Position numbers and translations under genes: made by a program. Below are positions 1 through 64,000 of a stretch of DNA of 64,000 bases, piece by piece. This stretch comes from Bacteroidota bacterium. Lineage in GTDB: Bacteria > Bacteroidota > Ignavibacteria > UBA10030 > UBA8401. Location: positions 124,001 through 188,000 of the forward strand of contig DATJPT010000002.1 in assembly GCA_035506275.1 (NCBI GenBank), read 5' to 3'. The first letter of the stretch is position 1. Each line of letters starts with the position of its first letter. A model generated the notes under the pieces. That model worked only from the letters and a program-made list of their open reading frames with translations. It did no database searches and had not been told where the DNA came from.

Positions 1-164
1 TCCCCGACGGAAAAATAGACCGCGTGTTCACCGCCATCGTCGGCCCGAAGATGTTCATCCTCAATCACACAAGAGAAAGGGTCGTTCGCAACATCACTGT
101 GTCAAGAAAAAATATCCGGCAGGTTTCTCTGGACGGAAATTCCATAACAGAAATAGACAAGTGA
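1..164 (+). CDS. C-terminal fragment of an unidentified protein
   Basis: An open frame (codons in phase with base 3) enters from the left edge and stops with TGA at 162-164. About 53 residues remain, beginning PDGKIDRVFTAIVGPKMFIL and ending NSITEIDK. Alternating hydrophobic residues suggest a beta-rich C-terminal domain. I do not recognise the family. It lies upstream of a sugar permease and points the same way, so a carbohydrate-active enzyme is a reasonable but unproven guess. Bases 165-389 hold no gene I can support. Confidence 0.45.
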   Translation, partial: PDGKIDRVFTAIVGPKMFILNHTRERVVRNITVSRKNIRQVSLDGNSITEIDK

Positions 165-389
165 ATCGGAACAGACAATTCCTCACCCATGTTGCGCAAC
201 ACATCATCAGCATGGCCACGCCGAAGGATGCTTTTGGCAGAAGGCCCAAAGTCACGAACCAATACGACTGTTTTTTATCAATGGATATTACAGAATGAAG
301 CTTTCTTCAAAGAGTCTTAGTGCCTTTATTGCAAGCCCTTCAAACATTGCGCAACATCAGATACCAAATTTCTCAAAAGGAACGATTTT

Positions 390-1811
390 ATGACAGCTAC
401 CGGCAGATCAATCGACCAGACTTCGGACACTTCGCAGAAATCGGAACATGGAATGTACCGCGGTCCGTTTGCTATCATGACCACATTGTTTTTCATGTGG
501 GGTTTCATGACGGCATGGAACGACATTCTCATTCCGCGATTCAAAGAAGCATTCACGTTGAATTATTTCAGGGCGATGCTTGTTCAATTTGCTTTTTTCG
601 GCGCGTATTTTGTCGGATCACTGCTCTATTTTACAACCTCTGTCGTGGCTGGAGATCCGATCGCGAAAATCGGATACAAAAACGGTATCGTTATCAGCCT
701 GCTGATTTCGGCTTTTGGAAGTGCGATCTTCTGGCCTGCCGCTACGATCCCTTCTTACCCTTTATTTCTTGTCGCGCTGTTCGTCGTGGGCCTCGGTTTT
801 GCCATGCTGCAAATTGCAGCTAATCCCTACGTAACCATCCTTGGTCCCGAGCGTACTGCTTCAAGCCGGTTGAATCTCGCTCAAGGGTTTAATTCGGTCG
901 GTACAACCATCGGTCCGTTGATCGGCGGTTATTTGATCTTTCAATACTTCAATCACGCCGGCGTGCAGGGAGCCGATTCTGTGAAAGTTCCATATCTTGC
1001 GTTTAGTATTGCATTCTTGATTTTGGCCGCTGTTTTTTTCTTTGTCCACTTGCCTCACATAGGAGAAGGGAAAATCGATCGGGGTGCGGGCGCACTGAAG
1101 TTTCCTCATGTGGTGCTTGGGATTGTCGCAATATTCATGTACGTGGGGGGCGAAGTTTCTGTCGGCAGTTCTATCATAAATTTTCTCGGACAACCGAACA
1201 TCGCCGGTTTGACCGCTGTCGAGGCCAGCAAATATGTATCGTTGTTCTGGGGGGGAATGCTGATCGGAAGATTCATGGGTGCCGTTGAATTGAGCGATAT
1301 GAAGGCGAGGAGCAAGAAAATCCTTTTGCTCGGCATACCGGCGGGCGCTTTCGTTATTCTTGGCCTTCTTAGCGGATGGAGCATCGTCAGATACTATCTT
1401 CCGCTTCTTATCCTCTGCTGGCTCTTGTTTCAATTCGGCAAAGCGATGGCAGGACGCACGCTAGCGATCTTCTCGACAACTATTGTTCTGCTCCTTCTGT
1501 CCGCAATTGCCTTTGGTGGAAAGGCAGCGATGTGGTGTGTTGTGGGTGTAGGATTGTTCTCATCAATCGGATGGTCGAATACATTCTCTCTTGCACTGGA
1601 GGGTACCGGGATGTTAAAAAGCCAGGTCTCGTCCTTGCTGGTGATGGCGATTTTAGGGGGCGCGCTCCTTCCGCCCCTTCAGGGTCACATTGCGGACTTA
1701 GGCGGGCTCCAAATTTCATATATCGTGCCGTTGATCGCTTATTCGTACGTCGCCTTCTACGGATTGATCGGCTACCGAGCCGGACGGAATCGTCACCCTT
1801 CGGCAGCATAA
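390..1811 (+). CDS. FucP/GluP-type MFS sugar:H+ symporter
   Basis: A 473-residue inner-membrane major facilitator with about twelve hydrophobic segments, expected to import a hexose or deoxyhexose with protons. Family marks are FMWGFMTAWNDILIPRF near residues 35-51 (D45 aligns with the conserved Asp of E. coli FucP), QIAANPYVTILGPERTASSR at 141-160, and FWGGMLIGRFMGA at 286-298. Position 141 is Gln, where FucP itself has the proton-carrying Glu. As I recall, the glucose/galactose-type members of the family carry Gln here, so fucose specificity should not be assumed. It begins a plus-strand sugar cluster and is followed 135 bases later by a polyol dehydrogenase. Confidence 0.9.
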   Translation: MTATGRSIDQTSDTSQKSEHGMYRGPFAIMTTLFFMWGFMTAWNDILIPRFKEAFTLNYFRAMLVQFAFFGAYFVGSLLYFTTSVVAGDPIAKIGYKNGIVISLLISAFGSAIFWPAATIPSYPLFLVALFVVGLGFAMLQIAANPYVTILGPERTASSRLNLAQGFNSVGTTIGPLIGGYLIFQYFNHAGVQGADSVKVPYLAFSIAFLILAAVFFFVHLPHIGEGKIDRGAGALKFPHVVLGIVAIFMYVGGEVSVGSSIINFLGQPNIAGLTAVEASKYVSLFWGGMLIGRFMGAVELSDMKARSKKILLLGIPAGAFVILGLLSGWSIVRYYLPLLILCWLLFQFGKAMAGRTLAIFSTTIVLLLLSAIAFGGKAAMWCVVGVGLFSSIGWSNTFSLALEGTGMLKSQVSSLLVMAILGGALLPPLQGHIADLGGLQISYIVPLIAYSYVAFYGLIGYRAGRNRHPSAA

Positions 1812-1946
1812 TATGGTCGAATGGCATGGAACATCTCGTGCATGATATTACCAAATTAAGAGATAGACAACATTTATAGCGGAGACGCGCAACGCGTCTT
1901 TCCGAATGCCCGACGAACAAAGTAATTGATGGAAGAAATATTCCTG

Positions 1947-3245
1947 ATGATGCAGGGCGAAAGAAAGAAAACATTTTTGGGGTTTGGACTCGGCGCTGTG
2001 CAGTCCGGCTTAACACTGTATGAAGCATTCAAGTCGAATAATTTTAACCGATTTGTGATCCTTGAAGTAAACCGCGAGATCGTCGCCGCTGTGAAAAAAT
2101 GGGATAACAAGATCGCAGTGAACACGGCGACCAGAAATGGTATCTATAAAACCATCGTTACGGATATTGAAATTTATGATCCGAATGATCCGAACGATTC
2201 GGATTCGATTGCTTCGGCTATTTATGAAGCCGATGAAATGGCAACAGCTCTTCCCAGCGTTGACTTTTATGATCGAGGAGAACATTCTGTCGCTCGACTG
2301 CTTGCCGAGAATATCAACCCTGATCTTCCCCGGATAATTTATACAGCAGAAAATAATAATTATGCGGCAGAAATACTCCGCGAAAGAATGGAGCATTATG
2401 CCGGCAAAAGCAGACTACAGCAATTTCAGACAATCAACACCGTGATCGGAAAAATGGGTGGAGTAATTTTCGACGAAAGAACGGTTGCAGAATTGAATCT
2501 CGATTGGATGACTCCACACAGCAAAGCCGCGATCCTGGTGGAAGAATTTCACGACATCATTATATCAAAAATTGAGTTGTCCAATTATAAAAAAGGGATT
2601 GAAGTCTTCCAGGAAAAGAATGATTTGCTTCCGTTTGAAGAAGCGAAGCTGTTTGGACACAACGCAGTGCATTCGACCTTGGGGTTCTTTGCTTCGCTTG
2701 CCGGCTATACTTTTATGAACGAAATAAGAAACAACTCCCGTCTTTACCAGTACGGCATGGATGCTTTCGAAAAGGAGAGCGGTGCTTTCTTATTGAAGAA
2801 GTATAAGGGATTTGATGACCCGCTTTTCACTGAAGAGGGGTTTCACTGTTATGGGACAGATCTGCTCGAAAGAATGACGAGCCCATATTTGCGCGATGAA
2901 GTTCAAAGAATATGCCGGGACCCTGTCAGAAAACTAGGATATGATGACCGATTCTTTGGTGCTATTAGAGAGGCTCTTAAACAAAACGTAGTACCGAGGA
3001 TTTTCGCAAAGGCGGTTTTAGGCGGTATCTGTTACATCATTAACAACAGGATAGATATCGGAGGCTCATACCCTCAGCGCATCGAGGAATTAGACGATAA
3101 AAATGTTCGATCGATCCTCAAGAACATCTGGCGGAACAAGCCAATGAACGGTGATGAAGAAGAGAGTTTGAATCTTGTTTGTTCTGTGCTGGCTGAATTC
3201 ATGGAAGAATTCATAAGCAAAAATAAGATCACGATGAGTTTATAG
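1947..3245 (+). CDS. Polyol-specific long-chain dehydrogenase, mannitol-1-phosphate dehydrogenase-like
   Basis: Predicted cytoplasmic NAD(P)-dependent oxidation of a polyol or polyol phosphate. A glycine-rich nucleotide-binding stretch, GFGLGAVQSG, lies at residues 12-21. The catalytic K-x4-N-x2-H signature of the long-chain polyol dehydrogenases is present as KLFGHNAVH (K234, N239, H242). The length of 432 residues fits mannitol/altronate/fructuronate-type enzymes. I chose the ATG at 1947 because GGAAG sits 8 bases upstream and the Rossmann motif then begins close to the N terminus; the frame is also open from TTG 1926 and ATG 1929. The glycine motif differs from the GAGNIGRG of classical MtlD, so the substrate is uncertain. 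Confidence 0.75.
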   Translation: MMQGERKKTFLGFGLGAVQSGLTLYEAFKSNNFNRFVILEVNREIVAAVKKWDNKIAVNTATRNGIYKTIVTDIEIYDPNDPNDSDSIASAIYEADEMATALPSVDFYDRGEHSVARLLAENINPDLPRIIYTAENNNYAAEILRERMEHYAGKSRLQQFQTINTVIGKMGGVIFDERTVAELNLDWMTPHSKAAILVEEFHDIIISKIELSNYKKGIEVFQEKNDLLPFEEAKLFGHNAVHSTLGFFASLAGYTFMNEIRNNSRLYQYGMDAFEKESGAFLLKKYKGFDDPLFTEEGFHCYGTDLLERMTSPYLRDEVQRICRDPVRKLGYDDRFFGAIREALKQNVVPRIFAKAVLGGICYIINNRIDIGGSYPQRIEELDDKNVRSILKNIWRNKPMNGDEEESLNLVCSVLAEFMEEFISKNKITMSL

Positions 3246-3289
3246 CCGTCCATTACTGAATTAATTAAAAGCCATCTCAAAAACATATC

Positions 3290-3470
3290 ACTTCGTCCTT
3301 CACAACGGGTCTGCGACCCGCAGGGTCGTTGACGACGCGCTCACTTTGTTCGCTTACTCCCCGTAGGGGTCCTTTGGGGAGTGGATGAACCGGCTTTTGT
3401 TCACCCTGTCCCAAAGGGGACGCGTGTGGCGAAGCCTTCCCTTCGGGAGAAGGGTCAGCCTAAATTCATT
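3290..3470 (+). repeat. Intergenic cluster of short palindromes
   Basis: The spacer before the E1 gene contains several hairpin-forming units. CGACCC-GCA-GGGTCG is at 3314-3328, CTCCCC pairs with GGGGAG at 3357-3381 (with CCCC-GTA-GGGG inside), and GTCCC-AAA-GGGGAC and an imperfect CCTTCCC/GGGAGAAGG follow. The look is that of REP-like intergenic palindromes rather than coding sequence. An open frame crosses it into the next gene but appears spurious. Confidence 0.45.
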
Positions 3471-3521
3471 TGTGAGACAGCTTTTAGATATTTTTCACAA
3501 AATAAACATCAGGAGTACATT

Positions 3522-5984
3522 GTGCCTAGAAATATCGTAGTTAGCCCTGAACAAGTCAGGCAATATGGCATACTACAATCAAAAGACATAGTGCTGAATC
3601 AGTATAAAACCGACACCAGACGTGAAATCGAAAAATACGGGAAAGAAACTCTAAGGCATATCTTGACCGATATGTTGTTAATCCGTCAATTTGAGACCTG
3701 CCTGAGCACGATTAAGATTGAAGGATTGTACCAGGGGATCCCGTATACGCACAAAGGACCTGCACATTTATCAACGGGTCAAGAAGCCGCCGCTGTAGGG
3801 CAGTCTTTAAATCTCACCAAAGACGATTTTGTCTTCGGTTCCCATAGAAGCCATGGCGAAATTCTCAGCAAGTGTTTCTCCGCAATTCATCAACTTGGCG
3901 ATGCTGAACTGGAGACCATCATGGGCTCGTACATGAACGGGAGAATATTAAAAGCTCTTGAGCCTCTCCGCAACAGGAATATTAAAGAACTAGCGGTCGA
4001 TTATGTCCTGTATGGAACTATGTCTGAAATATTTGCGAAAGAAAATGGTTTCAATATGGGCCTCGGCGGTTCCATGCACGCTTTCTTCGCTCCCTTTGGG
4101 AGTATGCCGAACAATGCCATCGTTGGAGGGTCTTCCGATATTGCTGTCGGCGCTGCGCTCTATAAACGCATCAATCGCAAAACCGGAATCGTTATTGCCA
4201 ACATTGGAGACGGGGCTTCGGCAACAGGACCGACATGGGAAGCGATGATGCTTGCGGCAATGGATCAATACAATACGTTATGGGATAAAAATGTTGGCGG
4301 CGCACCGCCGATTATTTTCAATTTTATTAATAATTTTTATGCGATGGGGGGACAAACAAGCGGCGAGACGATGGGCTTTGGTGTCTTGGCAAGAATTGGC
4401 GCTGGAGTAAATCCGGAGGTGATGCATGGTGAACGGGTCGACGGGAGCAATCCTTTGGCAGTCGCGGATTCTATCGAAAGAAAAAGGAAGATATTGGAAA
4501 TGGGGAAAGGTCCGGTCTTACTCGATACGACGACATACCGTTTTTCAGGTCATTCCCCTTCCGATGCATCATCGTACAGATCGAAAGAAGAACTAGAATT
4601 GTGGTTGAAACACGATCCGATCATTGAATACGCCGATTATTTAACCAAAAATACGATAATCGCCAAGGATGAATTTGCGCCGATGCAAGAATCGGCGGTT
4701 GAACGCATAAAGACTATCATGAAATTAGCCGTCGACCCTAAAATTTCTCCACGAATTGGTTTTCGGTCAGACATCATAGGCGAGTTGATGTTTTCAAATG
4801 AGAAAGTTGAAAAGTTCGACGACAGACAGCCCGAAGTTCTGATAGCTCTCGAAGACAATCCGCGAGTCAAATCAATATCAAAAAAAGAGAGATATGGGCT
4901 CGATAAAAATGGCAAGCCGCTGCCCAAATCAAATATCTATTCATACAGAGACGGCCTTTTTGAAGCAGTACTCCACAGAGCGTACACAGATCCAACGCTG
5001 GTCATATACGGAGAAGAGAACAGGGACTGGGGAGGTGCGTTTGCAGTATACCGCGGATTAACCGAGGCCCTTCCCTATCATCGGTTGTTCAACACCCCAA
5101 TTTCCGAAGGAGCGATCGTCGGCTCAGCCACGGGCTATGCAATGTGCGGCGGAAGGGTGCTGGCTGAGCTGATGTACTGCGACTTTTTGGGCCGGGCCGG
5201 GGACGAAGTTTTCAATCAGATGTCGAAGTGGCAAGCAATGTCTGCCGGTGTATTGAAGATGCCCTTTGTTTTACGTATCTCTGTCGGAAGTAAATACGGC
5301 GCTCAACATTCACAGGATTGGACGGCGATCGTGGCGCATATACCGGGACTGAAGGTGATGTTCCCCGCGACTCCGTATGATGCGAAGGGAATGCTCAATC
5401 TAGCGTTAAGCGGGAGCGACCCGGTTATATTTTTCGAAAGCCAAAGACTTTATGATATTGGGGAAATGTTCATCAAGAGCGGAGTGCCGGCCGGCTACTA
5501 TGAAATCGAGGAAGGTGAACCTGCGATCCGGAGGACGGGAAAAGATATTACGATAGTTACGATTGGTTCGGCGTTGTACACAGCGATGGATGCCGCGGAT
5601 GTTCTCGAAAGAGAACATAAATTTGAAGCTGAAATAATTGACGCCCGCTTCGTCAATCCCCTCGACTACGACAAGATTATTGAGTCAGTGAAAAAGACCG
5701 GAAAAATTCTGCTGACTTCCGACGCGGTTGAGCGGGGATCATTCTTGACAACCATGGCGAGCCGGGTCACGGAGGCTGCGTTCGACTATCTCGACGCACC
5801 GCCCGTCGTTGTCGGGTCAAGAAACTGGATTACGCCGGGTGCGGAACTGGAGGAAATGTTTTTCCCTCAAAAGGAATGGCTCATCGATGCGATCCACGAA
5901 CGCATATACCCGCTGCCCGGGCACAAAGTAACAACGACTCAGAGTGTAGAAGAAATGCTAAGGCGGGACAGGAAAGGCATCTAG
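3522..5984 (+). CDS. Fused E1 alpha-beta subunit of a 2-oxoacid dehydrogenase (thiamine diphosphate enzyme)
   Basis: An 820-residue fusion of the alpha and beta E1 subunits that decarboxylate a 2-oxoacid (branched-chain, pyruvate or acetoin type) on thiamine diphosphate. The alpha half spans about residues 1-410, with the TPP/Mg motif GDGASATG near 230. The beta half starts near 470 and carries [29 protein letters not shown] and [10 protein letters not shown] place the start at GTG 3522 because AGGAG lies 6 bases upstream; the frame extends 47 codons further but through a palindromic intergenic repeat. No E2 or E3 gene is present in the window, so its partners must be elsewhere. Substrate cannot be read from sequence. 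Confidence 0.88.
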
Positions 5985-6009
5985 AAGCATCTCACAAAAC
6001 ATTTCCATG

Positions 6010-6100
6010 GTCATTCTGAACGGAGCGCAATGAAGAATCCATCCAACTAAATCAACATAGATGGTTCTTCCGCTCTGGAACGGGGGGATCAGCATGACAA
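6010..6100 (+). repeat. Dispersed intergenic repeat, imperfect hairpin
   Basis: The spacer contains GTCATTCTGAACGGAGCG (6010-6027) followed by AATGAAGAATCC. A degenerate inverted copy of the same unit follows (ATGG-TTCTTC-CGCTC ... CAGCATGAC, 6061-6097). The same 18-mer occurs in reverse complement at 42123-42140. This marks a dispersed, probably structured, intergenic repeat family. Confidence 0.55.
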
Positions 6101-6158
6101 TGTCACATAAATTCTTTGTATAAATATTTTCGAGGCTCTAAAAACACAAAGATCTCTT

Positions 6159-7445
6159 ATGAAGACTACTGCGTTGCGGCTGTATGGCAAAAGCGATCTG
6201 AGGCTCGAGCAATTTGAGCTTCCAGAGATGAACGACAGTGAAGTTCTTGCTAGCGTCGTTACCAACAGTATATGTATGTCGGACTATAAAGCGGTTATTC
6301 AAGGCGCAGACCATAAAAGAGTCACTAAGGATATAGCAGAGAAGCCGATCATTGTTGGGCATGAACAGTGTGGCACAATTCTAAAAGTCGGGGAAAAGCT
6401 GAAAGATAAGTACAAAGAAGGGATGAAGTATAGCATCCAGCCTGCAGTAAATTTTCCCGGGCGGGAAAATGAAGCTGTCGGTTACTCCTTTCAATACGTC
6501 GGAGGAGACGCTACGAAAATTATTATTCCCTCTGAGGTGATAGGGATGAATTGCCTTATCCCCTACTCTGGAGATTCATTTTTCAAAGCATCTCTTTCTG
6601 AACCGGTGGCATGCATCCTCGGGGCGCTGAAATCTCAGTATCATATCAAGCCTCAACAATACAAACACGAAATGGGGATAAAGAAGGACGGAAAGGTTGC
6701 CATATTGGGCGGTGCTGGTCCCATGGGGCTCGAATTTCTTGATGTACTCTTGCACACCGAACAAAGGCCCGGACTTATTGTGTTGACTGATGTTAATCGA
6801 GCCAAACTCGAACGAGCTGCACTCTTGTTCCCACCGAATGAAGTTGCCAGGATGGGCGTTAGGGTATTTTATGTAAATGGTAAAAATGAAAACGTTGACA
6901 AAGAGTTAATGAGGTTGTCGGATAACAAGGGTTACGATGACGTGCTGGTGATGGTACCAAGCGCAGCTGTTGTGGAACAAGCCTCTAATATTCTGGGATT
7001 AGACGGCTGCGTAAATTTTTTTACCGGTCCTACCGATCAACGTTTTACGGCCCAATTCAATTTTTATAATGTCCATTACCATGGTCATCATGTGATTGGC
7101 TCGGCCGGCTCTACGACAGATGACATGCTTGACGCATTAAACTTGATCGGCAGAGGAATTATTAATCCGGCAATCATGATCACTCACATTGGCGGTTTAG
7201 ACTCAGTGGCAGACTCAATACTGAATTTGCCAAATATTCCGGGGGGAAAAAAATTGATATACACCGGCATTTCCTTGCCGTTAATCGCCTTGGAAGACTT
7301 TGAAACAAAAGGCAAATCAGATCCCTTCTTTAGAGACCTTTCGCTGATCATTAAGGAAACAAAAGGAATTTGGTCCAAGGAAGCCGAAGAGTACCTGCTC
7401 GCTTACGCAAAACCGATTATTCCACAGACTAATAATGGTGCGTAA
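6159..7445 (+). CDS. Zinc-type medium-chain dehydrogenase, L-sorbose-1-phosphate reductase-like
   Basis: A 428-residue cytoplasmic medium-chain dehydrogenase/reductase. Catalytic zinc ligands are visible as C39 (SICMSDY), H68-E69 (VGHEQCG) and E148 (SEPVACI). The Rossmann motif GGAGPMG is at 184-190. There is no four-cysteine structural-zinc lobe. Overall sequence and length resemble the SorE-type L-sorbose-1-phosphate reductases, which interconvert ketohexose phosphate and hexitol phosphate. That reaction would pair naturally with the polyol dehydrogenase at 1947-3245. The SorE label rests on recall of the family, not on a search; another polyol substrate is possible. Confidence 0.82.
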   Translation: MKTTALRLYGKSDLRLEQFELPEMNDSEVLASVVTNSICMSDYKAVIQGADHKRVTKDIAEKPIIVGHEQCGTILKVGEKLKDKYKEGMKYSIQPAVNFPGRENEAVGYSFQYVGGDATKIIIPSEVIGMNCLIPYSGDSFFKASLSEPVACILGALKSQYHIKPQQYKHEMGIKKDGKVAILGGAGPMGLEFLDVLLHTEQRPGLIVLTDVNRAKLERAALLFPPNEVARMGVRVFYVNGKNENVDKELMRLSDNKGYDDVLVMVPSAAVVEQASNILGLDGCVNFFTGPTDQRFTAQFNFYNVHYHGHHVIGSAGSTTDDMLDALNLIGRGIINPAIMITHIGGLDSVADSILNLPNIPGGKKLIYTGISLPLIALEDFETKGKSDPFFRDLSLIIKETKGIWSKEAEEYLLAYAKPIIPQTNNGA

Positions 7446-7706
7446 CTAAATTTACGCAGGCCACTCTCAATGCGATTCTTATGTCGCTCCTATGGAGCTT
7501 CAGCTGGACGCCAGTAATTCACACTACAACTATGTTGCCCCTCCGGGACTCAAAATCTATGAGCTTCATTGGAACCGCAGCCGTCAGTCAAGTTCCGACA
7601 GGAGCGCAACATTTGTAGCATTGCGGCAGTACTTGCATTCAAGCCCTATCAGAGCCGACCTATGAAGAGATTTTGCCTCTTTGTGAAATTTCGGGAACTA
7701 ATTACC

Positions 7707-9944
7707 ATGACAAACACCAAAATGATGAATACCGCAAAAGCTGTCGTTGGATTGCTCTGCATAGTTTCTTCTGCATTTGCCCAGGGTCAACGGTCTCATC
7801 TTTCATTTGTCGATCCGACTATCGGAGGCGTCGGGATTATTCTGGAACCCACGCGGCCTACAGTGCATTTGCCGAACAGCATGCTGAGAACTTTTCCGAT
7901 GCGGAAAGACCAATTGGACGACCAAATCAGTTTCTTCCCTCTCACCGTGACTTCGCACCGGTTGTCATCAGTGTTTGCCGTCATGCCTCTCAGCGGAACT
8001 GCGGACGAGACGATCTGGAATCGCCGTTCCATGTACGGCCAGGAAATTACCAGCCCGTACTACTACAGGACATCGTTCTTAGAGACCGGGGACGCCGTTG
8101 AATTCACTCCCGGTGCAAAGAGCGGATATTTCCGGTTTACTTTTCATCGCAGCGAAGGCCATTATCTTCGGCTAAGCGTGATAAACAGCGAAGGGGAGAT
8201 TGAGACAGCGGGAAAAAGGACGTTGACCGGCACGGAAAGTTTCTCAGGAATGAAAGCATATTTTTATGCTGAATCGGACAAAGAGATAAAGGAAATCAAA
8301 TATCGCGTCCCATCCGACAAAAAAATGCTGATCATCGATTTCGGGAAAAAGCCGCAAACCGTTTCATTTCGTTACGGTGTATCATACATAAGCGTCGAAC
8401 AGGCAAAACAAAACCTCCTGAAGGAAATTCCCCGATGGAATTTTAACGCGGTAAAGAATAATGCATTGGAGGTTTGGCGCAAAACTCTTTCCCAAATCAA
8501 CGTTCAGGGGGGGACTGTTGCGCAAAAACGCGTGTTTTATAGTGCGCTCTATCGCTGCTATGAACGGATGGTTGACATCAATGAATACGGAAAGTACTAC
8601 AGCGCTTTCGATCACAATGTTCATGAATCGAACGAACCGTTTTATGTCGACAATTGGATTTGGGATATGTACAACGCGCTGGAACCGCTCTACGTCATCC
8701 TGAATCCCGAAATGGAGACGTACAAAATAAAATCGTATGTCGCTATGTACGAGCAGAGCGGATGGATGCCCTCGTTCGCGCTGGTCTTCGGAGATTGGCC
8801 TGCGATGACAGGAAATCATGCCGCCGCCTGGATGGCGGATGCATGGTTCAAAGGACTGACAAACTTCGATCTGAAGAAAGCATATGAAGGGTTGAAAAAA
8901 AATTCCCTTGAAGCGACTCTTTTGCCATGGAACAACGGCCCGGCAACTTCGCTCGATTCCTTCTACACAAAAAACGGCTATATGCCGGGATTACGGCCGG
9001 GGGAAATGGAGACAGTGAAAGAGGTCCACAATGACTGGGAGAAACGGCAGTCTGTTTCAGTCACACTCGAGAACAGCTACGATGATTGGTGCATCGCACA
9101 GCTTGCGCCTTTGAGTGGCCATCCTGAAGATCGCGATTTATTTTTGCGCAGAGCCGCTTTCTATAAAAACGTGTACCGTGCCGAGAAAGGATTCGTATGG
9201 CCAAAGGATGCCGAAGGGGATTGGATAGACCCGGTCGACCCGAAGCTTGCAGGAAGAGAATATTTTACTGAAAACAATGCGTATACGTTCAACTGGCAGG
9301 TAAAGCATGACCTCAGCGGTTTATTCGAGCTTATGGGAGGGCGGCAACAAGCTGAGGCAAAACTCGACCAGCTGTTCAGGGAGGATTTGGGATTGCCTAA
9401 ATTTAAATTCTGGTACACGCAGCCCGATGCATCCGGTTTAGTCGGCCAGTTTGTCATGGGAAATGAACCCAGCTTTCACATCCCGTATATTTACAACTAT
9501 CTCGGCGCTCCATGGAAAACCCAAAAACGCATCCGCATGCTGATTGACACCTGGTTTACAGATAATGTTTTTGGATATCCGGGGGACGAGGACGGCGGCG
9601 GCATGTCGTCATTCGTAGTTTTTTCGATGATGGGATTCTATCCCGTGACCTCGGGAATTCCAATATACAATATCGGGAGCCCTGTTTTTAATCGAATCAG
9701 TATACACTTGCCTAACGGCAAGACCTTTGTTGTGATCGCAAAACACAATTCCGCGGAGAACAAATATATTCAAAGTGCCGCACTCAACGGAGTTCCTCGG
9801 GGGAAGCCCTGGTTCACCCACAATGAATTGCTCCATGGAGGAACCCTCGAATTAGTAATGGGAAATCAGCCAAATGTCCATTGGGGAAACCGCGAGGAAG
9901 ATGCTCCTCCTTCGGGGATGAATTATGTTCCGGGCCGGGAGTGA
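7707..9944 (+). CDS. Secreted GH92 alpha-mannosidase
   Basis: A 745-residue exported exo-acting alpha-mannosidase of glycoside hydrolase family 92, a Ca2+-dependent inverting family. A signal peptide ends SSAFA|QG. FVDPTIG near the mature N terminus is the family opening. LENSYDDW holds the probable catalytic acid E455. GNEPSFHIPYIYNYLGAPW and GYPGDEDGGGMSS follow, with D627 and D629 as the probable base pair, then MGFYPV. The start at ATG 7707 gives a clean signal peptide; the frame is open upstream to 7569 but those residues look non-coding. It stands ahead of an isomerase and kinase suited to mannose. Confidence 0.92.
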   Translation: MTNTKMMNTAKAVVGLLCIVSSAFAQGQRSHLSFVDPTIGGVGIILEPTRPTVHLPNSMLRTFPMRKDQLDDQISFFPLTVTSHRLSSVFAVMPLSGTADETIWNRRSMYGQEITSPYYYRTSFLETGDAVEFTPGAKSGYFRFTFHRSEGHYLRLSVINSEGEIETAGKRTLTGTESFSGMKAYFYAESDKEIKEIKYRVPSDKKMLIIDFGKKPQTVSFRYGVSYISVEQAKQNLLKEIPRWNFNAVKNNALEVWRKTLSQINVQGGTVAQKRVFYSALYRCYERMVDINEYGKYYSAFDHNVHESNEPFYVDNWIWDMYNALEPLYVILNPEMETYKIKSYVAMYEQSGWMPSFALVFGDWPAMTGNHAAAWMADAWFKGLTNFDLKKAYEGLKKNSLEATLLPWNNGPATSLDSFYTKNGYMPGLRPGEMETVKEVHNDWEKRQSVSVTLENSYDDWCIAQLAPLSGHPEDRDLFLRRAAFYKNVYRAEKGFVWPKDAEGDWIDPVDPKLAGREYFTENNAYTFNWQVKHDLSGLFELMGGRQQAEAKLDQLFREDLGLPKFKFWYTQPDASGLVGQFVMGNEPSFHIPYIYNYLGAPWKTQKRIRMLIDTWFTDNVFGYPGDEDGGGMSSFVVFSMMGFYPVTSGIPIYNIGSPVFNRISIHLPNGKTFVVIAKHNSAENKYIQSAALNGVPRGKPWFTHNELLHGGTLELVMGNQPNVHWGNREEDAPPSGMNYVPGRE

Positions 9945-10067
9945 AATGTCCCTCGGGGAATTGCGGAGGCGGTTTCATTTGAAATCATCATAAAAAATTC
10001 TTTCAGGAATACGGCTCACAGCGCCGAATATTTTTCTCCCGCTAAAAAGAAAGGATGAAGGTGCTCC

Positions 10068-11819
10068 ATGCGTTCGCATCGTCCAACATTCAGTCTGAGT
10101 CCCCTCATTTTGCTGTCAGCGCTATTCATTATGACAGCATACGCCCAGGAAGTCATCACGGAATACAACGTCCCGATGAAAACGCGCGATAGTGTGACCC
10201 TCCGCGCCGAAATTTACCGGCCCAACAAAGAAGGCAAGTTTCCCGTTATCGTCGAGCGGACCCCGTACGACAAACGGGCCGAGACAGGATTCGGACCGAA
10301 GGTGGCCGCTCAAGGATACATTTTTGTCGTCCAGGATGTCCGCGGTCGATGGGCATCGGACGGCGATTGGTATCCGATGATCCATGAATCAAACGACGGC
10401 TACGACTGCATCGAATGGGCAGCGACGCTCCCCTACTCTAACGGTAAGGTAGGGATGTGGGGTGGTTCTTACGTAGGCGCTACGCAGATGCTCGCTGCCA
10501 TCGCCGCGCCTCCTCATCTCGTCTGTATTATGCCATATGTGACCGCCTCCAATTATCATGCGCACTGGGTTTATCAGGGGGGAGCCTTTACGCAATTGCT
10601 AAACCAGGCTTGGTCAACCGCGCTGTCGATCAACACGCTTGAACGTCGCGTGGGAAAGGATGCTATACCATCGCATTGGGACATGAAACGTCCCCTGATC
10701 GATTACCCAATGTTGGACGTAGGCTCCTCTGCAGGGCTGGCCGACTACTACTATGAATGGCTTGAACATCCAAACTACGATGACTACTGGAAAGGGTGTT
10801 CGATCGAAGAACACTTCAAACAGATTCAGGTTCCGGCCCTGAATATTGGTGCATGGTACGATATATTTCAGGACGGGTCGCTGCGGAACTATATTGGGAT
10901 AAAAAGCCAGGGGGGCAGCGAGGTCGCAAGAAAAGGTCAAAGACTGGTCATGATAGTTGGCGGACACGCCGGGGCTGGGCCTAAAGTCGGCGAAGTCGAC
11001 TTCGGGAACAATTCGGTTCTCGACATTTGGGAACTTGGTCTTCGCTGGTACGACTACTGGTTAAAAGGCATTGACAACGGTCTCGGGGGTGAAAAGCCCG
11101 TTAGGATCTTTGTCATGGGGAAGAATATCTGGAGAGACGAAGATGATTGGCCGGTATCACGCGCCAAACCCGCTCGCTATTTCCTGCATTCCGACGGGAA
11201 AGCCAATTCCTTGAACGGTGATGGTACTTTGAGCGCCAAAGTTCCTCTTGCTGAAAATCCAGATAGCTACGTTTACGATCCGACCGACCCGGTGCCGACA
11301 ACAGGCGGCCCGACGCTTGGCGACTTTCATTTCCCTCCTGGTCCTTTCGACCAACGCTCGGTGGAAAGCCGGGGAGATGTGCTGGTGTACTCGACTCCTG
11401 CCTTCAAGGAGGATGTGGAAGTGACAGGCCCGATCACGCTCGAAATTTATGCAAGCTCTTCGGCGTTCGATACAGACTTCACGGGCAAGTTGATCGATGT
11501 GTCCCCCGACGGTTATGCGAAAAATCTCACCGAAGGAATTCTCCGGGCGCGCTACCGGAACTCCACAGAAAAGGCAACGCTGATGAATCCGGGTGAGATC
11601 TATAAACTGACGATTGACCTTTGGTCAACCTCAAACGTGTTCCTCGCCGGACACAAGCTGCGAGTGGAAATCTCGAGCAGCAATTTCCCCCGATTTGACC
11701 GGAACCTCAATACCGGCGCTGACATTGGAAGCTCGTCAACGCAAATTCAAAAAGCCAAAAACGTCGTGTATCACGACCGCGAACATGCGTCGGCGCTGGT
11801 ACTTCCGGTGATGCCTTAG
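10068..11819 (+). CDS. Secreted CocE/NonD-family (X-Pro dipeptidyl-peptidase-like) hydrolase
   Basis: A 583-residue exported alpha/beta hydrolase with a C-terminal galactose-binding-like domain. The signal peptide ends MTAYA|QE. The nucleophile elbow GMWGGSYVG carries S134. An Asp in GAWYDIFQDG and a His in VGGHAGAG are candidates for the rest of the triad. The C-terminal jelly roll (about residues 380-580) includes DTDFTGKLIDVSPDGYA and LRVEISSSNFPRFDRN, typical of the X-Pro_dipep_C module. Family members hydrolyse acyl esters, beta-lactams or X-Pro peptides. The actual substrate is unknown; position between sugar genes may hint at a deacylase of glycans, which is inference. Confidence 0.9.
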   Translation: MRSHRPTFSLSPLILLSALFIMTAYAQEVITEYNVPMKTRDSVTLRAEIYRPNKEGKFPVIVERTPYDKRAETGFGPKVAAQGYIFVVQDVRGRWASDGDWYPMIHESNDGYDCIEWAATLPYSNGKVGMWGGSYVGATQMLAAIAAPPHLVCIMPYVTASNYHAHWVYQGGAFTQLLNQAWSTALSINTLERRVGKDAIPSHWDMKRPLIDYPMLDVGSSAGLADYYYEWLEHPNYDDYWKGCSIEEHFKQIQVPALNIGAWYDIFQDGSLRNYIGIKSQGGSEVARKGQRLVMIVGGHAGAGPKVGEVDFGNNSVLDIWELGLRWYDYWLKGIDNGLGGEKPVRIFVMGKNIWRDEDDWPVSRAKPARYFLHSDGKANSLNGDGTLSAKVPLAENPDSYVYDPTDPVPTTGGPTLGDFHFPPGPFDQRSVESRGDVLVYSTPAFKEDVEVTGPITLEIYASSSAFDTDFTGKLIDVSPDGYAKNLTEGILRARYRNSTEKATLMNPGEIYKLTIDLWSTSNVFLAGHKLRVEISSSNFPRFDRNLNTGADIGSSSTQIQKAKNVVYHDREHASALVLPVMP

Positions 11820-11832
11820 AACAAAAACCTGA

Positions 11833-12480
<648 letters not shown>

Positions 12481-12481
12481 C

Positions 12482-13681
12482 GTGAAATCTCGGAAGCTCG
12501 ATGCCGTCATTGCCGGCCACCTCTGTCTTGACATGTTTCCGGAATTCCTGGACGCGAAGGGCTCCTCGCTCGCACGGGTTTTTATACCGGGGAAACTCAC
12601 CAACATCGGAGCCATGACCGTTTGCACGGGGGGGCCGGTCTCGAACACAGGCATCGCGATGGATATTCTCGGGGCCAGGGTCGCCCTGATGGCGAAAGTC
12701 GGGAATGATTTCATCGGCCGGGCGATCATGGACTTCCTGAAGCGCAGGGCGCCCGGAGCAGAGACGAGGCTTAGGATCTCCCACGGTGATTCGTCCTCTT
12801 ACTCCATCGTTATCGCACTCCCCGGCACCGATCGCATCTTTCTGCACAATCCCGGAGCGAACGACAGCTTCTGCTACGACGACATCGACTTCGACACGGT
12901 TCGGCAGGCCAGGCTTTTCCATCTCGGATACCCCCCTCTGATGAGACGGATGTACGAGGACGGCGGAGACGAGCTGCTCAGGATCTACAGGCGGGTGAGC
13001 CGGATGGGACTTGTGACGTCGCTCGATTTCGCTCTCCCCGACCCCGCCAGTCCTTCGGGCCGCGTGGACTGGACCGTCATTCTGAAGAAGGTCCTCCCCT
13101 ACGTGGACATCTTTCTTCCGAGCGTTGAGGAGGCCCAGTTCATGCTTGACAAGAAGGAATTTTTCCGTCTGCGTCAGGCAGCGCGCGGGAAGGAGCTGAT
13201 CGAATTCTTCACCGCCGGACACTTGGCGCAGCTCTCTTCGAAGTTTCTCGAATACGGCGGGGGGATCGTGGGGCTGAAGTGTGGAAGCAGAGGGATCTAC
13301 GTGTCCACGGCCTCCGGCGAGAGGTTGAAAAAGGTCAACGGACTTTCCTCGAAGAGCTGGGCGAACCGGGAAGTATGGATGCCGAGTTACCGTCCGGAAA
13401 AATTCGTTTCAGCCGCCGGAGCCGGAGATTCAGCCATCGCCGGATTTCTTGCAGCCTTCCTCAAAGGGAAATCACTCGAAGCCTGCCTCAGCTACGCTTC
13501 CATGTGCGGCGCACAAAACTTGCGAACCTTCGATACGCTGAGCGGGCTTGTCAGTTGGAGCGAGACGACGAAAAAAATCAATGGGCGCACGAAGAAGAAC
13601 ACGCTGACGGTCGGTTCGGCCGCGTGGACATATGACCGGAAAGAAAAACTCTGGCGCGGCCCTCGCGACGGCCGGGGATGA
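12482..13681 (+). CDS. PfkB-family carbohydrate kinase
   Basis: A 399-residue ribokinase-like sugar kinase. The N-terminal GHLCLDMFPE and GGPVSNTGIAMDILGA match the first PfkB signature region. AAGAGDSAIAGF near 311-322 is the second signature, with D316 as the catalytic base. It starts at GTG 12482, one base after the stop of the isomerase gene, with AAAGGAG upstream, so the two are probably translated together. A fructokinase role after the mannose isomerase is likely but inferred. The gene is visibly richer in GC than the genes at 2-7 kb, and the encoded kinase is longer than the usual 300-330 residues, with an insertion after residue 230. Confidence 0.88.
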   Translation: MKSRKLDAVIAGHLCLDMFPEFLDAKGSSLARVFIPGKLTNIGAMTVCTGGPVSNTGIAMDILGARVALMAKVGNDFIGRAIMDFLKRRAPGAETRLRISHGDSSSYSIVIALPGTDRIFLHNPGANDSFCYDDIDFDTVRQARLFHLGYPPLMRRMYEDGGDELLRIYRRVSRMGLVTSLDFALPDPASPSGRVDWTVILKKVLPYVDIFLPSVEEAQFMLDKKEFFRLRQAARGKELIEFFTAGHLAQLSSKFLEYGGGIVGLKCGSRGIYVSTASGERLKKVNGLSSKSWANREVWMPSYRPEKFVSAAGAGDSAIAGFLAAFLKGKSLEACLSYASMCGAQNLRTFDTLSGLVSWSETTKKINGRTKKNTLTVGSAAWTYDRKEKLWRGPRDGRG

Positions 13682-13920
13682 ACGGCGGTTCACTGCGCTC
13701 GGCCGAATTCACTCCCGGGATAGCCTCACGTCGCTGCTGTTCGCACCGCAGCGTTCACGTTCCCCCTGAGGGATTCTTCTCTCGTCCGTGCAACGGGGGA
13801 AACACTCAAACGAGACCCGCAATACTTTTTGAGAAAATCTTCAATGAACATTTACAAAATCAATCTGAACCCATCATATAGGACATAGAGTCCTCGTGTC
13901 TCGCGCGGAGCCACCCGATG

Positions 13921-13960
13921 AAGGCACCCGAAACTTGATTTTCGGGTGCCTTCTCTTTTT
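13921..13960 (+). terminator. Rho-independent terminator after the kinase operon
   Basis: A perfect 13-bp stem (AAGGCACCCGAAA, 13921-13933, with TTTCGGGTGCCTT, 13940-13952) encloses a 6-base loop and is followed by CTCTTTTT. It probably ends the GH92-to-PfkB transcript. Confidence 0.85.
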
Positions 13961-14271
13961 CCCAGTCCATGTAAGCCTCCCGTCTTCTCGAGGATCAAAT
14001 CGCAGCAGGCCTTTTGATTCCGTCTTCTATAAGAACGATTCGATCTCGGCAATGCCAATAACATAAATTCGTTTGCAACACTGTTGTTAATTACGACCGC
14101 GACTTGTCCGGATAACCAAAATTTCCTCAATCTGCCGGCCTCGCCCTGCTGCCGCAGTTCAGGTTGGTATTTGCTATTTCTTTCGCCGTCGAAATTGGGT
14201 CGGCCTTTATCCCACAATCCGACACGGTGTCTCTTCGAGACAAAATTGGCCGTGTACCGTAAAAATATTCG

Positions 14272-14300
14272 TTGCATCAGTGATCACCCGGTGGTAAATT
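14272..14300 (+). promoter_or_regulatory. Candidate sigma70-type promoter for the beta-helix cassette
   Basis: TTGCAT (14272-14277), a 17-base spacer and TAAATT (14295-14300) form a plausible -35/-10 pair. Transcription would begin near 14307, about 64 bases before the ATG at 14371. Consensus match only. Confidence 0.42.
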
Positions 14301-14370
14301 GTGCCGTCAAAAACAGTCGCGCTCACCGCCAAACGCAGGCACTAATCGAATATCCATGGAAAGCAATCTT

Positions 14371-15906
14371 ATGAGCAAGAACCTCACTCTCCTTCTCTTT
14401 GTCATCGGAGCACTTCCTTCTCTGGTGTCGGCCCAGCATTCCGATACACTCCTGATCCGGAATACCGGCATCGACGTTCTCGCAAAAACGATTCTTGGGG
14501 ATACGCTCTCGGACGGAGGACGAGCCGATGTGAATCGGGTGTATCTCCTGATGAGAGGGGAACGATACGTGAACAGAACAACGATCGCCAACAAAGGCTA
14601 CCATTTGCGGATCGCCGGCCAGCCTTCTCCCCTTTCCGGAAATGACCCTGGTCCGGCGGTGATCCAGCTCGCCCCCGATTCATTACGGTATCTTTACAAC
14701 GACCGGGTCACAGATTTGATCATAGACGGCCGCGGAGATCTGACGATATCCAACGTATGGTTTCTCTCGTGGATCGCCTCCGGAGCCCAGCTTTGGGAAC
14801 CGATTAACGAAGAGAAAGACAGCTCTCATGTCCGGATCGACCGCTGCATCTTCGAGTGGCAGGAAGGTCCGGCAATTCACGTGAGCGGAAGATGGACAAA
14901 CGTTTATCTTACCAACACACTGTTCCACAACGCAATTTACAAGGACGAGTGGTGGGCGGGGCGGGTTATCTATTATACTTCGCCGGCAGATACCCTCGTG
15001 GAGATCAACAACACGCTCGAAAACGTCGGCTTCGGACTGATTCAGTCGCAGGGAATCGGGCTTAATTATTATCTGTGCGATCATAACACCGTCGTAAATT
15101 GCGCGAAGTTTTGCTGGCTGGAAAGTTATTACAGCAGGGCGTATATCGCAAACAATCTTCTGGTCAATTGCCATTTCACGGGCGAGAGGATGATAGACCG
15201 CCGATTCCAGGATCCCGACACGCTGCTGTACGGCCAAACGATTAACATAGATACTCTTAAAGCGGGGGGCCGGAGGATAACCCAAGCCGAGGCGATAAAG
15301 CGCTACGGGAGCGACGCCGTCCAAATCGCAGACGACCACACACTCGAGCCTACAGATCCGCGGGAACTCAGCAGGGTCGTCGTTTATTGCAATAATGCAA
15401 GTTACTTTGACACAACCGGCTTCTACCCGTTCTACCGGAGATACAATGCAATGATCCCGACTGAAGCCGGGAAGATCCTTCCTGAACCTGTAGCAAACGC
15501 ACGCACACAATTGATGTGGTCATGGCATCCCCATATGATCAATCATGGGTCTGTCGATGGGATCGATCCCGGCTTCAAACAAATGCCCGACAATCTGCCA
15601 CTGATCCTCGCGTTCCTTAACGACATGTACTCGCCTTCGCCAAAGAATGACGTCTTCTGGGGATATGATCCCGACGATCTGAAAGATCCGGCGGCGGCAA
15701 GAAACATGACCGTCGTCTATAACAATTCATCCCACGGTAATTATCCGACGAGGGAGGATTTCGCGTTCAGCGATCGAACGTTGCTGGGAGCGGGCCTTGA
15801 CGGCTATCCTGTCGGCGATTTGAATTGGTTCCCCGACAGGCTGCTTCGGTGGACCATCAACAAAGATCTCGCTTTGATGGCGGAAATGCTTTTGAACGCT
15901 AAATGA
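14371..15906 (+). CDS. Secreted right-handed parallel beta-helix protein
   Basis: A 511-residue exported protein. The signal peptide ends LVSA|QH. From about residue 95 to 280 short beta-strand turns repeat with Asn/Asp-rich corners (LIIDGRGDLTISNVWF, IHVSGRWTNVYLTNTLFHNA, NNLLVNC), the pattern of pectate-lyase-like beta helices. I find no convincing lyase active-site motif, so a polysaccharide lyase, hydrolase or binding role are all open. I chose ATG 14371, with GGAAAG upstream, over ATG 14356 and the frame opening at 14299. It lies upstream of a lipocalin-like protein and a GH5-like enzyme, which suggests glycan work. Confidence 0.78.
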   Translation: MSKNLTLLLFVIGALPSLVSAQHSDTLLIRNTGIDVLAKTILGDTLSDGGRADVNRVYLLMRGERYVNRTTIANKGYHLRIAGQPSPLSGNDPGPAVIQLAPDSLRYLYNDRVTDLIIDGRGDLTISNVWFLSWIASGAQLWEPINEEKDSSHVRIDRCIFEWQEGPAIHVSGRWTNVYLTNTLFHNAIYKDEWWAGRVIYYTSPADTLVEINNTLENVGFGLIQSQGIGLNYYLCDHNTVVNCAKFCWLESYYSRAYIANNLLVNCHFTGERMIDRRFQDPDTLLYGQTINIDTLKAGGRRITQAEAIKRYGSDAVQIADDHTLEPTDPRELSRVVVYCNNASYFDTTGFYPFYRRYNAMIPTEAGKILPEPVANARTQLMWSWHPHMINHGSVDGIDPGFKQMPDNLPLILAFLNDMYSPSPKNDVFWGYDPDDLKDPAAARNMTVVYNNSSHGNYPTREDFAFSDRTLLGAGLDGYPVGDLNWFPDRLLRWTINKDLALMAEMLLNAK

Positions 15907-15991
15907 GTTTTTTTCGACCAAAACCCGACAGGAACACCGCCGACTTCCAACTCACCATAATTCAAACGTCTCATACTCAGAGGAATATCAA

Positions 15992-16465
15992 ATGAAATCT
16001 CTACATCGAATCATCTTCGTGATATTATTTTCCGTTCCGTTTCTTGCAGCATATGCACAGGAAAACACCAAACTGCAAGGGGCATGGGAGCTGACTTCCC
16101 AAAAAATTGACGGCCAGGAAAAAGTCTTGTCGGGAAGAAGGATACGACTTATCACGGCAAGCCATTTCGCCTGGGTCAAGCAAGATACTAAAATGGTCAA
16201 AGAACTCCTGGCGAAGGGAACGGCTCACGACTCTGCCGTCGCATTTCACGATGTCGCCGGGGCCGGAACGTACAAAGTCAACGGAGACACGTACACGGAG
16301 ACGACCGAATTTTTCTATGACCCGCAGAACCTGGGTTCTTCCATCGATTGGAAGTACAAGCTCGAAGGGAATCTCTGGTATACTTCGGGACACTACATCC
16401 ACTATAAAGACGGCAAAAAGAACGAGGACCTTCTGATAGAAGAGGTTTGGAAGAAGATTGAATAG
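15992..16465 (+). CDS. Small secreted lipocalin-like (DUF4488-type) protein
   Basis: A 157-residue exported protein with a signal peptide ending AAYA|QE. The mature part opens KLQGAWELTSQKIDG and continues with alternating strands (GAGTYKVNGDTYTETTEFF, WKYKLEGNLWYTSG), the look of the lipocalin-like / DUF4488 beta barrels common in Bacteroidota. No catalytic residues are evident. A ligand-binding role is possible but unproven. It sits between a beta-helix protein and a GH5-like lipoprotein on the same strand. Confidence 0.75.
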   Translation: MKSLHRIIFVILFSVPFLAAYAQENTKLQGAWELTSQKIDGQEKVLSGRRIRLITASHFAWVKQDTKMVKELLAKGTAHDSAVAFHDVAGAGTYKVNGDTYTETTEFFYDPQNLGSSIDWKYKLEGNLWYTSGHYIHYKDGKKNEDLLIEEVWKKIE

Positions 16466-16645
16466 AAGAATTTCTTCGCAAGGAAGCCCGTCACGCAACC
16501 GGAGTTTTTGACCTGACGCTCATCGTCGGGGAAAAGCCGCCTGTCGTGCGCGGTGGATTACCTTTGCATGGTTTGCATCGCTCAATTTCTTTTCCAGGGG
16601 CGGCATATCGGCCGCCGCCGGAATTATCAGGACTGAGATACTCGT

Positions 16646-18169
16646 ATGAATCTATCACACAGCGTTTACTCGGCGTTCATTGTTTGCATCGTACTGAGCG
16701 GTTGCGCAGAGCGGATAGAAAAAGAATCCCCTCCGGTCAAAGAGTTCAGATACTTCATCGTTCGGAGCGGAGATAAGCTTATGGACGGAGATCACGAGTC
16801 CCGGTTTTTCGGCCTGGCTGCACCAAATATGCAGCAGAATGAATCCCAGCTGAGATCGGACATGACCAATCGTTTCCCCGATGAGTTTGAGATCCGCGAT
16901 CTCTTCAGCGGCATAGAGCGCGTCGGCGGACTCGTGACCCGGACGTTTACGCTTTCGATCGCTTCGCCCGCCGACAGCGGTCTGCCGGTCTATGTTCCGG
17001 CACGACGGACGTATAACGAAGAAGCATTCCGGTGCCTGGACAAGGTTATCGCGCTGGCGTCTGAATACAATATCCGGCTGATCATCCCGTTCATCGCGTC
17101 GCAATCGTTCCACGGAATCCGCGGCGTCGACGAGTTCTCTGCATTGTCCGGCAAGCCGCAAGGATCTTTCTGGACGGATGACAATGTGAAAGCCGACTTC
17201 AAACACCTTCTCAGTTTTGTCCTCAATAGGAGGAATACGGTCAACGGAAAACTCTATAAGAACGACCCCGCAGTTCTTGCCTGGCAATTGGGGAATGAAT
17301 TCGGAAGTTACGCGGGGGATCGCAAACTGAATTACGACGATTGGAGCCCGGTAATTCTGCATTGGAGTCTCGAGATGGCCGCATATATAAAAGGGATCGA
17401 CTCCAACCATCTGATCATCGAAGCCGGCGGCTGCGACCGGAAAGCGCTCATTGCCGACTCAAATATCGATATCATCAGCGACCACCTGTACGAATACTGG
17501 AACAGAATGGGAAATCAGCCATGGGTATTGGGGCCGATCGCGCATAATTCCAGGGAAGAATGCAGGGGAAAAAAGCCGCTCGTTGTCGACGAATTCGGAC
17601 TCGGAAGCACTGAAAACCTGACGAGCCTTATGGATACGATCTGCAATTCGGGGATTTCAGGGGGGCTTTTGTGGAGCATCAGAAGCCACCGGCGCGACGG
17701 GGGCTGGTACTACCACAATGAAGGGGGAACGAAGGTAAACTCATTTCACGTCCCCGGATTCGCTGACGGATTTCACTACGACGAAACCGGGATGCTCGAC
17801 CTCCTCAGACTCAGAGCATACAAAATTCGCGGCATCCCACCGGCCGACATTGAACCGCCGTATCCGGCTCCGGTGTTGATCGTGAAGAATCATGGTTTCA
17901 CATGGAGAGGTTCGGCAGGAGCGCGGTACTATACGATCGAACGGTCCGAGAGCCCTTCAGGACCTTGGAAAATTCTCGTTACGGGATTGTACGATTCCGT
18001 GGTGGAAGATGTCGCGGCGTTTGAACCGAGTGTCGAAGCATCGGAACCGTTGGTGCTCTATCGCGATGTAACCAGGAATAAAGGTGTGCCGTACTATTAT
18101 CGTATCAAAGCTGTGAATGAAGCTGGAGAGACCGCGTATTCAGACGTCGTTGGTGCCAGCGATCTCTAG
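16646..18169 (+). CDS. GH5-type mannanase-like lipoprotein
   Basis: A 507-residue predicted lipoprotein. LSGC gives a lipobox with C20. The catalytic barrel spans about residues 35-400. The acid/base E218 lies in WQLGNEFGS and the nucleophile E316 in VVDEFGLGS, the two-glutamate pattern of clan A retaining glycosidases such as GH5 endo-beta-mannanases. The C-terminal ~95 residues (ARYYTIERSESPSGPWK ... YYYRIKAVNEAGETAYS) look like a fibronectin-III module. It closes the second glycan cassette and is followed by a terminator. Mannan specificity is the best guess, not certain. Confidence 0.84.
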   Translation: MNLSHSVYSAFIVCIVLSGCAERIEKESPPVKEFRYFIVRSGDKLMDGDHESRFFGLAAPNMQQNESQLRSDMTNRFPDEFEIRDLFSGIERVGGLVTRTFTLSIASPADSGLPVYVPARRTYNEEAFRCLDKVIALASEYNIRLIIPFIASQSFHGIRGVDEFSALSGKPQGSFWTDDNVKADFKHLLSFVLNRRNTVNGKLYKNDPAVLAWQLGNEFGSYAGDRKLNYDDWSPVILHWSLEMAAYIKGIDSNHLIIEAGGCDRKALIADSNIDIISDHLYEYWNRMGNQPWVLGPIAHNSREECRGKKPLVVDEFGLGSTENLTSLMDTICNSGISGGLLWSIRSHRRDGGWYYHNEGGTKVNSFHVPGFADGFHYDETGMLDLLRLRAYKIRGIPPADIEPPYPAPVLIVKNHGFTWRGSAGARYYTIERSESPSGPWKILVTGLYDSVVEDVAAFEPSVEASEPLVLYRDVTRNKGVPYYYRIKAVNEAGETAYSDVVGASDL

Positions 18170-18294
18170 GACGGCATGCGAGGGGTTGTTTGTCTAGTCT
18201 CCGGTCCGCGATCCTGCCCGCTCATTCTCCCCTCTTGCCCGTTGAACGGAACATCGCAAGCTCGGCGCTGATCTTTTCGATACTTGAATCGATG

Positions 18295-18340
18295 AAACCG
18301 GATGAGCAAATTTTGTTCGCTATCCGGTTTTTTATTTTCT
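18295..18340 (+). terminator. Terminator after the GH5-like gene
   Basis: AAACCGGAT (18295-18303) pairs with ATCCGGTTT (18322-18330) and runs into TTTTTTATTTT. The 18-base loop has some further pairing. Confidence 0.68.
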
Positions 18341-18353
18341 TCCATTGTGCATC

Positions 18354-19265
18354 TTAATCCTGAGATGGCACCGTCATCCGGAGTCGATCCAAATCACGCA
18401 TCGGCGGCTGTCCGAAGAGCCGGCGGTATTCCCGGCTGAACTGCGACGGACTTTCATATCCCACCTTGAACGCAACACTCGCCGCGTCCGTTGATTCAAG
18501 GCTCAGGATCCTGCGGGCTTCCTGCAGCCTGATCTGTTTCTGATACTGCAGCGGACTCATATTGGTCACCTGACGGAAATGCAGATGAAATGCCGACGGG
18601 CTCATGTTTGCCATGCGTGCTAAACTGGCCACACTCAACGGCTCTGCATAATCTCTTTGCAGGTGCTCGACGACCTTGCCGATCCTTTGCGTCTTGCTCC
18701 CGACGACCCCTAGTTGCCGGATCTTCGTTCCATACCGGGAATTCATCAAACGGTAATGGATTTCCCGAACGATCGACGGGGCAAGAACATTGACGTCGTT
18801 TTTATTCGAAAGCGTTTTCAATAATCGTGCGAAGGCATCTGCGAGTTCCGGCGTTACCCGTTCTACAAAAAATCCCCCCTCAGAACCTTCCTCTTTGACA
18901 TCGAGAAGCGTTGAGTCGTGGAGTATTTCATAGACGATGGAAGGCTGTAACTCAAGCGTGAGGCCGATGTAGGGCTGCTCGGGCGATGCTTTGGTCACTT
19001 GAAAAGTAGCCGGCACATCGACACAACTGACCAGGTAATTTTCGGGATCATACCGGAATACCCTCCTCCCGCTCCACACCTTTTTTTCCCCCTGAAGAAC
19101 CAGACACACGAGTGTCTCATATCTGCCGGGAACAGCCTCCGATGTTCTGTCTCTTCTGACAACCTTAAACCCCGGAAGAATGGTGGGGTGACTCCCTTCA
19201 CGGCTGCAGTATTTCATCGCAAGCTCGAGCAGGGTTTTTGCCGTGTTGGAACTTTGACTTTTCAT
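18354..19265 (-). CDS. AraC-family transcription regulator with AraC_N (YqhC-like) domain
   Basis: A 303-residue DNA-binding regulator. The N-terminal cupin-like AraC_N domain (about 1-190) includes YETLVCLVLQGEKKVWSGRR. The C terminus carries two helix-turn-helix units: LSVASLARMANMSPSAFHLH and the stretch ending VGYESPSQFSREYRRLFG. GGAG six bases before the ATG at 19265 favours that start; an ATG at 19277 is also in frame. It diverges from a run of reductase genes. In E. coli the similar YqhC activates yqhD and the aldo-keto reductase dkgA in response to aldehydes, so regulation of the divergent genes is likely. Confidence 0.88.
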   Translation of the reverse strand: MKSQSSNTAKTLLELAMKYCSREGSHPTILPGFKVVRRDRTSEAVPGRYETLVCLVLQGEKKVWSGRRVFRYDPENYLVSCVDVPATFQVTKASPEQPYIGLTLELQPSIVYEILHDSTLLDVKEEGSEGGFFVERVTPELADAFARLLKTLSNKNDVNVLAPSIVREIHYRLMNSRYGTKIRQLGVVGSKTQRIGKVVEHLQRDYAEPLSVASLARMANMSPSAFHLHFRQVTNMSPLQYQKQIRLQEARRILSLESTDAASVAFKVGYESPSQFSREYRRLFGQPPMRDLDRLRMTVPSQD

Positions 19266-19431
19266 TTTTCGCTCCATACGTTGATCCCAATATAATGAGA
19301 GTTAGCACAATTCTCTATAGGTTTGGAGGATTAGGCAATCATTCAACAGTAATAGGATAGTTGTTCACCCAACGGTCCTCTATATTGCCAAAGGATTTGA
19401 GAGGAAAACCAAGAGACGAAGGAGTTTCGGT

Positions 19432-20112
19432 ATGAGACCAAGAATCATCTGCCACATGCTCTCCTCGATCGATGGCAGGATCGACGGAAAAATTCTCGAC
19501 CGTGTCATCGCTAGAGGAGAATATGAAACCACGGGAGCTGAGCTCAAAGGCGATGCCTGGATCTGCGGCAGAACCACGATGCAGCTCCATTTTGCCGACA
19601 AGAGGCCGTTTGTTTCCCGGTCCCGAAAACCATCGGGCCCTCAACCTGTGTTCGTTGCCACACGTGCAAAGAGCTACGCCGTTGCCGTGGACACAACCGG
19701 CAAGCTTCGCTGGTCCTCCAATGATATTGATGGCGATCATCTCGTGTGCATCGTCAGCGAGCGTGCGCCGCTGGATTATCTCACCATGCTGCGCGGCCGG
19801 AAGATTTCGTACATCGTGACGGGCAGGTCTTCCGTCGATCTGGCCAAAGCTGTTCAGCTTCTGCATGAACATTTCGGCATCAAGCGTCTTCTGCTTGAAG
19901 GAGGCGGGAACATCAACGGCGCATTCCTCGATGCGGGCTTGATCGATGAGTTAAGCCTGCTCCTGGTCCCGGGCATCGACGGGCGCCGGGAGATCCCGAC
20001 CGTCTTCGACGGGATGAATCCAAAGCGCAGACACGGTACAGCGCTGCGATTACTCTCAGCGGCCAAACGTAAAGGGGGCACGCTTTGGCTGCGATATCAA
20101 ACGATCTCATAA
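19432..20112 (+). CDS. RibD C-terminal (dihydrofolate-reductase-like) domain reductase
   Basis: A 226-residue stand-alone RibD_C protein. It opens RPRIICHMLSSIDGRIDG, the family start, has GDAWICGRTTMQ near 38-49 and LLLEGGGNINGAFLDAGLID near 152-171, which form the NADPH-binding fold. It lacks the deaminase domain of riboflavin biosynthesis RibD. Members of this group are NADPH reductases of unclear substrate. It is the first gene of the run opposite the AraC regulator. Confidence 0.85.
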   Translation: MRPRIICHMLSSIDGRIDGKILDRVIARGEYETTGAELKGDAWICGRTTMQLHFADKRPFVSRSRKPSGPQPVFVATRAKSYAVAVDTTGKLRWSSNDIDGDHLVCIVSERAPLDYLTMLRGRKISYIVTGRSSVDLAKAVQLLHEHFGIKRLLLEGGGNINGAFLDAGLIDELSLLLVPGIDGRREIPTVFDGMNPKRRHGTALRLLSAAKRKGGTLWLRYQTIS

Positions 20113-21129
<1,017 letters not shown>

Positions 21130-21145
21130 CCATCAAAGGGTCGTT

Positions 21146-21580
21146 ATGAATACTCTAGAAAATCAAAACGCAATTTTTCCCAAAGGTGAAAAAGCATCGG
21201 CTGACTATTTCACCGGAACCGCATGGGTGAATATCCTGGTTCCGCGGGATGAGACGGGAAGCTATGCGATAGGCAACGTCGTCTTTGAGCCGGGCTGCCG
21301 AAACAACTGGCACAAACACCCCGCAGGACAAATCCTGCTCGTGACCGACGGCAAAGGCTACTATCAGGAAAAGGGGAAACCGGCACGTTTGCTGAAGAGA
21401 GGCGATATCGTCGTCATCCCATCTCACGTCGAACACTGGCACGGCGCTGCGCACGACAGCAATTTCACACACCTGGTCGTCACCAACAACTCCAAGAACG
21501 GCGCCGTGGAATGGTTGTCACCCGTGAGCGATGAAGAATATTACAGCGTTCAACCTTCACGATCTAAGCCAAAAAAATGA
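21146..21580 (+). CDS. Cupin-domain protein
   Basis: A 144-residue single-domain cupin. Metal ligands fit the pattern N-x-H-K-H (NNWHKHPAGQ) with a following QILLVTDGKGYYQEKGKPA, and H in IPSHVEHWHGAAHD. Such proteins next to carboxymuconolactone decarboxylase genes are common, but the reaction is unknown. ATG 21146 follows the aldo/keto reductase by 16 bases; the upstream extension to 21086 overlaps that gene and is unlikely. Its stop overlaps the next start as ATGA. Confidence 0.83.
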   Translation: MNTLENQNAIFPKGEKASADYFTGTAWVNILVPRDETGSYAIGNVVFEPGCRNNWHKHPAGQILLVTDGKGYYQEKGKPARLLKRGDIVVIPSHVEHWHGAAHDSNFTHLVVTNNSKNGAVEWLSPVSDEEYYSVQPSRSKPKK

Positions 21581-22329
21581 ATCTGACAAAAACTGCGATC
21601 AAAAACCATGAAGAACTGTTCCCTAACCATCGATCGACGCTCCAACAAACCGACCCGGAACTGATCGAGATCTTTGACAACTTCGCTTTCGACGAAGTTA
21701 CTAGCTGCGGAGGATTGGAGACAAGGACAAGGGTGATGATGATCCTGGCATCGACTATCGCAAGTCAGGCTTTAAGCGAGTACAAAGTGATGCTCGGCGC
21801 CGCTCTGAATGTTGGAGTAATGCCCGTCGAGATCAAGGAAATTCTCTACCAGTCGGTGCCGTACGTAGGCATTGCAAAGGTTCTGGATTTCATTCATGCG
21901 ACAAACGACTTGATAAAGGGGAAGGGAATACAACTGCCGTTGGAGGGGCAATCGACCACTTCACCAGAAACACGACACGAGAAGGGATTAGCACTACGGA
22001 ACCGGATCTTCGGCGATACGACAGAAAAAATGTACCGCGATTCGCCCAAGAATCAGCTCCATATTCAAAAATTCTTATCGGCAAATTGTTTTGGCGATTA
22101 CTACACGAGAAGAGGTCTGGACCTCAAAACACGCGAACTGCTCACGTTTGCCATGCTCGTTTCATTGGGGGGAGCCGAGCCTCAGGTGAAAGGACACATC
22201 CAGGGGAACATGAATATTGGCAACGGAAAAGAGATCCTGCTGAGTGTTGTTACACAATTATTACCTTACATAGGATACCCGAGGGCATTGAATGCGATAC
22301 GATGTTTGAATGAGGTCGAGCCGGAGTAA
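21577..22329 (+). CDS. Carboxymuconolactone decarboxylase family protein, two CMD domains
   Basis: A 250-residue protein with two CMD/AhpD-like repeats: about residues 25-110 (FAFDEVTSCGGLETRTRVMM) and 140-240 (DYYTRRGLDLKTRELLTFAM). The usual C-x2-C redox pair of AhpD is not visible, so it resembles gamma-carboxymuconolactone decarboxylase types rather than peroxidase partners. Start overlaps the cupin stop by ATGA, implying coupled translation. Function in this cluster is not established; modification of a reactive lactone or oxidised compound is possible. Confidence 0.84.
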   Translation: MNLTKTAIKNHEELFPNHRSTLQQTDPELIEIFDNFAFDEVTSCGGLETRTRVMMILASTIASQALSEYKVMLGAALNVGVMPVEIKEILYQSVPYVGIAKVLDFIHATNDLIKGKGIQLPLEGQSTTSPETRHEKGLALRNRIFGDTTEKMYRDSPKNQLHIQKFLSANCFGDYYTRRGLDLKTRELLTFAMLVSLGGAEPQVKGHIQGNMNIGNGKEILLSVVTQLLPYIGYPRALNAIRCLNEVEPE

Positions 22330-22333
22330 ATGA

Positions 22334-23200
<867 letters not shown>

Positions 23201-23208
23201 ATTCGTTG

Positions 23209-23814
23209 ATGATCCAAGAGGACAAATCATTGAGAATAAGAAATGTGATCATTCTAGGCGCCAGTGGAAACATCGCCAGGCGTGTCATTGATATCCTGGT
23301 AAAAGAGGATGACATCAAACTGACACTGTTTCTGCGTAACAAGAGCAGATTAGGAAACCAAAACATTTCTAAATGCCGCATTGTTGAAGGCAATGTTCTG
23401 GACTACGATCAATTGCAAGAGGCTCTCACAGGACAAGATATCGTCTATGCAAATCTTTCGGGCGACCTGGAAGCTATGGCGAAAAATATCGTGAAGGCAA
23501 TGGGCGAAAAAGGGGTCAAGAGACTCATCTTTATCAGCTCAATAGGGATCTATGATGTTCCTTTGAGGCCCGTATTGAAGCCTTACCGAAAAGCTGCCGA
23601 TGTCATAGAAGCGTCCGGCCATGAATATACTATTCTGAGACCGACCTGGTTTACCGATGCAGATGAAGTCGATTATGAAACGACGAGAAAAGGCGAGCCG
23701 GAAAAGGGATCGGTGATTTCGCAAAAAAGCCTGGCCGCCTTCATCGCATCAATCATCCAGTCGCCGGAAAAATATCGCCGCGAAAGTCTCGGTGTGAACA
23801 AACCGAATTCGTAA
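23209..23814 (+). CDS. NAD(P)-binding SDR-type (NmrA-like) protein
   Basis: About 200 residues of atypical short-chain dehydrogenase. VIILGASGNIARRVIDIL is the glycine-rich GxxGxxG motif. YANLSGDLEAMAKNIVKAMG and LIFISSIGIYD follow, with HEYTILRPTWFTD near the end, typical of NAD(P)H-binding NmrA/HSCARG-like proteins. The start is uncertain: ATG 23209 is used here, but TTG 23230 has a better ribosome site (AAGAGG, 8 bases) and the frame is open from ATG 23170, inside the previous gene. Confidence 0.82.
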   Translation: MIQEDKSLRIRNVIILGASGNIARRVIDILVKEDDIKLTLFLRNKSRLGNQNISKCRIVEGNVLDYDQLQEALTGQDIVYANLSGDLEAMAKNIVKAMGEKGVKRLIFISSIGIYDVPLRPVLKPYRKAADVIEASGHEYTILRPTWFTDADEVDYETTRKGEPEKGSVISQKSLAAFIASIIQSPEKYRRESLGVNKPNS

Positions 23815-23855
23815 GCTTCATCATCCAACCGAAAAAAAAGAAAAGAGAAAGAATC

Positions 23856-24872
23856 ATGAAAGCTGCAGTCTTATACGGTCCACGCGACGTGCGTTTCGAA
23901 GAACGTGACACGCCGAGGATAACGCATCCGACCGATGCCATCATCAGAATATCCGCCGCCTGCGTGTGCGGGTCAGACCTCTGGCCCTACCGCGGCATCA
24001 ATCCAGTCACTCAGCCGACGCCGATGGGGCACGAGTACTGCGGCATCGTCGAGGAGGTCGGCAAATCAGTCAACTCGGTCAAACCCGGCCAGTTCGTCAT
24101 CGGTTCGTTTTTTGCTTCAGACAACACCTGTCCCCATTGCAAGGCAGGCTATCACTCCTCCTGCCAGCACAAAGAACTCGTCGGCGGAGCGCAGGCGCCA
24201 TTGTTGCGCGTGCCGCTTGCAGACGGGACACTCGTGGCAACGCCGGAAATTCCTTCGCCCGAACTGATCCCGAGCTTGCTGGCTCTCTCCGATGTGATGG
24301 GCACCGGTTGGTTCGCGGCCAAGGCAGCAAACGTGAAGCCGGGAACTACAGTCGCTGTCGTAGGCGACGGAGCCGTCGGATTGCTCGGCGTTCTCGCAGC
24401 AAAGCAAATGGGGGCCGGGCGGATCATCGCGATGAGCCGCCACCAGTCCCGCCAGAAGCTGGCCAGTGAGTTCGGAGCAACCGACATCGTGACCGAACGC
24501 GGCGACGAGGGCGTTGCAAGAATCAAGCAGCTGACGAACGGGGTCGGCGCTGACGCAGTGCTGGAGTGCGTGGGCACCGCGGAGTCCATGACGCAGGCCA
24601 TCCATTCTACCCGCCCGGGCGGAACTGTCGGCTATGTCGGCGTGCCGCATGGAGTCGAACTAAAGGGGGAAGAATTGTTTTTTAAGCACGTCCGCCTTTT
24701 CGGCGGTCCCGCGCCCGTGCGCCATTACCTTCCCGAGTTGATAGAGTTGGTGTGGAATAGGAAAATCAATCCGGGCAAGGTGTTCGATCTGACCCTTCCA
24801 CTCGAACGGGTGGCAGAAGGCTACCGCGCCATGGACGAACGGCGCGCAATCAAAGCGATGTTGAGACCTTGA
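23856..24872 (+). CDS. Zinc-dependent alcohol dehydrogenase family protein
   Basis: A 338-residue medium-chain dehydrogenase. Catalytic zinc ligands are C38 (ACVCGSD) and H61-E62 (GHEYCG). A cysteine group in DNTCPHCKAGYHSSCQ is a structural-zinc lobe. The coenzyme motif GDGAVGLLG is near 169-177. The last plus-strand gene of the reductase cluster, converging on the TauE/SafE gene. It likely oxidises or reduces an alcohol/aldehyde pair; YqhD-like aldehyde removal is the analogous role in E. coli, though YqhD is a different family. Confidence 0.9.
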   Translation: MKAAVLYGPRDVRFEERDTPRITHPTDAIIRISAACVCGSDLWPYRGINPVTQPTPMGHEYCGIVEEVGKSVNSVKPGQFVIGSFFASDNTCPHCKAGYHSSCQHKELVGGAQAPLLRVPLADGTLVATPEIPSPELIPSLLALSDVMGTGWFAAKAANVKPGTTVAVVGDGAVGLLGVLAAKQMGAGRIIAMSRHQSRQKLASEFGATDIVTERGDEGVARIKQLTNGVGADAVLECVGTAESMTQAIHSTRPGGTVGYVGVPHGVELKGEELFFKHVRLFGGPAPVRHYLPELIELVWNRKINPGKVFDLTLPLERVAEGYRAMDERRAIKAMLRP

Positions 24873-24924
24873 TTCAAGGAGAACCCCCACGTCATGATGT
24901 GATCAAAAGATTATCGCGGTGAGA

Positions 24925-25293
24925 TTATTTTCCCATGACCATCTTCACGCCGATCACGATCAGCACGACGCCGAATCCCTTGCCGAGGGCTTCGTTGGAG
25001 ATTTGGGTCGCATACCGGGCGCCCACCCAGCTACCGACGATGAAGCCCGCAACAATGATCGCCGCAACGCGGAGGTCAACAAACCCCTGTTTGTAGTACG
25101 TCCACGCCGCAAGGATGCCGACCGGCGGAACGAGCAGCGCCAGCGTCGTCCCCTGCGCCTGATGCTGCGAGAATCCGAAAATGAAGACGAGAGCCGGGAC
25201 GATCAACACTCCTCCTCCAATGCCGATAAACCCGCTGAGCACACCCGCCAGAAGACCGAGAAGAAGATAGCCTGCGTTGATTGCCATGGACAT
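24925..25293 (-). CDS. Half-size TauE/SafE-type membrane permease
   Basis: A 122-residue inner-membrane protein with about four hydrophobic segments. It contains GVLSGFIGIGGGVLIVPALV, the TauE/SafE repeat signature, and ends VVLIVIGVKMVMGK. Full-length family members are about 250 residues with two such halves, so this one probably dimerises. The family exports sulfite, sulfoacetate or other anions. It trails the polysaccharide locus on the same strand but probably has no part in it. Confidence 0.85.
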   Translation of the reverse strand: MSMAINAGYLLLGLLAGVLSGFIGIGGGVLIVPALVFIFGFSQHQAQGTTLALLVPPVGILAAWTYYKQGFVDLRVAAIIVAGFIVGSWVGARYATQISNEALGKGFGVVLIVIGVKMVMGK

Positions 25294-25349
25294 ACCTTTC
25301 TATAATATCCGTTGCCTTGATTGATTTGTTAACGATCAAACATCTGAAC

Positions 25350-26264
25350 CTACAGCTCGCTGCCGTCGCTTAAATGGGCGAGGTCCGCACGGATCCTTTC
25401 GGCATTCCCCCAGTCGCTCCAATAGACGTTGTTGACGCGGAGAACGGCGAGGCCGTGCGCGTCGTGCTCGAGGATCGTCCCGGAGAAATCGACGGACGGA
25501 AGGTCCGCATACACCTTCGACACCGTTGCCGCTTCGTGCGGAGAGAGCAGATCTGCATCGATCTTCTTGAACGCCTGGAAGACGGCAGGCGTCAGCAGCC
25601 GGAACTTCCTCATCATCGTCGCCCCCGCTCCAACGAACACCATCGTGTTGAGCAAGCAATGCTCGAGCTGCACCGAGCTCAGCTTTTCGCTGTTCGGCTT
25701 TTCCAAAAAACGCTTCACGCGGAAGACCTCGTACCCGTCAATATCCGAAATCTTCATGCTTGATTCAATCCATCCGTAGTCGGTCAGGTGTTCCCGCAGC
25801 TCGACCCCGAGGAGGAGGAGATACTTCGAATGGTTTTCCACAAACTCCGCGGCCGCAGCAACATTGTCCATGAATCTTTCTTCTTCGATGATAAAATGGT
25901 CGGACGGAAAGATGACAACACGCGCGTCGGGGTCCCGGCGGAGAACGTGGAGCAGCGGAAGAAGAATGCTGGCTGTCGTCTCTTTATTCGACGGCTGGAG
26001 GATGATGTTCTGCTCTTCAAGTCCGGCCACATCATTCCCCGCGAACGGGGTCTGCTTACTGTTGAGCGTCACCATGATCCGCTCGGGGGGGATCCAGAGC
26101 TGCGCTCTGGCGATCGTATGCGCGAGCATCGAGCGCGTGCCGGTGAATGCGCAAAATTGTTTCGGACAGTCGGAATTAAAACGCGAGCGGATGTATTGTT
26201 TCAGTCTTCTTCCATCGCCGGCGGCGAGGATAATTCCCCAAACATGATCGTTGCGACGCGGCAT
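25350..26264 (-). CDS. Mannose-1-phosphate guanylyltransferase-like nucleotidyltransferase
   Basis: A 304-residue sugar-nucleotide pyrophosphorylase. GIILAAGDGRRL followed by CPKQF is the nucleotide-binding signature of COG0836 enzymes. VVIFPSDHFI and RFLEKPN are the metal/sugar-binding stretches. There is no C-terminal isomerase domain, unlike bifunctional ManC. The frame extends upstream to 26525, but ATG 26264 with GAGGG upstream gives the expected N terminus. GDP-mannose would feed the GT4 enzymes of the locus. The spacing between GDGRRL and PKQF is longer than usual, so specificity is inferred. Confidence 0.82.
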   Translation of the reverse strand: MPRRNDHVWGIILAAGDGRRLKQYIRSRFNSDCPKQFCAFTGTRSMLAHTIARAQLWIPPERIMVTLNSKQTPFAGNDVAGLEEQNIILQPSNKETTASILLPLLHVLRRDPDARVVIFPSDHFIIEEERFMDNVAAAAEFVENHSKYLLLLGVELREHLTDYGWIESSMKISDIDGYEVFRVKRFLEKPNSEKLSSVQLEHCLLNTMVFVGAGATMMRKFRLLTPAVFQAFKKIDADLLSPHEAATVSKVYADLPSVDFSGTILEHDAHGLAVLRVNNVYWSDWGNAERIRADLAHLSDGSEL

Positions 26265-26355
26265 ACTGCCCTCGCTGATGTACCGCAAATATACAAAATC
26301 GTTTTCACATTGTGCAAGCGGGGGGGGCGTTCTGCCGCAAAAAAATTCCGGGTAC

Positions 26356-26862
26356 TTAGGGGCTCTGCTTCGGCTGCCGATGGAGTTTCTCGCTCTCCGA
26401 GAGCTCCTGCAGAAGGGGAAAAATCCTCGTGATTTCGGCTTCAAGCTCGAGAAAGCACTTTTCGTACTTTTTCTTCGCCTTTCCGGTCGGATCCTCGACA
26501 GATGGCTGTCCGGGAGCCTCCTCAAGACCGAATTCCTTCAGGAGGAGTATTTTTCTCTCCCACTGCGGGAAAATTCCTCTGATGATTCTTCTGTGCGGCT
26601 CCGCCATGCACAGGATGACCGACGCGTCGCGGACCATGACGTGGGTGATCTGCTGCGCCCTGTGCATCGCAATATCGATGCCATGACGCCGGCAGACATC
26701 GATGGTCGTCTCCTCTGAAGGGGATTCGATGAGCGCCTCGGTTCCGGCGGAATCGACAAGGATGGAATGCTGAAGGCCCTTCTCCGCGACCATTTTTTTC
26801 AGGATGGCCGCGCTCATTGCGCTGCGGCAGATATTGGCAGTACAAACGAAAAGAATATTCAT
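26356..26862 (-). CDS. Low-molecular-weight protein-tyrosine phosphatase
   Basis: A 168-residue cytoplasmic phosphatase of the Wzb type. The P-loop CTANICRS gives nucleophile C7 and R13; the general acid is D124 in VEDPTG. These enzymes remove phosphate from the tyrosine tail of Wzc-type kinases and so control polymer length and export. Such a kinase is at 42218-44608 on the same strand. Its ATG directly follows the stop of the hybrid kinase gene (TAAATG), so the two are likely translationally coupled. Confidence 0.92.
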   Translation of the reverse strand: MNILFVCTANICRSAMSAAILKKMVAEKGLQHSILVDSAGTEALIESPSEETTIDVCRRHGIDIAMHRAQQITHVMVRDASVILCMAEPHRRIIRGIFPQWERKILLLKEFGLEEAPGQPSVEDPTGKAKKKYEKCFLELEAEITRIFPLLQELSESEKLHRQPKQSP

Positions 26863-29211
26863 TTACCGATTGTCCAGCACCTTTCTGACTGAAGCCATCA
26901 GCTCGTCGAGCAGAAACGGCTTCATGATGATATCGCGAACCCCCAATGCAAGAAACTCTTTTTTTGCTTTAAGGTCAATTGCGCCGGTTGCCAGAATTCC
27001 TTTGATGGACGGGTTCTGCGCAAACAGCTTTCTGAACAGATCCTCGCCGTTCATTCTCGGCATCGAAAGGTCGCTGATGACCAGGTCGATTTCAGCCCGA
27101 TGTTTGTCGTAGACCGAGAGCGCCTCTTCCCCATCCTGCGCCGTCAGCACCCTGTACCCGAATGAGACGAGCCCGTGTTCATACAGCTGGCGGAACGATT
27201 CCTCGTCGTCGACAATAAGGAGGCATTCGCTTCCCCCCTGGATGACTCCGGGCACTTCGTGTCCGCCGCCGGCCTGGCGATGCTCTGCGACAGGGAGGTA
27301 CATCGAAATCGTCGTCCCCTTCCCCGCTTCGCTCCGGACGTCGATAAACCCCCCATGCTGCTGAACAATGCCGTACGCCACCGAGAGCCTGAGCCCTGCC
27401 GCCTGGTCCGTCGCGCGCGCGTTGAAATACGGCTCGAAAATTCTCCGCTGGCTGTACTCGTCTAGCTCTTTTCCGTTGTCGGCGACGGCGATGATAACGT
27501 ATTCTTTTCCTTCCGAAAAATGGATGCGCTTTTTCACGTCAGCCGGGTCGGCGATGGAGGTCCGGAGGAGAATGGCGCCGCCCCCCGTCATCCGTCGTTC
27601 GGCGGTCATCGCGAGGTTGACGATAGCCTGATGCAGCTGATGAATGTCGCCGCTGACGACCGCGCCGCTGTCGTCCGTTGAAACTCCGACTGTCACAGCG
27701 GGGGCGAGCGAATGTTGAAGAATTTTTTCCGCCTGGTGTATGAGTCTTTCAACCGGAACCGGCCTCTGCTCGGCGCTTTTCGAGCGGGCAAAGACGAGAA
27801 GGTCGTCGGCAAGTTCCGACGCCCGCCGCGACTCCCGGAGGATCATCCCGATGTACTGTTCCATCTGAGCGTTGCCGAACGTCTCCTTGTACATCATCTC
27901 GGCCGAGTTCATCACGATGCCGAAAATATTCTTCAAATTGTTCCCGATGCCGACGGCGAATTCGCCGAGTGCGTCCATTTTTTGCACCTGCTGCGCTTCC
28001 AGTTCGTATCTCTTTTTCTCGCTGACATCCCGGAAAATACTCAACAGCAATTTTTTCCCCCGTCCGATGTTGATGAACGAATGCCTGACCTCGGCAGGGA
28101 TTTCTTCTCCTCCTTTCCGCTTCACCGTCTGGAAGGCCGGCAGTTTGAGCGTGCCCGCGTCGAATTGATCGCGATAGGCAGAATTAGCGGCATAGCGTTC
28201 CTCGAGGTTATCGTCGCCGGCGGCATATTCACGAAGAAGATCGTCCTTCGAAGTCCTCACCAGGTCGCTGTACGCGGTATTCACCATCACGGTCCTGCCG
28301 TACCGGTCGACCAGGCGCATGGCGTCAACGGAGTTCTCGAAGATCGCGCGGAACCGCTCCTCGCTGCTGCGAAGGGAGTGCTGAACTCTGTGCAGCGAAT
28401 CAAGGTCGCGGAGAAGGAAGTACGTTATCACAAAAACAGCGACGGTCAGCACGGCGCACCCTCCAGCGGCGGCAAGGGTACCGGCGGTCCAGAAGGTGTA
28501 TGCCGGCTCAGCAATATCGACGGTCAACAGCCTGCCGTACCCTGCGACCCCCTGCTGCAGACGGATCTGCGATTCCGCGTTCGAATAGCCGGTCGAAGCG
28601 ATCTGTTCTCCCCATCCCGAAAAAACCGCGATCTCAGCATTCTCCATCGGATGACGCCGAAGCACGTCGCCGAGAAGTTTCTCCGCCGAATAAAAGACAT
28701 AGCACGTTTCGGCTGCGGCGTCTCGCTGCGGCACGGGGTACCGGGCTTCGATGAAATAATGAGTGTTGCATCGAAACGGCTTTGTGTAAAGAATAGGCGT
28801 CGAAGAATCGGCAAACGAAAAGAGCGGCGTTCCGCGAACCGCCTGCGCGAGCAATTCCGCCGACGAATCCTGCGGGATGCTCCATCGAATACCGGTTTCA
28901 TTGTTGCCGCTTTGGATGGAAACGATCTCGGGGTGGGCGGAAGAATAGATCTCGCATTGCCGGCGAAGGCCTGCCGATCCAGAACTCCTCTGCGTCGCAG
29001 AAACGAAGAACTTCTCGTTCTCCTGAAGCGCGGTCTGAAACGCCGCGCAGAGAATATCCAAACGGTGCTGTACTTTTTCATGTTCGAAGCCGGCTTCCTC
29101 ACCTTCCAGAAGGTAAAAGAGCCACGCGAATGCCGCGGCAAACAAAAGAAATAATACCGCCGGGTACAACATCATTCTCCTTCGCCGCGACGATGATCTC
29201 CTCTTTTCCAT
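26863..29211 (-). CDS. Membrane hybrid histidine kinase with degenerate catalytic motifs, PAS and receiver domains
   Basis: A 782-residue inner-membrane protein: TM1 near 13-33, extracytoplasmic sensor 35-235, TM2 about 240-268, PAS about 280-400, HisKA about 405-470, HATPase about 520-640, receiver about 660-782. The H-box reads GEFAVGIGNNLKNIF, with N424 where GIAHDFNNL families have the phospho-accepting His. The N-box NLAMTAERRM has T536 for the Mg-binding Asn, the G1 box is DNGKE (578-582) instead of DxGxG, and the G2 box is GLRL. The receiver keeps its acidic pocket, D714 (VISDLSMPRMNG) and the KPF lysine. I infer a pseudokinase whose receiver is phosphorylated by another kinase. Start at ATG 29211; upstream frame is spurious. 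Confidence 0.85.
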   Translation of the reverse strand: MEKRRSSSRRRRMMLYPAVLFLLFAAAFAWLFYLLEGEEAGFEHEKVQHRLDILCAAFQTALQENEKFFVSATQRSSGSAGLRRQCEIYSSAHPEIVSIQSGNNETGIRWSIPQDSSAELLAQAVRGTPLFSFADSSTPILYTKPFRCNTHYFIEARYPVPQRDAAAETCYVFYSAEKLLGDVLRRHPMENAEIAVFSGWGEQIASTGYSNAESQIRLQQGVAGYGRLLTVDIAEPAYTFWTAGTLAAAGGCAVLTVAVFVITYFLLRDLDSLHRVQHSLRSSEERFRAIFENSVDAMRLVDRYGRTVMVNTAYSDLVRTSKDDLLREYAAGDDNLEERYAANSAYRDQFDAGTLKLPAFQTVKRKGGEEIPAEVRHSFINIGRGKKLLLSIFRDVSEKKRYELEAQQVQKMDALGEFAVGIGNNLKNIFGIVMNSAEMMYKETFGNAQMEQYIGMILRESRRASELADDLLVFARSKSAEQRPVPVERLIHQAEKILQHSLAPAVTVGVSTDDSGAVVSGDIHQLHQAIVNLAMTAERRMTGGGAILLRTSIADPADVKKRIHFSEGKEYVIIAVADNGKELDEYSQRRIFEPYFNARATDQAAGLRLSVAYGIVQQHGGFIDVRSEAGKGTTISMYLPVAEHRQAGGGHEVPGVIQGGSECLLIVDDEESFRQLYEHGLVSFGYRVLTAQDGEEALSVYDKHRAEIDLVISDLSMPRMNGEDLFRKLFAQNPSIKGILATGAIDLKAKKEFLALGVRDIIMKPFLLDELMASVRKVLDNR

Positions 29212-29246
29212 ATTCAACCTCCCTGCCTTCCCGCGTGAATGAATTC

Positions 29247-30476
29247 CTACGGATAAAAGCTTATTCTTCCATTCCAAAATCTCGTCAGAAAATCTGACAA
29301 AAATCCGGCCGGCGCTCGGCGCGCAACCGATGCCGACGCGATGACGCCGTCGGCAAAAGTATCGAGCGACCAGTGCGCGATGCGTTCTTGAGATTTTCGC
29401 CCCATCGACTCCAGCCGGTCCGCCGGCATGGCGGCCAGCTCCGACATCCGGCTCGAAAGCGCATCGCTGTCTCCGGCAGGAAACGTCCACCCGTTGACCC
29501 CCTCATCGACCAAGGCTTTCCCCGCACCGCAGCCGTTGCTGATGATCAGCGGCAAGCCGGATGCAAGCGCTTCATTGGCCACCAGTCCCCATGTTTCAAC
29601 GACGCTGGGAAGGATGAAGGCGCTCGCGAGACCGTAAAACCGGCAGAGCTGCGCGCCAAACTGGCTGCCGACAAACCTCACGCCGGAGTATTCTCTCATC
29701 GCGTTTTCGTGGCGGCTCCGTTCATCCCCTTCGCCGACAAGAACGAGCCCCCATGCATCCTGCCCGGCACGCACCGCATAATTCCGGTATGCTTCGAGGA
29801 GCGTCGCGATCCCCTTTCGGGCAATGAACCTTCCCACGAAGATGAAATATTTCGAAGGAAGGGTAAGCGTCCGGCGCAGCGCGTCCGCCTCCCTCCGTGC
29901 AGCCTCAGCTCCCGCCGCAAAAAAATCATTGTCGACAACATCGACTCCGTAAAAAATTCTCTCCTGCGGAAATCCCATCGCCCGGTAGTACGAGGCATGG
30001 CTTGGGGCGGGAATAAATGCCGCGTCGACATTTTCATGAATGATCCTCTTTATGACCGACACGATCGCTCCGCGCTTGTCCGAGTATTCCCATGCATCAT
30101 CCATCATGACCGAGATCTTATCATGGTCAAGGCAGTACTTTGTTGAAGCCATGCCCGAGGGAAACGGGGTGGACGGGGCGATGACAACATCCGGTTTGAG
30201 ATTCTCGAGGGCGCGAACTGCCCTGCGGTGAATGATGTACGGCGACAGCTCACGGTACGATTCCCCGGAAAAGAGGCACAGGTAATCATTCTCCCGTTTC
30301 GCCGCCTCTTCCGGAAAAGGATAGAGCGCGTCTTTCGAAGCCACTTCAATTGCCGTCAGACTCCAGCCGATGGCGTCGAGCCGTTTTCGCAAATGGCGAA
30401 TTCTCGCGACATGGTACGGCAAGAAATTCGTCCACATGATGACGATGTGTTTCGCCGGAAACCCCGCTCCCGTCAA
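29247..30476 (-). CDS. Glycosyltransferase family 4
   Basis: A 409-residue GT-B retaining transferase. The N-terminal half opens KHIVIMWTNFLPYHVARIRHL; the C-terminal donor-binding half holds KYFIFVGRFIARKGI and ETWGLVANEALASGLPLI, the E-x7-E signature. It probably adds a sugar to the lipid-linked repeat unit at the inner face of the membrane. The start is TTG 30476, overlapping the ligase stop (TTGA), with AAGGCGG upstream; ATG 30437 is an alternative. Donor and linkage cannot be told. Confidence 0.88.
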   Translation of the reverse strand: MTGAGFPAKHIVIMWTNFLPYHVARIRHLRKRLDAIGWSLTAIEVASKDALYPFPEEAAKRENDYLCLFSGESYRELSPYIIHRRAVRALENLKPDVVIAPSTPFPSGMASTKYCLDHDKISVMMDDAWEYSDKRGAIVSVIKRIIHENVDAAFIPAPSHASYYRAMGFPQERIFYGVDVVDNDFFAAGAEAARREADALRRTLTLPSKYFIFVGRFIARKGIATLLEAYRNYAVRAGQDAWGLVLVGEGDERSRHENAMREYSGVRFVGSQFGAQLCRFYGLASAFILPSVVETWGLVANEALASGLPLIISNGCGAGKALVDEGVNGWTFPAGDSDALSSRMSELAAMPADRLESMGRKSQERIAHWSLDTFADGVIASASVARRAPAGFLSDFLTRFWNGRISFYP

Positions 30477-31855
30477 TGTTCACCGCCTTGGGGCTCATTG
30501 CCGCTGGGATCCTGAGCGGCGGGGGCATCCTCCTTGGTCTCTCCATCTTCGCGGTACGCCAATGAGCGGGAAGTTCTCCTGAAGCGGCGGTAGAACTCCT
30601 CGCCTTCGTATGAAACTCTTTCGAGGCGCGATCGCTTTTCCGCGGAATACGCCAGCCCCAATATCGTAAATTGAAGATTTCCGTAGAACGCCGCGTACAA
30701 AACAATATTGTCGGTAAACATCATCAGAACAAAGGGGAGAAACGTCGATGCGGCGGCAAAAAACAACACCCGGATCTCCCCCTCGCTATGCCGGGCTTTT
30801 TTCAGCAAATGACGGACTTGAATGATCAGAGTGAACAAGAACAACGCGGTGCCGACGGCTCCATAATCATAGAGAAACCTCAGCCAATCGTCGTGGGGAT
30901 GGGTAAGCCTCCCTTCGGTCAACTTGAGGATCAGGTCCTCGGAAGCGTTTGCGCCGTGCCCCCAGATCGGCTTTTGCGAAATTTCAGTCAGGAGAACTCC
31001 GGCCATATAACGGCGGCCGCTTGTCGCAAGATTGTTCGGATCGGTGATATCCGACAGCGTCCCCTCGCCTTTCATGAACATCTTTTCCTGAACGCGCGGA
31101 GAGTAAAAGAGGGCAAGTCCAAGCAGCGCCACGACGACGATCAAAATTGCTCTCGTCTGAAGCTTCATCGGCGAAAACGTCGCCGGGAGCGACAAGCCGG
31201 TGGCGAAGATCGCCATCCTCGTCAGCGCGACCACCGGCATCAGCGCGATCGCCGACCACCAAAACAGATCCTTGACTCTTCCAAATGAATATCCTGAAGC
31301 GAAGAACGCCGCCAAAACGGTCGCCGTGATCGCCTGAGGAGCTAACGCCGTTGCGCTGGGGAGCTGACCGGTGATGAGAAGTCCTGTCAGGAAAAACGCA
31401 AGCACGAGAACGGCGAGTGAAAAAACTTTGACGAGCAGGGAGAAATTGATGATCTGTTTCTCATCGACGCGGGCTGTGGACGATGCCACGCCGACCACGA
31501 TCGGGCAGAGAAGGAGCGCGGAGCGCTGCAGGTTAGTGTAATCGGACATGTATCCGCTGATAGCCACAAAGAGCATCCACGGCAGCCAGATCGACAGCGG
31601 AAAACTTATTCTGTCGAAGTTTGCCGGAATGACCATCACCGCAAAGGCGAAACAAATGATCCATGCGTAGCCGGCGACGGAATAGCCGAGGAATCCCGCT
31701 CCGCCAAAGGTGCAGGCAAAAAAGGTCGTAATAAAGACAAGCCAGACCAGGATCGGCAGCTTGGAATGGCGGATCGCCTCTTTCCAGGTAACAGGCTGCT
31801 CTTCTTCGCCCTCCTCCTCTACCGCATGCTCGTCGGCAAACTCATCTTCCATCAT
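30473..31855 (-). CDS. O-antigen ligase / polymerase (Wzy_C) membrane protein
   Basis: A 460-residue integral membrane protein with about ten to twelve hydrophobic segments. A large periplasmic loop includes SGRRYMAGVLLTEISQKPIW, GHGANASE and LTHPHDDWLRFLYDYGAVG; the H-x2-N/D-x3 pattern is the mark of the WaaL/Wzy_C family. It either joins finished chains to a lipid or polymerises repeats. The first 25 residues are acidic (EEEGEEEQP) and the C-terminal ~55 residues are charged and cytoplasmic. It abuts the GT2 gene and overlaps the GT4 start. Confidence 0.85.
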   Translation of the reverse strand: MMEDEFADEHAVEEEGEEEQPVTWKEAIRHSKLPILVWLVFITTFFACTFGGAGFLGYSVAGYAWIICFAFAVMVIPANFDRISFPLSIWLPWMLFVAISGYMSDYTNLQRSALLLCPIVVGVASSTARVDEKQIINFSLLVKVFSLAVLVLAFFLTGLLITGQLPSATALAPQAITATVLAAFFASGYSFGRVKDLFWWSAIALMPVVALTRMAIFATGLSLPATFSPMKLQTRAILIVVVALLGLALFYSPRVQEKMFMKGEGTLSDITDPNNLATSGRRYMAGVLLTEISQKPIWGHGANASEDLILKLTEGRLTHPHDDWLRFLYDYGAVGTALFLFTLIIQVRHLLKKARHSEGEIRVLFFAAASTFLPFVLMMFTDNIVLYAAFYGNLQFTILGLAYSAEKRSRLERVSYEGEEFYRRFRRTSRSLAYREDGETKEDAPAAQDPSGNEPQGGEH

Positions 31856-32830
31856 TTAACGTACCCTCATCGTTCGAAGCAGGCTCCGAATAAATGTAAA
31901 GATTTGCAGGACAAAATTCCTCATTATCTTTGGCGCAGCGGCCGCCGCGAAATAAAAAGGGAGCCGGGGATCCGCAGCCGAATAGTGCGCCATGGCTCGC
32001 AGCTCGACAAACGTGTTGGCCCGGTCCTGCAGCTGCAAAAACATCGACGCCCTCATTCTGTGCCACATGGAAAGATACCGAAGAAAACTTCTGCGTTTCT
32101 CCGGCTCAATTGCCGGCAGCAATTCGGCCAATTTCTGGCCGACCTTGTCTGGAATTTCCGGCGTTCGTGTCGGATGACCGGTGAGCGGAGCGCGAAGCCG
32201 AAAAACGGCACATTGTTTTTTCGAATAAGCGATGGAACACTTCGCCGCCAGGCGCGCCCATGTCAACAGATCTTCCCCGATGCCGATAGCTTCCGGAAAT
32301 CCCCCGACAGAAAGGATTGCACTTTTTTTCACCGCGATCGCCGACGACCAGATCGGAGGGTCTGAGTGTGCTGCTGCTTCAAAATAATTTTGCAGGACGC
32401 CTTCCCATGGACCCGACGGCATCTTCCGCAGAATGGGGGACCGCTCCGCACCGCCGGTATCTTTATAGAGATAGTGGGTCGCAAAGACCGAGCACTGCTG
32501 GAATTGTCCCTGCAATCTGACCACGGTCTCAAGAAAATCGGGTTTCCATTCGTCGTCCGCGTCGAGAAATGCGATCAGCTCTCCATTGCTTTCAGCGACT
32601 CCCCTGTTGCGCGCCGCAGAAACCCCTTTATTCTCCTGATTGATCACCCGAATGCGCGCATCGTTCATCCCCCGGACGACCGCATCTCCGCCGTCGGTAG
32701 AACCGTCGTTGACGACAACAACTTCAAATTCAGACATCGACTGGCTTTGAAGAGAACGGATCGCGCGTTCGACATCCTTTGCATTATTGTAAAGAGGAAC
32801 GACGACCGATATGGCTGCCCTGGTGTTCAT
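31856..32830 (-). CDS. Glycosyltransferase family 2
   Basis: A 324-residue GT-A inverting transferase. SVVVPLYNNAKDVERAIRSL opens it, VVVNDGSTDGG is the nucleotide-binding stretch, and FLDADDEWKPDF carries the DxD-type metal motif. RNRGVAESNGE is also typical. A catalytic Asp/Glu pair near residue 190 (GIGEDLLTWARL) fits the family. The C-terminal 60 residues are hydrophobic/basic and may sit on the membrane. Its ATG overlaps the upstream GT4 stop (ATGA). Confidence 0.9.
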   Translation of the reverse strand: MNTRAAISVVVPLYNNAKDVERAIRSLQSQSMSEFEVVVVNDGSTDGGDAVVRGMNDARIRVINQENKGVSAARNRGVAESNGELIAFLDADDEWKPDFLETVVRLQGQFQQCSVFATHYLYKDTGGAERSPILRKMPSGPWEGVLQNYFEAAAHSDPPIWSSAIAVKKSAILSVGGFPEAIGIGEDLLTWARLAAKCSIAYSKKQCAVFRLRAPLTGHPTRTPEIPDKVGQKLAELLPAIEPEKRRSFLRYLSMWHRMRASMFLQLQDRANTFVELRAMAHYSAADPRLPFYFAAAAAPKIMRNFVLQIFTFIRSLLRTMRVR

Positions 32831-34014
32831 TGTCCGTTCTGTGAAGAGACGCGGTACGCCGCCAGAAGCGATCTTTGGTATTGTTCCATAGAAAATTGCC
32901 GTTTGACTTTTTTCCGTCCGGCCGCTCCCATGTTGTCCGACAATTCTTCATCGCGCAGCAATTGAAGGATCGCGCGTTGAAGACGCTCCGTGTCGTTGTA
33001 CGGAACCAGCAGCCCCGTTTCTTGATCATCGACGACATCCCGAAGACCGCCAACATCGCTCGCCACGACCGGGATCTCCGCAGCCATAGCCTCGGCCGCC
33101 GTCAGACTGAATCCTTCAAACTGAGAGGGGACGACAACAAGATCGAAGATGCCATACAGAGAAAATATTTCTTTCTGTGTTTTTGTTCCTGTCCAAACAA
33201 TATTCTTTTCGATTCCGAGTTCCTTGGCAAGCGCCGTTAAGAGATCCCTCTCAGGCCCGTCCCCGGCGACCAGCAGCCGGACCGATGGATACGCGGTAAG
33301 GACCTGCGCCATCGTCCGAAAAAGGAATTCATGCCCCTTTTCACTGCGAAGCCGTCCGACCACGCCGACTATTTTTTCACGCCCGACGCCCAGCTTTTTC
33401 TTCGCGGCGGTCTTATTGACGGACGAGCTTAAACGTCCGATCGCTTTTTCGTCGACTCCGTTAAAAATTGTGCAGTGCCGGCGTTCCGTTTTCACGCTCT
33501 CAGAAAATATGCCGGCCGAACCGAACCAGGAACGCTCGGTGGCCGATGAGTTACAGATAAAAAGCGTACACATGCGGGCCGCCAATCGCACAAGAAGAGC
33601 CTCCTTCCTTCCCAGTCTATGCCGCGGGTAATGGATCGTTGCGAAAATTGTTTTTATGCCCGAGACTTTTGCCGCCAGGACCGGAATCAATCCCGGCGCA
33701 ACATACTGAACATGGACGATCGAATCGGGATGAGCTTTGAATACCTTTCTAAGGGCGCGGTAAAGGACAACAATTTCTCGGGCCGTCGATTTCCCGGTCG
33801 TGCGGTTCAAGCCCAGCAGATCAACCTCTGCCCCGGCGGATTGGAATTCTGCCAGGATCGCAGGATCGGATTCATAGTAACAGCAGACCGAAACACGGTA
33901 TCCTTCCCTGACAAGGATCCGGACCATCGAAAGCATCTGCAGTTCGGTCCCGCCGGAGAGGAGAACCGGCGTCGCCACAAGGACATGCTGTTGTTTTGAA
34001 GGTGAAACGGCCAA
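32827..34014 (-). CDS. Glycosyltransferase family 4
   Basis: A 395-residue GT-B transferase. GGTELQMLSMVRILVREGY near the N terminus is typical of GT4. VGVVGRLRSEKGHEFLFR and PSQFEGFSLTAAEAMAAEIP form the donor site with the E-x7-E motif. The start codon appears to be TTG 34014, three bases after the FkbM gene. It probably extends the repeat unit; donor unknown. Confidence 0.9.
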   Translation of the reverse strand: MAVSPSKQQHVLVATPVLLSGGTELQMLSMVRILVREGYRVSVCCYYESDPAILAEFQSAGAEVDLLGLNRTTGKSTAREIVVLYRALRKVFKAHPDSIVHVQYVAPGLIPVLAAKVSGIKTIFATIHYPRHRLGRKEALLVRLAARMCTLFICNSSATERSWFGSAGIFSESVKTERRHCTIFNGVDEKAIGRLSSSVNKTAAKKKLGVGREKIVGVVGRLRSEKGHEFLFRTMAQVLTAYPSVRLLVAGDGPERDLLTALAKELGIEKNIVWTGTKTQKEIFSLYGIFDLVVVPSQFEGFSLTAAEAMAAEIPVVASDVGGLRDVVDDQETGLLVPYNDTERLQRAILQLLRDEELSDNMGAAGRKKVKRQFSMEQYQRSLLAAYRVSSQNGQ

Positions 34015-34017
34015 TGC

Positions 34018-34869
34018 TTATTCCACAATGAGTGATCGACAGGGTTCTGAAAAAACGGAGCCGGACGGCACCGCAACGCAATTCCAGGTTTCGTCGAACG
34101 ATCCGTCCAGTTTCCCGTCCCCCCTAAGGCGGAAGACCGAGTAGGCGGTTCCCAGCTTTGCACGGACATCGTCGAGCGAAAAAAATTTTTTGCTCACCTG
34201 ATTGTACTCAAAAATAATCAAAGGATGAGATCGTTCAATATACTCCTTTCCCCCTTCGAGCACGAGCGTCTCCGCCCCTTCAACATCGATCAGGATCACC
34301 GCGGGCTCTTTGTATTTCATCAGCTCCCTGTCGAGCGTCGTCGCGTCGACAATGTGCTCCTTCCGATCTCCTTTGTCCACGATGGAAGAAGCGAGGGGGG
34401 TCGCATCGGCGAACATCCGGACCGGAGCGCCGTCGGCATTCAATACTTTTTGAACGACCTCGACGTGGCGGTCGCCGTTCAGGGCGGCGCTCTCTCGGCA
34501 TGCTCTGGCGCATTCGGCATTCGGCTCAACACCGATCAACCGGACGGCGTTCGGGTAGCGCGCCACGTCGACGATCATCTCCCCGATGTTGGCTCCGACA
34601 TCGACGAACATCAATTGATCGGGAGTCGACTGAAATATGCGCTGCAGGAACAGATGAGTTTCAGGCTCGTTAAATTCTCCGTTCACGAGCCGGTTGTAGC
34701 AGGTCGCAACGGTATGGTTGAAAAAGAGCTTCCTTCCCGCCACGTCCAGAACACGATCAGTGCGGATCCGGCGCAGGACAAAGCCCATTCCGCGCAGCGT
34801 CACGCCGAAACGGTCGCGGATGAAGCCGTATATTTTGACATAGAATTTTGCGGCGGTAAACCAGAGCAT
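34018..34869 (-). CDS. FkbM-family methyltransferase
   Basis: A 283-residue SAM-dependent O-methyltransferase. MFVDVGANIGEMIVDVARYP is motif I, GVEPNAECARACRESAAL follows, and ILIDVEGAETLVLEGG is the FkbM signature. Such enzymes methylate hydroxyls of sugars in surface glycans, sometimes capping the chain. With the ABC exporter and the Wzt C-terminal domain encoded at 39-41 kb, a methyl cap that ends polymer growth is a plausible role, but inferred. Confidence 0.88.
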   Translation of the reverse strand: MLWFTAAKFYVKIYGFIRDRFGVTLRGMGFVLRRIRTDRVLDVAGRKLFFNHTVATCYNRLVNGEFNEPETHLFLQRIFQSTPDQLMFVDVGANIGEMIVDVARYPNAVRLIGVEPNAECARACRESAALNGDRHVEVVQKVLNADGAPVRMFADATPLASSIVDKGDRKEHIVDATTLDRELMKYKEPAVILIDVEGAETLVLEGGKEYIERSHPLIIFEYNQVSKKFFSLDDVRAKLGTAYSVFRLRGDGKLDGSFDETWNCVAVPSGSVFSEPCRSLIVE

Positions 34870-34899
34870 TGTTCACTCGATCATAAAGAAAAGAAATAT

Positions 34900-36171
34900 C
34901 TAAATCCTGCGAGTTTTGTCAAGAACATTCATGACCGATCGCTGAACATCCCGAACGGTGATCGCGTCGAGGTTTCCGTCGGCATCGTTCATATCGTCGA
35001 AAGAATACGAGCGCTCATTAAAATTGAACAGGACCTCAGCGGCGTCGTTCAACGGAAACCAATGCGTCACACTGAACCTGGTCGGGAACACAGCCACGGT
35101 CGGCACATGAAGCAGCGCGGCAAGATGCATCGTCCCGGTGAAGGTGGTCACGCACAGCGAGGACTTCCTCAGTAACTCGATCAATTCCGGGATGGACGGA
35201 ACGTCTGAGAACATCTTCGCCCGTCCATGTGAAGCAGACACAACCTCCCTGCCAAGCGGCATCTCATTTTTCGAGACATTGAGGATCACCGTGTAACCGA
35301 GCTCCTCGGCGAGCCATCGGGAAATCTCGCCAAACCGGGATGCGCTCCACCGGTTCACCGCATACTTCGCGCCGGGGTTGACAAGGGCGATTTTTTTGGG
35401 CGAGCGGAATTCTGCAGCCAATTTCTTTTCAATCGATGCTTTGGAATCAACATCGACAGGCAATGCGCCGTCGACCGCACCATGCGATATTCCGAAAGCC
35501 GACAGTATTTCAAAGGACCTGCGCGGCTCATTTTTGACGAAATAGTGCTGGACCGGATTCAGCGCCCCTCTTCTTCCGATCGAGCTGAGCGAAAACCCGT
35601 AAACCCATTTCGCGCGAAGCTTGCGGGCGAAGATCATCTCGCGGAGCAAAAAGCCGGGAACCCCTCTGTTGCCGTACGGGGAAAAGTTTACAAAGAGGTC
35701 GCAGCGGATCCCGCGAAGCCGTTCATCGGAAAAATTCAGCGACGCCCCCTTCCGCACCACGGGGTGATCGCCGATGTCGATGCGCTCGTCGATGTAGGGC
35801 AACGATCCCAAAAGCATCGCTATCGGGAATCCTTCGCTGTTGCTGACAACCGTCAGCCTCGCGCCGGGAAATCTATTCTTCAGGAAGGCAACAGCCGGAA
35901 GATGAACCGCCGTGTCTCCGAGCATTCCCTGTACGTAAACGACGATCGCATGAACGTCGCCAGGATGCGGGATACCCGGCGAAAACCAAAAGAATCTGAA
36001 CAAACGCAGAAACGCGTTGAAAAGGAGCGTAGAGACGATGATATATGTCCGGAGAAAAAAGCTCTTCAGAGTAAACGTCGTGACGCTTTTCTCAATTTTG
36101 CGCACCTCATCAAGCGACGATGCTGCAAACACCTTGCGGAACATTTCCTTCTTTAATGCACTTGAAGACAT
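34900..36171 (-). CDS. Glycosyltransferase family 9 (heptosyltransferase-like)
   Basis: A 423-residue GT-B transferase. GDVHAIVVYVQGMLGDTAVH and FLKNRFPGARLTVVSNSEGF match the N-terminal half of heptosyltransferases; LVNPGAKYAVNRWSASRFGE and TFTGTMHLAALLHVPTVAVF match the donor half. The first ~65 residues, with a hydrophobic segment, form an extension that may anchor the protein to the membrane. The donor may be ADP-heptose or another sugar. Confidence 0.87.
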   Translation of the reverse strand: MSSSALKKEMFRKVFAASSLDEVRKIEKSVTTFTLKSFFLRTYIIVSTLLFNAFLRLFRFFWFSPGIPHPGDVHAIVVYVQGMLGDTAVHLPAVAFLKNRFPGARLTVVSNSEGFPIAMLLGSLPYIDERIDIGDHPVVRKGASLNFSDERLRGIRCDLFVNFSPYGNRGVPGFLLREMIFARKLRAKWVYGFSLSSIGRRGALNPVQHYFVKNEPRRSFEILSAFGISHGAVDGALPVDVDSKASIEKKLAAEFRSPKKIALVNPGAKYAVNRWSASRFGEISRWLAEELGYTVILNVSKNEMPLGREVVSASHGRAKMFSDVPSIPELIELLRKSSLCVTTFTGTMHLAALLHVPTVAVFPTRFSVTHWFPLNDAAEVLFNFNERSYSFDDMNDADGNLDAITVRDVQRSVMNVLDKTRRI

Positions 36172-36187
36172 CGTTGTCCGGCTGCGC

Positions 36188-37528
36188 TTAGTGGAGAGCT
36201 GTTTGGTAGATTTTCTGAATTTCCCGTGCGTACGCCGAAAACGACTGTACGGCGGGGATCTGTTTTTTCATTGTTTCGATGATCTTGGGGGATTCAATGA
36301 CCGCTTTGACGATCCTTAAGAGAGAGGCAGTGTCGTTTCTCTCAAAGATGAACCCGTTTTTCCCGTCCCTCACCAGCTCGGGCATGGCCCCGGCGCGGGC
36401 GACGATGGCCGGCTTCAGCGCACCGAACGCTTCATGAACGACAAGACAGAATGCCTCGTGCGCCAGCGACGGAACGATCACCGCATCGATCTGCTCATAC
36501 GCTTCATGGATCCGTTCGTGAGGAATGTACCCGTGATTCTTTACCGAAACCCGGGGATATTTTTCCATCACGGCGTGAAAGTATCTCTTCTCCTCCGGAC
36601 TCCTCGCTTCGCCAAAAACATGAAATTCATATTTCGCGGCATCGTCAAGGCCGGCCAGCGCCTGAAAAATAAGGTGCACCCCCTTGGCATATGCAATTTG
36701 TCCGATAAAACCGAATTTCACCGGCAGCTTCGTCTTGTCGCTGCGTGCCTTCCGTTTTGGAATGTTGACGCCGTGCGGAAGAACGTGTATGATGTTTTCG
36801 TCGACGCTGTTGCGCAGGAGAAGTTGTTTCATCGCTTGGGAAGGGACCACAACGTGCCGGGTCAGTTCCCATATTTTCTTCTGATGAAGAATTTGCCTGT
36901 CGACCAGCCACGGATACCGGATCACTCTCAACGCAAAAGGAACATCGCGTGAATGTTCCGTCCGCTTCCCGAATGATTCGTACAGCCATGATGGAATCTT
37001 TCCGATGATCCCGCCGGTATACCACTCGGGCTGCCGCCGCAGGCTCGTGCACGGAATGCATACTCCCGGAGCCTCGGCGTATTGGCACTGCGATCCGTCC
37101 GGGCGGATCAAGTCCCCCGCCGGACATACAACGCCGGAATGGTGTACCGTGACCACGGAAGGGATCCCGAGTTCCTTTGCGACCTCCAACGCCGGCAGGG
37201 TCAGTCCGTTCACATGCACAAGCGCCGGTTGGAAATCACTCATGACGGCGCGGACGAACGCGCGATGATGCTCGCTCGTCTCAGAATATTTTTCCAGCTC
37301 GGTCAACGCCTCTTCGTGCAGGCACAACGCATCAACGGGGATGCCGTTGTGCACGGAATGTTCGACAGCGAACGGCCGCTGCTTCTGCTGCCGGACGCCT
37401 AATGTTGCGATGCGAACATCCCATCCTCTTTTTCGCAGTTCCGACGCCACTGAAGCGATATAGACCTCGCCGCCGCCGTACGCGTACGGGAAAAAACGGG
37501 AGGCCGTAAATAGTATCCTTTTCTTCAT
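36188..37528 (-). CDS. Glycosyltransferase family 4 with cysteine-rich insertion
   Basis: A 446-residue GT-B transferase. FFPYAYGGGEVYIASVASEL opens it, and PSLAHEAFCLVVHEAFGALK is the E-x7-E donor motif. Around residues 130-165 a cysteine-rich stretch (VVCPAGDLIRP, QYAEAPGVCIPC) could bind zinc, as in some GT4 enzymes. The ATG overlaps the preceding GT9 stop as ATGA, so translation is coupled. Role in repeat-unit assembly is inferred from context. Confidence 0.89.
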   Translation of the reverse strand: MKKRILFTASRFFPYAYGGGEVYIASVASELRKRGWDVRIATLGVRQQKQRPFAVEHSVHNGIPVDALCLHEEALTELEKYSETSEHHRAFVRAVMSDFQPALVHVNGLTLPALEVAKELGIPSVVTVHHSGVVCPAGDLIRPDGSQCQYAEAPGVCIPCTSLRRQPEWYTGGIIGKIPSWLYESFGKRTEHSRDVPFALRVIRYPWLVDRQILHQKKIWELTRHVVVPSQAMKQLLLRNSVDENIIHVLPHGVNIPKRKARSDKTKLPVKFGFIGQIAYAKGVHLIFQALAGLDDAAKYEFHVFGEARSPEEKRYFHAVMEKYPRVSVKNHGYIPHERIHEAYEQIDAVIVPSLAHEAFCLVVHEAFGALKPAIVARAGAMPELVRDGKNGFIFERNDTASLLRIVKAVIESPKIIETMKKQIPAVQSFSAYAREIQKIYQTALH

Positions 37529-38511
37529 TGGATGGTCAGCGTTTCAACTTCAAGCGGACGATTTCTTTTCTCGAGGAGACGTTCGAAAGCGCCGACGACA
37601 TTCTGCACCGAGATCATCTGCATGCACTTTTTGTCGTAGTCGCACGTGTTCCACCGCCAGCAGGGAGAGCATTCCACGAAGCTGTCCAGATTTTCGTTGC
37701 AGATATATCCGGTCTGATGTGAATGTTCACGCCCGCCGTAAATGATCACCGAGCGCACATCGACGGCGCGGGCGAGATGCTTGAGAAAGCCCGACGTGCC
37801 GATGAAGCATTCGGCGTTGGCAAGTACAGCCGCGGACTCCCTCACCGTGGTTTTGCCCCTCAAATCGACCACGTTGTCCAGGCCGATATCGGAGCTGCCG
37901 CCGAGAAGGACGATAGACTGCCCGGGGTATTTTTCTCTCAAAATGTTGACGACCTCCTGCATCCGTTCCGGGTACCATTTCTTATTGTTCATGAAGGTCT
38001 CATGCGTCGACTGTCCGACATTTTGGACGACGATGAACCGGTCGGCGATCTTTCCCCGTTTTTTTTCCTCATCCGTCAAAACGATGTACGGACGAAGCGC
38101 CACATCCCCCCGAACTCCTGCTTTGCGGCACAAGCGGGCGATGATATGTTCGTCGGGGGGGATTTCAAGCTCGGCGGGGATAACCTCCACGGAATACGAA
38201 AGCTGAACCCGCTGCCGTTTCAGCAAGAACGCATAGCGAAGCTGCCAATCGTCAAAATTGAACGTGCGCTGGTAGTCCGGGTTGTTGAACAGCAGCGGCT
38301 CCGAATGCGACACCTGCCAGATCTTGAGCGAAGGGGTCCTCTTTTTTAACTCGTGTGCGACGGCGGTCAGCAGCAATTCATCGCCGATGCCCCCAAGAAA
38401 TTGCAGCATGACATCGGGAAAACCATGGGTGAGGATATTTCGAGCCGCCTGCAATTCAATGGAGGCTGCATGACGAAGTTTGGAAGGGAAATTTCTTAAC
38501 GTCAACGCCAT
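37525..38511 (-). CDS. Glycosyltransferase family 9-like protein
   Basis: A 328-residue protein with GT9 features: LQFLGGIGDELLLTAVAHEL at the N terminus, FIVVQNVGQSTHETFMNNKK for the donor phosphates, and FIGTSGFLKHLARAVDVRSV near the C terminus. ECSPCWRWNTCDYDKKCM is a C-terminal cysteine cluster seen in many GT9 relatives and may bind metal. It is one of two GT9 enzymes in the locus. Confidence 0.83.
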   Translation of the reverse strand: MALTLRNFPSKLRHAASIELQAARNILTHGFPDVMLQFLGGIGDELLLTAVAHELKKRTPSLKIWQVSHSEPLLFNNPDYQRTFNFDDWQLRYAFLLKRQRVQLSYSVEVIPAELEIPPDEHIIARLCRKAGVRGDVALRPYIVLTDEEKKRGKIADRFIVVQNVGQSTHETFMNNKKWYPERMQEVVNILREKYPGQSIVLLGGSSDIGLDNVVDLRGKTTVRESAAVLANAECFIGTSGFLKHLARAVDVRSVIIYGGREHSHQTGYICNENLDSFVECSPCWRWNTCDYDKKCMQMISVQNVVGAFERLLEKRNRPLEVETLTIQ

Positions 38512-38529
38512 CAGTCAATGACACGCTTG

Positions 38530-39201
38530 TTACACGGCTCGTTGTGCACACACAAAAAAGCTGTAAAAATGGTCCGGCCCGTCGTCTCGGGCAACGGTCG
38601 ATAACCCGCGTGCTTCAAGCGCCCGGGCGACGGTGTCCGGGTCGGGCACCCACTTGTGAACCTCAGCCATGAACGGGTTCGACTTGTGCCATAATTTGCA
38701 CGATGGGTGCGGAAGGTAGAGAAAAATTATTCCGCCGGGACGGATCTTCGAGACCCACACGTCAAGCGCCTTCTGCCACTCGTCGATATGCTCAAGGCAA
38801 TGCGAGCTGAACACGTAATCCTGCGAGTTCGGCGCGATGTCCTCGATGACGTTGGCAATGCCCGGCCCGCGCTCGATATCGATCGGCGTGCTCCCCGGCA
38901 AGGGCCAGTAATTCGCCCCGACGTCGATCCCCTTCCCCTTGCAATACTTCAGCGCTACCCGCTGGATCGCAAGAGAATTCCCGCCGACCGTGATATAGTC
39001 GGGATAAAAATCCGCGCCGATCTTCCATCCCCCCGGAACGCGGACGTGGCCGGTCTCAAGAAGCATCCGATAGTGTCTGAACAACTCCGGGCTGTCCGGC
39101 ATCTCCTCCAATAACACTGCCGGCGCTCCGAAAAGCCGCCTGCCGTACGGCTGCACCGGCTTGAGCGCCCATCGTATGATCTTCTTCAGCGTCTGATTCA
39201 T
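38530..39201 (-). CDS. Class I SAM-dependent methyltransferase
   Basis: A 223-residue methyltransferase of the Methyltransf_11 kind. KGIDVGANYWPLPGSTPIDI contains a modified motif I, VFSSHCLEHIDEWQKALDVW is motif II/III with the common HCLEH, and RPGGIIFLYLPHP follows. The DVGAN-type motif without the usual GxGxG is found in glycan-associated methyltransferases. Likely decorates a sugar of the polymer; substrate unknown. Confidence 0.86.
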   Translation of the reverse strand: MNQTLKKIIRWALKPVQPYGRRLFGAPAVLLEEMPDSPELFRHYRMLLETGHVRVPGGWKIGADFYPDYITVGGNSLAIQRVALKYCKGKGIDVGANYWPLPGSTPIDIERGPGIANVIEDIAPNSQDYVFSSHCLEHIDEWQKALDVWVSKIRPGGIIFLYLPHPSCKLWHKSNPFMAEVHKWVPDPDTVARALEARGLSTVARDDGPDHFYSFFVCAQRAV

Positions 39202-39259
39202 GATCGAATCTCCTCAATGCTCGTCCGCGGAAACCCACAACAGCGCCAGGCCCCGTGAG

Positions 39260-40531
<1,272 letters not shown>

Positions 40532-40541
40532 ACGGGAATTC

Positions 40542-41363
40542 TTAGATGATATCGGCGAACTTTCTTTCCATCCGCAAAAAGTTCATCAAGCCGGTGACGA
40601 GCAGCGCAAGGGCGACGCACGCCGACAGGAGAACCAAATGCACCGGCATCGTTCCGGTGTGGAGCATGGACCAGCGAAATCCTTCGATGACACAGACAAT
40701 GGGGTTCAACCAGTACAACGTCTGGTACGACGACGGAATTTTGTCCGCAGCGTACCCGACCGGCGTGATCCAGAACATCACCTGGATAATATAGGGAAGA
40801 GCGTGGCCGATGTCCCGGTACTGAACAGAGATCGAGGAGAACCAGAAACCGATGCCGAGTGAAGTGACGATCGTCAGGAGAACGAAGAACGGCAGGAAGA
40901 AGATCGCCGCCGTCGGAACAAACTGAAAGTAGACCATCAGCACAAGAGCGAGAACGAACGCGATCGAGAAATCGACGAGTCCCGACAGGATCGCCGCGGC
41001 GGGAATGATGACCCGCGGAAAGTACACCTTGGAGATGAGGTTCGAGTTGGCGAGAAGGCTCTGGCTTGCTCCCGAAACCCCTTCGGAAAAAAAATTCCAC
41101 GCAACAACGCCGCAGAAGGTGAAGAGAAGGTAGGGAACGCCCTGCACGGAAAAACCGACAAGTTTGTTGAAGAGGACCGTGAATACCACCATCCCCATCA
41201 GCGGGCGCACCAGCGCCCATGCGGCCCCGAGAAACGTCTGCTTATAGCGGATCTTGATGTCGCGCCAGACAAGAAAATAGAAGAGTTCCCGGAATTCCCA
41301 TATCTCCCGAAACCGGAGCGCGGACAATCCCTGTGTCGGCTCGATGACGATCTCAAAAGGCAT
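40542..41363 (-). CDS. ABC exporter permease (Wzm-like)
   Basis: A 273-residue ABC-2 type permease with six predicted transmembrane segments. ELFYFLVWRDIKIRYKQTFLGAAWALV is the amphipathic entry helix; IQVMFWITPVGYAADKIP and YWLNPIVCVIEGFRWSML are family marks near the C terminus. It pairs with the ATPase gene just downstream to move the lipid-linked glycan to the periplasm. Confidence 0.92.
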   Translation of the reverse strand: MPFEIVIEPTQGLSALRFREIWEFRELFYFLVWRDIKIRYKQTFLGAAWALVRPLMGMVVFTVLFNKLVGFSVQGVPYLLFTFCGVVAWNFFSEGVSGASQSLLANSNLISKVYFPRVIIPAAAILSGLVDFSIAFVLALVLMVYFQFVPTAAIFFLPFFVLLTIVTSLGIGFWFSSISVQYRDIGHALPYIIQVMFWITPVGYAADKIPSSYQTLYWLNPIVCVIEGFRWSMLHTGTMPVHLVLLSACVALALLVTGLMNFLRMERKFADII

Positions 41364-41522
41364 TCGGAAATTCCTCGCTGTTCATTTCGGTTCTTCCGCC
41401 GCTCAGTATGCTGTTGTTTTTTCAGGGTGCAGAGGATGGATGAGCAATGGTATCCTCGCTGCGGCACGACGAACAAAAAAGCCGTCCTTCAGGCCGAACA
41501 GGCACCGGCCCGCAAACGCCGC

Positions 41523-42029
41523 TCATTTGTGCGTGACGGAATAGATGCTGACGCCCAGCACCCCAAGGGTCGCGGTCGTGTTGAGAATGATCAGCACGTC
41601 CTGCCACGTCAGCGAATCGGGGATCCTCTTTACGACGATCATATCGCCGGGGCTGAGAGGAACCGTCGGGGACTTTCCCTCGAGAATATCGCGCAGGTTG
41701 ATCGTCACCAGCTGGCGGGTCTTTGTATCTTTTCTTCCCGTCGATCGGTACAAAAGCACTTCGTCCAGGTTTGAACGCTCCTTCGGTCCGCCGGCAAAGG
41801 AAATCAGCTGCACAATGTCGGTGTTCGTCGGAATCACGTAGACCCCCTGCTGCGGAACTTCTCCCCACAAATTAACGGTCATCGTCACTTCATACGGCTT
41901 GGCGTAATAAAAATACCCCGGCCTGCTCTGGCTCGCCAGTTTCGAACTGTTAAGCTCCGTTTCCGTCGGGACCTGAGCGCACACCGGAATCGCCGCCATC
42001 AGAATGAATACCGCCAATACTCTTGTCAT
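41523..42029 (-). CDS. Minimal secreted SLBB-domain protein (polysaccharide export-like)
   Basis: A 168-residue exported protein. The signal peptide ends IPVCA|QV. One SLBB fold follows: VTMTVNLWGEVPQQGVYVIP and LVTINLRDILEG. LSPGDMIVVKR precedes a C-terminal hydrophobic stretch VLIILNTTATLGVLGVSIYS, perhaps an anchor. Wza-type export proteins are about 350 residues with a Poly_export domain before the SLBB repeats. That domain is absent here, so it may be an accessory or scaffold rather than the outer-membrane channel. It lies directly downstream of the Wzc-type kinase in transcription order. Confidence 0.8.
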   Translation of the reverse strand: MTRVLAVFILMAAIPVCAQVPTETELNSSKLASQSRPGYFYYAKPYEVTMTVNLWGEVPQQGVYVIPTNTDIVQLISFAGGPKERSNLDEVLLYRSTGRKDTKTRQLVTINLRDILEGKSPTVPLSPGDMIVVKRIPDSLTWQDVLIILNTTATLGVLGVSIYSVTHK

Positions 42030-42104
42030 AGAAGTCGTCTCAAAAATGATTGTTATTCAGGCTGATACATCTGAAAAAGGAGTCACGAACGGCGCCTCTG
42101 TCAT

Positions 42105-42140
42105 GGATCCTTCACTCCGCTTCGCTCCGTTCAGAATGAC
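42105..42140 (-). repeat. Second copy of the dispersed intergenic repeat
   Basis: CGCTCCGTTCAGAATGAC at 42123-42140 is the exact reverse complement of 6010-6027. The adjoining GGATCC-TTCACTCC matches the rest of the unit loosely. It lies in the 188-base spacer between the Wzc-type kinase and the SLBB gene. Confidence 0.55.
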
Positions 42141-42217
42141 GCGAACTCCGTTGGATTGCTTTCACCCAGGTTGTGTGATTGGTTCGCGAGATACTTCCAG
42201 ACAATCTCGAATGCCAA

Positions 42218-44608
42218 TTACGTTTTTTCTTTGGGAGTATATTTCTGCTGATAGTAGTAATCGCCGTGCAGATGGTAGTACCCTCGGTGCAGGCGGTTCA
42301 GCTCGTACTGATTGACGACGATGCCGGCAAGGTTCAGCCTGATGCCTTCGATGATGTCCACGGAATGCTCGAGACTGTCGAACGTCGTCGAATTCGTCTT
42401 CACGACAAAGATGACCGCATCGACCATCGCAACGAGCAATTCAGAGTCTGTGAAGAGAAGGATCGGCGGCGAATCGTACAACACAATGTCGTACATCTTG
42501 TCGAGCTCCGCCTTCAGGTTCTTCATCGTGGAAGAGCCGATCAGCTCGGTCGGGTTCAGCGGAATGGCTCCGCAGGTGAGGATGTCGAGGTTCTCGATGA
42601 ACGTATGGCGGATCGCCGCGTTGACATCGACCTCGCCGAAGAGGACTTCGGTCAATCCCGGTTCAAGGTTCAGATTGAACAGTTCGTGGATCGTCGGCCT
42701 CCGCAGGTCGACGTCGACGAGGAGCACTTTTTTCCGCGTCTGGGCGAAGACGACCGCGAGGTTCGCCGTCGTCAGCGATTTCCCTTCCTGCGGCGCGCCG
42801 CTGGACATCAGGATGCTCTTGACGGGAGTCTCTTTTTTCCAATACTGAACGCTGGTCCGAAGACGCCGGTACGAATCTGCGATGCGCGAATACGGATTTA
42901 TGGCGGTGATCAGATGCGGATCGATGACCAGACCGTCGGAGGCGGTCTCTTTCTCCCCCTCCCCCACAACCCTGCGGATCGTTCCCCGCTCGCCGTCCAC
43001 GGTCCCGTCGAGCGTTTCTACCCGGGTCACCAGGTTGAGCGTCTTCTCGTCCATCGCTGGAATCACGGTCAGCACGCTCAGCCCGCGCCGCTTGATGTCT
43101 TCCGGCTTGTGGATGCGGTCGTCAAAATAATTGATGAAAAATGCGGAGCTGATGCCGATCACCAGCCCGATGAAAAACCCGAAGCCGAGGTTCTTGGGGA
43201 TGTTGGGATAGAGATGCGTTTGCGGCGGAAGCGCGCGCTGAAGGATGTCGACGTACCCGAACTCCGACTGCTCCGCGATCAGGGCGGATTGATATTTTTC
43301 CTCAACGGCCACATAGACCTTTTCCAGCGTCATCTTCGTCCGCTGAAGGCGGGCATAGTCGATGTTGATCTTCGGGATATTCTGGAAGCGCGCCTCGCTC
43401 TGGTTGATGCCGTTCACCAAAGCTTTGCGGCGGACCTCCAGCGATTGCAGGTGCATCTGCGCGTCGATCAACTTCTCCGATAGGTCTTTCGCCAGTTCCC
43501 GGCTTTCGGCGGCCCTCCTCGGTTTGTTCGAACCGGTGCCGATCTTGTCGGAGATTCTTTTGTTGAGCGAGGCGATCTGGCCGTTGATATCGGCGATGCG
43601 GCTGGCAACCAGTGACTGGTCCTGCGTTGCCGAGTTCTGTTCTTTGATGAGCTCCCGTTCCTGCTCGAGCGAATTGATCTGTTCGAGGAGCTTCTGGATC
43701 TCGATGCTGGCCACCATATCCATGATGCGCTTGCTGTCGGTGTCGATCTCGTCCTCTTCATTTTTGGGAAGCGTCGCCTTCACCTCGGCGAGACGCCGCT
43801 CGTACGTCGATACTGTGCTCCGCGCGGTTTCAATTTCGATCTCGACCTCGTCGCGCTGGGCCTCCAGGTCGGAGATCGTCTTCACAACGGATTGAGTTTC
43901 TTCATCGATCGAGCCATGCTTCTCGATATAGCGCCGCAGATCGTCCTCCACGGAATCAAGCGCCACTTTCTTCGCCTGGAGCGTCCTCTCGAGAAACTCG
44001 CGCGTCGACCGCAATTGCTTCCGGCTGTTGTTGAGGTTATTCTGGTAGTACGCTTCCGCGTACGCGTTCGCGATGATCGCGGCTTCCTTCGGGTTCGTGC
44101 TGAGCGCGCTGATGAAGATGACGTCGGAAGCTTTATCAGGGTCGAACGAAACGGCATCGTCGAGGCGGCTGAAAATATCCTCGTTGTGGGCGAACGGCCC
44201 GAACGAAGGCTCGTCATCCGACCGTTTGAGGACCTCGAGCGTATCGGTCCCTCCCAGCGTCGCGACAGGATTTTTCTTCAGCAGAGCCAGCACGTCCTCC
44301 TCGATCACCCGGGACTTGAGGATGCCGATCTCCTTCATCAGGTTGCGGGTCGTCCCGCCCAGGTCCGAGAGATCGATAGAGCCGAGCGCCATGTCGCTCT
44401 TCGCCTTGTTGCTCACCTGGACGATCGCCACCCCTTCATAAATAAAGGCGCCGAGATAGGTGTAGAGAACGGCGCCGATGAAAAAGGCGAGCGTGATCCC
44501 CATGATGACATACTTCCACCGTTCGAGGATCTCGATATAATCGCGCAGGCTCAATTCGAGCGCCGGCGGCGACGTTCCCTGACGATTGTTTGTTGTTTTG
44601 GCTGCCAT
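42218..44608 (-). CDS. Wzc-type polysaccharide co-polymerase / tyrosine autokinase
   Basis: A 796-residue inner-membrane protein. The Wzz domain starts near residue 20 with TM1 at about 33-53; a coiled-coil rich periplasmic part covers about 190-410; TM2 is near 465-485. The cytoplasmic BY-kinase has Walker A SSGAPQEGKS near 602 and Walker A' LLVDVDLRRP, then TCGAIPLNPTELI. The tail carries six tyrosines within fourteen residues (777, 778, 784-786, 790), the usual autophosphorylation cluster. It controls chain length and export; the phosphatase at 26356-26862 is its likely antagonist. Confidence 0.92.
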   Translation of the reverse strand: MAAKTTNNRQGTSPPALELSLRDYIEILERWKYVIMGITLAFFIGAVLYTYLGAFIYEGVAIVQVSNKAKSDMALGSIDLSDLGGTTRNLMKEIGILKSRVIEEDVLALLKKNPVATLGGTDTLEVLKRSDDEPSFGPFAHNEDIFSRLDDAVSFDPDKASDVIFISALSTNPKEAAIIANAYAEAYYQNNLNNSRKQLRSTREFLERTLQAKKVALDSVEDDLRRYIEKHGSIDEETQSVVKTISDLEAQRDEVEIEIETARSTVSTYERRLAEVKATLPKNEEDEIDTDSKRIMDMVASIEIQKLLEQINSLEQERELIKEQNSATQDQSLVASRIADINGQIASLNKRISDKIGTGSNKPRRAAESRELAKDLSEKLIDAQMHLQSLEVRRKALVNGINQSEARFQNIPKINIDYARLQRTKMTLEKVYVAVEEKYQSALIAEQSEFGYVDILQRALPPQTHLYPNIPKNLGFGFFIGLVIGISSAFFINYFDDRIHKPEDIKRRGLSVLTVIPAMDEKTLNLVTRVETLDGTVDGERGTIRRVVGEGEKETASDGLVIDPHLITAINPYSRIADSYRRLRTSVQYWKKETPVKSILMSSGAPQEGKSLTTANLAVVFAQTRKKVLLVDVDLRRPTIHELFNLNLEPGLTEVLFGEVDVNAAIRHTFIENLDILTCGAIPLNPTELIGSSTMKNLKAELDKMYDIVLYDSPPILLFTDSELLVAMVDAVIFVVKTNSTTFDSLEHSVDIIEGIRLNLAGIVVNQYELNRLHRGYYHLHGDYYYQQKYTPKEKT

Positions 44609-44660
44609 AGGAAAAATGATTGCACGAATACGCGTTTCAGTCCGGCTTCAGGGGGTACCG

Positions 44661-46034
44661 CTACCTCCCTTTGCCGAAGAGCATGATATGGATTGTTTTC
44701 AGCATAATATCGACGTCCAGCAACAGCGAATAGTGCGAGATATAATACAGGTCGTACTGCAGTTTGGTGATCGTATCGTCGATGTTTTCGCCGTACGAAT
44801 AATTCACCTGGGCCCACCCGGTGATCCCCGGCTTTACAAGGTGCCGAAAATGATAATACTCAATTTTCTGTTCATATTCACGCGCAACTTCGAACCATTC
44901 CGCGCGGGGGCCGATGATGCTCATTTCCCCCTTCAACACGTTCCACAATTGCGGCAATTCGTCGAGCCGCGTCAGCCGGAGGATCTTTCCCACCTTTGTC
45001 ACGCGGGAATCGTGTTCGCGGACGTATTTATCGCCGGTCGCGGCTCCGTGATACATGGACCGGAATTTGTAGATGGTGAACGGCGACTCGTTCCTTCCGA
45101 TGCGGGTCTGCCGGAAAATAATCGGACCGCGGCTCTCGATCCGTATCATAATCCCGATGAGGATCATCACCGGAAGAAGAAGAAAAAAGCCGACAAAGGC
45201 GATCGCGATGTCGAGCAGCTGCTTCATCCGGTTGTACCACAGGTTGCGCACCAGCAGCAGATCGCCTTCGAACAGCCACCATTTGTTGAGGACGAAAAGA
45301 GGGACTTTTCTGAAATTTTCCTCAAGAAACATTCTGCTCGGAATGAGCGGAATATTCCGGAAGTGCAGCGAGACCAGTTCACGGAAGATCGCGTTGTTCA
45401 GCGATGACCGGTCTTCGGTCAGGATAATGCCGTCGCAGTCGTCGGTCATCGTGCGGAGTTTATTGAGAACATCCCCTTCGATCACCGGCGAACCGTCTCC
45501 TGCGATTGCGAGGCCGACCTTTTTCCCGCTGAGGTCGGCAAAGCGGAGCTCCTGATCCTTCGGCGTTTCGGCGTACATCCTGTACAATTCCTGAGCCGTC
45601 TCGTCTGTGCCGAGCACAAGATAAAACCGCTTCCGCCGAAGTTCCGCGAGGCGCGAATTGATCCCCCTGCGGACCGACAGTGAGATGACAAGGAAGGACA
45701 GATAGGTCGTCGGCAGAACGCTGCGGCTGAATTGCAGCGACGGCTTATAGCTGAAGATGTACACCACGACGATCGTCAGCACCATGATAATCACCATGGC
45801 AAGGATGTACTGGCTGGTGAAGGAGAGGCCGCGCATGTCGCTGTCCGGATTATACGCGCCGATCGCGTCGAGCACGAGCCACGTGATGATCACCGGCAGG
45901 ATCGCGCGGTACCAGTACTCCGTCACAAACTCCACGTCGGTGCGCAGGAGGCTGAGGATAAAGAAAATCCCGAAGAGCGTCGCTCCGTCTATCAGCATCA
46001 ACGTCAACTTGAATATGGTCTTTGACCTAAGCAT
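44661..46034 (-). CDS. Initiating polyprenyl-phosphate hexose-1-phosphate transferase (WbaP/WcaJ-like)
   Basis: A 457-residue membrane enzyme that loads the first sugar phosphate onto undecaprenyl phosphate. About four N-terminal transmembrane helices, a central nucleotide-binding-like domain, and a C-terminal catalytic domain with IIFRQTRIGRNESPFTIYKF, LTRLDELPQLWNVLKGEMSI, IGPRAEWF and VKPGITGWAQVNY. These are the bacterial sugar transferase signatures, including the DE pair. It sits 52 bases upstream of the kinase gene and begins repeat-unit synthesis. Confidence 0.93.
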   Translation of the reverse strand: MLRSKTIFKLTLMLIDGATLFGIFFILSLLRTDVEFVTEYWYRAILPVIITWLVLDAIGAYNPDSDMRGLSFTSQYILAMVIIMVLTIVVVYIFSYKPSLQFSRSVLPTTYLSFLVISLSVRRGINSRLAELRRKRFYLVLGTDETAQELYRMYAETPKDQELRFADLSGKKVGLAIAGDGSPVIEGDVLNKLRTMTDDCDGIILTEDRSSLNNAIFRELVSLHFRNIPLIPSRMFLEENFRKVPLFVLNKWWLFEGDLLLVRNLWYNRMKQLLDIAIAFVGFFLLLPVMILIGIMIRIESRGPIIFRQTRIGRNESPFTIYKFRSMYHGAATGDKYVREHDSRVTKVGKILRLTRLDELPQLWNVLKGEMSIIGPRAEWFEVAREYEQKIEYYHFRHLVKPGITGWAQVNYSYGENIDDTITKLQYDLYYISHYSLLLDVDIMLKTIHIMLFGKGR

Positions 46035-46069
46035 GCCTTATCGGTACCGTAAGCCCATCATCGGGCGCT

Positions 46070-46834
46070 TCATAGCATTCCTGCTTTTTGCAAAAGAACA
46101 TTGTAGAGAAACACCGGGGTCGAGACAAAGTTGCGCTTCCACATTCTGCGCGGCTCTCGGAGAAGACGGGGAAGCCATTCCAGGCCGGCATCCTGGAGCG
46201 GAGCCGACGCCCTCTTTCTGGTTCCGGCAAAGAAATCGAACGCTGCGCCGATCGCGCCGATGAACGGGACCTCGAGGCGTCTGCGATGTTCTTCGATCCA
46301 CTTTTCCTGTTTCGGCGCTGTCATGCCGACCCACAGCGCCGTCGGCGCTGCGCCGTTGACCTCGTCGATCATGCGGGCGTTTTCATCGGCGGAAAATTTT
46401 GCCTTGAACGGCGGCGCGAACGTCCCGGCGATCCGCACGTGAGGATATTCGCTTGCCATCCGCGCTGCGATTTTTCCGAGGACATCCTCCGACGAGCCGA
46501 GAAAATAAAATGACTTCCCCCCCTCTTTTTCCCATCGTTCCGCCAATCCCGAAAAAATATCGTAGCCCGTCACTCTTCGCGTGATCGTCCCCCCCAGCAA
46601 TTTCGATGCAAACACAATGCCGGCGCCGTCGGGGATGAGAAAGTCGGCCGAGCGAAGCGCATTGAGAAATTCCGCGTCCTTCTGCGCAGCCACGAGCGAG
46701 TGGGGGTTCGCGCAATAGAGCGTCCTCCCTTTCGCCCCTGCCGAAATTCCGTCGTCGATCGCCGCGAGAACCTCCTCGGTGTGAGCGGTTTGAACATCGA
46801 CGTTCCAGATCGTTTCGCGGTGAAACTGAAGCAT
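46070..46834 (-). CDS. WecB/TagA/CpsF-family glycosyltransferase (GT26)
   Basis: A 254-residue GT26 transferase. YCANPHSLVAAQKDAEFLNA, ADFLIPDGAGIVFASKLLGG and RVTGYDIF are family marks, as are FYFLGSSEDVLGKIAARM and LWVGMTAPKQEKWIEEHRRR. Members transfer ManNAcA or a related sugar to lipid-linked GlcNAc and are membrane-associated. ATG 46834 is preceded by AAGGGA; TTG 46840 in frame would overlap the previous stop. Probably adds the second sugar. Confidence 0.92.
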   Translation of the reverse strand: MLQFHRETIWNVDVQTAHTEEVLAAIDDGISAGAKGRTLYCANPHSLVAAQKDAEFLNALRSADFLIPDGAGIVFASKLLGGTITRRVTGYDIFSGLAERWEKEGGKSFYFLGSSEDVLGKIAARMASEYPHVRIAGTFAPPFKAKFSADENARMIDEVNGAAPTALWVGMTAPKQEKWIEEHRRRLEVPFIGAIGAAFDFFAGTRKRASAPLQDAGLEWLPRLLREPRRMWKRNFVSTPVFLYNVLLQKAGML

Positions 46835-46836
46835 GG

Positions 46837-48051
46837 TCAATTTCCCTTAGCCTTCCGATGCTCCGCCGCAGCGGCGTACACGGCCATGAGGAGCGAATAA
46901 TTTTCTTCCGCAGTATAGTGTGCGTCAAAATCGCGCTTCGCGCCGGCGCCGAGAAGCTGCAATGCCGCATCGTCATTGAGCAATTTCGTCACGCACGAGA
47001 GTAGTGCTTCTGCATTTCCCGGGGGAAACAGCCGGCCGTTGATGTTCTCGGTGATAAGGTACGGCAGCGAGCCGATGTCCGAAGCGGCAACCGGAACCCC
47101 GAGCGCAAAGGCTTCCTGAATGACCATCGGAAATCCTTCAAAACAAATTGACGGTACGACCAATAATTTCGCCTGCGCGATCCTCTTCAACGCATCGTCA
47201 TGCGGGACATTGCCGAGAAACGACACCGATCGAGCCGCTCCGCTTGTGCGGACCGAGCGCTCTAACGTTTCCCTCATCGGCCCGTCCCCGATGATGTCAA
47301 GGCGCGGCCCCGACGTCCCCATCCGCATCCAGGCATCCACCAAAACATGGATCCCTTTAGCCGCGTACAGCCGCCCGACGAACACTGCGTTCCCAGTCCG
47401 TTCGTTCCACGGGATCGGTCGAGGAGGATGTTCGAGAAAATGGGGCTTCACGTGAAGCGACTCCTCCGGAATTCCGAAGCGAGCCATCTTTTCCTTCTGA
47501 AATCCGGTCAGCGTGATGAACGCATCGACGTTGCGCCGCCACGTATCTCTCGCATTGTGATAAGCGATCATCGCTGACACAGGTAGCGTTGCCAGCCGGC
47601 TGTCGCGATAGCATCCGTAGCGAATCGCCGGCAAAACACTTTTCCTGTCCAGACAGAGCGTACACGGCCGGTCGTCGCGAAGCGCGGTCGCGGCGGAACA
47701 GCCTATGCGATAGTTGTGCATCGTCATGACTGTCGGGACGTTCGACGGCTGCGACGCGTAAAAAATGGACGGCGAGAGGAGAGGAAACGTATTGTGCACA
47801 TGAACGACGTCCGGTGACGTCTCACGCAACAACCTCTTCAACGCGCCCAGGCTGAATGGATTCCAGACTACGCCCGCCGCTCCGCGCACAGATCCGGCGA
47901 TGCCGTACCGAAGGATCTCATCGCTGTGCCGGTTGAACTCGACGACGGCATGTCCGCGGTTCCGTAGAAGATCCGCTTCTGCGGCATACGCAGTGTTCTC
48001 GCCGCTCGGCGCGGAAGATCCATAAAAATTGTGGACGAGAAGAATTTTCAC
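46837..48051 (-). CDS. Glycosyltransferase family 4
   Basis: A 404-residue GT-B transferase starting at GTG 48051. FYGSSAPSGENTAYAAEADL is the N-terminal acceptor side; FVGRLYAAKGIHVLVDAWMR and PSICFEGFPMVIQEAFALGV form the donor site with E-x7-E. A small cysteine pair (DDRPCTLCLDRK) near 135 resembles the possible zinc site of the GT4 at 36188-37528. It is the second gene from the likely promoter. Confidence 0.9.
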   Translation of the reverse strand: MKILLVHNFYGSSAPSGENTAYAAEADLLRNRGHAVVEFNRHSDEILRYGIAGSVRGAAGVVWNPFSLGALKRLLRETSPDVVHVHNTFPLLSPSIFYASQPSNVPTVMTMHNYRIGCSAATALRDDRPCTLCLDRKSVLPAIRYGCYRDSRLATLPVSAMIAYHNARDTWRRNVDAFITLTGFQKEKMARFGIPEESLHVKPHFLEHPPRPIPWNERTGNAVFVGRLYAAKGIHVLVDAWMRMGTSGPRLDIIGDGPMRETLERSVRTSGAARSVSFLGNVPHDDALKRIAQAKLLVVPSICFEGFPMVIQEAFALGVPVAASDIGSLPYLITENINGRLFPPGNAEALLSCVTKLLNDDAALQLLGAGAKRDFDAHYTAEENYSLLMAVYAAAAEHRKAKGN

Positions 48052-48072
48052 TGCGTTGATAAGGTCCGAATC

Positions 48073-48840
48073 TCAGGCAATCGATGATCTGCGGTCCATC
48101 AGCCATTTCTTGACAAACAGTCTGGAACGTAAAATTTCATACTTCTTCAGATTCCATTTGCTGAAGATCGAAACGGGGTCCCGCAAATCGTCAGCCGGCG
48201 TCCTGAACAAGACCCCGCCGACTCCATCCCACGACACATTATCCCCGGCGCCGACGGCAAAGCTGAATCTGTAACGGGCCCGAACCTGCTCCCTGATCGG
48301 AGTGTTGAATTGTCCGTAGGGATAAACAAAGGAATCGACGCTGCGGTTGAGATTTTTCTCCAACGCGGTCTTTGACCGAAGAATCTCATCCTGGACGTTT
48401 GGGGATTGAAGGAGGTTGGGATGAGAATAGGAGTGGGACGCTATCGTCACCAAGCCGCTTGAACAAATTTCCGAGAGTTCCTGCCACGAACAAAAAGGAG
48501 CATCCTCAGCAAATCGCTCATCGTTCATCATTTGATCTGTCGGTACGCCAAGGCGGCGGGAAGGGGGGATATGCCCGCCTGATTCAACTATAAATTTCGG
48601 CGCGACAGCGAGAACTACTCGAATTCCGAACTTTTGTATTAACGGAAGGACATAACAGTAAAAGCTGTAGCTCGCATCGTCAAAAACCATGCAGAGGTTT
48701 ACGAGGTCGGCAGCCAAAGCTTCACCCGGCACAACGACTTGAAAGCTTTGCCGGATGTGCTCGAAATGTCTCTCAAGAACAGGCCGGGAATTGGATAATT
48801 TGTCAGCTTCTATGCGATGATACATGCAACAAAGTAGCAC
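48073..48840 (-). CDS. NodB-type polysaccharide deacetylase
   Basis: A 255-residue carbohydrate esterase 4 protein. CMYHRIEADK is the N-terminal family start, VNLCMVFDDASYSFYCYVLP holds the metal-binding Asp pair, and TIASHSYSHPNLL gives the H-x3-H metal ligands. FVYPYGQFNTP is a further motif. I prefer GTG 48840, with GGGG upstream, because it gives the usual short N terminus and leaves a leader after the predicted promoter; the frame is open to ATG 48891. It is the first gene of the locus and may trim acetyl groups from an amino sugar. Confidence 0.84.
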   Translation of the reverse strand: MLLCCMYHRIEADKLSNSRPVLERHFEHIRQSFQVVVPGEALAADLVNLCMVFDDASYSFYCYVLPLIQKFGIRVVLAVAPKFIVESGGHIPPSRRLGVPTDQMMNDERFAEDAPFCSWQELSEICSSGLVTIASHSYSHPNLLQSPNVQDEILRSKTALEKNLNRSVDSFVYPYGQFNTPIREQVRARYRFSFAVGAGDNVSWDGVGGVLFRTPADDLRDPVSIFSKWNLKKYEILRSRLFVKKWLMDRRSSIA

Positions 48841-48901
48841 GCAGGCCCCAAAAATTGTCCCCCGGTTTACCTGAGCCTTACACGACAACATTATTCGTTG
48901 A

Positions 48902-48929
48902 AATATACACTATCTAACAATATTATCAA
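48902..48929 (-). promoter_or_regulatory. Candidate promoter of the polysaccharide locus
   Basis: On the minus strand TTGATA (48929-48924), a 16-base spacer and TATATT (48907-48902) resemble a sigma70-type promoter. Transcription would begin near 48895, upstream of the deacetylase. Consensus match only. Confidence 0.5.
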
Positions 48930-49051
48930 AGGTCTCTTGTTGATTTTTACAAAACTATTTCCAGACATCGTTATCTCCAGAACTCCCCTTTTTTGCCGAT
49001 ATATAAAGTTATGACCAAGCCGGCGCCTGCGGGCTTTCCGCCTGTGCGGGT

Positions 49052-49079
49052 TTGACCAATCTGATATTTTTGCTAGATT
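49052..49079 (+). promoter_or_regulatory. Candidate promoter of the DUF2279 gene
   Basis: TTGACC (49052-49057), a 16-base spacer and TAGATT (49074-49079). The start of transcription would fall near 49086, on the ribosome site GGAGG (49086-49090) itself, giving a very short leader before GTG 49096. Confidence 0.42.
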
Positions 49080-49095
49080 GTCCTTGGAGGTTCCT

Positions 49096-49989
49096 GTGGG
49101 CGAGCGAGGGGGGAGACAGATCAGTCGGATATGCCTCAACACGGCCGTTGTATTGGTTTGCCTGTTCTTTCCCGCCATTGGGCAGGTTAAGGTAACAAGG
49201 ATCATCCCCCTCGATTCATCCTGCGTAAGTGTTCCCCGGCTTTCCCTTTTTTCGAGCGCTGTCGTGGCAAGCGGAACTGCGGTCTACCTCGCTCGTTACG
49301 AACCGTTGTGGAAGGATCATTATACCTCGTTTTTCTTTCGTGAGGACTTCACCTATGCACGCAACCAGGATAAGCTGCTTCACTTTTACGGAAGCGGACT
49401 CGGAAGCATCATCGCTGCGAAAGGTTTGTCGTGGTCCGGTTATGACGAAGGCGATGCGGCCCTGTACGGCGCGGCGACATCAATCGCCTTCTTCACTTTC
49501 ATGAAGATCGAGGACGGCCACGTCAACTATCTTGGATTCGACCGGGTGGACGAGGCGGCGAATATTCTCGGCGCCGGGTATCCGGCGGCGCAATATTACA
49601 TTCCCTGGCTGAAAAATTTCACGCCGAAAGCTTCGTACGTCGCGTCGGGAAATTCCGTCGTGGCACAGCAGCAGGAGCTCCCGAGTTTTTTAGAGGACCA
49701 TGAGGGGCAAAAATTCTGGATGGGGGTAACGGTACACGATCTGCTGCCGGAAGGGGTTCGGGAATATTGGCCGCCGATCCTCGGACTCGCGGCCGGCTAC
49801 ACTGTCCGCGGGTTGAACACGCCGCATGCGTACCATGAATCGATCATCGCACTCGACCTTGACCTCCGCAAACTTCCCGGAGATTCGCCGTTCCTCAAAA
49901 ACTTGTGGGAGATACTGAACTATATCCACCTCCCCATGCCCGCCGTCCGAGTGAGCCCGTCTGCAATCTGGTACGGATTGTATTTTTAA
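49096..49989 (+). CDS. Secreted DUF2279-family protein
   Basis: A 297-residue exported protein. The signal peptide ends FFPAIG|QV. EPLWKDHYTSFFFREDFTYA and NQDKLLHFYGSGLGS match the DUF2279 (YfiM-like) pattern of an Asp-Lys-His stretch with small membrane-like segments. Function is unknown. GTG 49096 with GGAGG five bases upstream is the better start; the frame also opens at TTG 49078. It is divergent from the polysaccharide locus, ahead of a convergent cyclase gene. Confidence 0.78.
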   Translation: MGERGGRQISRICLNTAVVLVCLFFPAIGQVKVTRIIPLDSSCVSVPRLSLFSSAVVASGTAVYLARYEPLWKDHYTSFFFREDFTYARNQDKLLHFYGSGLGSIIAAKGLSWSGYDEGDAALYGAATSIAFFTFMKIEDGHVNYLGFDRVDEAANILGAGYPAAQYYIPWLKNFTPKASYVASGNSVVAQQQELPSFLEDHEGQKFWMGVTVHDLLPEGVREYWPPILGLAAGYTVRGLNTPHAYHESIIALDLDLRKLPGDSPFLKNLWEILNYIHLPMPAVRVSPSAIWYGLYF

Positions 49990-49993
49990 GCGG

Positions 49994-51991
49994 CTACGCT
50001 TCCCCGACCGGCACCTCATACACCGCCACCGGCGTATCGAGCCCCTTCACCTTGATCGGCTCAAGCGGGCGGATCGGTACTTGACCCTTGACGTGCCGGT
50101 ACGTCGCCTCCGAGATCATGATCCCTTCAACAGGAGCGTTCGATTCCAGCCGCTGCGCGAGGTTGACATCGGATCCGAGCACAGTATATTCCATCCTTCG
50201 TGCCGAACCGAGATCGCCAACGACCACTTCGCCGGTATTGATGCCGATGCGGATACGGAGCGGAAGCCTTCCCGCCGGCTCCCATCGGCGTTTCAGCTCG
50301 CGGCATTTCAGCTGCATCTCGATCGCCGCCTTCACGCAGCGGAGCGCATGGTCCGGCTGCGGCTCGGGAGCTCCGTAAAACACCATCAGCCCGTCCCCGA
50401 TGAATTTGTCGACCGTCCCGCCGTACTTGAACACGATGTCGGTCATTGCCTCGAAGTATTCGTTGAGCGTTGTGCTGATCTCTTCGGGGGTCATCGTTGA
50501 CGAGTACGTTGTGAAGCTCTTGATGTCGCTGAACATGATCGTGATCTCTTTTCGCTTCGGCAGCGTGCTCAGCGAATCGGGAGCGTCCACCATCTGACGG
50601 ACGACCGATGGGGGAAAATACTGTTCGAATTTTGAGCGGAGTTTCTGCTTCTCTTTTTCCTCCGTCATGTACCAGTAGACGACGACGGATGAAGCGGAAA
50701 AAAGGCCGCTTATGAAGGGACGAATGAAGGAAACGATGACGTTGCCGTAAATGAAGATCCCCGCCGCGAAGACAAGGTAGGCGGCAAGAAGCCCGGTGAC
50801 CGCCACCGAAAAACGAACGGACGGAAACCGGGTCGCAAACACGAAGATCGCCGCCGCGAAGAGGACCTCCAGCAAAAACATCGGAACGGCGGGAAGTTCT
50901 TCCAGAAAATTCTCGGTCAGAATCGTATTGAGAACGTTGGCATGAAGCCCGACCAGCGGGAAGTTCTGCTCGAACGGCGTCGGGCCGATATCCGATGCGC
51001 CGGTGGACACGTCGCCGACAAGAGCGATGGAACCTCCGTATTGCTCGCCGTATGCCTCCACTTCGTCGTTGTCGTCCGCGATGTTCAACACCTGCGCAAA
51101 GCTCAAATGCCTCATCGCCGACCAGCCGCCGATCCAATTGATCAGCATGTTGCCGCGTGAGTCGATCGGAATTATGATGTCGCGCTTCGTTCCGCCGGGA
51201 AGCTGGGCGGCATGAAGCGTGATCGATGTTCCTCCGGCAACGGTGATCTTGTCGGGGGGAACATGAAGATAATCGCACACGAGCCGCATCGCCATGCTCG
51301 GATAGAACTTTTCTTTGTAGCGGATGAGGAGCGGGACCCGGCGGAAAACGCCGTCGTCATCCGGCTCGACGCTGATAAACCCGATGCCGCGCGCCGCGGC
51401 GGCAAGGTCGCTCCATGTCAGGAGCGTCGCCCCGGCTCTGTAAAAATCGCCCGCGTCTTTCGCCTCGAGCGTCCATGCCGTCGAATCGAGAAAACGGATG
51501 ACGTCAGGGAACGCCGTCGCTGTGTTGACGGTCGTGTCGTCCAAACCGAATGCCACGGGAAAATAGGCGCGGCCGAACCGGCGTGTCGATTCCAGCAGAA
51601 CGCTGTCGTCGAGCGGTTGGACCTTCTGGGCAAAAATGATATCGTAGGCCACGGCCGAGCAGTTCATCCGGTTCAGGACATTGAGCACGTCGCCGTAGTA
51701 CCGCCGCGGAAAGTAGTAGCTCAGCTTCTTTATCGTCGAGTTGGCGATATCGACATGCAGGATCGATGAGTCGTACGCGGGGGGATGGAGCGCGGTCCGG
51801 ACGGGGAAAAGCCGGTCCACGGTCTGATGGTCCCAGGAATGGAAGACGCCGGGGAAGATCCAGAATAGAAAATGCGAAACGCAGAACGATGCCGCGATCA
51901 GGAAACCGGCGCCGGCAACTCTGCGCTTCTTACTTGTGGTCAATGGATACGGTCTTGCTGAAAAAATTGTTCGCCAGAATTTCCGTGGCAA
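49994..51991 (-). CDS. CHASE2-domain class III adenylate/guanylate cyclase
   Basis: A 665-residue inner-membrane cyclase. TM1 lies near 26-48; the extracytoplasmic CHASE2 sensor covers about 50-365; three TM segments lie near 375-450; the cyclase domain spans about 480-640. Metal-binding D489 (IMFSDIKSFT) and D533 (FIGDGLMVFYG) are present. K529 in DKFIGD fits ATP preference, and NLAQRLE carries the transition-state Asn/Arg. No ATG is available: TTG 51991 overlaps the upstream gene by 62 bases and TTG 51943 by 14; neither has a good ribosome site. It follows a DUF4384 gene and a caspase gene on the same strand. Confidence 0.9.
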   Translation of the reverse strand: MPRKFWRTIFSARPYPLTTSKKRRVAGAGFLIAASFCVSHFLFWIFPGVFHSWDHQTVDRLFPVRTALHPPAYDSSILHVDIANSTIKKLSYYFPRRYYGDVLNVLNRMNCSAVAYDIIFAQKVQPLDDSVLLESTRRFGRAYFPVAFGLDDTTVNTATAFPDVIRFLDSTAWTLEAKDAGDFYRAGATLLTWSDLAAAARGIGFISVEPDDDGVFRRVPLLIRYKEKFYPSMAMRLVCDYLHVPPDKITVAGGTSITLHAAQLPGGTKRDIIIPIDSRGNMLINWIGGWSAMRHLSFAQVLNIADDNDEVEAYGEQYGGSIALVGDVSTGASDIGPTPFEQNFPLVGLHANVLNTILTENFLEELPAVPMFLLEVLFAAAIFVFATRFPSVRFSVAVTGLLAAYLVFAAGIFIYGNVIVSFIRPFISGLFSASSVVVYWYMTEEKEKQKLRSKFEQYFPPSVVRQMVDAPDSLSTLPKRKEITIMFSDIKSFTTYSSTMTPEEISTTLNEYFEAMTDIVFKYGGTVDKFIGDGLMVFYGAPEPQPDHALRCVKAAIEMQLKCRELKRRWEPAGRLPLRIRIGINTGEVVVGDLGSARRMEYTVLGSDVNLAQRLESNAPVEGIMISEATYRHVKGQVPIRPLEPIKVKGLDTPVAVYEVPVGEA

Positions 51992-52613
51992 ATTGCGAAA
52001 TGTCGACGCGGTCGGGGTCGATGATGTTCTTCTTCTCCCCGCGGACGTTGCCGGCGATGCTGATCGGCCGCTCGGCGATCGTTGCGAACGTACGGAAGTG
52101 CTTTTTGATGTCTTTGATTTCGTTCATGACAACCGTCATCGCATCGCTTTTCTTGTCGGCAGCCGCCGCGAAATACGCTTGCAGGTCGTTTTCCAGCTCC
52201 GTCAGGCGCTCGGACGAGGCCAGCACATAGAATGTTTCGGTCCCCCCGTTCTTATCGAGCTTGAACCAGTCTCTCCCTTTGGGAATATAGTAATTCTTGT
52301 CGGTCTTGTAGTCCTTCAGGAACATAGCGCTGTCATACGGGAAGAGCAACGACAGTTCGTTGGTCGAGCTTTTGTGGATCACGTACACGTACGAAGGCTT
52401 GACCAGGTTGACGTAGAGTTTGAACTCGTCCCCCGTTTTCATCGACGTGTCTCTCGTGACGACACCGAGGCGGCGGCTCCCCGCTTCTCCTGCCCTGGCG
52501 ACGAACGCCCAGTTGTACTGAATGTTGTTATCCGCGCCGGCGTCCTGCGCAACGAGCGGTGATATCACGCCATAAAAAAGAAGCATCGTGCACAATCGTA
52601 CCAGAGTATTCAT
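51930..52613 (-). CDS. Secreted DUF4384-domain protein
   Basis: A 227-residue exported protein. The signal peptide ends SPLVA|QD. The DUF4384 fold is seen in MKTGDEFKLYVNLVKPSYVY, VIHKSSTNELSLLFPYDSAM and KDKNGG-type strands before TFYVLASSERL. DUF4384 domains are often found beside or fused to caspase-family proteins in bacteria, as here. AAGGA precedes ATG 52613; ATG 52619 is also in frame. No catalytic residues are evident, so a binding or regulatory role is most likely. Confidence 0.82.
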   Translation of the reverse strand: MNTLVRLCTMLLFYGVISPLVAQDAGADNNIQYNWAFVARAGEAGSRRLGVVTRDTSMKTGDEFKLYVNLVKPSYVYVIHKSSTNELSLLFPYDSAMFLKDYKTDKNYYIPKGRDWFKLDKNGGTETFYVLASSERLTELENDLQAYFAAAADKKSDAMTVVMNEIKDIKKHFRTFATIAERPISIAGNVRGEKKNIIDPDRVDISQFATEILANNFFSKTVSIDHK

Positions 52614-52670
52614 AATCATTCCTTCGTGTCCTTCGTGGATGTGGAATTTGCCAGGTGCGCGAGACCAGTG

Positions 52671-55079
52671 TTAATGAGGAACCAGCGAGATGGTCATGTC
52701 TTTGTCGTAGTCGCCTTGATTGCGGGTCGGATGCTGGTTCCCTTTCGTCTGGCGCATCACGTTCGCTTCGACGTAGTCCATCAACTCCCCGATCGTCACG
52801 GTGTAATCGTTGTTGATGTCGGCATCGCCTTTCATCCCCTGAAGGAGGTAATAGGTGAACACTCCGTGCCCGAATTTGTCCAGCTCCTGCGACACTTCTC
52901 CGGCCTGGCTCGCTGTGAAAACGATCGTCCCTTCTTTTGACTTCGAGAGGTCTGAGAGGTACTGGTTGATGAGGTTCGTCCCGCTCAGCGACACCCCCCG
53001 CGTCGCAAGGTCGGAGCTGATGCCGCCGCTGTGGCATGCGTCGGAGAACACGATGACCCGCTTCGACGGGATATACCGCGTCAGCGCCGTGTTGACATCC
53101 CACATCGGAAACGCGGTCGTCTCGAGAGAATTCGGGTCGCTGTCGTATGTCAGGAGATAATTGTTGTTCGGGTTTGCCGGCTCCGGAGCGCCGTGCCCGG
53201 CAAAATAGATGATCACCAGATCCTTGTCGATCGTCTGACGGAGAAAATTGTACAGCGCCTGCTTGACGTTCTGCAGCGTCGCATCTTTGTTGAGGAGGAT
53301 TTTCATTCTCTCAGGTTCGAAGCCTCCTCCCGCGGGCATCTTCAGAAACTCCGCAAAATCGCGCGCATCGCGGTCGGCGTAGCTGAGGTTTTTGATCAAC
53401 GGGTTCGAGTATTCCGAAATGCCGATCACCACGGCCCATTGCTGCGGCTGCCCCGAAGCGCTTCGCTGCGGTTTGTCGGGCTCGGCGCTTGCCGTTGCCG
53501 ACAAAATGCGGCGGTTAATATCGATGACCCTCGATATTCTTTCCCCCGATCTTCCGTAAACGGTGAACTGAACCTGATTGAAACCCGACGAAAGGGGGAT
53601 CGGCTCGGTTTGAAGCACTCCCAGCGGCTTGCGCGGGATGTTCTCTTTGTTCGCAATTTCGATGGTGTTGAGCGTGACCGAATACCTCGAGTAGTCGAAC
53701 CATACCCTGAACTGCAGGTTCTCCGACGCCTGGTCGGTCTCCATATTTCCCTTCGGGCTGATCACTTCAAGCGCCGAATCTTTTGCGAGCCGCTGCACGC
53801 GGATCTTTTTCGTCGCAACATTCCCGTGGATATCCGTCGCAGTGACCACAATATCGTTCATGCCGATATTTGCCAGCGGCGCCGTCGCAGAAAATCTTTT
53901 TGAGGGAAGTTTGACGGCGAATTGAGTTCGTTCGTCGGCGGTCAATTCCGTCAGTGCGGCGGGTTGACCGGCAACCGTCGCCCCGCGCACACCGCTCTCA
54001 TCACTCGCAATGCCGGCAACTTCAATCTCCGAGGCGTAGACTTTATAGGAATCAGTCTCTTTCTGAACCGGCTTTTGGAACACTACGGCCGGAGGCTCTC
54101 TGTCCGGTTTCTGGGCCAGCACGGAAAAAGTTTCCAGCGAACCGGCCGTTGTTGCGGCAAGGAGCGTTGAGCTGTCGGGCATAAAAAGTGCCGCCGTATA
54201 GACCGTGCCGCTTTCCGGAAAACTTTTTCGCAGCGCGCCGGTGGTGACGTCCCAGATCGTAATTCCGTTTCCCGTCGCGGCGATCCACACGTTATTCGGA
54301 TCGAATGCGACCGAGGTGATCGTTTTCGAGTTCCAGTGAAATGTCTGGAGGAGCGAAAAAGTCTGAGCATCCCAGACCCGTACCGTGGAATCCGCGCCGG
54401 CCGCGGCGAGATATTTTCCGTTCGGGCTGAATGCGACCGCTGTCGTCATGGTCTTAATTTCTGCGAGCGTCGCAACGAGGGCATTTGATTGAGGATCGAA
54501 TATCCGGACAAGGCCGTCGGCATTGGCAGCGGCAACGCGGTTCCCCGCGGGGTTGAAGGCAACGCTGAGAACTTCACTCTCGTCAGAACTGTTGGGGAGC
54601 GAATTCAACGGATCGTCGGAGGCTGTCGTCCAGAGTTTTATCTCCCCGTCCCCTCCGCCGCTCACAATCATTCCCGCCGCATCGGCATCGATCGAGCGGA
54701 CTCCCAGCCCCTGGCGGTGGGCCGGAACTTCTTTGAACAACGTGCTGTCTGCAAGATTCCAGTAGGAGAGTGCTCCGCTGATCCCTGCAGAGATCAGATA
54801 CTTTCTGTCCGCGGTAAATGCGAGCGTCGTAATCCTGGGGTCATGCCCCGACAGAGCAGATCTTATCCGAAGCGACACGGGGTCGACAAGCTGGATGGAT
54901 TTATCGAACCCGGCCACGGCGAGAAGACTTTCGTCCGGGGAAAGCTTTACCGACGTGATGGTGTTCTTGAGCACGGAGGCGTGTTTGAGGGGCTCGACGT
55001 AAAGCTCCTGCGCGGACAATTGCCTCGGAAAGAACAAGAGTCCCGTGAACAAGACAAGGAGCCAAACCCTTCGATTCAT
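52671..55079 (-). CDS. Secreted WD40-propeller caspase-family protease with EF-hand loop
   Basis: An 802-residue exported protein. The signal peptide ends RQLSA|QE. Seven WD40-type blades cover about residues 30-320 (for example MTTAVAFSPNGKYLAAAGAD). Beta-rich linker domains run to about 545. The caspase p20-type domain follows, with the dyad H629 (YFAGHGAPE) and C682 (SDACHSGG). Residues 754-765 fit a calcium EF-hand loop, with D754, N756, D758 and E765 as ligands. ATG 55079 is chosen because the upstream frame runs over the predicted promoter. It heads a minus-strand trio with the DUF4384 and cyclase genes. Confidence 0.9.
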   Translation of the reverse strand: MNRRVWLLVLFTGLLFFPRQLSAQELYVEPLKHASVLKNTITSVKLSPDESLLAVAGFDKSIQLVDPVSLRIRSALSGHDPRITTLAFTADRKYLISAGISGALSYWNLADSTLFKEVPAHRQGLGVRSIDADAAGMIVSGGGDGEIKLWTTASDDPLNSLPNSSDESEVLSVAFNPAGNRVAAANADGLVRIFDPQSNALVATLAEIKTMTTAVAFSPNGKYLAAAGADSTVRVWDAQTFSLLQTFHWNSKTITSVAFDPNNVWIAATGNGITIWDVTTGALRKSFPESGTVYTAALFMPDSSTLLAATTAGSLETFSVLAQKPDREPPAVVFQKPVQKETDSYKVYASEIEVAGIASDESGVRGATVAGQPAALTELTADERTQFAVKLPSKRFSATAPLANIGMNDIVVTATDIHGNVATKKIRVQRLAKDSALEVISPKGNMETDQASENLQFRVWFDYSRYSVTLNTIEIANKENIPRKPLGVLQTEPIPLSSGFNQVQFTVYGRSGERISRVIDINRRILSATASAEPDKPQRSASGQPQQWAVVIGISEYSNPLIKNLSYADRDARDFAEFLKMPAGGGFEPERMKILLNKDATLQNVKQALYNFLRQTIDKDLVIIYFAGHGAPEPANPNNNYLLTYDSDPNSLETTAFPMWDVNTALTRYIPSKRVIVFSDACHSGGISSDLATRGVSLSGTNLINQYLSDLSKSKEGTIVFTASQAGEVSQELDKFGHGVFTYYLLQGMKGDADINNDYTVTIGELMDYVEANVMRQTKGNQHPTRNQGDYDKDMTISLVPH

Positions 55080-55163
55080 AAAAGCCTTTTCACGAGGAAA
55101 ACGTCCGAGCGAGTGCGAACACTCATTGGTCTGGGGTTGCGGAGATGGAGCATTATCCGCCCA

Positions 55164-55192
55164 AGTATGGGAAAAAGTCCCCTCTTTGTCAA
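55164..55192 (-). promoter_or_regulatory. Candidate promoter of the caspase operon
   Basis: On the minus strand a perfect TTGACA (55192-55187), a 17-base spacer and CATACT (55169-55164). The predicted leader to the ATG at 55079 is about 78 bases. Confidence 0.58.
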
Positions 55193-55439
55193 GGCTGGAG
55201 GTCACACTGCCGCCGGGAGCCTGGGAAACCGATGGTAGTGGAGTTCTTTGATTAGAGGGGTGGATTGATGGAAACGAGGGACGATGTAACCCTTCAACTC
55301 CGCTGCGACTCTCCTCCTTCCCCTAAAGGATATCTTCGGGGGGCAACAGAGAGGTCGCGTCCCGCCCCTTTTTGACGGAATCGGGGGGAAATATTCTCCT
55401 TCTGTACCGATCAACGCAAGAGACCCGCCGCCATACCGA

Positions 55440-55468
55440 TTGACTCTCGTCGCATCGTTTTATATATT
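55440..55468 (+). promoter_or_regulatory. Candidate promoter of the TPR gene
   Basis: TTGACT (55440-55445), exactly 17 bases, then TATATT (55463-55468). The start of transcription would be near 55475, about 54 bases before ATG 55529. Confidence 0.62.
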
Positions 55469-55528
55469 CAATTCGTCTTTTTGCGCAGTCTGTCCATTGA
55501 TGAATTTGAAGCGTTTTCCGCGAATGCT

Positions 55529-57445
55529 ATGAAGAAATTCTGCCTTGCTCCTTCTCTGTTGTTCCTCCTTATCCTCTCAACGGCCGCCGCTCAGCAAAAC
55601 CCCTTGTCGATAAAATTGAAAGTGGCCGAGAAGTCCGGCTTGTTCAACATGGGGGGACCGCGGTTTGTGCGTCTCACCCTCTCGACGAAAAAAAGTGAGA
55701 CGGCGCTGACATGCGAGAACGTCAACAACGGAACCTATTTTTATTTTCTGCTCCAGAACGAAGGAAGCTGGAAGATCGACGCCGATTTTGTGAAAGAAGA
55801 CCTCCTCAAGCTTTCGATCCTTCAGGATTCCTTACGGGTCCATCCGGGTTTCACCGACAACATCATTGCCAACGGCGACAGCACCATCGTCCTGATCGGG
55901 TTTCAAAAGACGTTCGCTCTCAACAAACCGTTCTCGTTCGAATTTCCCCTCGACAACGGAGTGGCAAAGGTGGATGTGGCGGTGCCGCAGGAATACTGGG
56001 CGGGATACTCCAAGGTCACCAAGTTTTTCGACCTGGGGGATAAAGCGCTAAGCGCCGGTCTCTACAAGGATGCGATAGCGGATTTCAACGTTGTCCTTGC
56101 CGATCAGGGACTTGCGATTTTCCCGTCGTATGCCGCCTCGCGCGATAAACGTCTCGAAGCATTTACAAAATATTTTGATGACAATGCCGGCGGTCTTGCG
56201 AAAGCAATGACCGGGGGCGGGGACCTGAAACAAAAGATCGCCGCAAACAGCGACGCCCTTCCGAAATTTCAGTTTGTCGCCGATTCACTCGCCGACGCTT
56301 CCCTCGGCATCGCACCATCGGACGCCCCCATCGTTCCGCTGATGGACAAGGCAAAAACGGCGATCCTGCATTCGCGCTCAGCGCTCGATTCTCTGCACCA
56401 GGCGCTCGACGATCTTAACGTCCGCTGGATCATCGCGGGTTCGTCGGGGGGGAGGATCGATTTCAAGTACAAGTACATCGTCGAGGCGCTTGCCGATGCC
56501 TTCGCGTCCATCGACTTTGCGGACTCGACGGCGCCCAATCTGGTTTTTTCGATTCCCGACGAACTTTCCGCCCGGCTGAAGAAATTCAATCTCGAAGAAT
56601 CGTACGAGACGTTCGTCCGTCTCGCCGACGACCACTGGAAAGCCAAATCGCTCCTCTTCCCGCGCGAGTTCCTTGCCAATCTCTCCAAGGATTCGACGCA
56701 ATTCCCTCTGCCGTACTATTCCGTGCTTGCGGCGGTCTACGACTATTACGCTTCGAATTTCTCCGAGGCCAAGAAAGAAATTTTCCAGGTCATGAAAACG
56801 TCCTACGACCATGATCTGACGAACCGGATGGACGAACTGCGGATCCTTATCGACACGAAAGAGAAGAAGATCCCGGGCGAAGTTCTGACGCACATGAAAG
56901 ACGGAGAGGCGGCGGAAGAAAAGGGGAATTCCGACGGAGCCGCAGAGCATTACAAAGATGCAATGCTCATCGCCGACGACTACGCCCCCGCCGCGTTCGC
57001 GCTCGGCAAATTGTACGACCGCATCGGCGACAGCTACAAAGCGAATAATTTTTTCCAGAAGGCCGTTTCGACCGATACGCTCTATTATTCCGCGTACCGT
57101 TTCCTCTACACGAACTACTTCAAGAACTCGAACTTCAAGCCGATGATCGACCTGCTGACGCAGGCGTTAGCGCGCGGCAACGATTTCTACGACATCCACT
57201 ATTATCTCGGCATCGCCTACAACGGCGCGGCGCTCTTCGACGACGCGATCAAGCAGTATGAGCGCGCGCTGGAGCTGAATCCGAAAAGCACCGATGCGAA
57301 CATTCAGGCGGGCATTGCCTACCAGAACATGAAGTCGTACGCCAAGGCGAGAGATTACTACCTCCGGGCGATCGGCATCGACCCGGAAAACCAAACGGCG
57401 ACCGAGAACTTGAAAAGGCTGGACGAATTGCAGAAAAAGTTCTAA
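55529..57445 (+). CDS. Secreted TPR-repeat protein
   Basis: A 638-residue exported protein. The signal peptide ends STAAA|QQ. The N-terminal third is beta-rich (LSIKLKVAEKSGLFNMGGPR); helices follow from about 170. Tetratricopeptide repeats occupy about 460-638, for example GDSYKANNFFQKAVSTDTLYY and YNGAALFDDAIKQYERALEL, then YQNMKSYAKARDYYLRAIGI. It is probably a periplasmic protein-binding scaffold. It diverges from the caspase operon; a functional link is only suggested by position. Confidence 0.85.
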   Translation: MKKFCLAPSLLFLLILSTAAAQQNPLSIKLKVAEKSGLFNMGGPRFVRLTLSTKKSETALTCENVNNGTYFYFLLQNEGSWKIDADFVKEDLLKLSILQDSLRVHPGFTDNIIANGDSTIVLIGFQKTFALNKPFSFEFPLDNGVAKVDVAVPQEYWAGYSKVTKFFDLGDKALSAGLYKDAIADFNVVLADQGLAIFPSYAASRDKRLEAFTKYFDDNAGGLAKAMTGGGDLKQKIAANSDALPKFQFVADSLADASLGIAPSDAPIVPLMDKAKTAILHSRSALDSLHQALDDLNVRWIIAGSSGGRIDFKYKYIVEALADAFASIDFADSTAPNLVFSIPDELSARLKKFNLEESYETFVRLADDHWKAKSLLFPREFLANLSKDSTQFPLPYYSVLAAVYDYYASNFSEAKKEIFQVMKTSYDHDLTNRMDELRILIDTKEKKIPGEVLTHMKDGEAAEEKGNSDGAAEHYKDAMLIADDYAPAAFALGKLYDRIGDSYKANNFFQKAVSTDTLYYSAYRFLYTNYFKNSNFKPMIDLLTQALARGNDFYDIHYYLGIAYNGAALFDDAIKQYERALELNPKSTDANIQAGIAYQNMKSYAKARDYYLRAIGIDPENQTATENLKRLDELQKKF

Positions 57446-57495
57446 AGCGGCAGCCCCCTTCCTCCTCATTCTCCCCGGCAGGCAATGCGTCCGGA

Positions 57496-60474
57496 TCACG
57501 CTTCCGGCTTGAGAATGATCCCCTTATTCTTGTGACCGTTCATCTTGACCGTGACCGGCGTATCACAGCGAATGTGCCGGACGTACGTCATCTCTTCAAC
57601 GGCAGGCTGGGCGCCGAGCCATTCCCAATCGATAAACCCCTGTTCGACGTGCGGATTGACCGTAAAATATCCGACCATGAATGATGTGAGATTCTGGAAA
57701 AAGTGCGAGCCTTGCGACGGCGCAACGTTGAAGTCCTTCATGTTGGCTTCGACGATCGCCCGCGCGCCCGAGATCTGGTCCCACGTCACCGGAATGCCGA
57801 GCCACGGGTCAAGCGTCCCCCATCGACCGACGCCGATGAGAAGGTACGGCGTGTTCTCGGAGACCAGTTTCATGTTCATCCGTCCGACTTCCCAGCCGGC
57901 TTCCCGCGTCTTTGCCCGGTCGAACTTGTTGATGTCCACGACGACAATGTCGCGGATGTCCTTGATGATGCCGTTCCCCAGCACCTGAAGACTCTGACAG
58001 ATGAGTCCTCCCGGGTCCACTTCTTCGACGTTCAATTCCTCCAACTCGCGGCTAATGACGAGCGGCCGCATCTGGAGCAGGCCGAACTCCTTCGGCTTGC
58101 CTGTCGGTACGGAAAGATTGACCGCGAATTCGATCTCCACCGGCGATCCCATTCCCCAGCTCCCCATGTCGAGGAGAAGCTCGAGAATGCTCGGGAGCGG
58201 GAAAAGCTGTCCTTTCAGCACCGGGGCGAATGTCACCAGGCGGGTTCCCTGCCGCGAGATGCCGTCGGTGATCGAATTATTTTCGTGCGAGTATGTCGAG
58301 CCGATCGCGTTCAGGGTGCCGTCATACTCGGCGATCTGAAGGTCGAATTTTTTCACCAGCATGTCATGCGTCACGACGATCGCATCCTCGTGAGCATTCA
58401 GGACGAGGCCAAAAAATTCGTTCTGGTTATTCCGCACAGTATCTTTGATCGACGAGAGCTGCTGAAGCTGGAGCGGATGCTTGGGACAAAATCGGAGGAC
58501 GTTCCCGCCGTCGGCAATGATCTTCCCGAGCCCGAGCGCAAGCGATGCGATCCCGTCCTGCGGCGTTTGGGGCGCGAGGGGATAAAAATTGTACGACTTG
58601 CCGACGCCCGAGAAATCCGGGTAGAATTTATTGTTGTGCTCGACGCCGACCATCTTCTGAATGATCACGGCCATTTTTTCTTCTTCCAGCCGGTACGACG
58701 TCACCTTGATGTAGTCCTTCGCGGAACGATAAAACGTCGATGCATAGACGCGTTTGACCGTTTTGACAAGCTCTTTCAGACGGACGCGCGGGTCGGGGTC
58801 GTTGTTCGGGATCATGTACGTCTCGTACACCCCTGCGAAAGGATGGTATTGCGAATCCTCCAGAAGGCTCGATGAGCGAACCGCGAGCGGCTCATGCACA
58901 AGGTCGAGAAACGCCGCCAGGTTGTTCAGGATCTCTTCGGGAAATTTTTTCGCCTCCAGAAACCTCCGTGTCAATTCGGTATCATCCGTCGCGCTGAGGG
59001 CGAAATTCCTCAATCGGTTGTCGTCAAGAAACTGGTCGAAGACATCCGTTGCGATGACAACCGAGGAGGGGACGAAGATCCGCACGCCGTCGAATCGGTC
59101 GCGCACATCGTGGCTGTTGATGAGAAGATTGACGAACCCGAGTCCGCGGGCCTTCCCTCCCAGCGAACCGCTGCCGATGCGGGCAAAACTGTTCGCGGGG
59201 TCGAACGTCTCTTTCGTAAAATCGGTGATGCTCCCGCGCTGGCGGAGCTGGCGGTAATCGTGGAGCGACGAGATCAGGTCGGCGCGAAGAGCTCCGACCG
59301 AGGGATAGTCCGACACCTTGCGCGGACGAAGGCGGTGCGCCAGCCAGAATTCCGTCCTCGCCTTCAGCCAATTCGAAAAGTGATTCCGCTCCCCGTGGTA
59401 GCGGATGCTCTCTTCGGGAACGACATGAAGCTGTTCCTCGAGCGTTTTCAGATCCCGCGCGCGGCCAACCTCCGTCCCCTCCGGCGTCCGGAAGACGAAG
59501 TCGCCAAAGCTGAAATACTGGACCATGAATTGCCGCAGATCTTCAAGAAGCGTCGGGGAATCCTTCAACAAAAAGGAGGCGCCGACCAGCCGCGCCTGTT
59601 TCTCGTTCTCCGGCATGTTCGATTGAAGGAGGATCGGAATGTCCGGGTGCTCGATTTTGACGTTCTTAACGAACTCGATCCCGGCCTGCGGATCCTGCTT
59701 CCCATCCCGGAAAAAGTCGATGTCGGAAATGACGCCCAAAATATAGTCCTGGTATTTCCGGTAGTACTCCCAGGCCTCTTCGTACGTGGTGCAGAGGAGG
59801 ATCTTTGGCCGTGCGCGCATCCTCAGGAACTTATCGGTGAGGTTGATCCCCTCGGAAATGAGCCGCAGGGATTGCTTCAGCGTTTCCGTATAGATCAGCG
59901 GAAGGTAGGAGGAGTAGAAACGGACGTTGTCTTCTATGAGAATGATCGACTGAACACCCGCAGCAGCCGTATCGTTCTCGACGTTCAGCCGGTCTTCGAC
60001 GTACTTGATCATCGCGACGATGATGCGAAAATCCCCCTGCCAGATGAAGACCCTGTCGAACACGGAGGTGTCATGGTGCGCGAAGAGTTCCGTCAGCTCC
60101 CGATTGTCGTATGCCAGCACCACGATCGGAATGTTCAGCCCCGCCTCATGCACCATCCGCGCGAATGCGGCCGCGTGCATATCCTCGATATGGAGCGTGG
60201 TGATGATCATATCGAATCGGTTTTCTTCTTTCGCCAGCGCAAGCGCATCGTGTCCGCTTGAGACGCGCGTCAGTTCGGGCGAGTGGCTCAGGTTCAACCC
60301 CTGGTATTCGTTGCGGATCAACTCGTACAGTCTGCCGTCTTCCTCGAACAGATACGAGTCGTACAAACTCGAGACGAGCAGAATATCGCGCACCCTGAAG
60401 CGGGCCAGGTTCTGGAAGCCCTGGACAGGCGAGCTGTAGCCGTGATCAACCCAGAGCGGTTCGTACGTTTGCAT
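57496..60474 (-). CDS. Receiver-receiver-PEP synthase ATP-binding domain protein
   Basis: A 992-residue cytoplasmic protein. Residues about 25-150 form a receiver-like fold without the acidic pocket (ILLVSSLYDS; MIITTLHIED has Thr where the phospho-Asp should be). Residues about 170-330 form a second, more canonical receiver (IILIEDN; VISDIDFFRDG; FLLKDS). From about 440, IGSGSLGGKARGLGFVN and VRSSSLLEDSQYHPFAGVYE define the ATP-binding PPDK_N domain. The phospho-His swivel domain and PEP barrel of true PEP synthase are missing. A phosphorylation-controlled phosphotransfer or regulatory role is possible; the reaction is unknown. Confidence 0.85.
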   Translation of the reverse strand: MQTYEPLWVDHGYSSPVQGFQNLARFRVRDILLVSSLYDSYLFEEDGRLYELIRNEYQGLNLSHSPELTRVSSGHDALALAKEENRFDMIITTLHIEDMHAAAFARMVHEAGLNIPIVVLAYDNRELTELFAHHDTSVFDRVFIWQGDFRIIVAMIKYVEDRLNVENDTAAAGVQSIILIEDNVRFYSSYLPLIYTETLKQSLRLISEGINLTDKFLRMRARPKILLCTTYEEAWEYYRKYQDYILGVISDIDFFRDGKQDPQAGIEFVKNVKIEHPDIPILLQSNMPENEKQARLVGASFLLKDSPTLLEDLRQFMVQYFSFGDFVFRTPEGTEVGRARDLKTLEEQLHVVPEESIRYHGERNHFSNWLKARTEFWLAHRLRPRKVSDYPSVGALRADLISSLHDYRQLRQRGSITDFTKETFDPANSFARIGSGSLGGKARGLGFVNLLINSHDVRDRFDGVRIFVPSSVVIATDVFDQFLDDNRLRNFALSATDDTELTRRFLEAKKFPEEILNNLAAFLDLVHEPLAVRSSSLLEDSQYHPFAGVYETYMIPNNDPDPRVRLKELVKTVKRVYASTFYRSAKDYIKVTSYRLEEEKMAVIIQKMVGVEHNNKFYPDFSGVGKSYNFYPLAPQTPQDGIASLALGLGKIIADGGNVLRFCPKHPLQLQQLSSIKDTVRNNQNEFFGLVLNAHEDAIVVTHDMLVKKFDLQIAEYDGTLNAIGSTYSHENNSITDGISRQGTRLVTFAPVLKGQLFPLPSILELLLDMGSWGMGSPVEIEFAVNLSVPTGKPKEFGLLQMRPLVISRELEELNVEEVDPGGLICQSLQVLGNGIIKDIRDIVVVDINKFDRAKTREAGWEVGRMNMKLVSENTPYLLIGVGRWGTLDPWLGIPVTWDQISGARAIVEANMKDFNVAPSQGSHFFQNLTSFMVGYFTVNPHVEQGFIDWEWLGAQPAVEEMTYVRHIRCDTPVTVKMNGHKNKGIILKPEA

Positions 60475-60508
60475 GGGAGTATGTTAAGAAGGAAATACCA
60501 AAAATAAA

Positions 60509-60539
60509 AGCAGGCGAGTGGAATGCTCGCCTGCTTTTT
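60509..60539 (-). terminator. Bidirectional-looking terminator after gdhA
   Basis: AGCAGGCGAG (60509-60518) pairs with CTCGCCTGCT (60526-60535) around a 7-base loop. T tracts flank it on both strands: TTTTT on plus, and TTTTATTTTT beyond the stem on minus, the side that would end gdhA. Confidence 0.85.
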
Positions 60540-60551
60540 GCGGGAGATGGT

Positions 60552-62322
<1,771 letters not shown>

Positions 62323-63573
62323 ATGGTGAACGAAACTGTTCTTGACCGGCTTCTCCGGTACGTGAAGATCGACACGCAGTCGAAGGATGACTCAGATTCA
62401 TATCCAAGCACATCGAAGCAGTTCGATCTTCTCAATCTCCTTCTCAAAGAATCAAAAGAGCTCGGACTCAAAGACGCATCGATCGATAAATACGGCTACG
62501 TGACGGCGACACTGCCGTCGAACCTGCCGTCATCGCATAAAGCGCACGGCAAAGTTCCCGTCATAGGATTGATCTCCCATGTCGACACCTCGCCGTCGGA
62601 AAGCGGCGCAAACGTAAAACCGCAGGTTGTCGATTATAAAGGAGGAGACATCGTGCTGCCGGGGGATAAGAACGTCATCATCAAAGAGTCGGAGAACCCG
62701 GAACTTCGCCACAACATCGGCAAAAAGGTCGTCACGAGCGACGGAACGACGCTCCTCGGAGCGGACGACAAGGCGGGTCTCGCCATCATCATGACGGCGG
62801 CGCAGACGCTCCTCAATACTCCTTCCCTCCTGCACGGCGACATCCGTATCGGCTTTACTCCCGACGAAGAGATCGGCGCCGGGACAAGATATTTCGACAT
62901 CAAAAAATTCGGCGCGAAGTTTGCCTATACCGTCGACGGCGACACCCCCGGCGAATTGAACAAAGAGACCTTCAGCGCAGACCAGGCGGTCATCACCGTG
63001 CACGGGAGAAATATCCATCCCGGCTCGGCAAAAGGGATCATGGTGAACTCCCTCCGCACCATGGCCGACATCATCGCGCGGATGCCGAAAGACATCGCGC
63101 CGGAGACGACCGAAGGGTACGAACCGTACATTCATCCTCATACCGTCGAAGGCGAGGAATCGAAATCGACGTTGAAAATTCTCCTCCGCGATTTCAACAC
63201 GCCGGGATTGAAGGTCCTCAAACAGAAGCTGGAGAAGATCATCGCCGAAGTTCAACCCCTCCACCCGAAAGCGAAGATCGAGTTGACGATCGTGGAACAA
63301 TACCGCAACATGAAAGACGGCCTGGGAAACGACCCGCGGCTGCTCAACTGTCTCGAGGAGGCGACGAAACGGGCAGGCCTGAAGCCGATATGGGCGCCGA
63401 TCCGGGGAGGCACCGACGGTTCGCGTTTGACCGAAATGGGACTGCCGACGCCGAATATTTTTACCGGCGGACAAAATTATCACTGCAAGAACGAATGGGC
63501 TTCGGTCTACGGGATGGAAAAAGCCGTCGAGACGGTTGTCAATCTCGCACAGCTTTGGGTTGAAAAGAGCTGA
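62323..63573 (+). CDS. pepT: Peptidase T (tripeptide aminopeptidase)
   Basis: A 416-residue M20 zinc aminopeptidase that removes the N-terminal residue of tripeptides in the cytoplasm. Zinc ligands and catalytic residues are seen in ISHVDTSPSE (H and catalytic D), LGADDKAGLA (bridging D), FTPDEEIGAG (catalytic E, ligand E), YTVDGDTPGE and, near the C terminus, GGQNYHCKNEW. RGGTDGSRLTEMGLPTPNIF is a dimer/substrate loop. Length matches E. coli PepT (408). GAGGA precedes the ATG. An oligopeptide transporter gene follows. Confidence 0.95.
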   Translation: MVNETVLDRLLRYVKIDTQSKDDSDSYPSTSKQFDLLNLLLKESKELGLKDASIDKYGYVTATLPSNLPSSHKAHGKVPVIGLISHVDTSPSESGANVKPQVVDYKGGDIVLPGDKNVIIKESENPELRHNIGKKVVTSDGTTLLGADDKAGLAIIMTAAQTLLNTPSLLHGDIRIGFTPDEEIGAGTRYFDIKKFGAKFAYTVDGDTPGELNKETFSADQAVITVHGRNIHPGSAKGIMVNSLRTMADIIARMPKDIAPETTEGYEPYIHPHTVEGEESKSTLKILLRDFNTPGLKVLKQKLEKIIAEVQPLHPKAKIELTIVEQYRNMKDGLGNDPRLLNCLEEATKRAGLKPIWAPIRGGTDGSRLTEMGLPTPNIFTGGQNYHCKNEWASVYGMEKAVETVVNLAQLWVEKS

Positions 63574-63631
63574 ATGCCGCCGCAAAGGCACAAGTTAGTC
63601 TGATCTGAGTTAACTTTCTCAAGGAATTCTC

Positions 63632-64000
63632 ATGGAAACTCCCGCCTCGGCTTCGAACACGCTTCCGGACAATGCATACAAAGAATTGAAACCGGGGGAA
63701 GAATACCGCCCGATCATGAACCCCGACCAGTCGTACGACGAAGTGACCCCCTGGTCGGTCGGATGGGGATTGGTGATGGCGGTGCTCTTCTCGGCCGCAG
63801 CCGCGTATTCCGGATTAAAGATCGGCCAGGTCTTCGAGGCGGCGATTCCGATCGCCATCCTTGCGGTCGGATTGTCCGCAGCGTTCAAAAGAAAAGGGTC
63901 GCTCGGGCAGAACGTCATCATCCAATCCATCGGCGCAAGCTCCGGCGTCATCGTCGCGGGAGCGATCTTCACGATCCCCGCGCTGTATATCCTCGACCTC
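63632..64000 (+). CDS. OPT-family oligopeptide transporter (N-terminal part)
   Basis: The first 123 residues of a gene that runs off the right edge. A charged N terminus of about 45 residues is followed by membrane segments VGWGLVMAVLFSAAAAYSGL and FEAAIPIAILAVGLSAAF, then IIQSIGASSGVIVAGAIFTI. The KIGQVFEAAIP and QSIGAS motifs match the prokaryotic OPT family of oligopeptide or metal-chelate transporters. AAGGA precedes the ATG. Position 58 bases after pepT suggests shared peptide use. Confidence 0.85.
   Translation, partial: METPASASNTLPDNAYKELKPGEEYRPIMNPDQSYDEVTPWSVGWGLVMAVLFSAAAAYSGLKIGQVFEAAIPIAILAVGLSAAFKRKGSLGQNVIIQSIGASSGVIVAGAIFTIPALYILDL

Follow-up and report, generated by a model that had tools for sequence, protein, structure and literature searches.

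What purpose could a hybrid histidine kinase serve once the residues needed to phosphorylate itself have gone and its receiver has been left intact? The question is raised by a gene lying in the 64,000-nucleotide stretch of Bacteroidota DNA analysed here (the window), which belongs to a genome of 3.7 Mb in 20 contigs. The most likely answer is that this gene encodes a repurposed controller of surface-polysaccharide synthesis and is not a decayed kinase, since relatives with the same losses occur in four genera, mostly next to the same sugar-polymer genes.

Gene and domain organization

The gene is carried by the minus strand, from an ATG at 29209-29211 to a TAA at 26863-26865, with neither internal stops nor frameshifts (Table 1). 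A ribosome-binding-like GGGAGG stands immediately 5′ of the ATG. Pfam recognizes the PAS domain, the HATPase_c domain (53.6 bits) and a C-terminal Response_reg domain (PF00072, 80.2 bits), which is not an HPt domain, and gives a weak HisKA match of 21.5 bits, below the 26.9 cut-off. The full-length AlphaFold model resembles DHp-CA proteins, and its structural matches are DHp-CA structures, DivL among them; with a pLDDT of 66 and a pTM of 0.32, it is too weak to place the arginines R540 and R608. Run separately from two sequences, the sensor domain (residues 36-240) reached a pLDDT of 52. The protein has a recognizable DHp-CA layout in which at least one catalytic residue is missing, and it is called the pseudokinase hereafter.

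Table 1. Features of the pseudokinase locus, numbered along the window, and of two orthologues, numbered along their own loci.
Feature	Position	Strand	Details
Pseudo-hybrid-histidine-kinase gene	26863..29211	-	782 aa; TM - extracytoplasmic domain - TM - PAS - DHp - CA - receiver
Membrane helix 1, predicted	29107..29175	-	about residues 13-35; hydrophobic stretch and helix in the low-confidence model
Extracytoplasmic sensor domain	28498..29103	-	residues 37-238; fast-evolving
Membrane helix 2, predicted	28411..28497	-	about residues 239-267
PAS domain	28027..28359	-	residues 285-395; PF13188/PF00989
DHp (HisKA) domain	27787..27999	-	residues 405-475; without phospho-acceptor His
CA (HATPase_c) domain	27277..27747	-	residues 489-645; degenerate
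Receiver domain	26866..27231	-	residues 661-782; D668, D669, D714, T742, K764
N424 (AAC), phospho-acceptor His position	27940..27942	-	N in 5/5 members, H in 54/54 canonical relatives
N428, phosphatase residue of H-E/D-x-x-T/N	27928..27930	-	kept in 5/5
T536 (ACC), Mg-binding N-box Asn position	27604..27606	-	T/D/A/S/S in the five members; N in 54/54
R540	27592..27594	-	fixed in 5/5; Ala in 53/54 canonical relatives
E582 (GAG), last position of DxGxG (DNGKE)	27466..27468	-	E/E/A/P/P in the five members; G in 54/54
R608 (AGG) of GLRL	27388..27390	-	fixed in 5/5; G in 54/54 canonical relatives
GT4 glycosyltransferase	29247..30476	-	directly upstream; conserved block
Wzy_C O-antigen ligase/polymerase-like protein	30473..31855	-	conserved block
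GT2 glycosyltransferase	31856..32830	-	conserved block
Low-molecular-weight protein tyrosine phosphatase	26356..26862	-	ATG abuts the pseudokinase stop (TAAATG)
Nucleotidyl transferase (PF00483)	25350..26525	-	next downstream; common to the same-genus genome
G005 orthologue	L029:5400-7722	+	single frameshift in PAS domain, halves otherwise intact
G009 orthologue	L028:4534-6264	-	no extracytoplasmic domain; only membrane helices before PAS

Loss of catalytic residues

A sequence-only reading of the gene had pointed to four altered catalytic positions, H424N, T536, DNGKE and GLRL. Verified codon by codon, all four are real and correctly numbered, and none of the 54 aligned canonical relatives, taken from the same and from other families, shows any of them. 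Three radical replacements (H424N, A540R and G608R) are fixed in the five members of the clade described below, all of which read GLRL at the G2 box except G009, with GLRM. The changes go beyond the four initially recognized: A540R is one of them, another is the replacement by Asn (N425, AAT) of the Asp that follows the His position in 54/54 canonical relatives, this acidic residue being Asn in four of the five members, and the ATP-lid Lys599 is missing in four of five. Other CA residues (N532, D578, G580, F596, G606 and L607) are retained in all five.

The sequence-only reading had also considered autophosphorylation on another His of the dimerization helix. Such a substitute acceptor was rejected, since the DHp helices of the window's protein (405-480) hold no His and none is conserved there among the orthologues. 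The protein departs from an active HisKA-type hybrid kinase at the acceptor His and at the N, G1 (DxGxG) and G2 (GLGL) boxes; because it has neither a phospho-acceptor His nor the Mg-binding Asn of the N box, and has lost the phosphate-loop glycines of G1 and G2, it would not be expected to autophosphorylate. The receiver had been described as keeping its Asp and Lys. These are D714 and K764, and together with D668, D669 and T742 they are invariant in the five members, so that the residue set of a canonical phosphorylatable receiver is complete.

A single clade of pseudokinases

Five members, distributed over four genera, were found among the 22 genomes examined from one GTDB-level family. Apart from the window's protein, they comprise a full-length orthologue in the same genus (G001, 58% identity) and three elsewhere in the family (G004, full length, 39%; G009, 38%; G005, 42%). 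The five members form one clade (support 100/100) in a maximum-likelihood tree built from 59 DHp-CA-receiver cores. The stem of this clade measures 0.81 changes per column, and the clade is nested next to 21 canonical, active-looking kinases from the family (joint group 100/96). Since they constitute a single long-stemmed clade next to canonical kinases, the losses would be most simply explained by one series of changes on the stem, inherited thereafter. Profile searches of 391 genomes of the class and 395 of the phylum, even samples that leave room for rare members elsewhere, returned no further member, and the weakest member scored 762 bits against 516 bits for the best canonical kinase.

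The orthologues with the same substitutions that the sequence-only reading had proposed to look for are thus available, and no member retaining the canonical residues was seen. An assembly error or a private decay of the window's copy was rejected on the grounds that the changes recur in an independent genome of the same genus (58% identity) and in three further genera. The claim of a selected loss of kinase activity, as opposed to drift or misassembly, is supported by four orthologues, 38-58% identical, with equivalent losses.

Constraint on the kinase core and on the receiver

Retention was measured as the share kept of the positions conserved in the canonical sister clade, with controls of five outgroup canonical kinases each, drawn at random 500 times. 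It amounts to 0.59 for the DHp domain of the pseudokinases versus 0.76-0.85 in the controls, and to 0.61 versus 0.82-0.89 for the CA domain, while the receiver (0.78) lies within the control range of 0.71-0.81. The kinase core has therefore changed and the receiver has not.

Between the same-genus orthologues, identity reaches 78% in the DHp and 66% in the CA domain, with the receiver within the 65-78% range, as compared to 88% and 67% for the DHp and CA domains in a pair of canonical orthologues taken from these genomes. With DHp and CA identities this close to those of the canonical pair, the core appears not to have simply melted. The extracytoplasmic domain is only 41% identical, against 68% in the canonical orthologues over the part that aligned. 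In the DHp, CA and receiver domains of the same-genus orthologues, dN is well below dS, the latter being near saturation, which makes dN/dS a rough guide. A single clade, fixed replacements and a normally constrained receiver argue that the losses have been conserved under selection and do not represent private decay. As far as comparison of sequences can tell, a selected and lasting loss of kinase activity is highly probable.

Association with polysaccharide genes

The pseudokinase is the last gene of a close-packed block, GT2-Wzy-GT4-pseudokinase, all on the minus strand. The order of this block is kept in the window's own genome and in G001, G004 and G005, which makes four of the five member genomes and three genera. 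At the thresholds used, the Wzy and GT4 proteins were found in exactly these four genomes out of the 60 searched. Within the 22 genomes of the family, Wzy occurs in four and the pseudokinase in five, and all four coincide (hypergeometric P of about 7e-4, uncorrected for kinship). The remaining member, G009, has a pseudokinase in a genome where Wzy and GT4 were not found; its downstream genes match those of G004 at 61-87%, and a DUF2062 protein lies downstream of the pseudokinase in both. Since the G005 gene is frameshifted and G009 is devoid of the extracytoplasmic domain and of the Wzy and glycosyltransferase neighbours, the sensor and the operon link are not universal. The G005 frameshift may be an assembly error.

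A low-molecular-weight tyrosine phosphatase gene directly follows the pseudokinase in the window, and a 72% identical gene occupies the equivalent place in the same-genus genome. The wider cluster encodes more glycosyltransferases, a sugar transferase of the initiating type (44661-46034), a WecG-type transferase, a Wzz/AAA chain-length protein and an SLBB protein, and is therefore taken to specify a polysaccharide destined for the surface or for export. The pseudokinase locus has no linked gene for a dedicated partner kinase or an HPt protein, and no other two-component gene was matched in the window; the genome has only two HPt matches, both located on other contigs than the locus.

Comparison with known systems

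Pseudo-histidine kinases are an accepted and sparsely studied category, of which few have a known role and the best studied, DivL, appears to have kept the motifs of its ATP site. The acceptor His is missing in about 0.9% of HisKA domains (PMC12632262). DivL of Caulobacter, like the window's protein, is a PAS-DHp-CA protein with the acceptor His replaced, in its case by Tyr (once by Ala) in all orthologues, and DivL regulates without kinase activity (PMC4211667). However, DivL appears to keep the N, G1, F and G2 boxes, which are broken in the window's protein, and its described layout has no receiver, whereas one is fused here; the two have separate origins. With Asn at the His position, broken boxes and a receiver, the pseudokinase falls outside the DivL family.

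A closer parallel in layout is CCNA_03265 (CC_3162), a Caulobacter hybrid kinase from a hyper-adhesion screen that is reported to lack the conserved His and, as here, to keep the receiver Asp (PMC11481889). The bare architecture is thus not unprecedented. Unlike the present clade, CCNA_03265 is a single gene, and its authors leave open a possible substitute His nearby (PMC11481889). Their paper reports neither an orthologue clade nor a loss of ATP motifs, and our comparison is with its description of the protein (PMC11481889).

RcsD of enterobacteria resembles the pseudokinase as a hybrid-like membrane protein with an inactive kinase domain, and takes part in a capsule-regulating pathway (PMC13317618, PMC3842833). 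Its output is an HPt domain, in contrast to the receiver, with no linked HPt, of the window's protein. RocA of group A Streptococcus is not known to carry a fused receiver. It too is a membrane protein resembling a kinase, its CA domain is degenerate, and it works through another kinase (PMC7028121). Unlike the window's protein, RocA has a predicted acceptor His, which is dispensable.

In the open-access literature searched, we found no prior description of a clade devoid of both the His and the ATP boxes, with fixed replacements, an intact receiver and a link to a Wzy block. This monophyletic set, whose whole kinase core has been dismantled, whose fused receiver is intact and whose gene mostly still sits beside polysaccharide genes, would provide a clean natural case for understanding the role of a receiver whose own kinase is permanently dead. 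Surface polysaccharide would give this question an output that can be measured.

A proposed role and its alternatives

We propose a conserved hybrid pseudo-histidine kinase whose receiver is phosphorylated in trans and which tunes polysaccharide synthesis, a statement that we hold tentatively as a whole, its chances falling somewhat short of even. The protein would act as a membrane sensor and scaffold, whose DHp-CA body relays to the C-terminal receiver the conformational changes that arise in the extracytoplasmic and PAS domains. The receiver would be phosphorylated by another kinase of the cell or by a small phosphodonor; a donor in trans is likely because the receiver chemistry is invariant while its own DHp domain has no His. 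That a receiver phosphorylated in this manner is the output-bearing part is slightly favoured. The two possibilities put forward by the sequence-only reading, a receiver presented to another kinase or an ATP-independent conformational coupling, are both plausible.

As suggested by synteny, the polysaccharide machinery encoded in its operon could be what responds to the state of the receiver, and an action of the pseudokinase on polysaccharide synthesis is somewhat more probable than not. A precedent is offered by EpsW of Myxococcus, a single-domain response regulator whose receiver has no DNA-binding output; it controls polysaccharide synthesis post-translationally and, once phosphorylated, activates the initiating transferase, apparently by contact (PMC12802240). 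The setting is similar in that the window's cluster encodes an initiating-type sugar transferase. EpsW differs in being a free receiver, phosphorylated by DifE, whereas the receiver is here tethered to a membrane pseudokinase. The most economical proposal would then be a receiver that is tethered to the membrane, gated by a sensor and active on the polysaccharide proteins encoded with it in the operon.

The alternative that survives best is a kinase-dead phosphatase, or phosphate sink, whose DHp domain would dephosphorylate its own or another receiver through N428 and drain a partner kinase. In the H-E/D-x-x-T/N motif of HisKA, phosphatase activity alone depends on the T/N and kinase activity alone on the E/D (PMC3510030), and the His is not essential to the former (PMC12632262). 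Such a role is conceivable since N428 is kept in all five members while the kinase-specific acidic position is mostly lost. We consider it unlikely, as N428 is equally conserved in the canonical relatives, where its retention may be structural, and the DHp residues near the site have strongly diverged.

The pseudokinase might also pair with a canonical kinase and modulate it allosterically, in the manner of RocA-CovS or RetS-GacS, leaving the receiver to serve chiefly for docking. The same genomes contain paralogues of this lineage that look active (L002, L013), and a partner kinase has been documented as the route of action of RocA (PMC7028121) and proposed as that of ChrS (PMC9491836). This is still a rather improbable explanation, given a DHp domain only 30% identical to that of the sister paralogue and a window with no match to another two-component gene.

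The fate of the former ATP site leaves room for other interpretations. HisKA kinases use the Asp of DxGxG to contact adenine and have an N-box position at the nucleotide four residues beyond the Mg-binding Asn. Based on these roles, R540 and R608 would point into what used to be the ATP site. With Asp578 and Gly580 retained, the glycine loops and the Mg-binding Asn lost and both arginines fixed, one can picture a site rebuilt as a Mg-independent ligand pocket. The protein would then be a sensor of a nucleotide or other anion, gating a membrane-tethered receiver that acts directly on a Wzy-type polysaccharide machine; we think this improbable. An enzyme that is still active, with an unusual acceptor and nucleotide mode in which the two arginines substitute for Mg and the glycine loops, could draw on the same fixed arginines and on the invariance of the adenine pocket (Asp578, Gly580) and of the first N-box Asn, but is very doubtful with no conserved His in the DHp helices, an acceptor position conserved only as Asn and the acidic neighbour missing in four of five members.

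Relaxed decay of a gene no longer needed by the family, to which the G005 frameshift, the G009 N-terminal truncation and the low CA retention could be ascribed, is largely refuted and barely credible in the face of long intact frames in four of five members, dN well below dS in the three domains, a normally constrained receiver, an operon position maintained across genera and the new fixation of N424, R540 and R608 in all five.

Other features of the window

Several neighbouring genes deserve mention. The nucleotidyl-transferase frame overlaps the phosphatase gene and the same-genus orthologue (304 aa) starts later, for which reason the listed start is probably too early and the true one probably lies inside the frame. 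The Wzz/AAA_31 protein (42218-44608) is likely a chain-length regulator of the tyrosine-kinase type and shares the cluster with the low-molecular-weight tyrosine phosphatase; a cross-talk of either with the pseudokinase is conceivable. A second extracytoplasmic sensor near the cluster is encoded at 49994-51991 on the minus strand, where a CHASE2 domain is joined to an adenylate/guanylate cyclase domain. Also close to the polysaccharide genes, an 844-aa fusion of WD40 repeats with a caspase-like Peptidase_C14 domain occupies 52671-55205 on the same strand.
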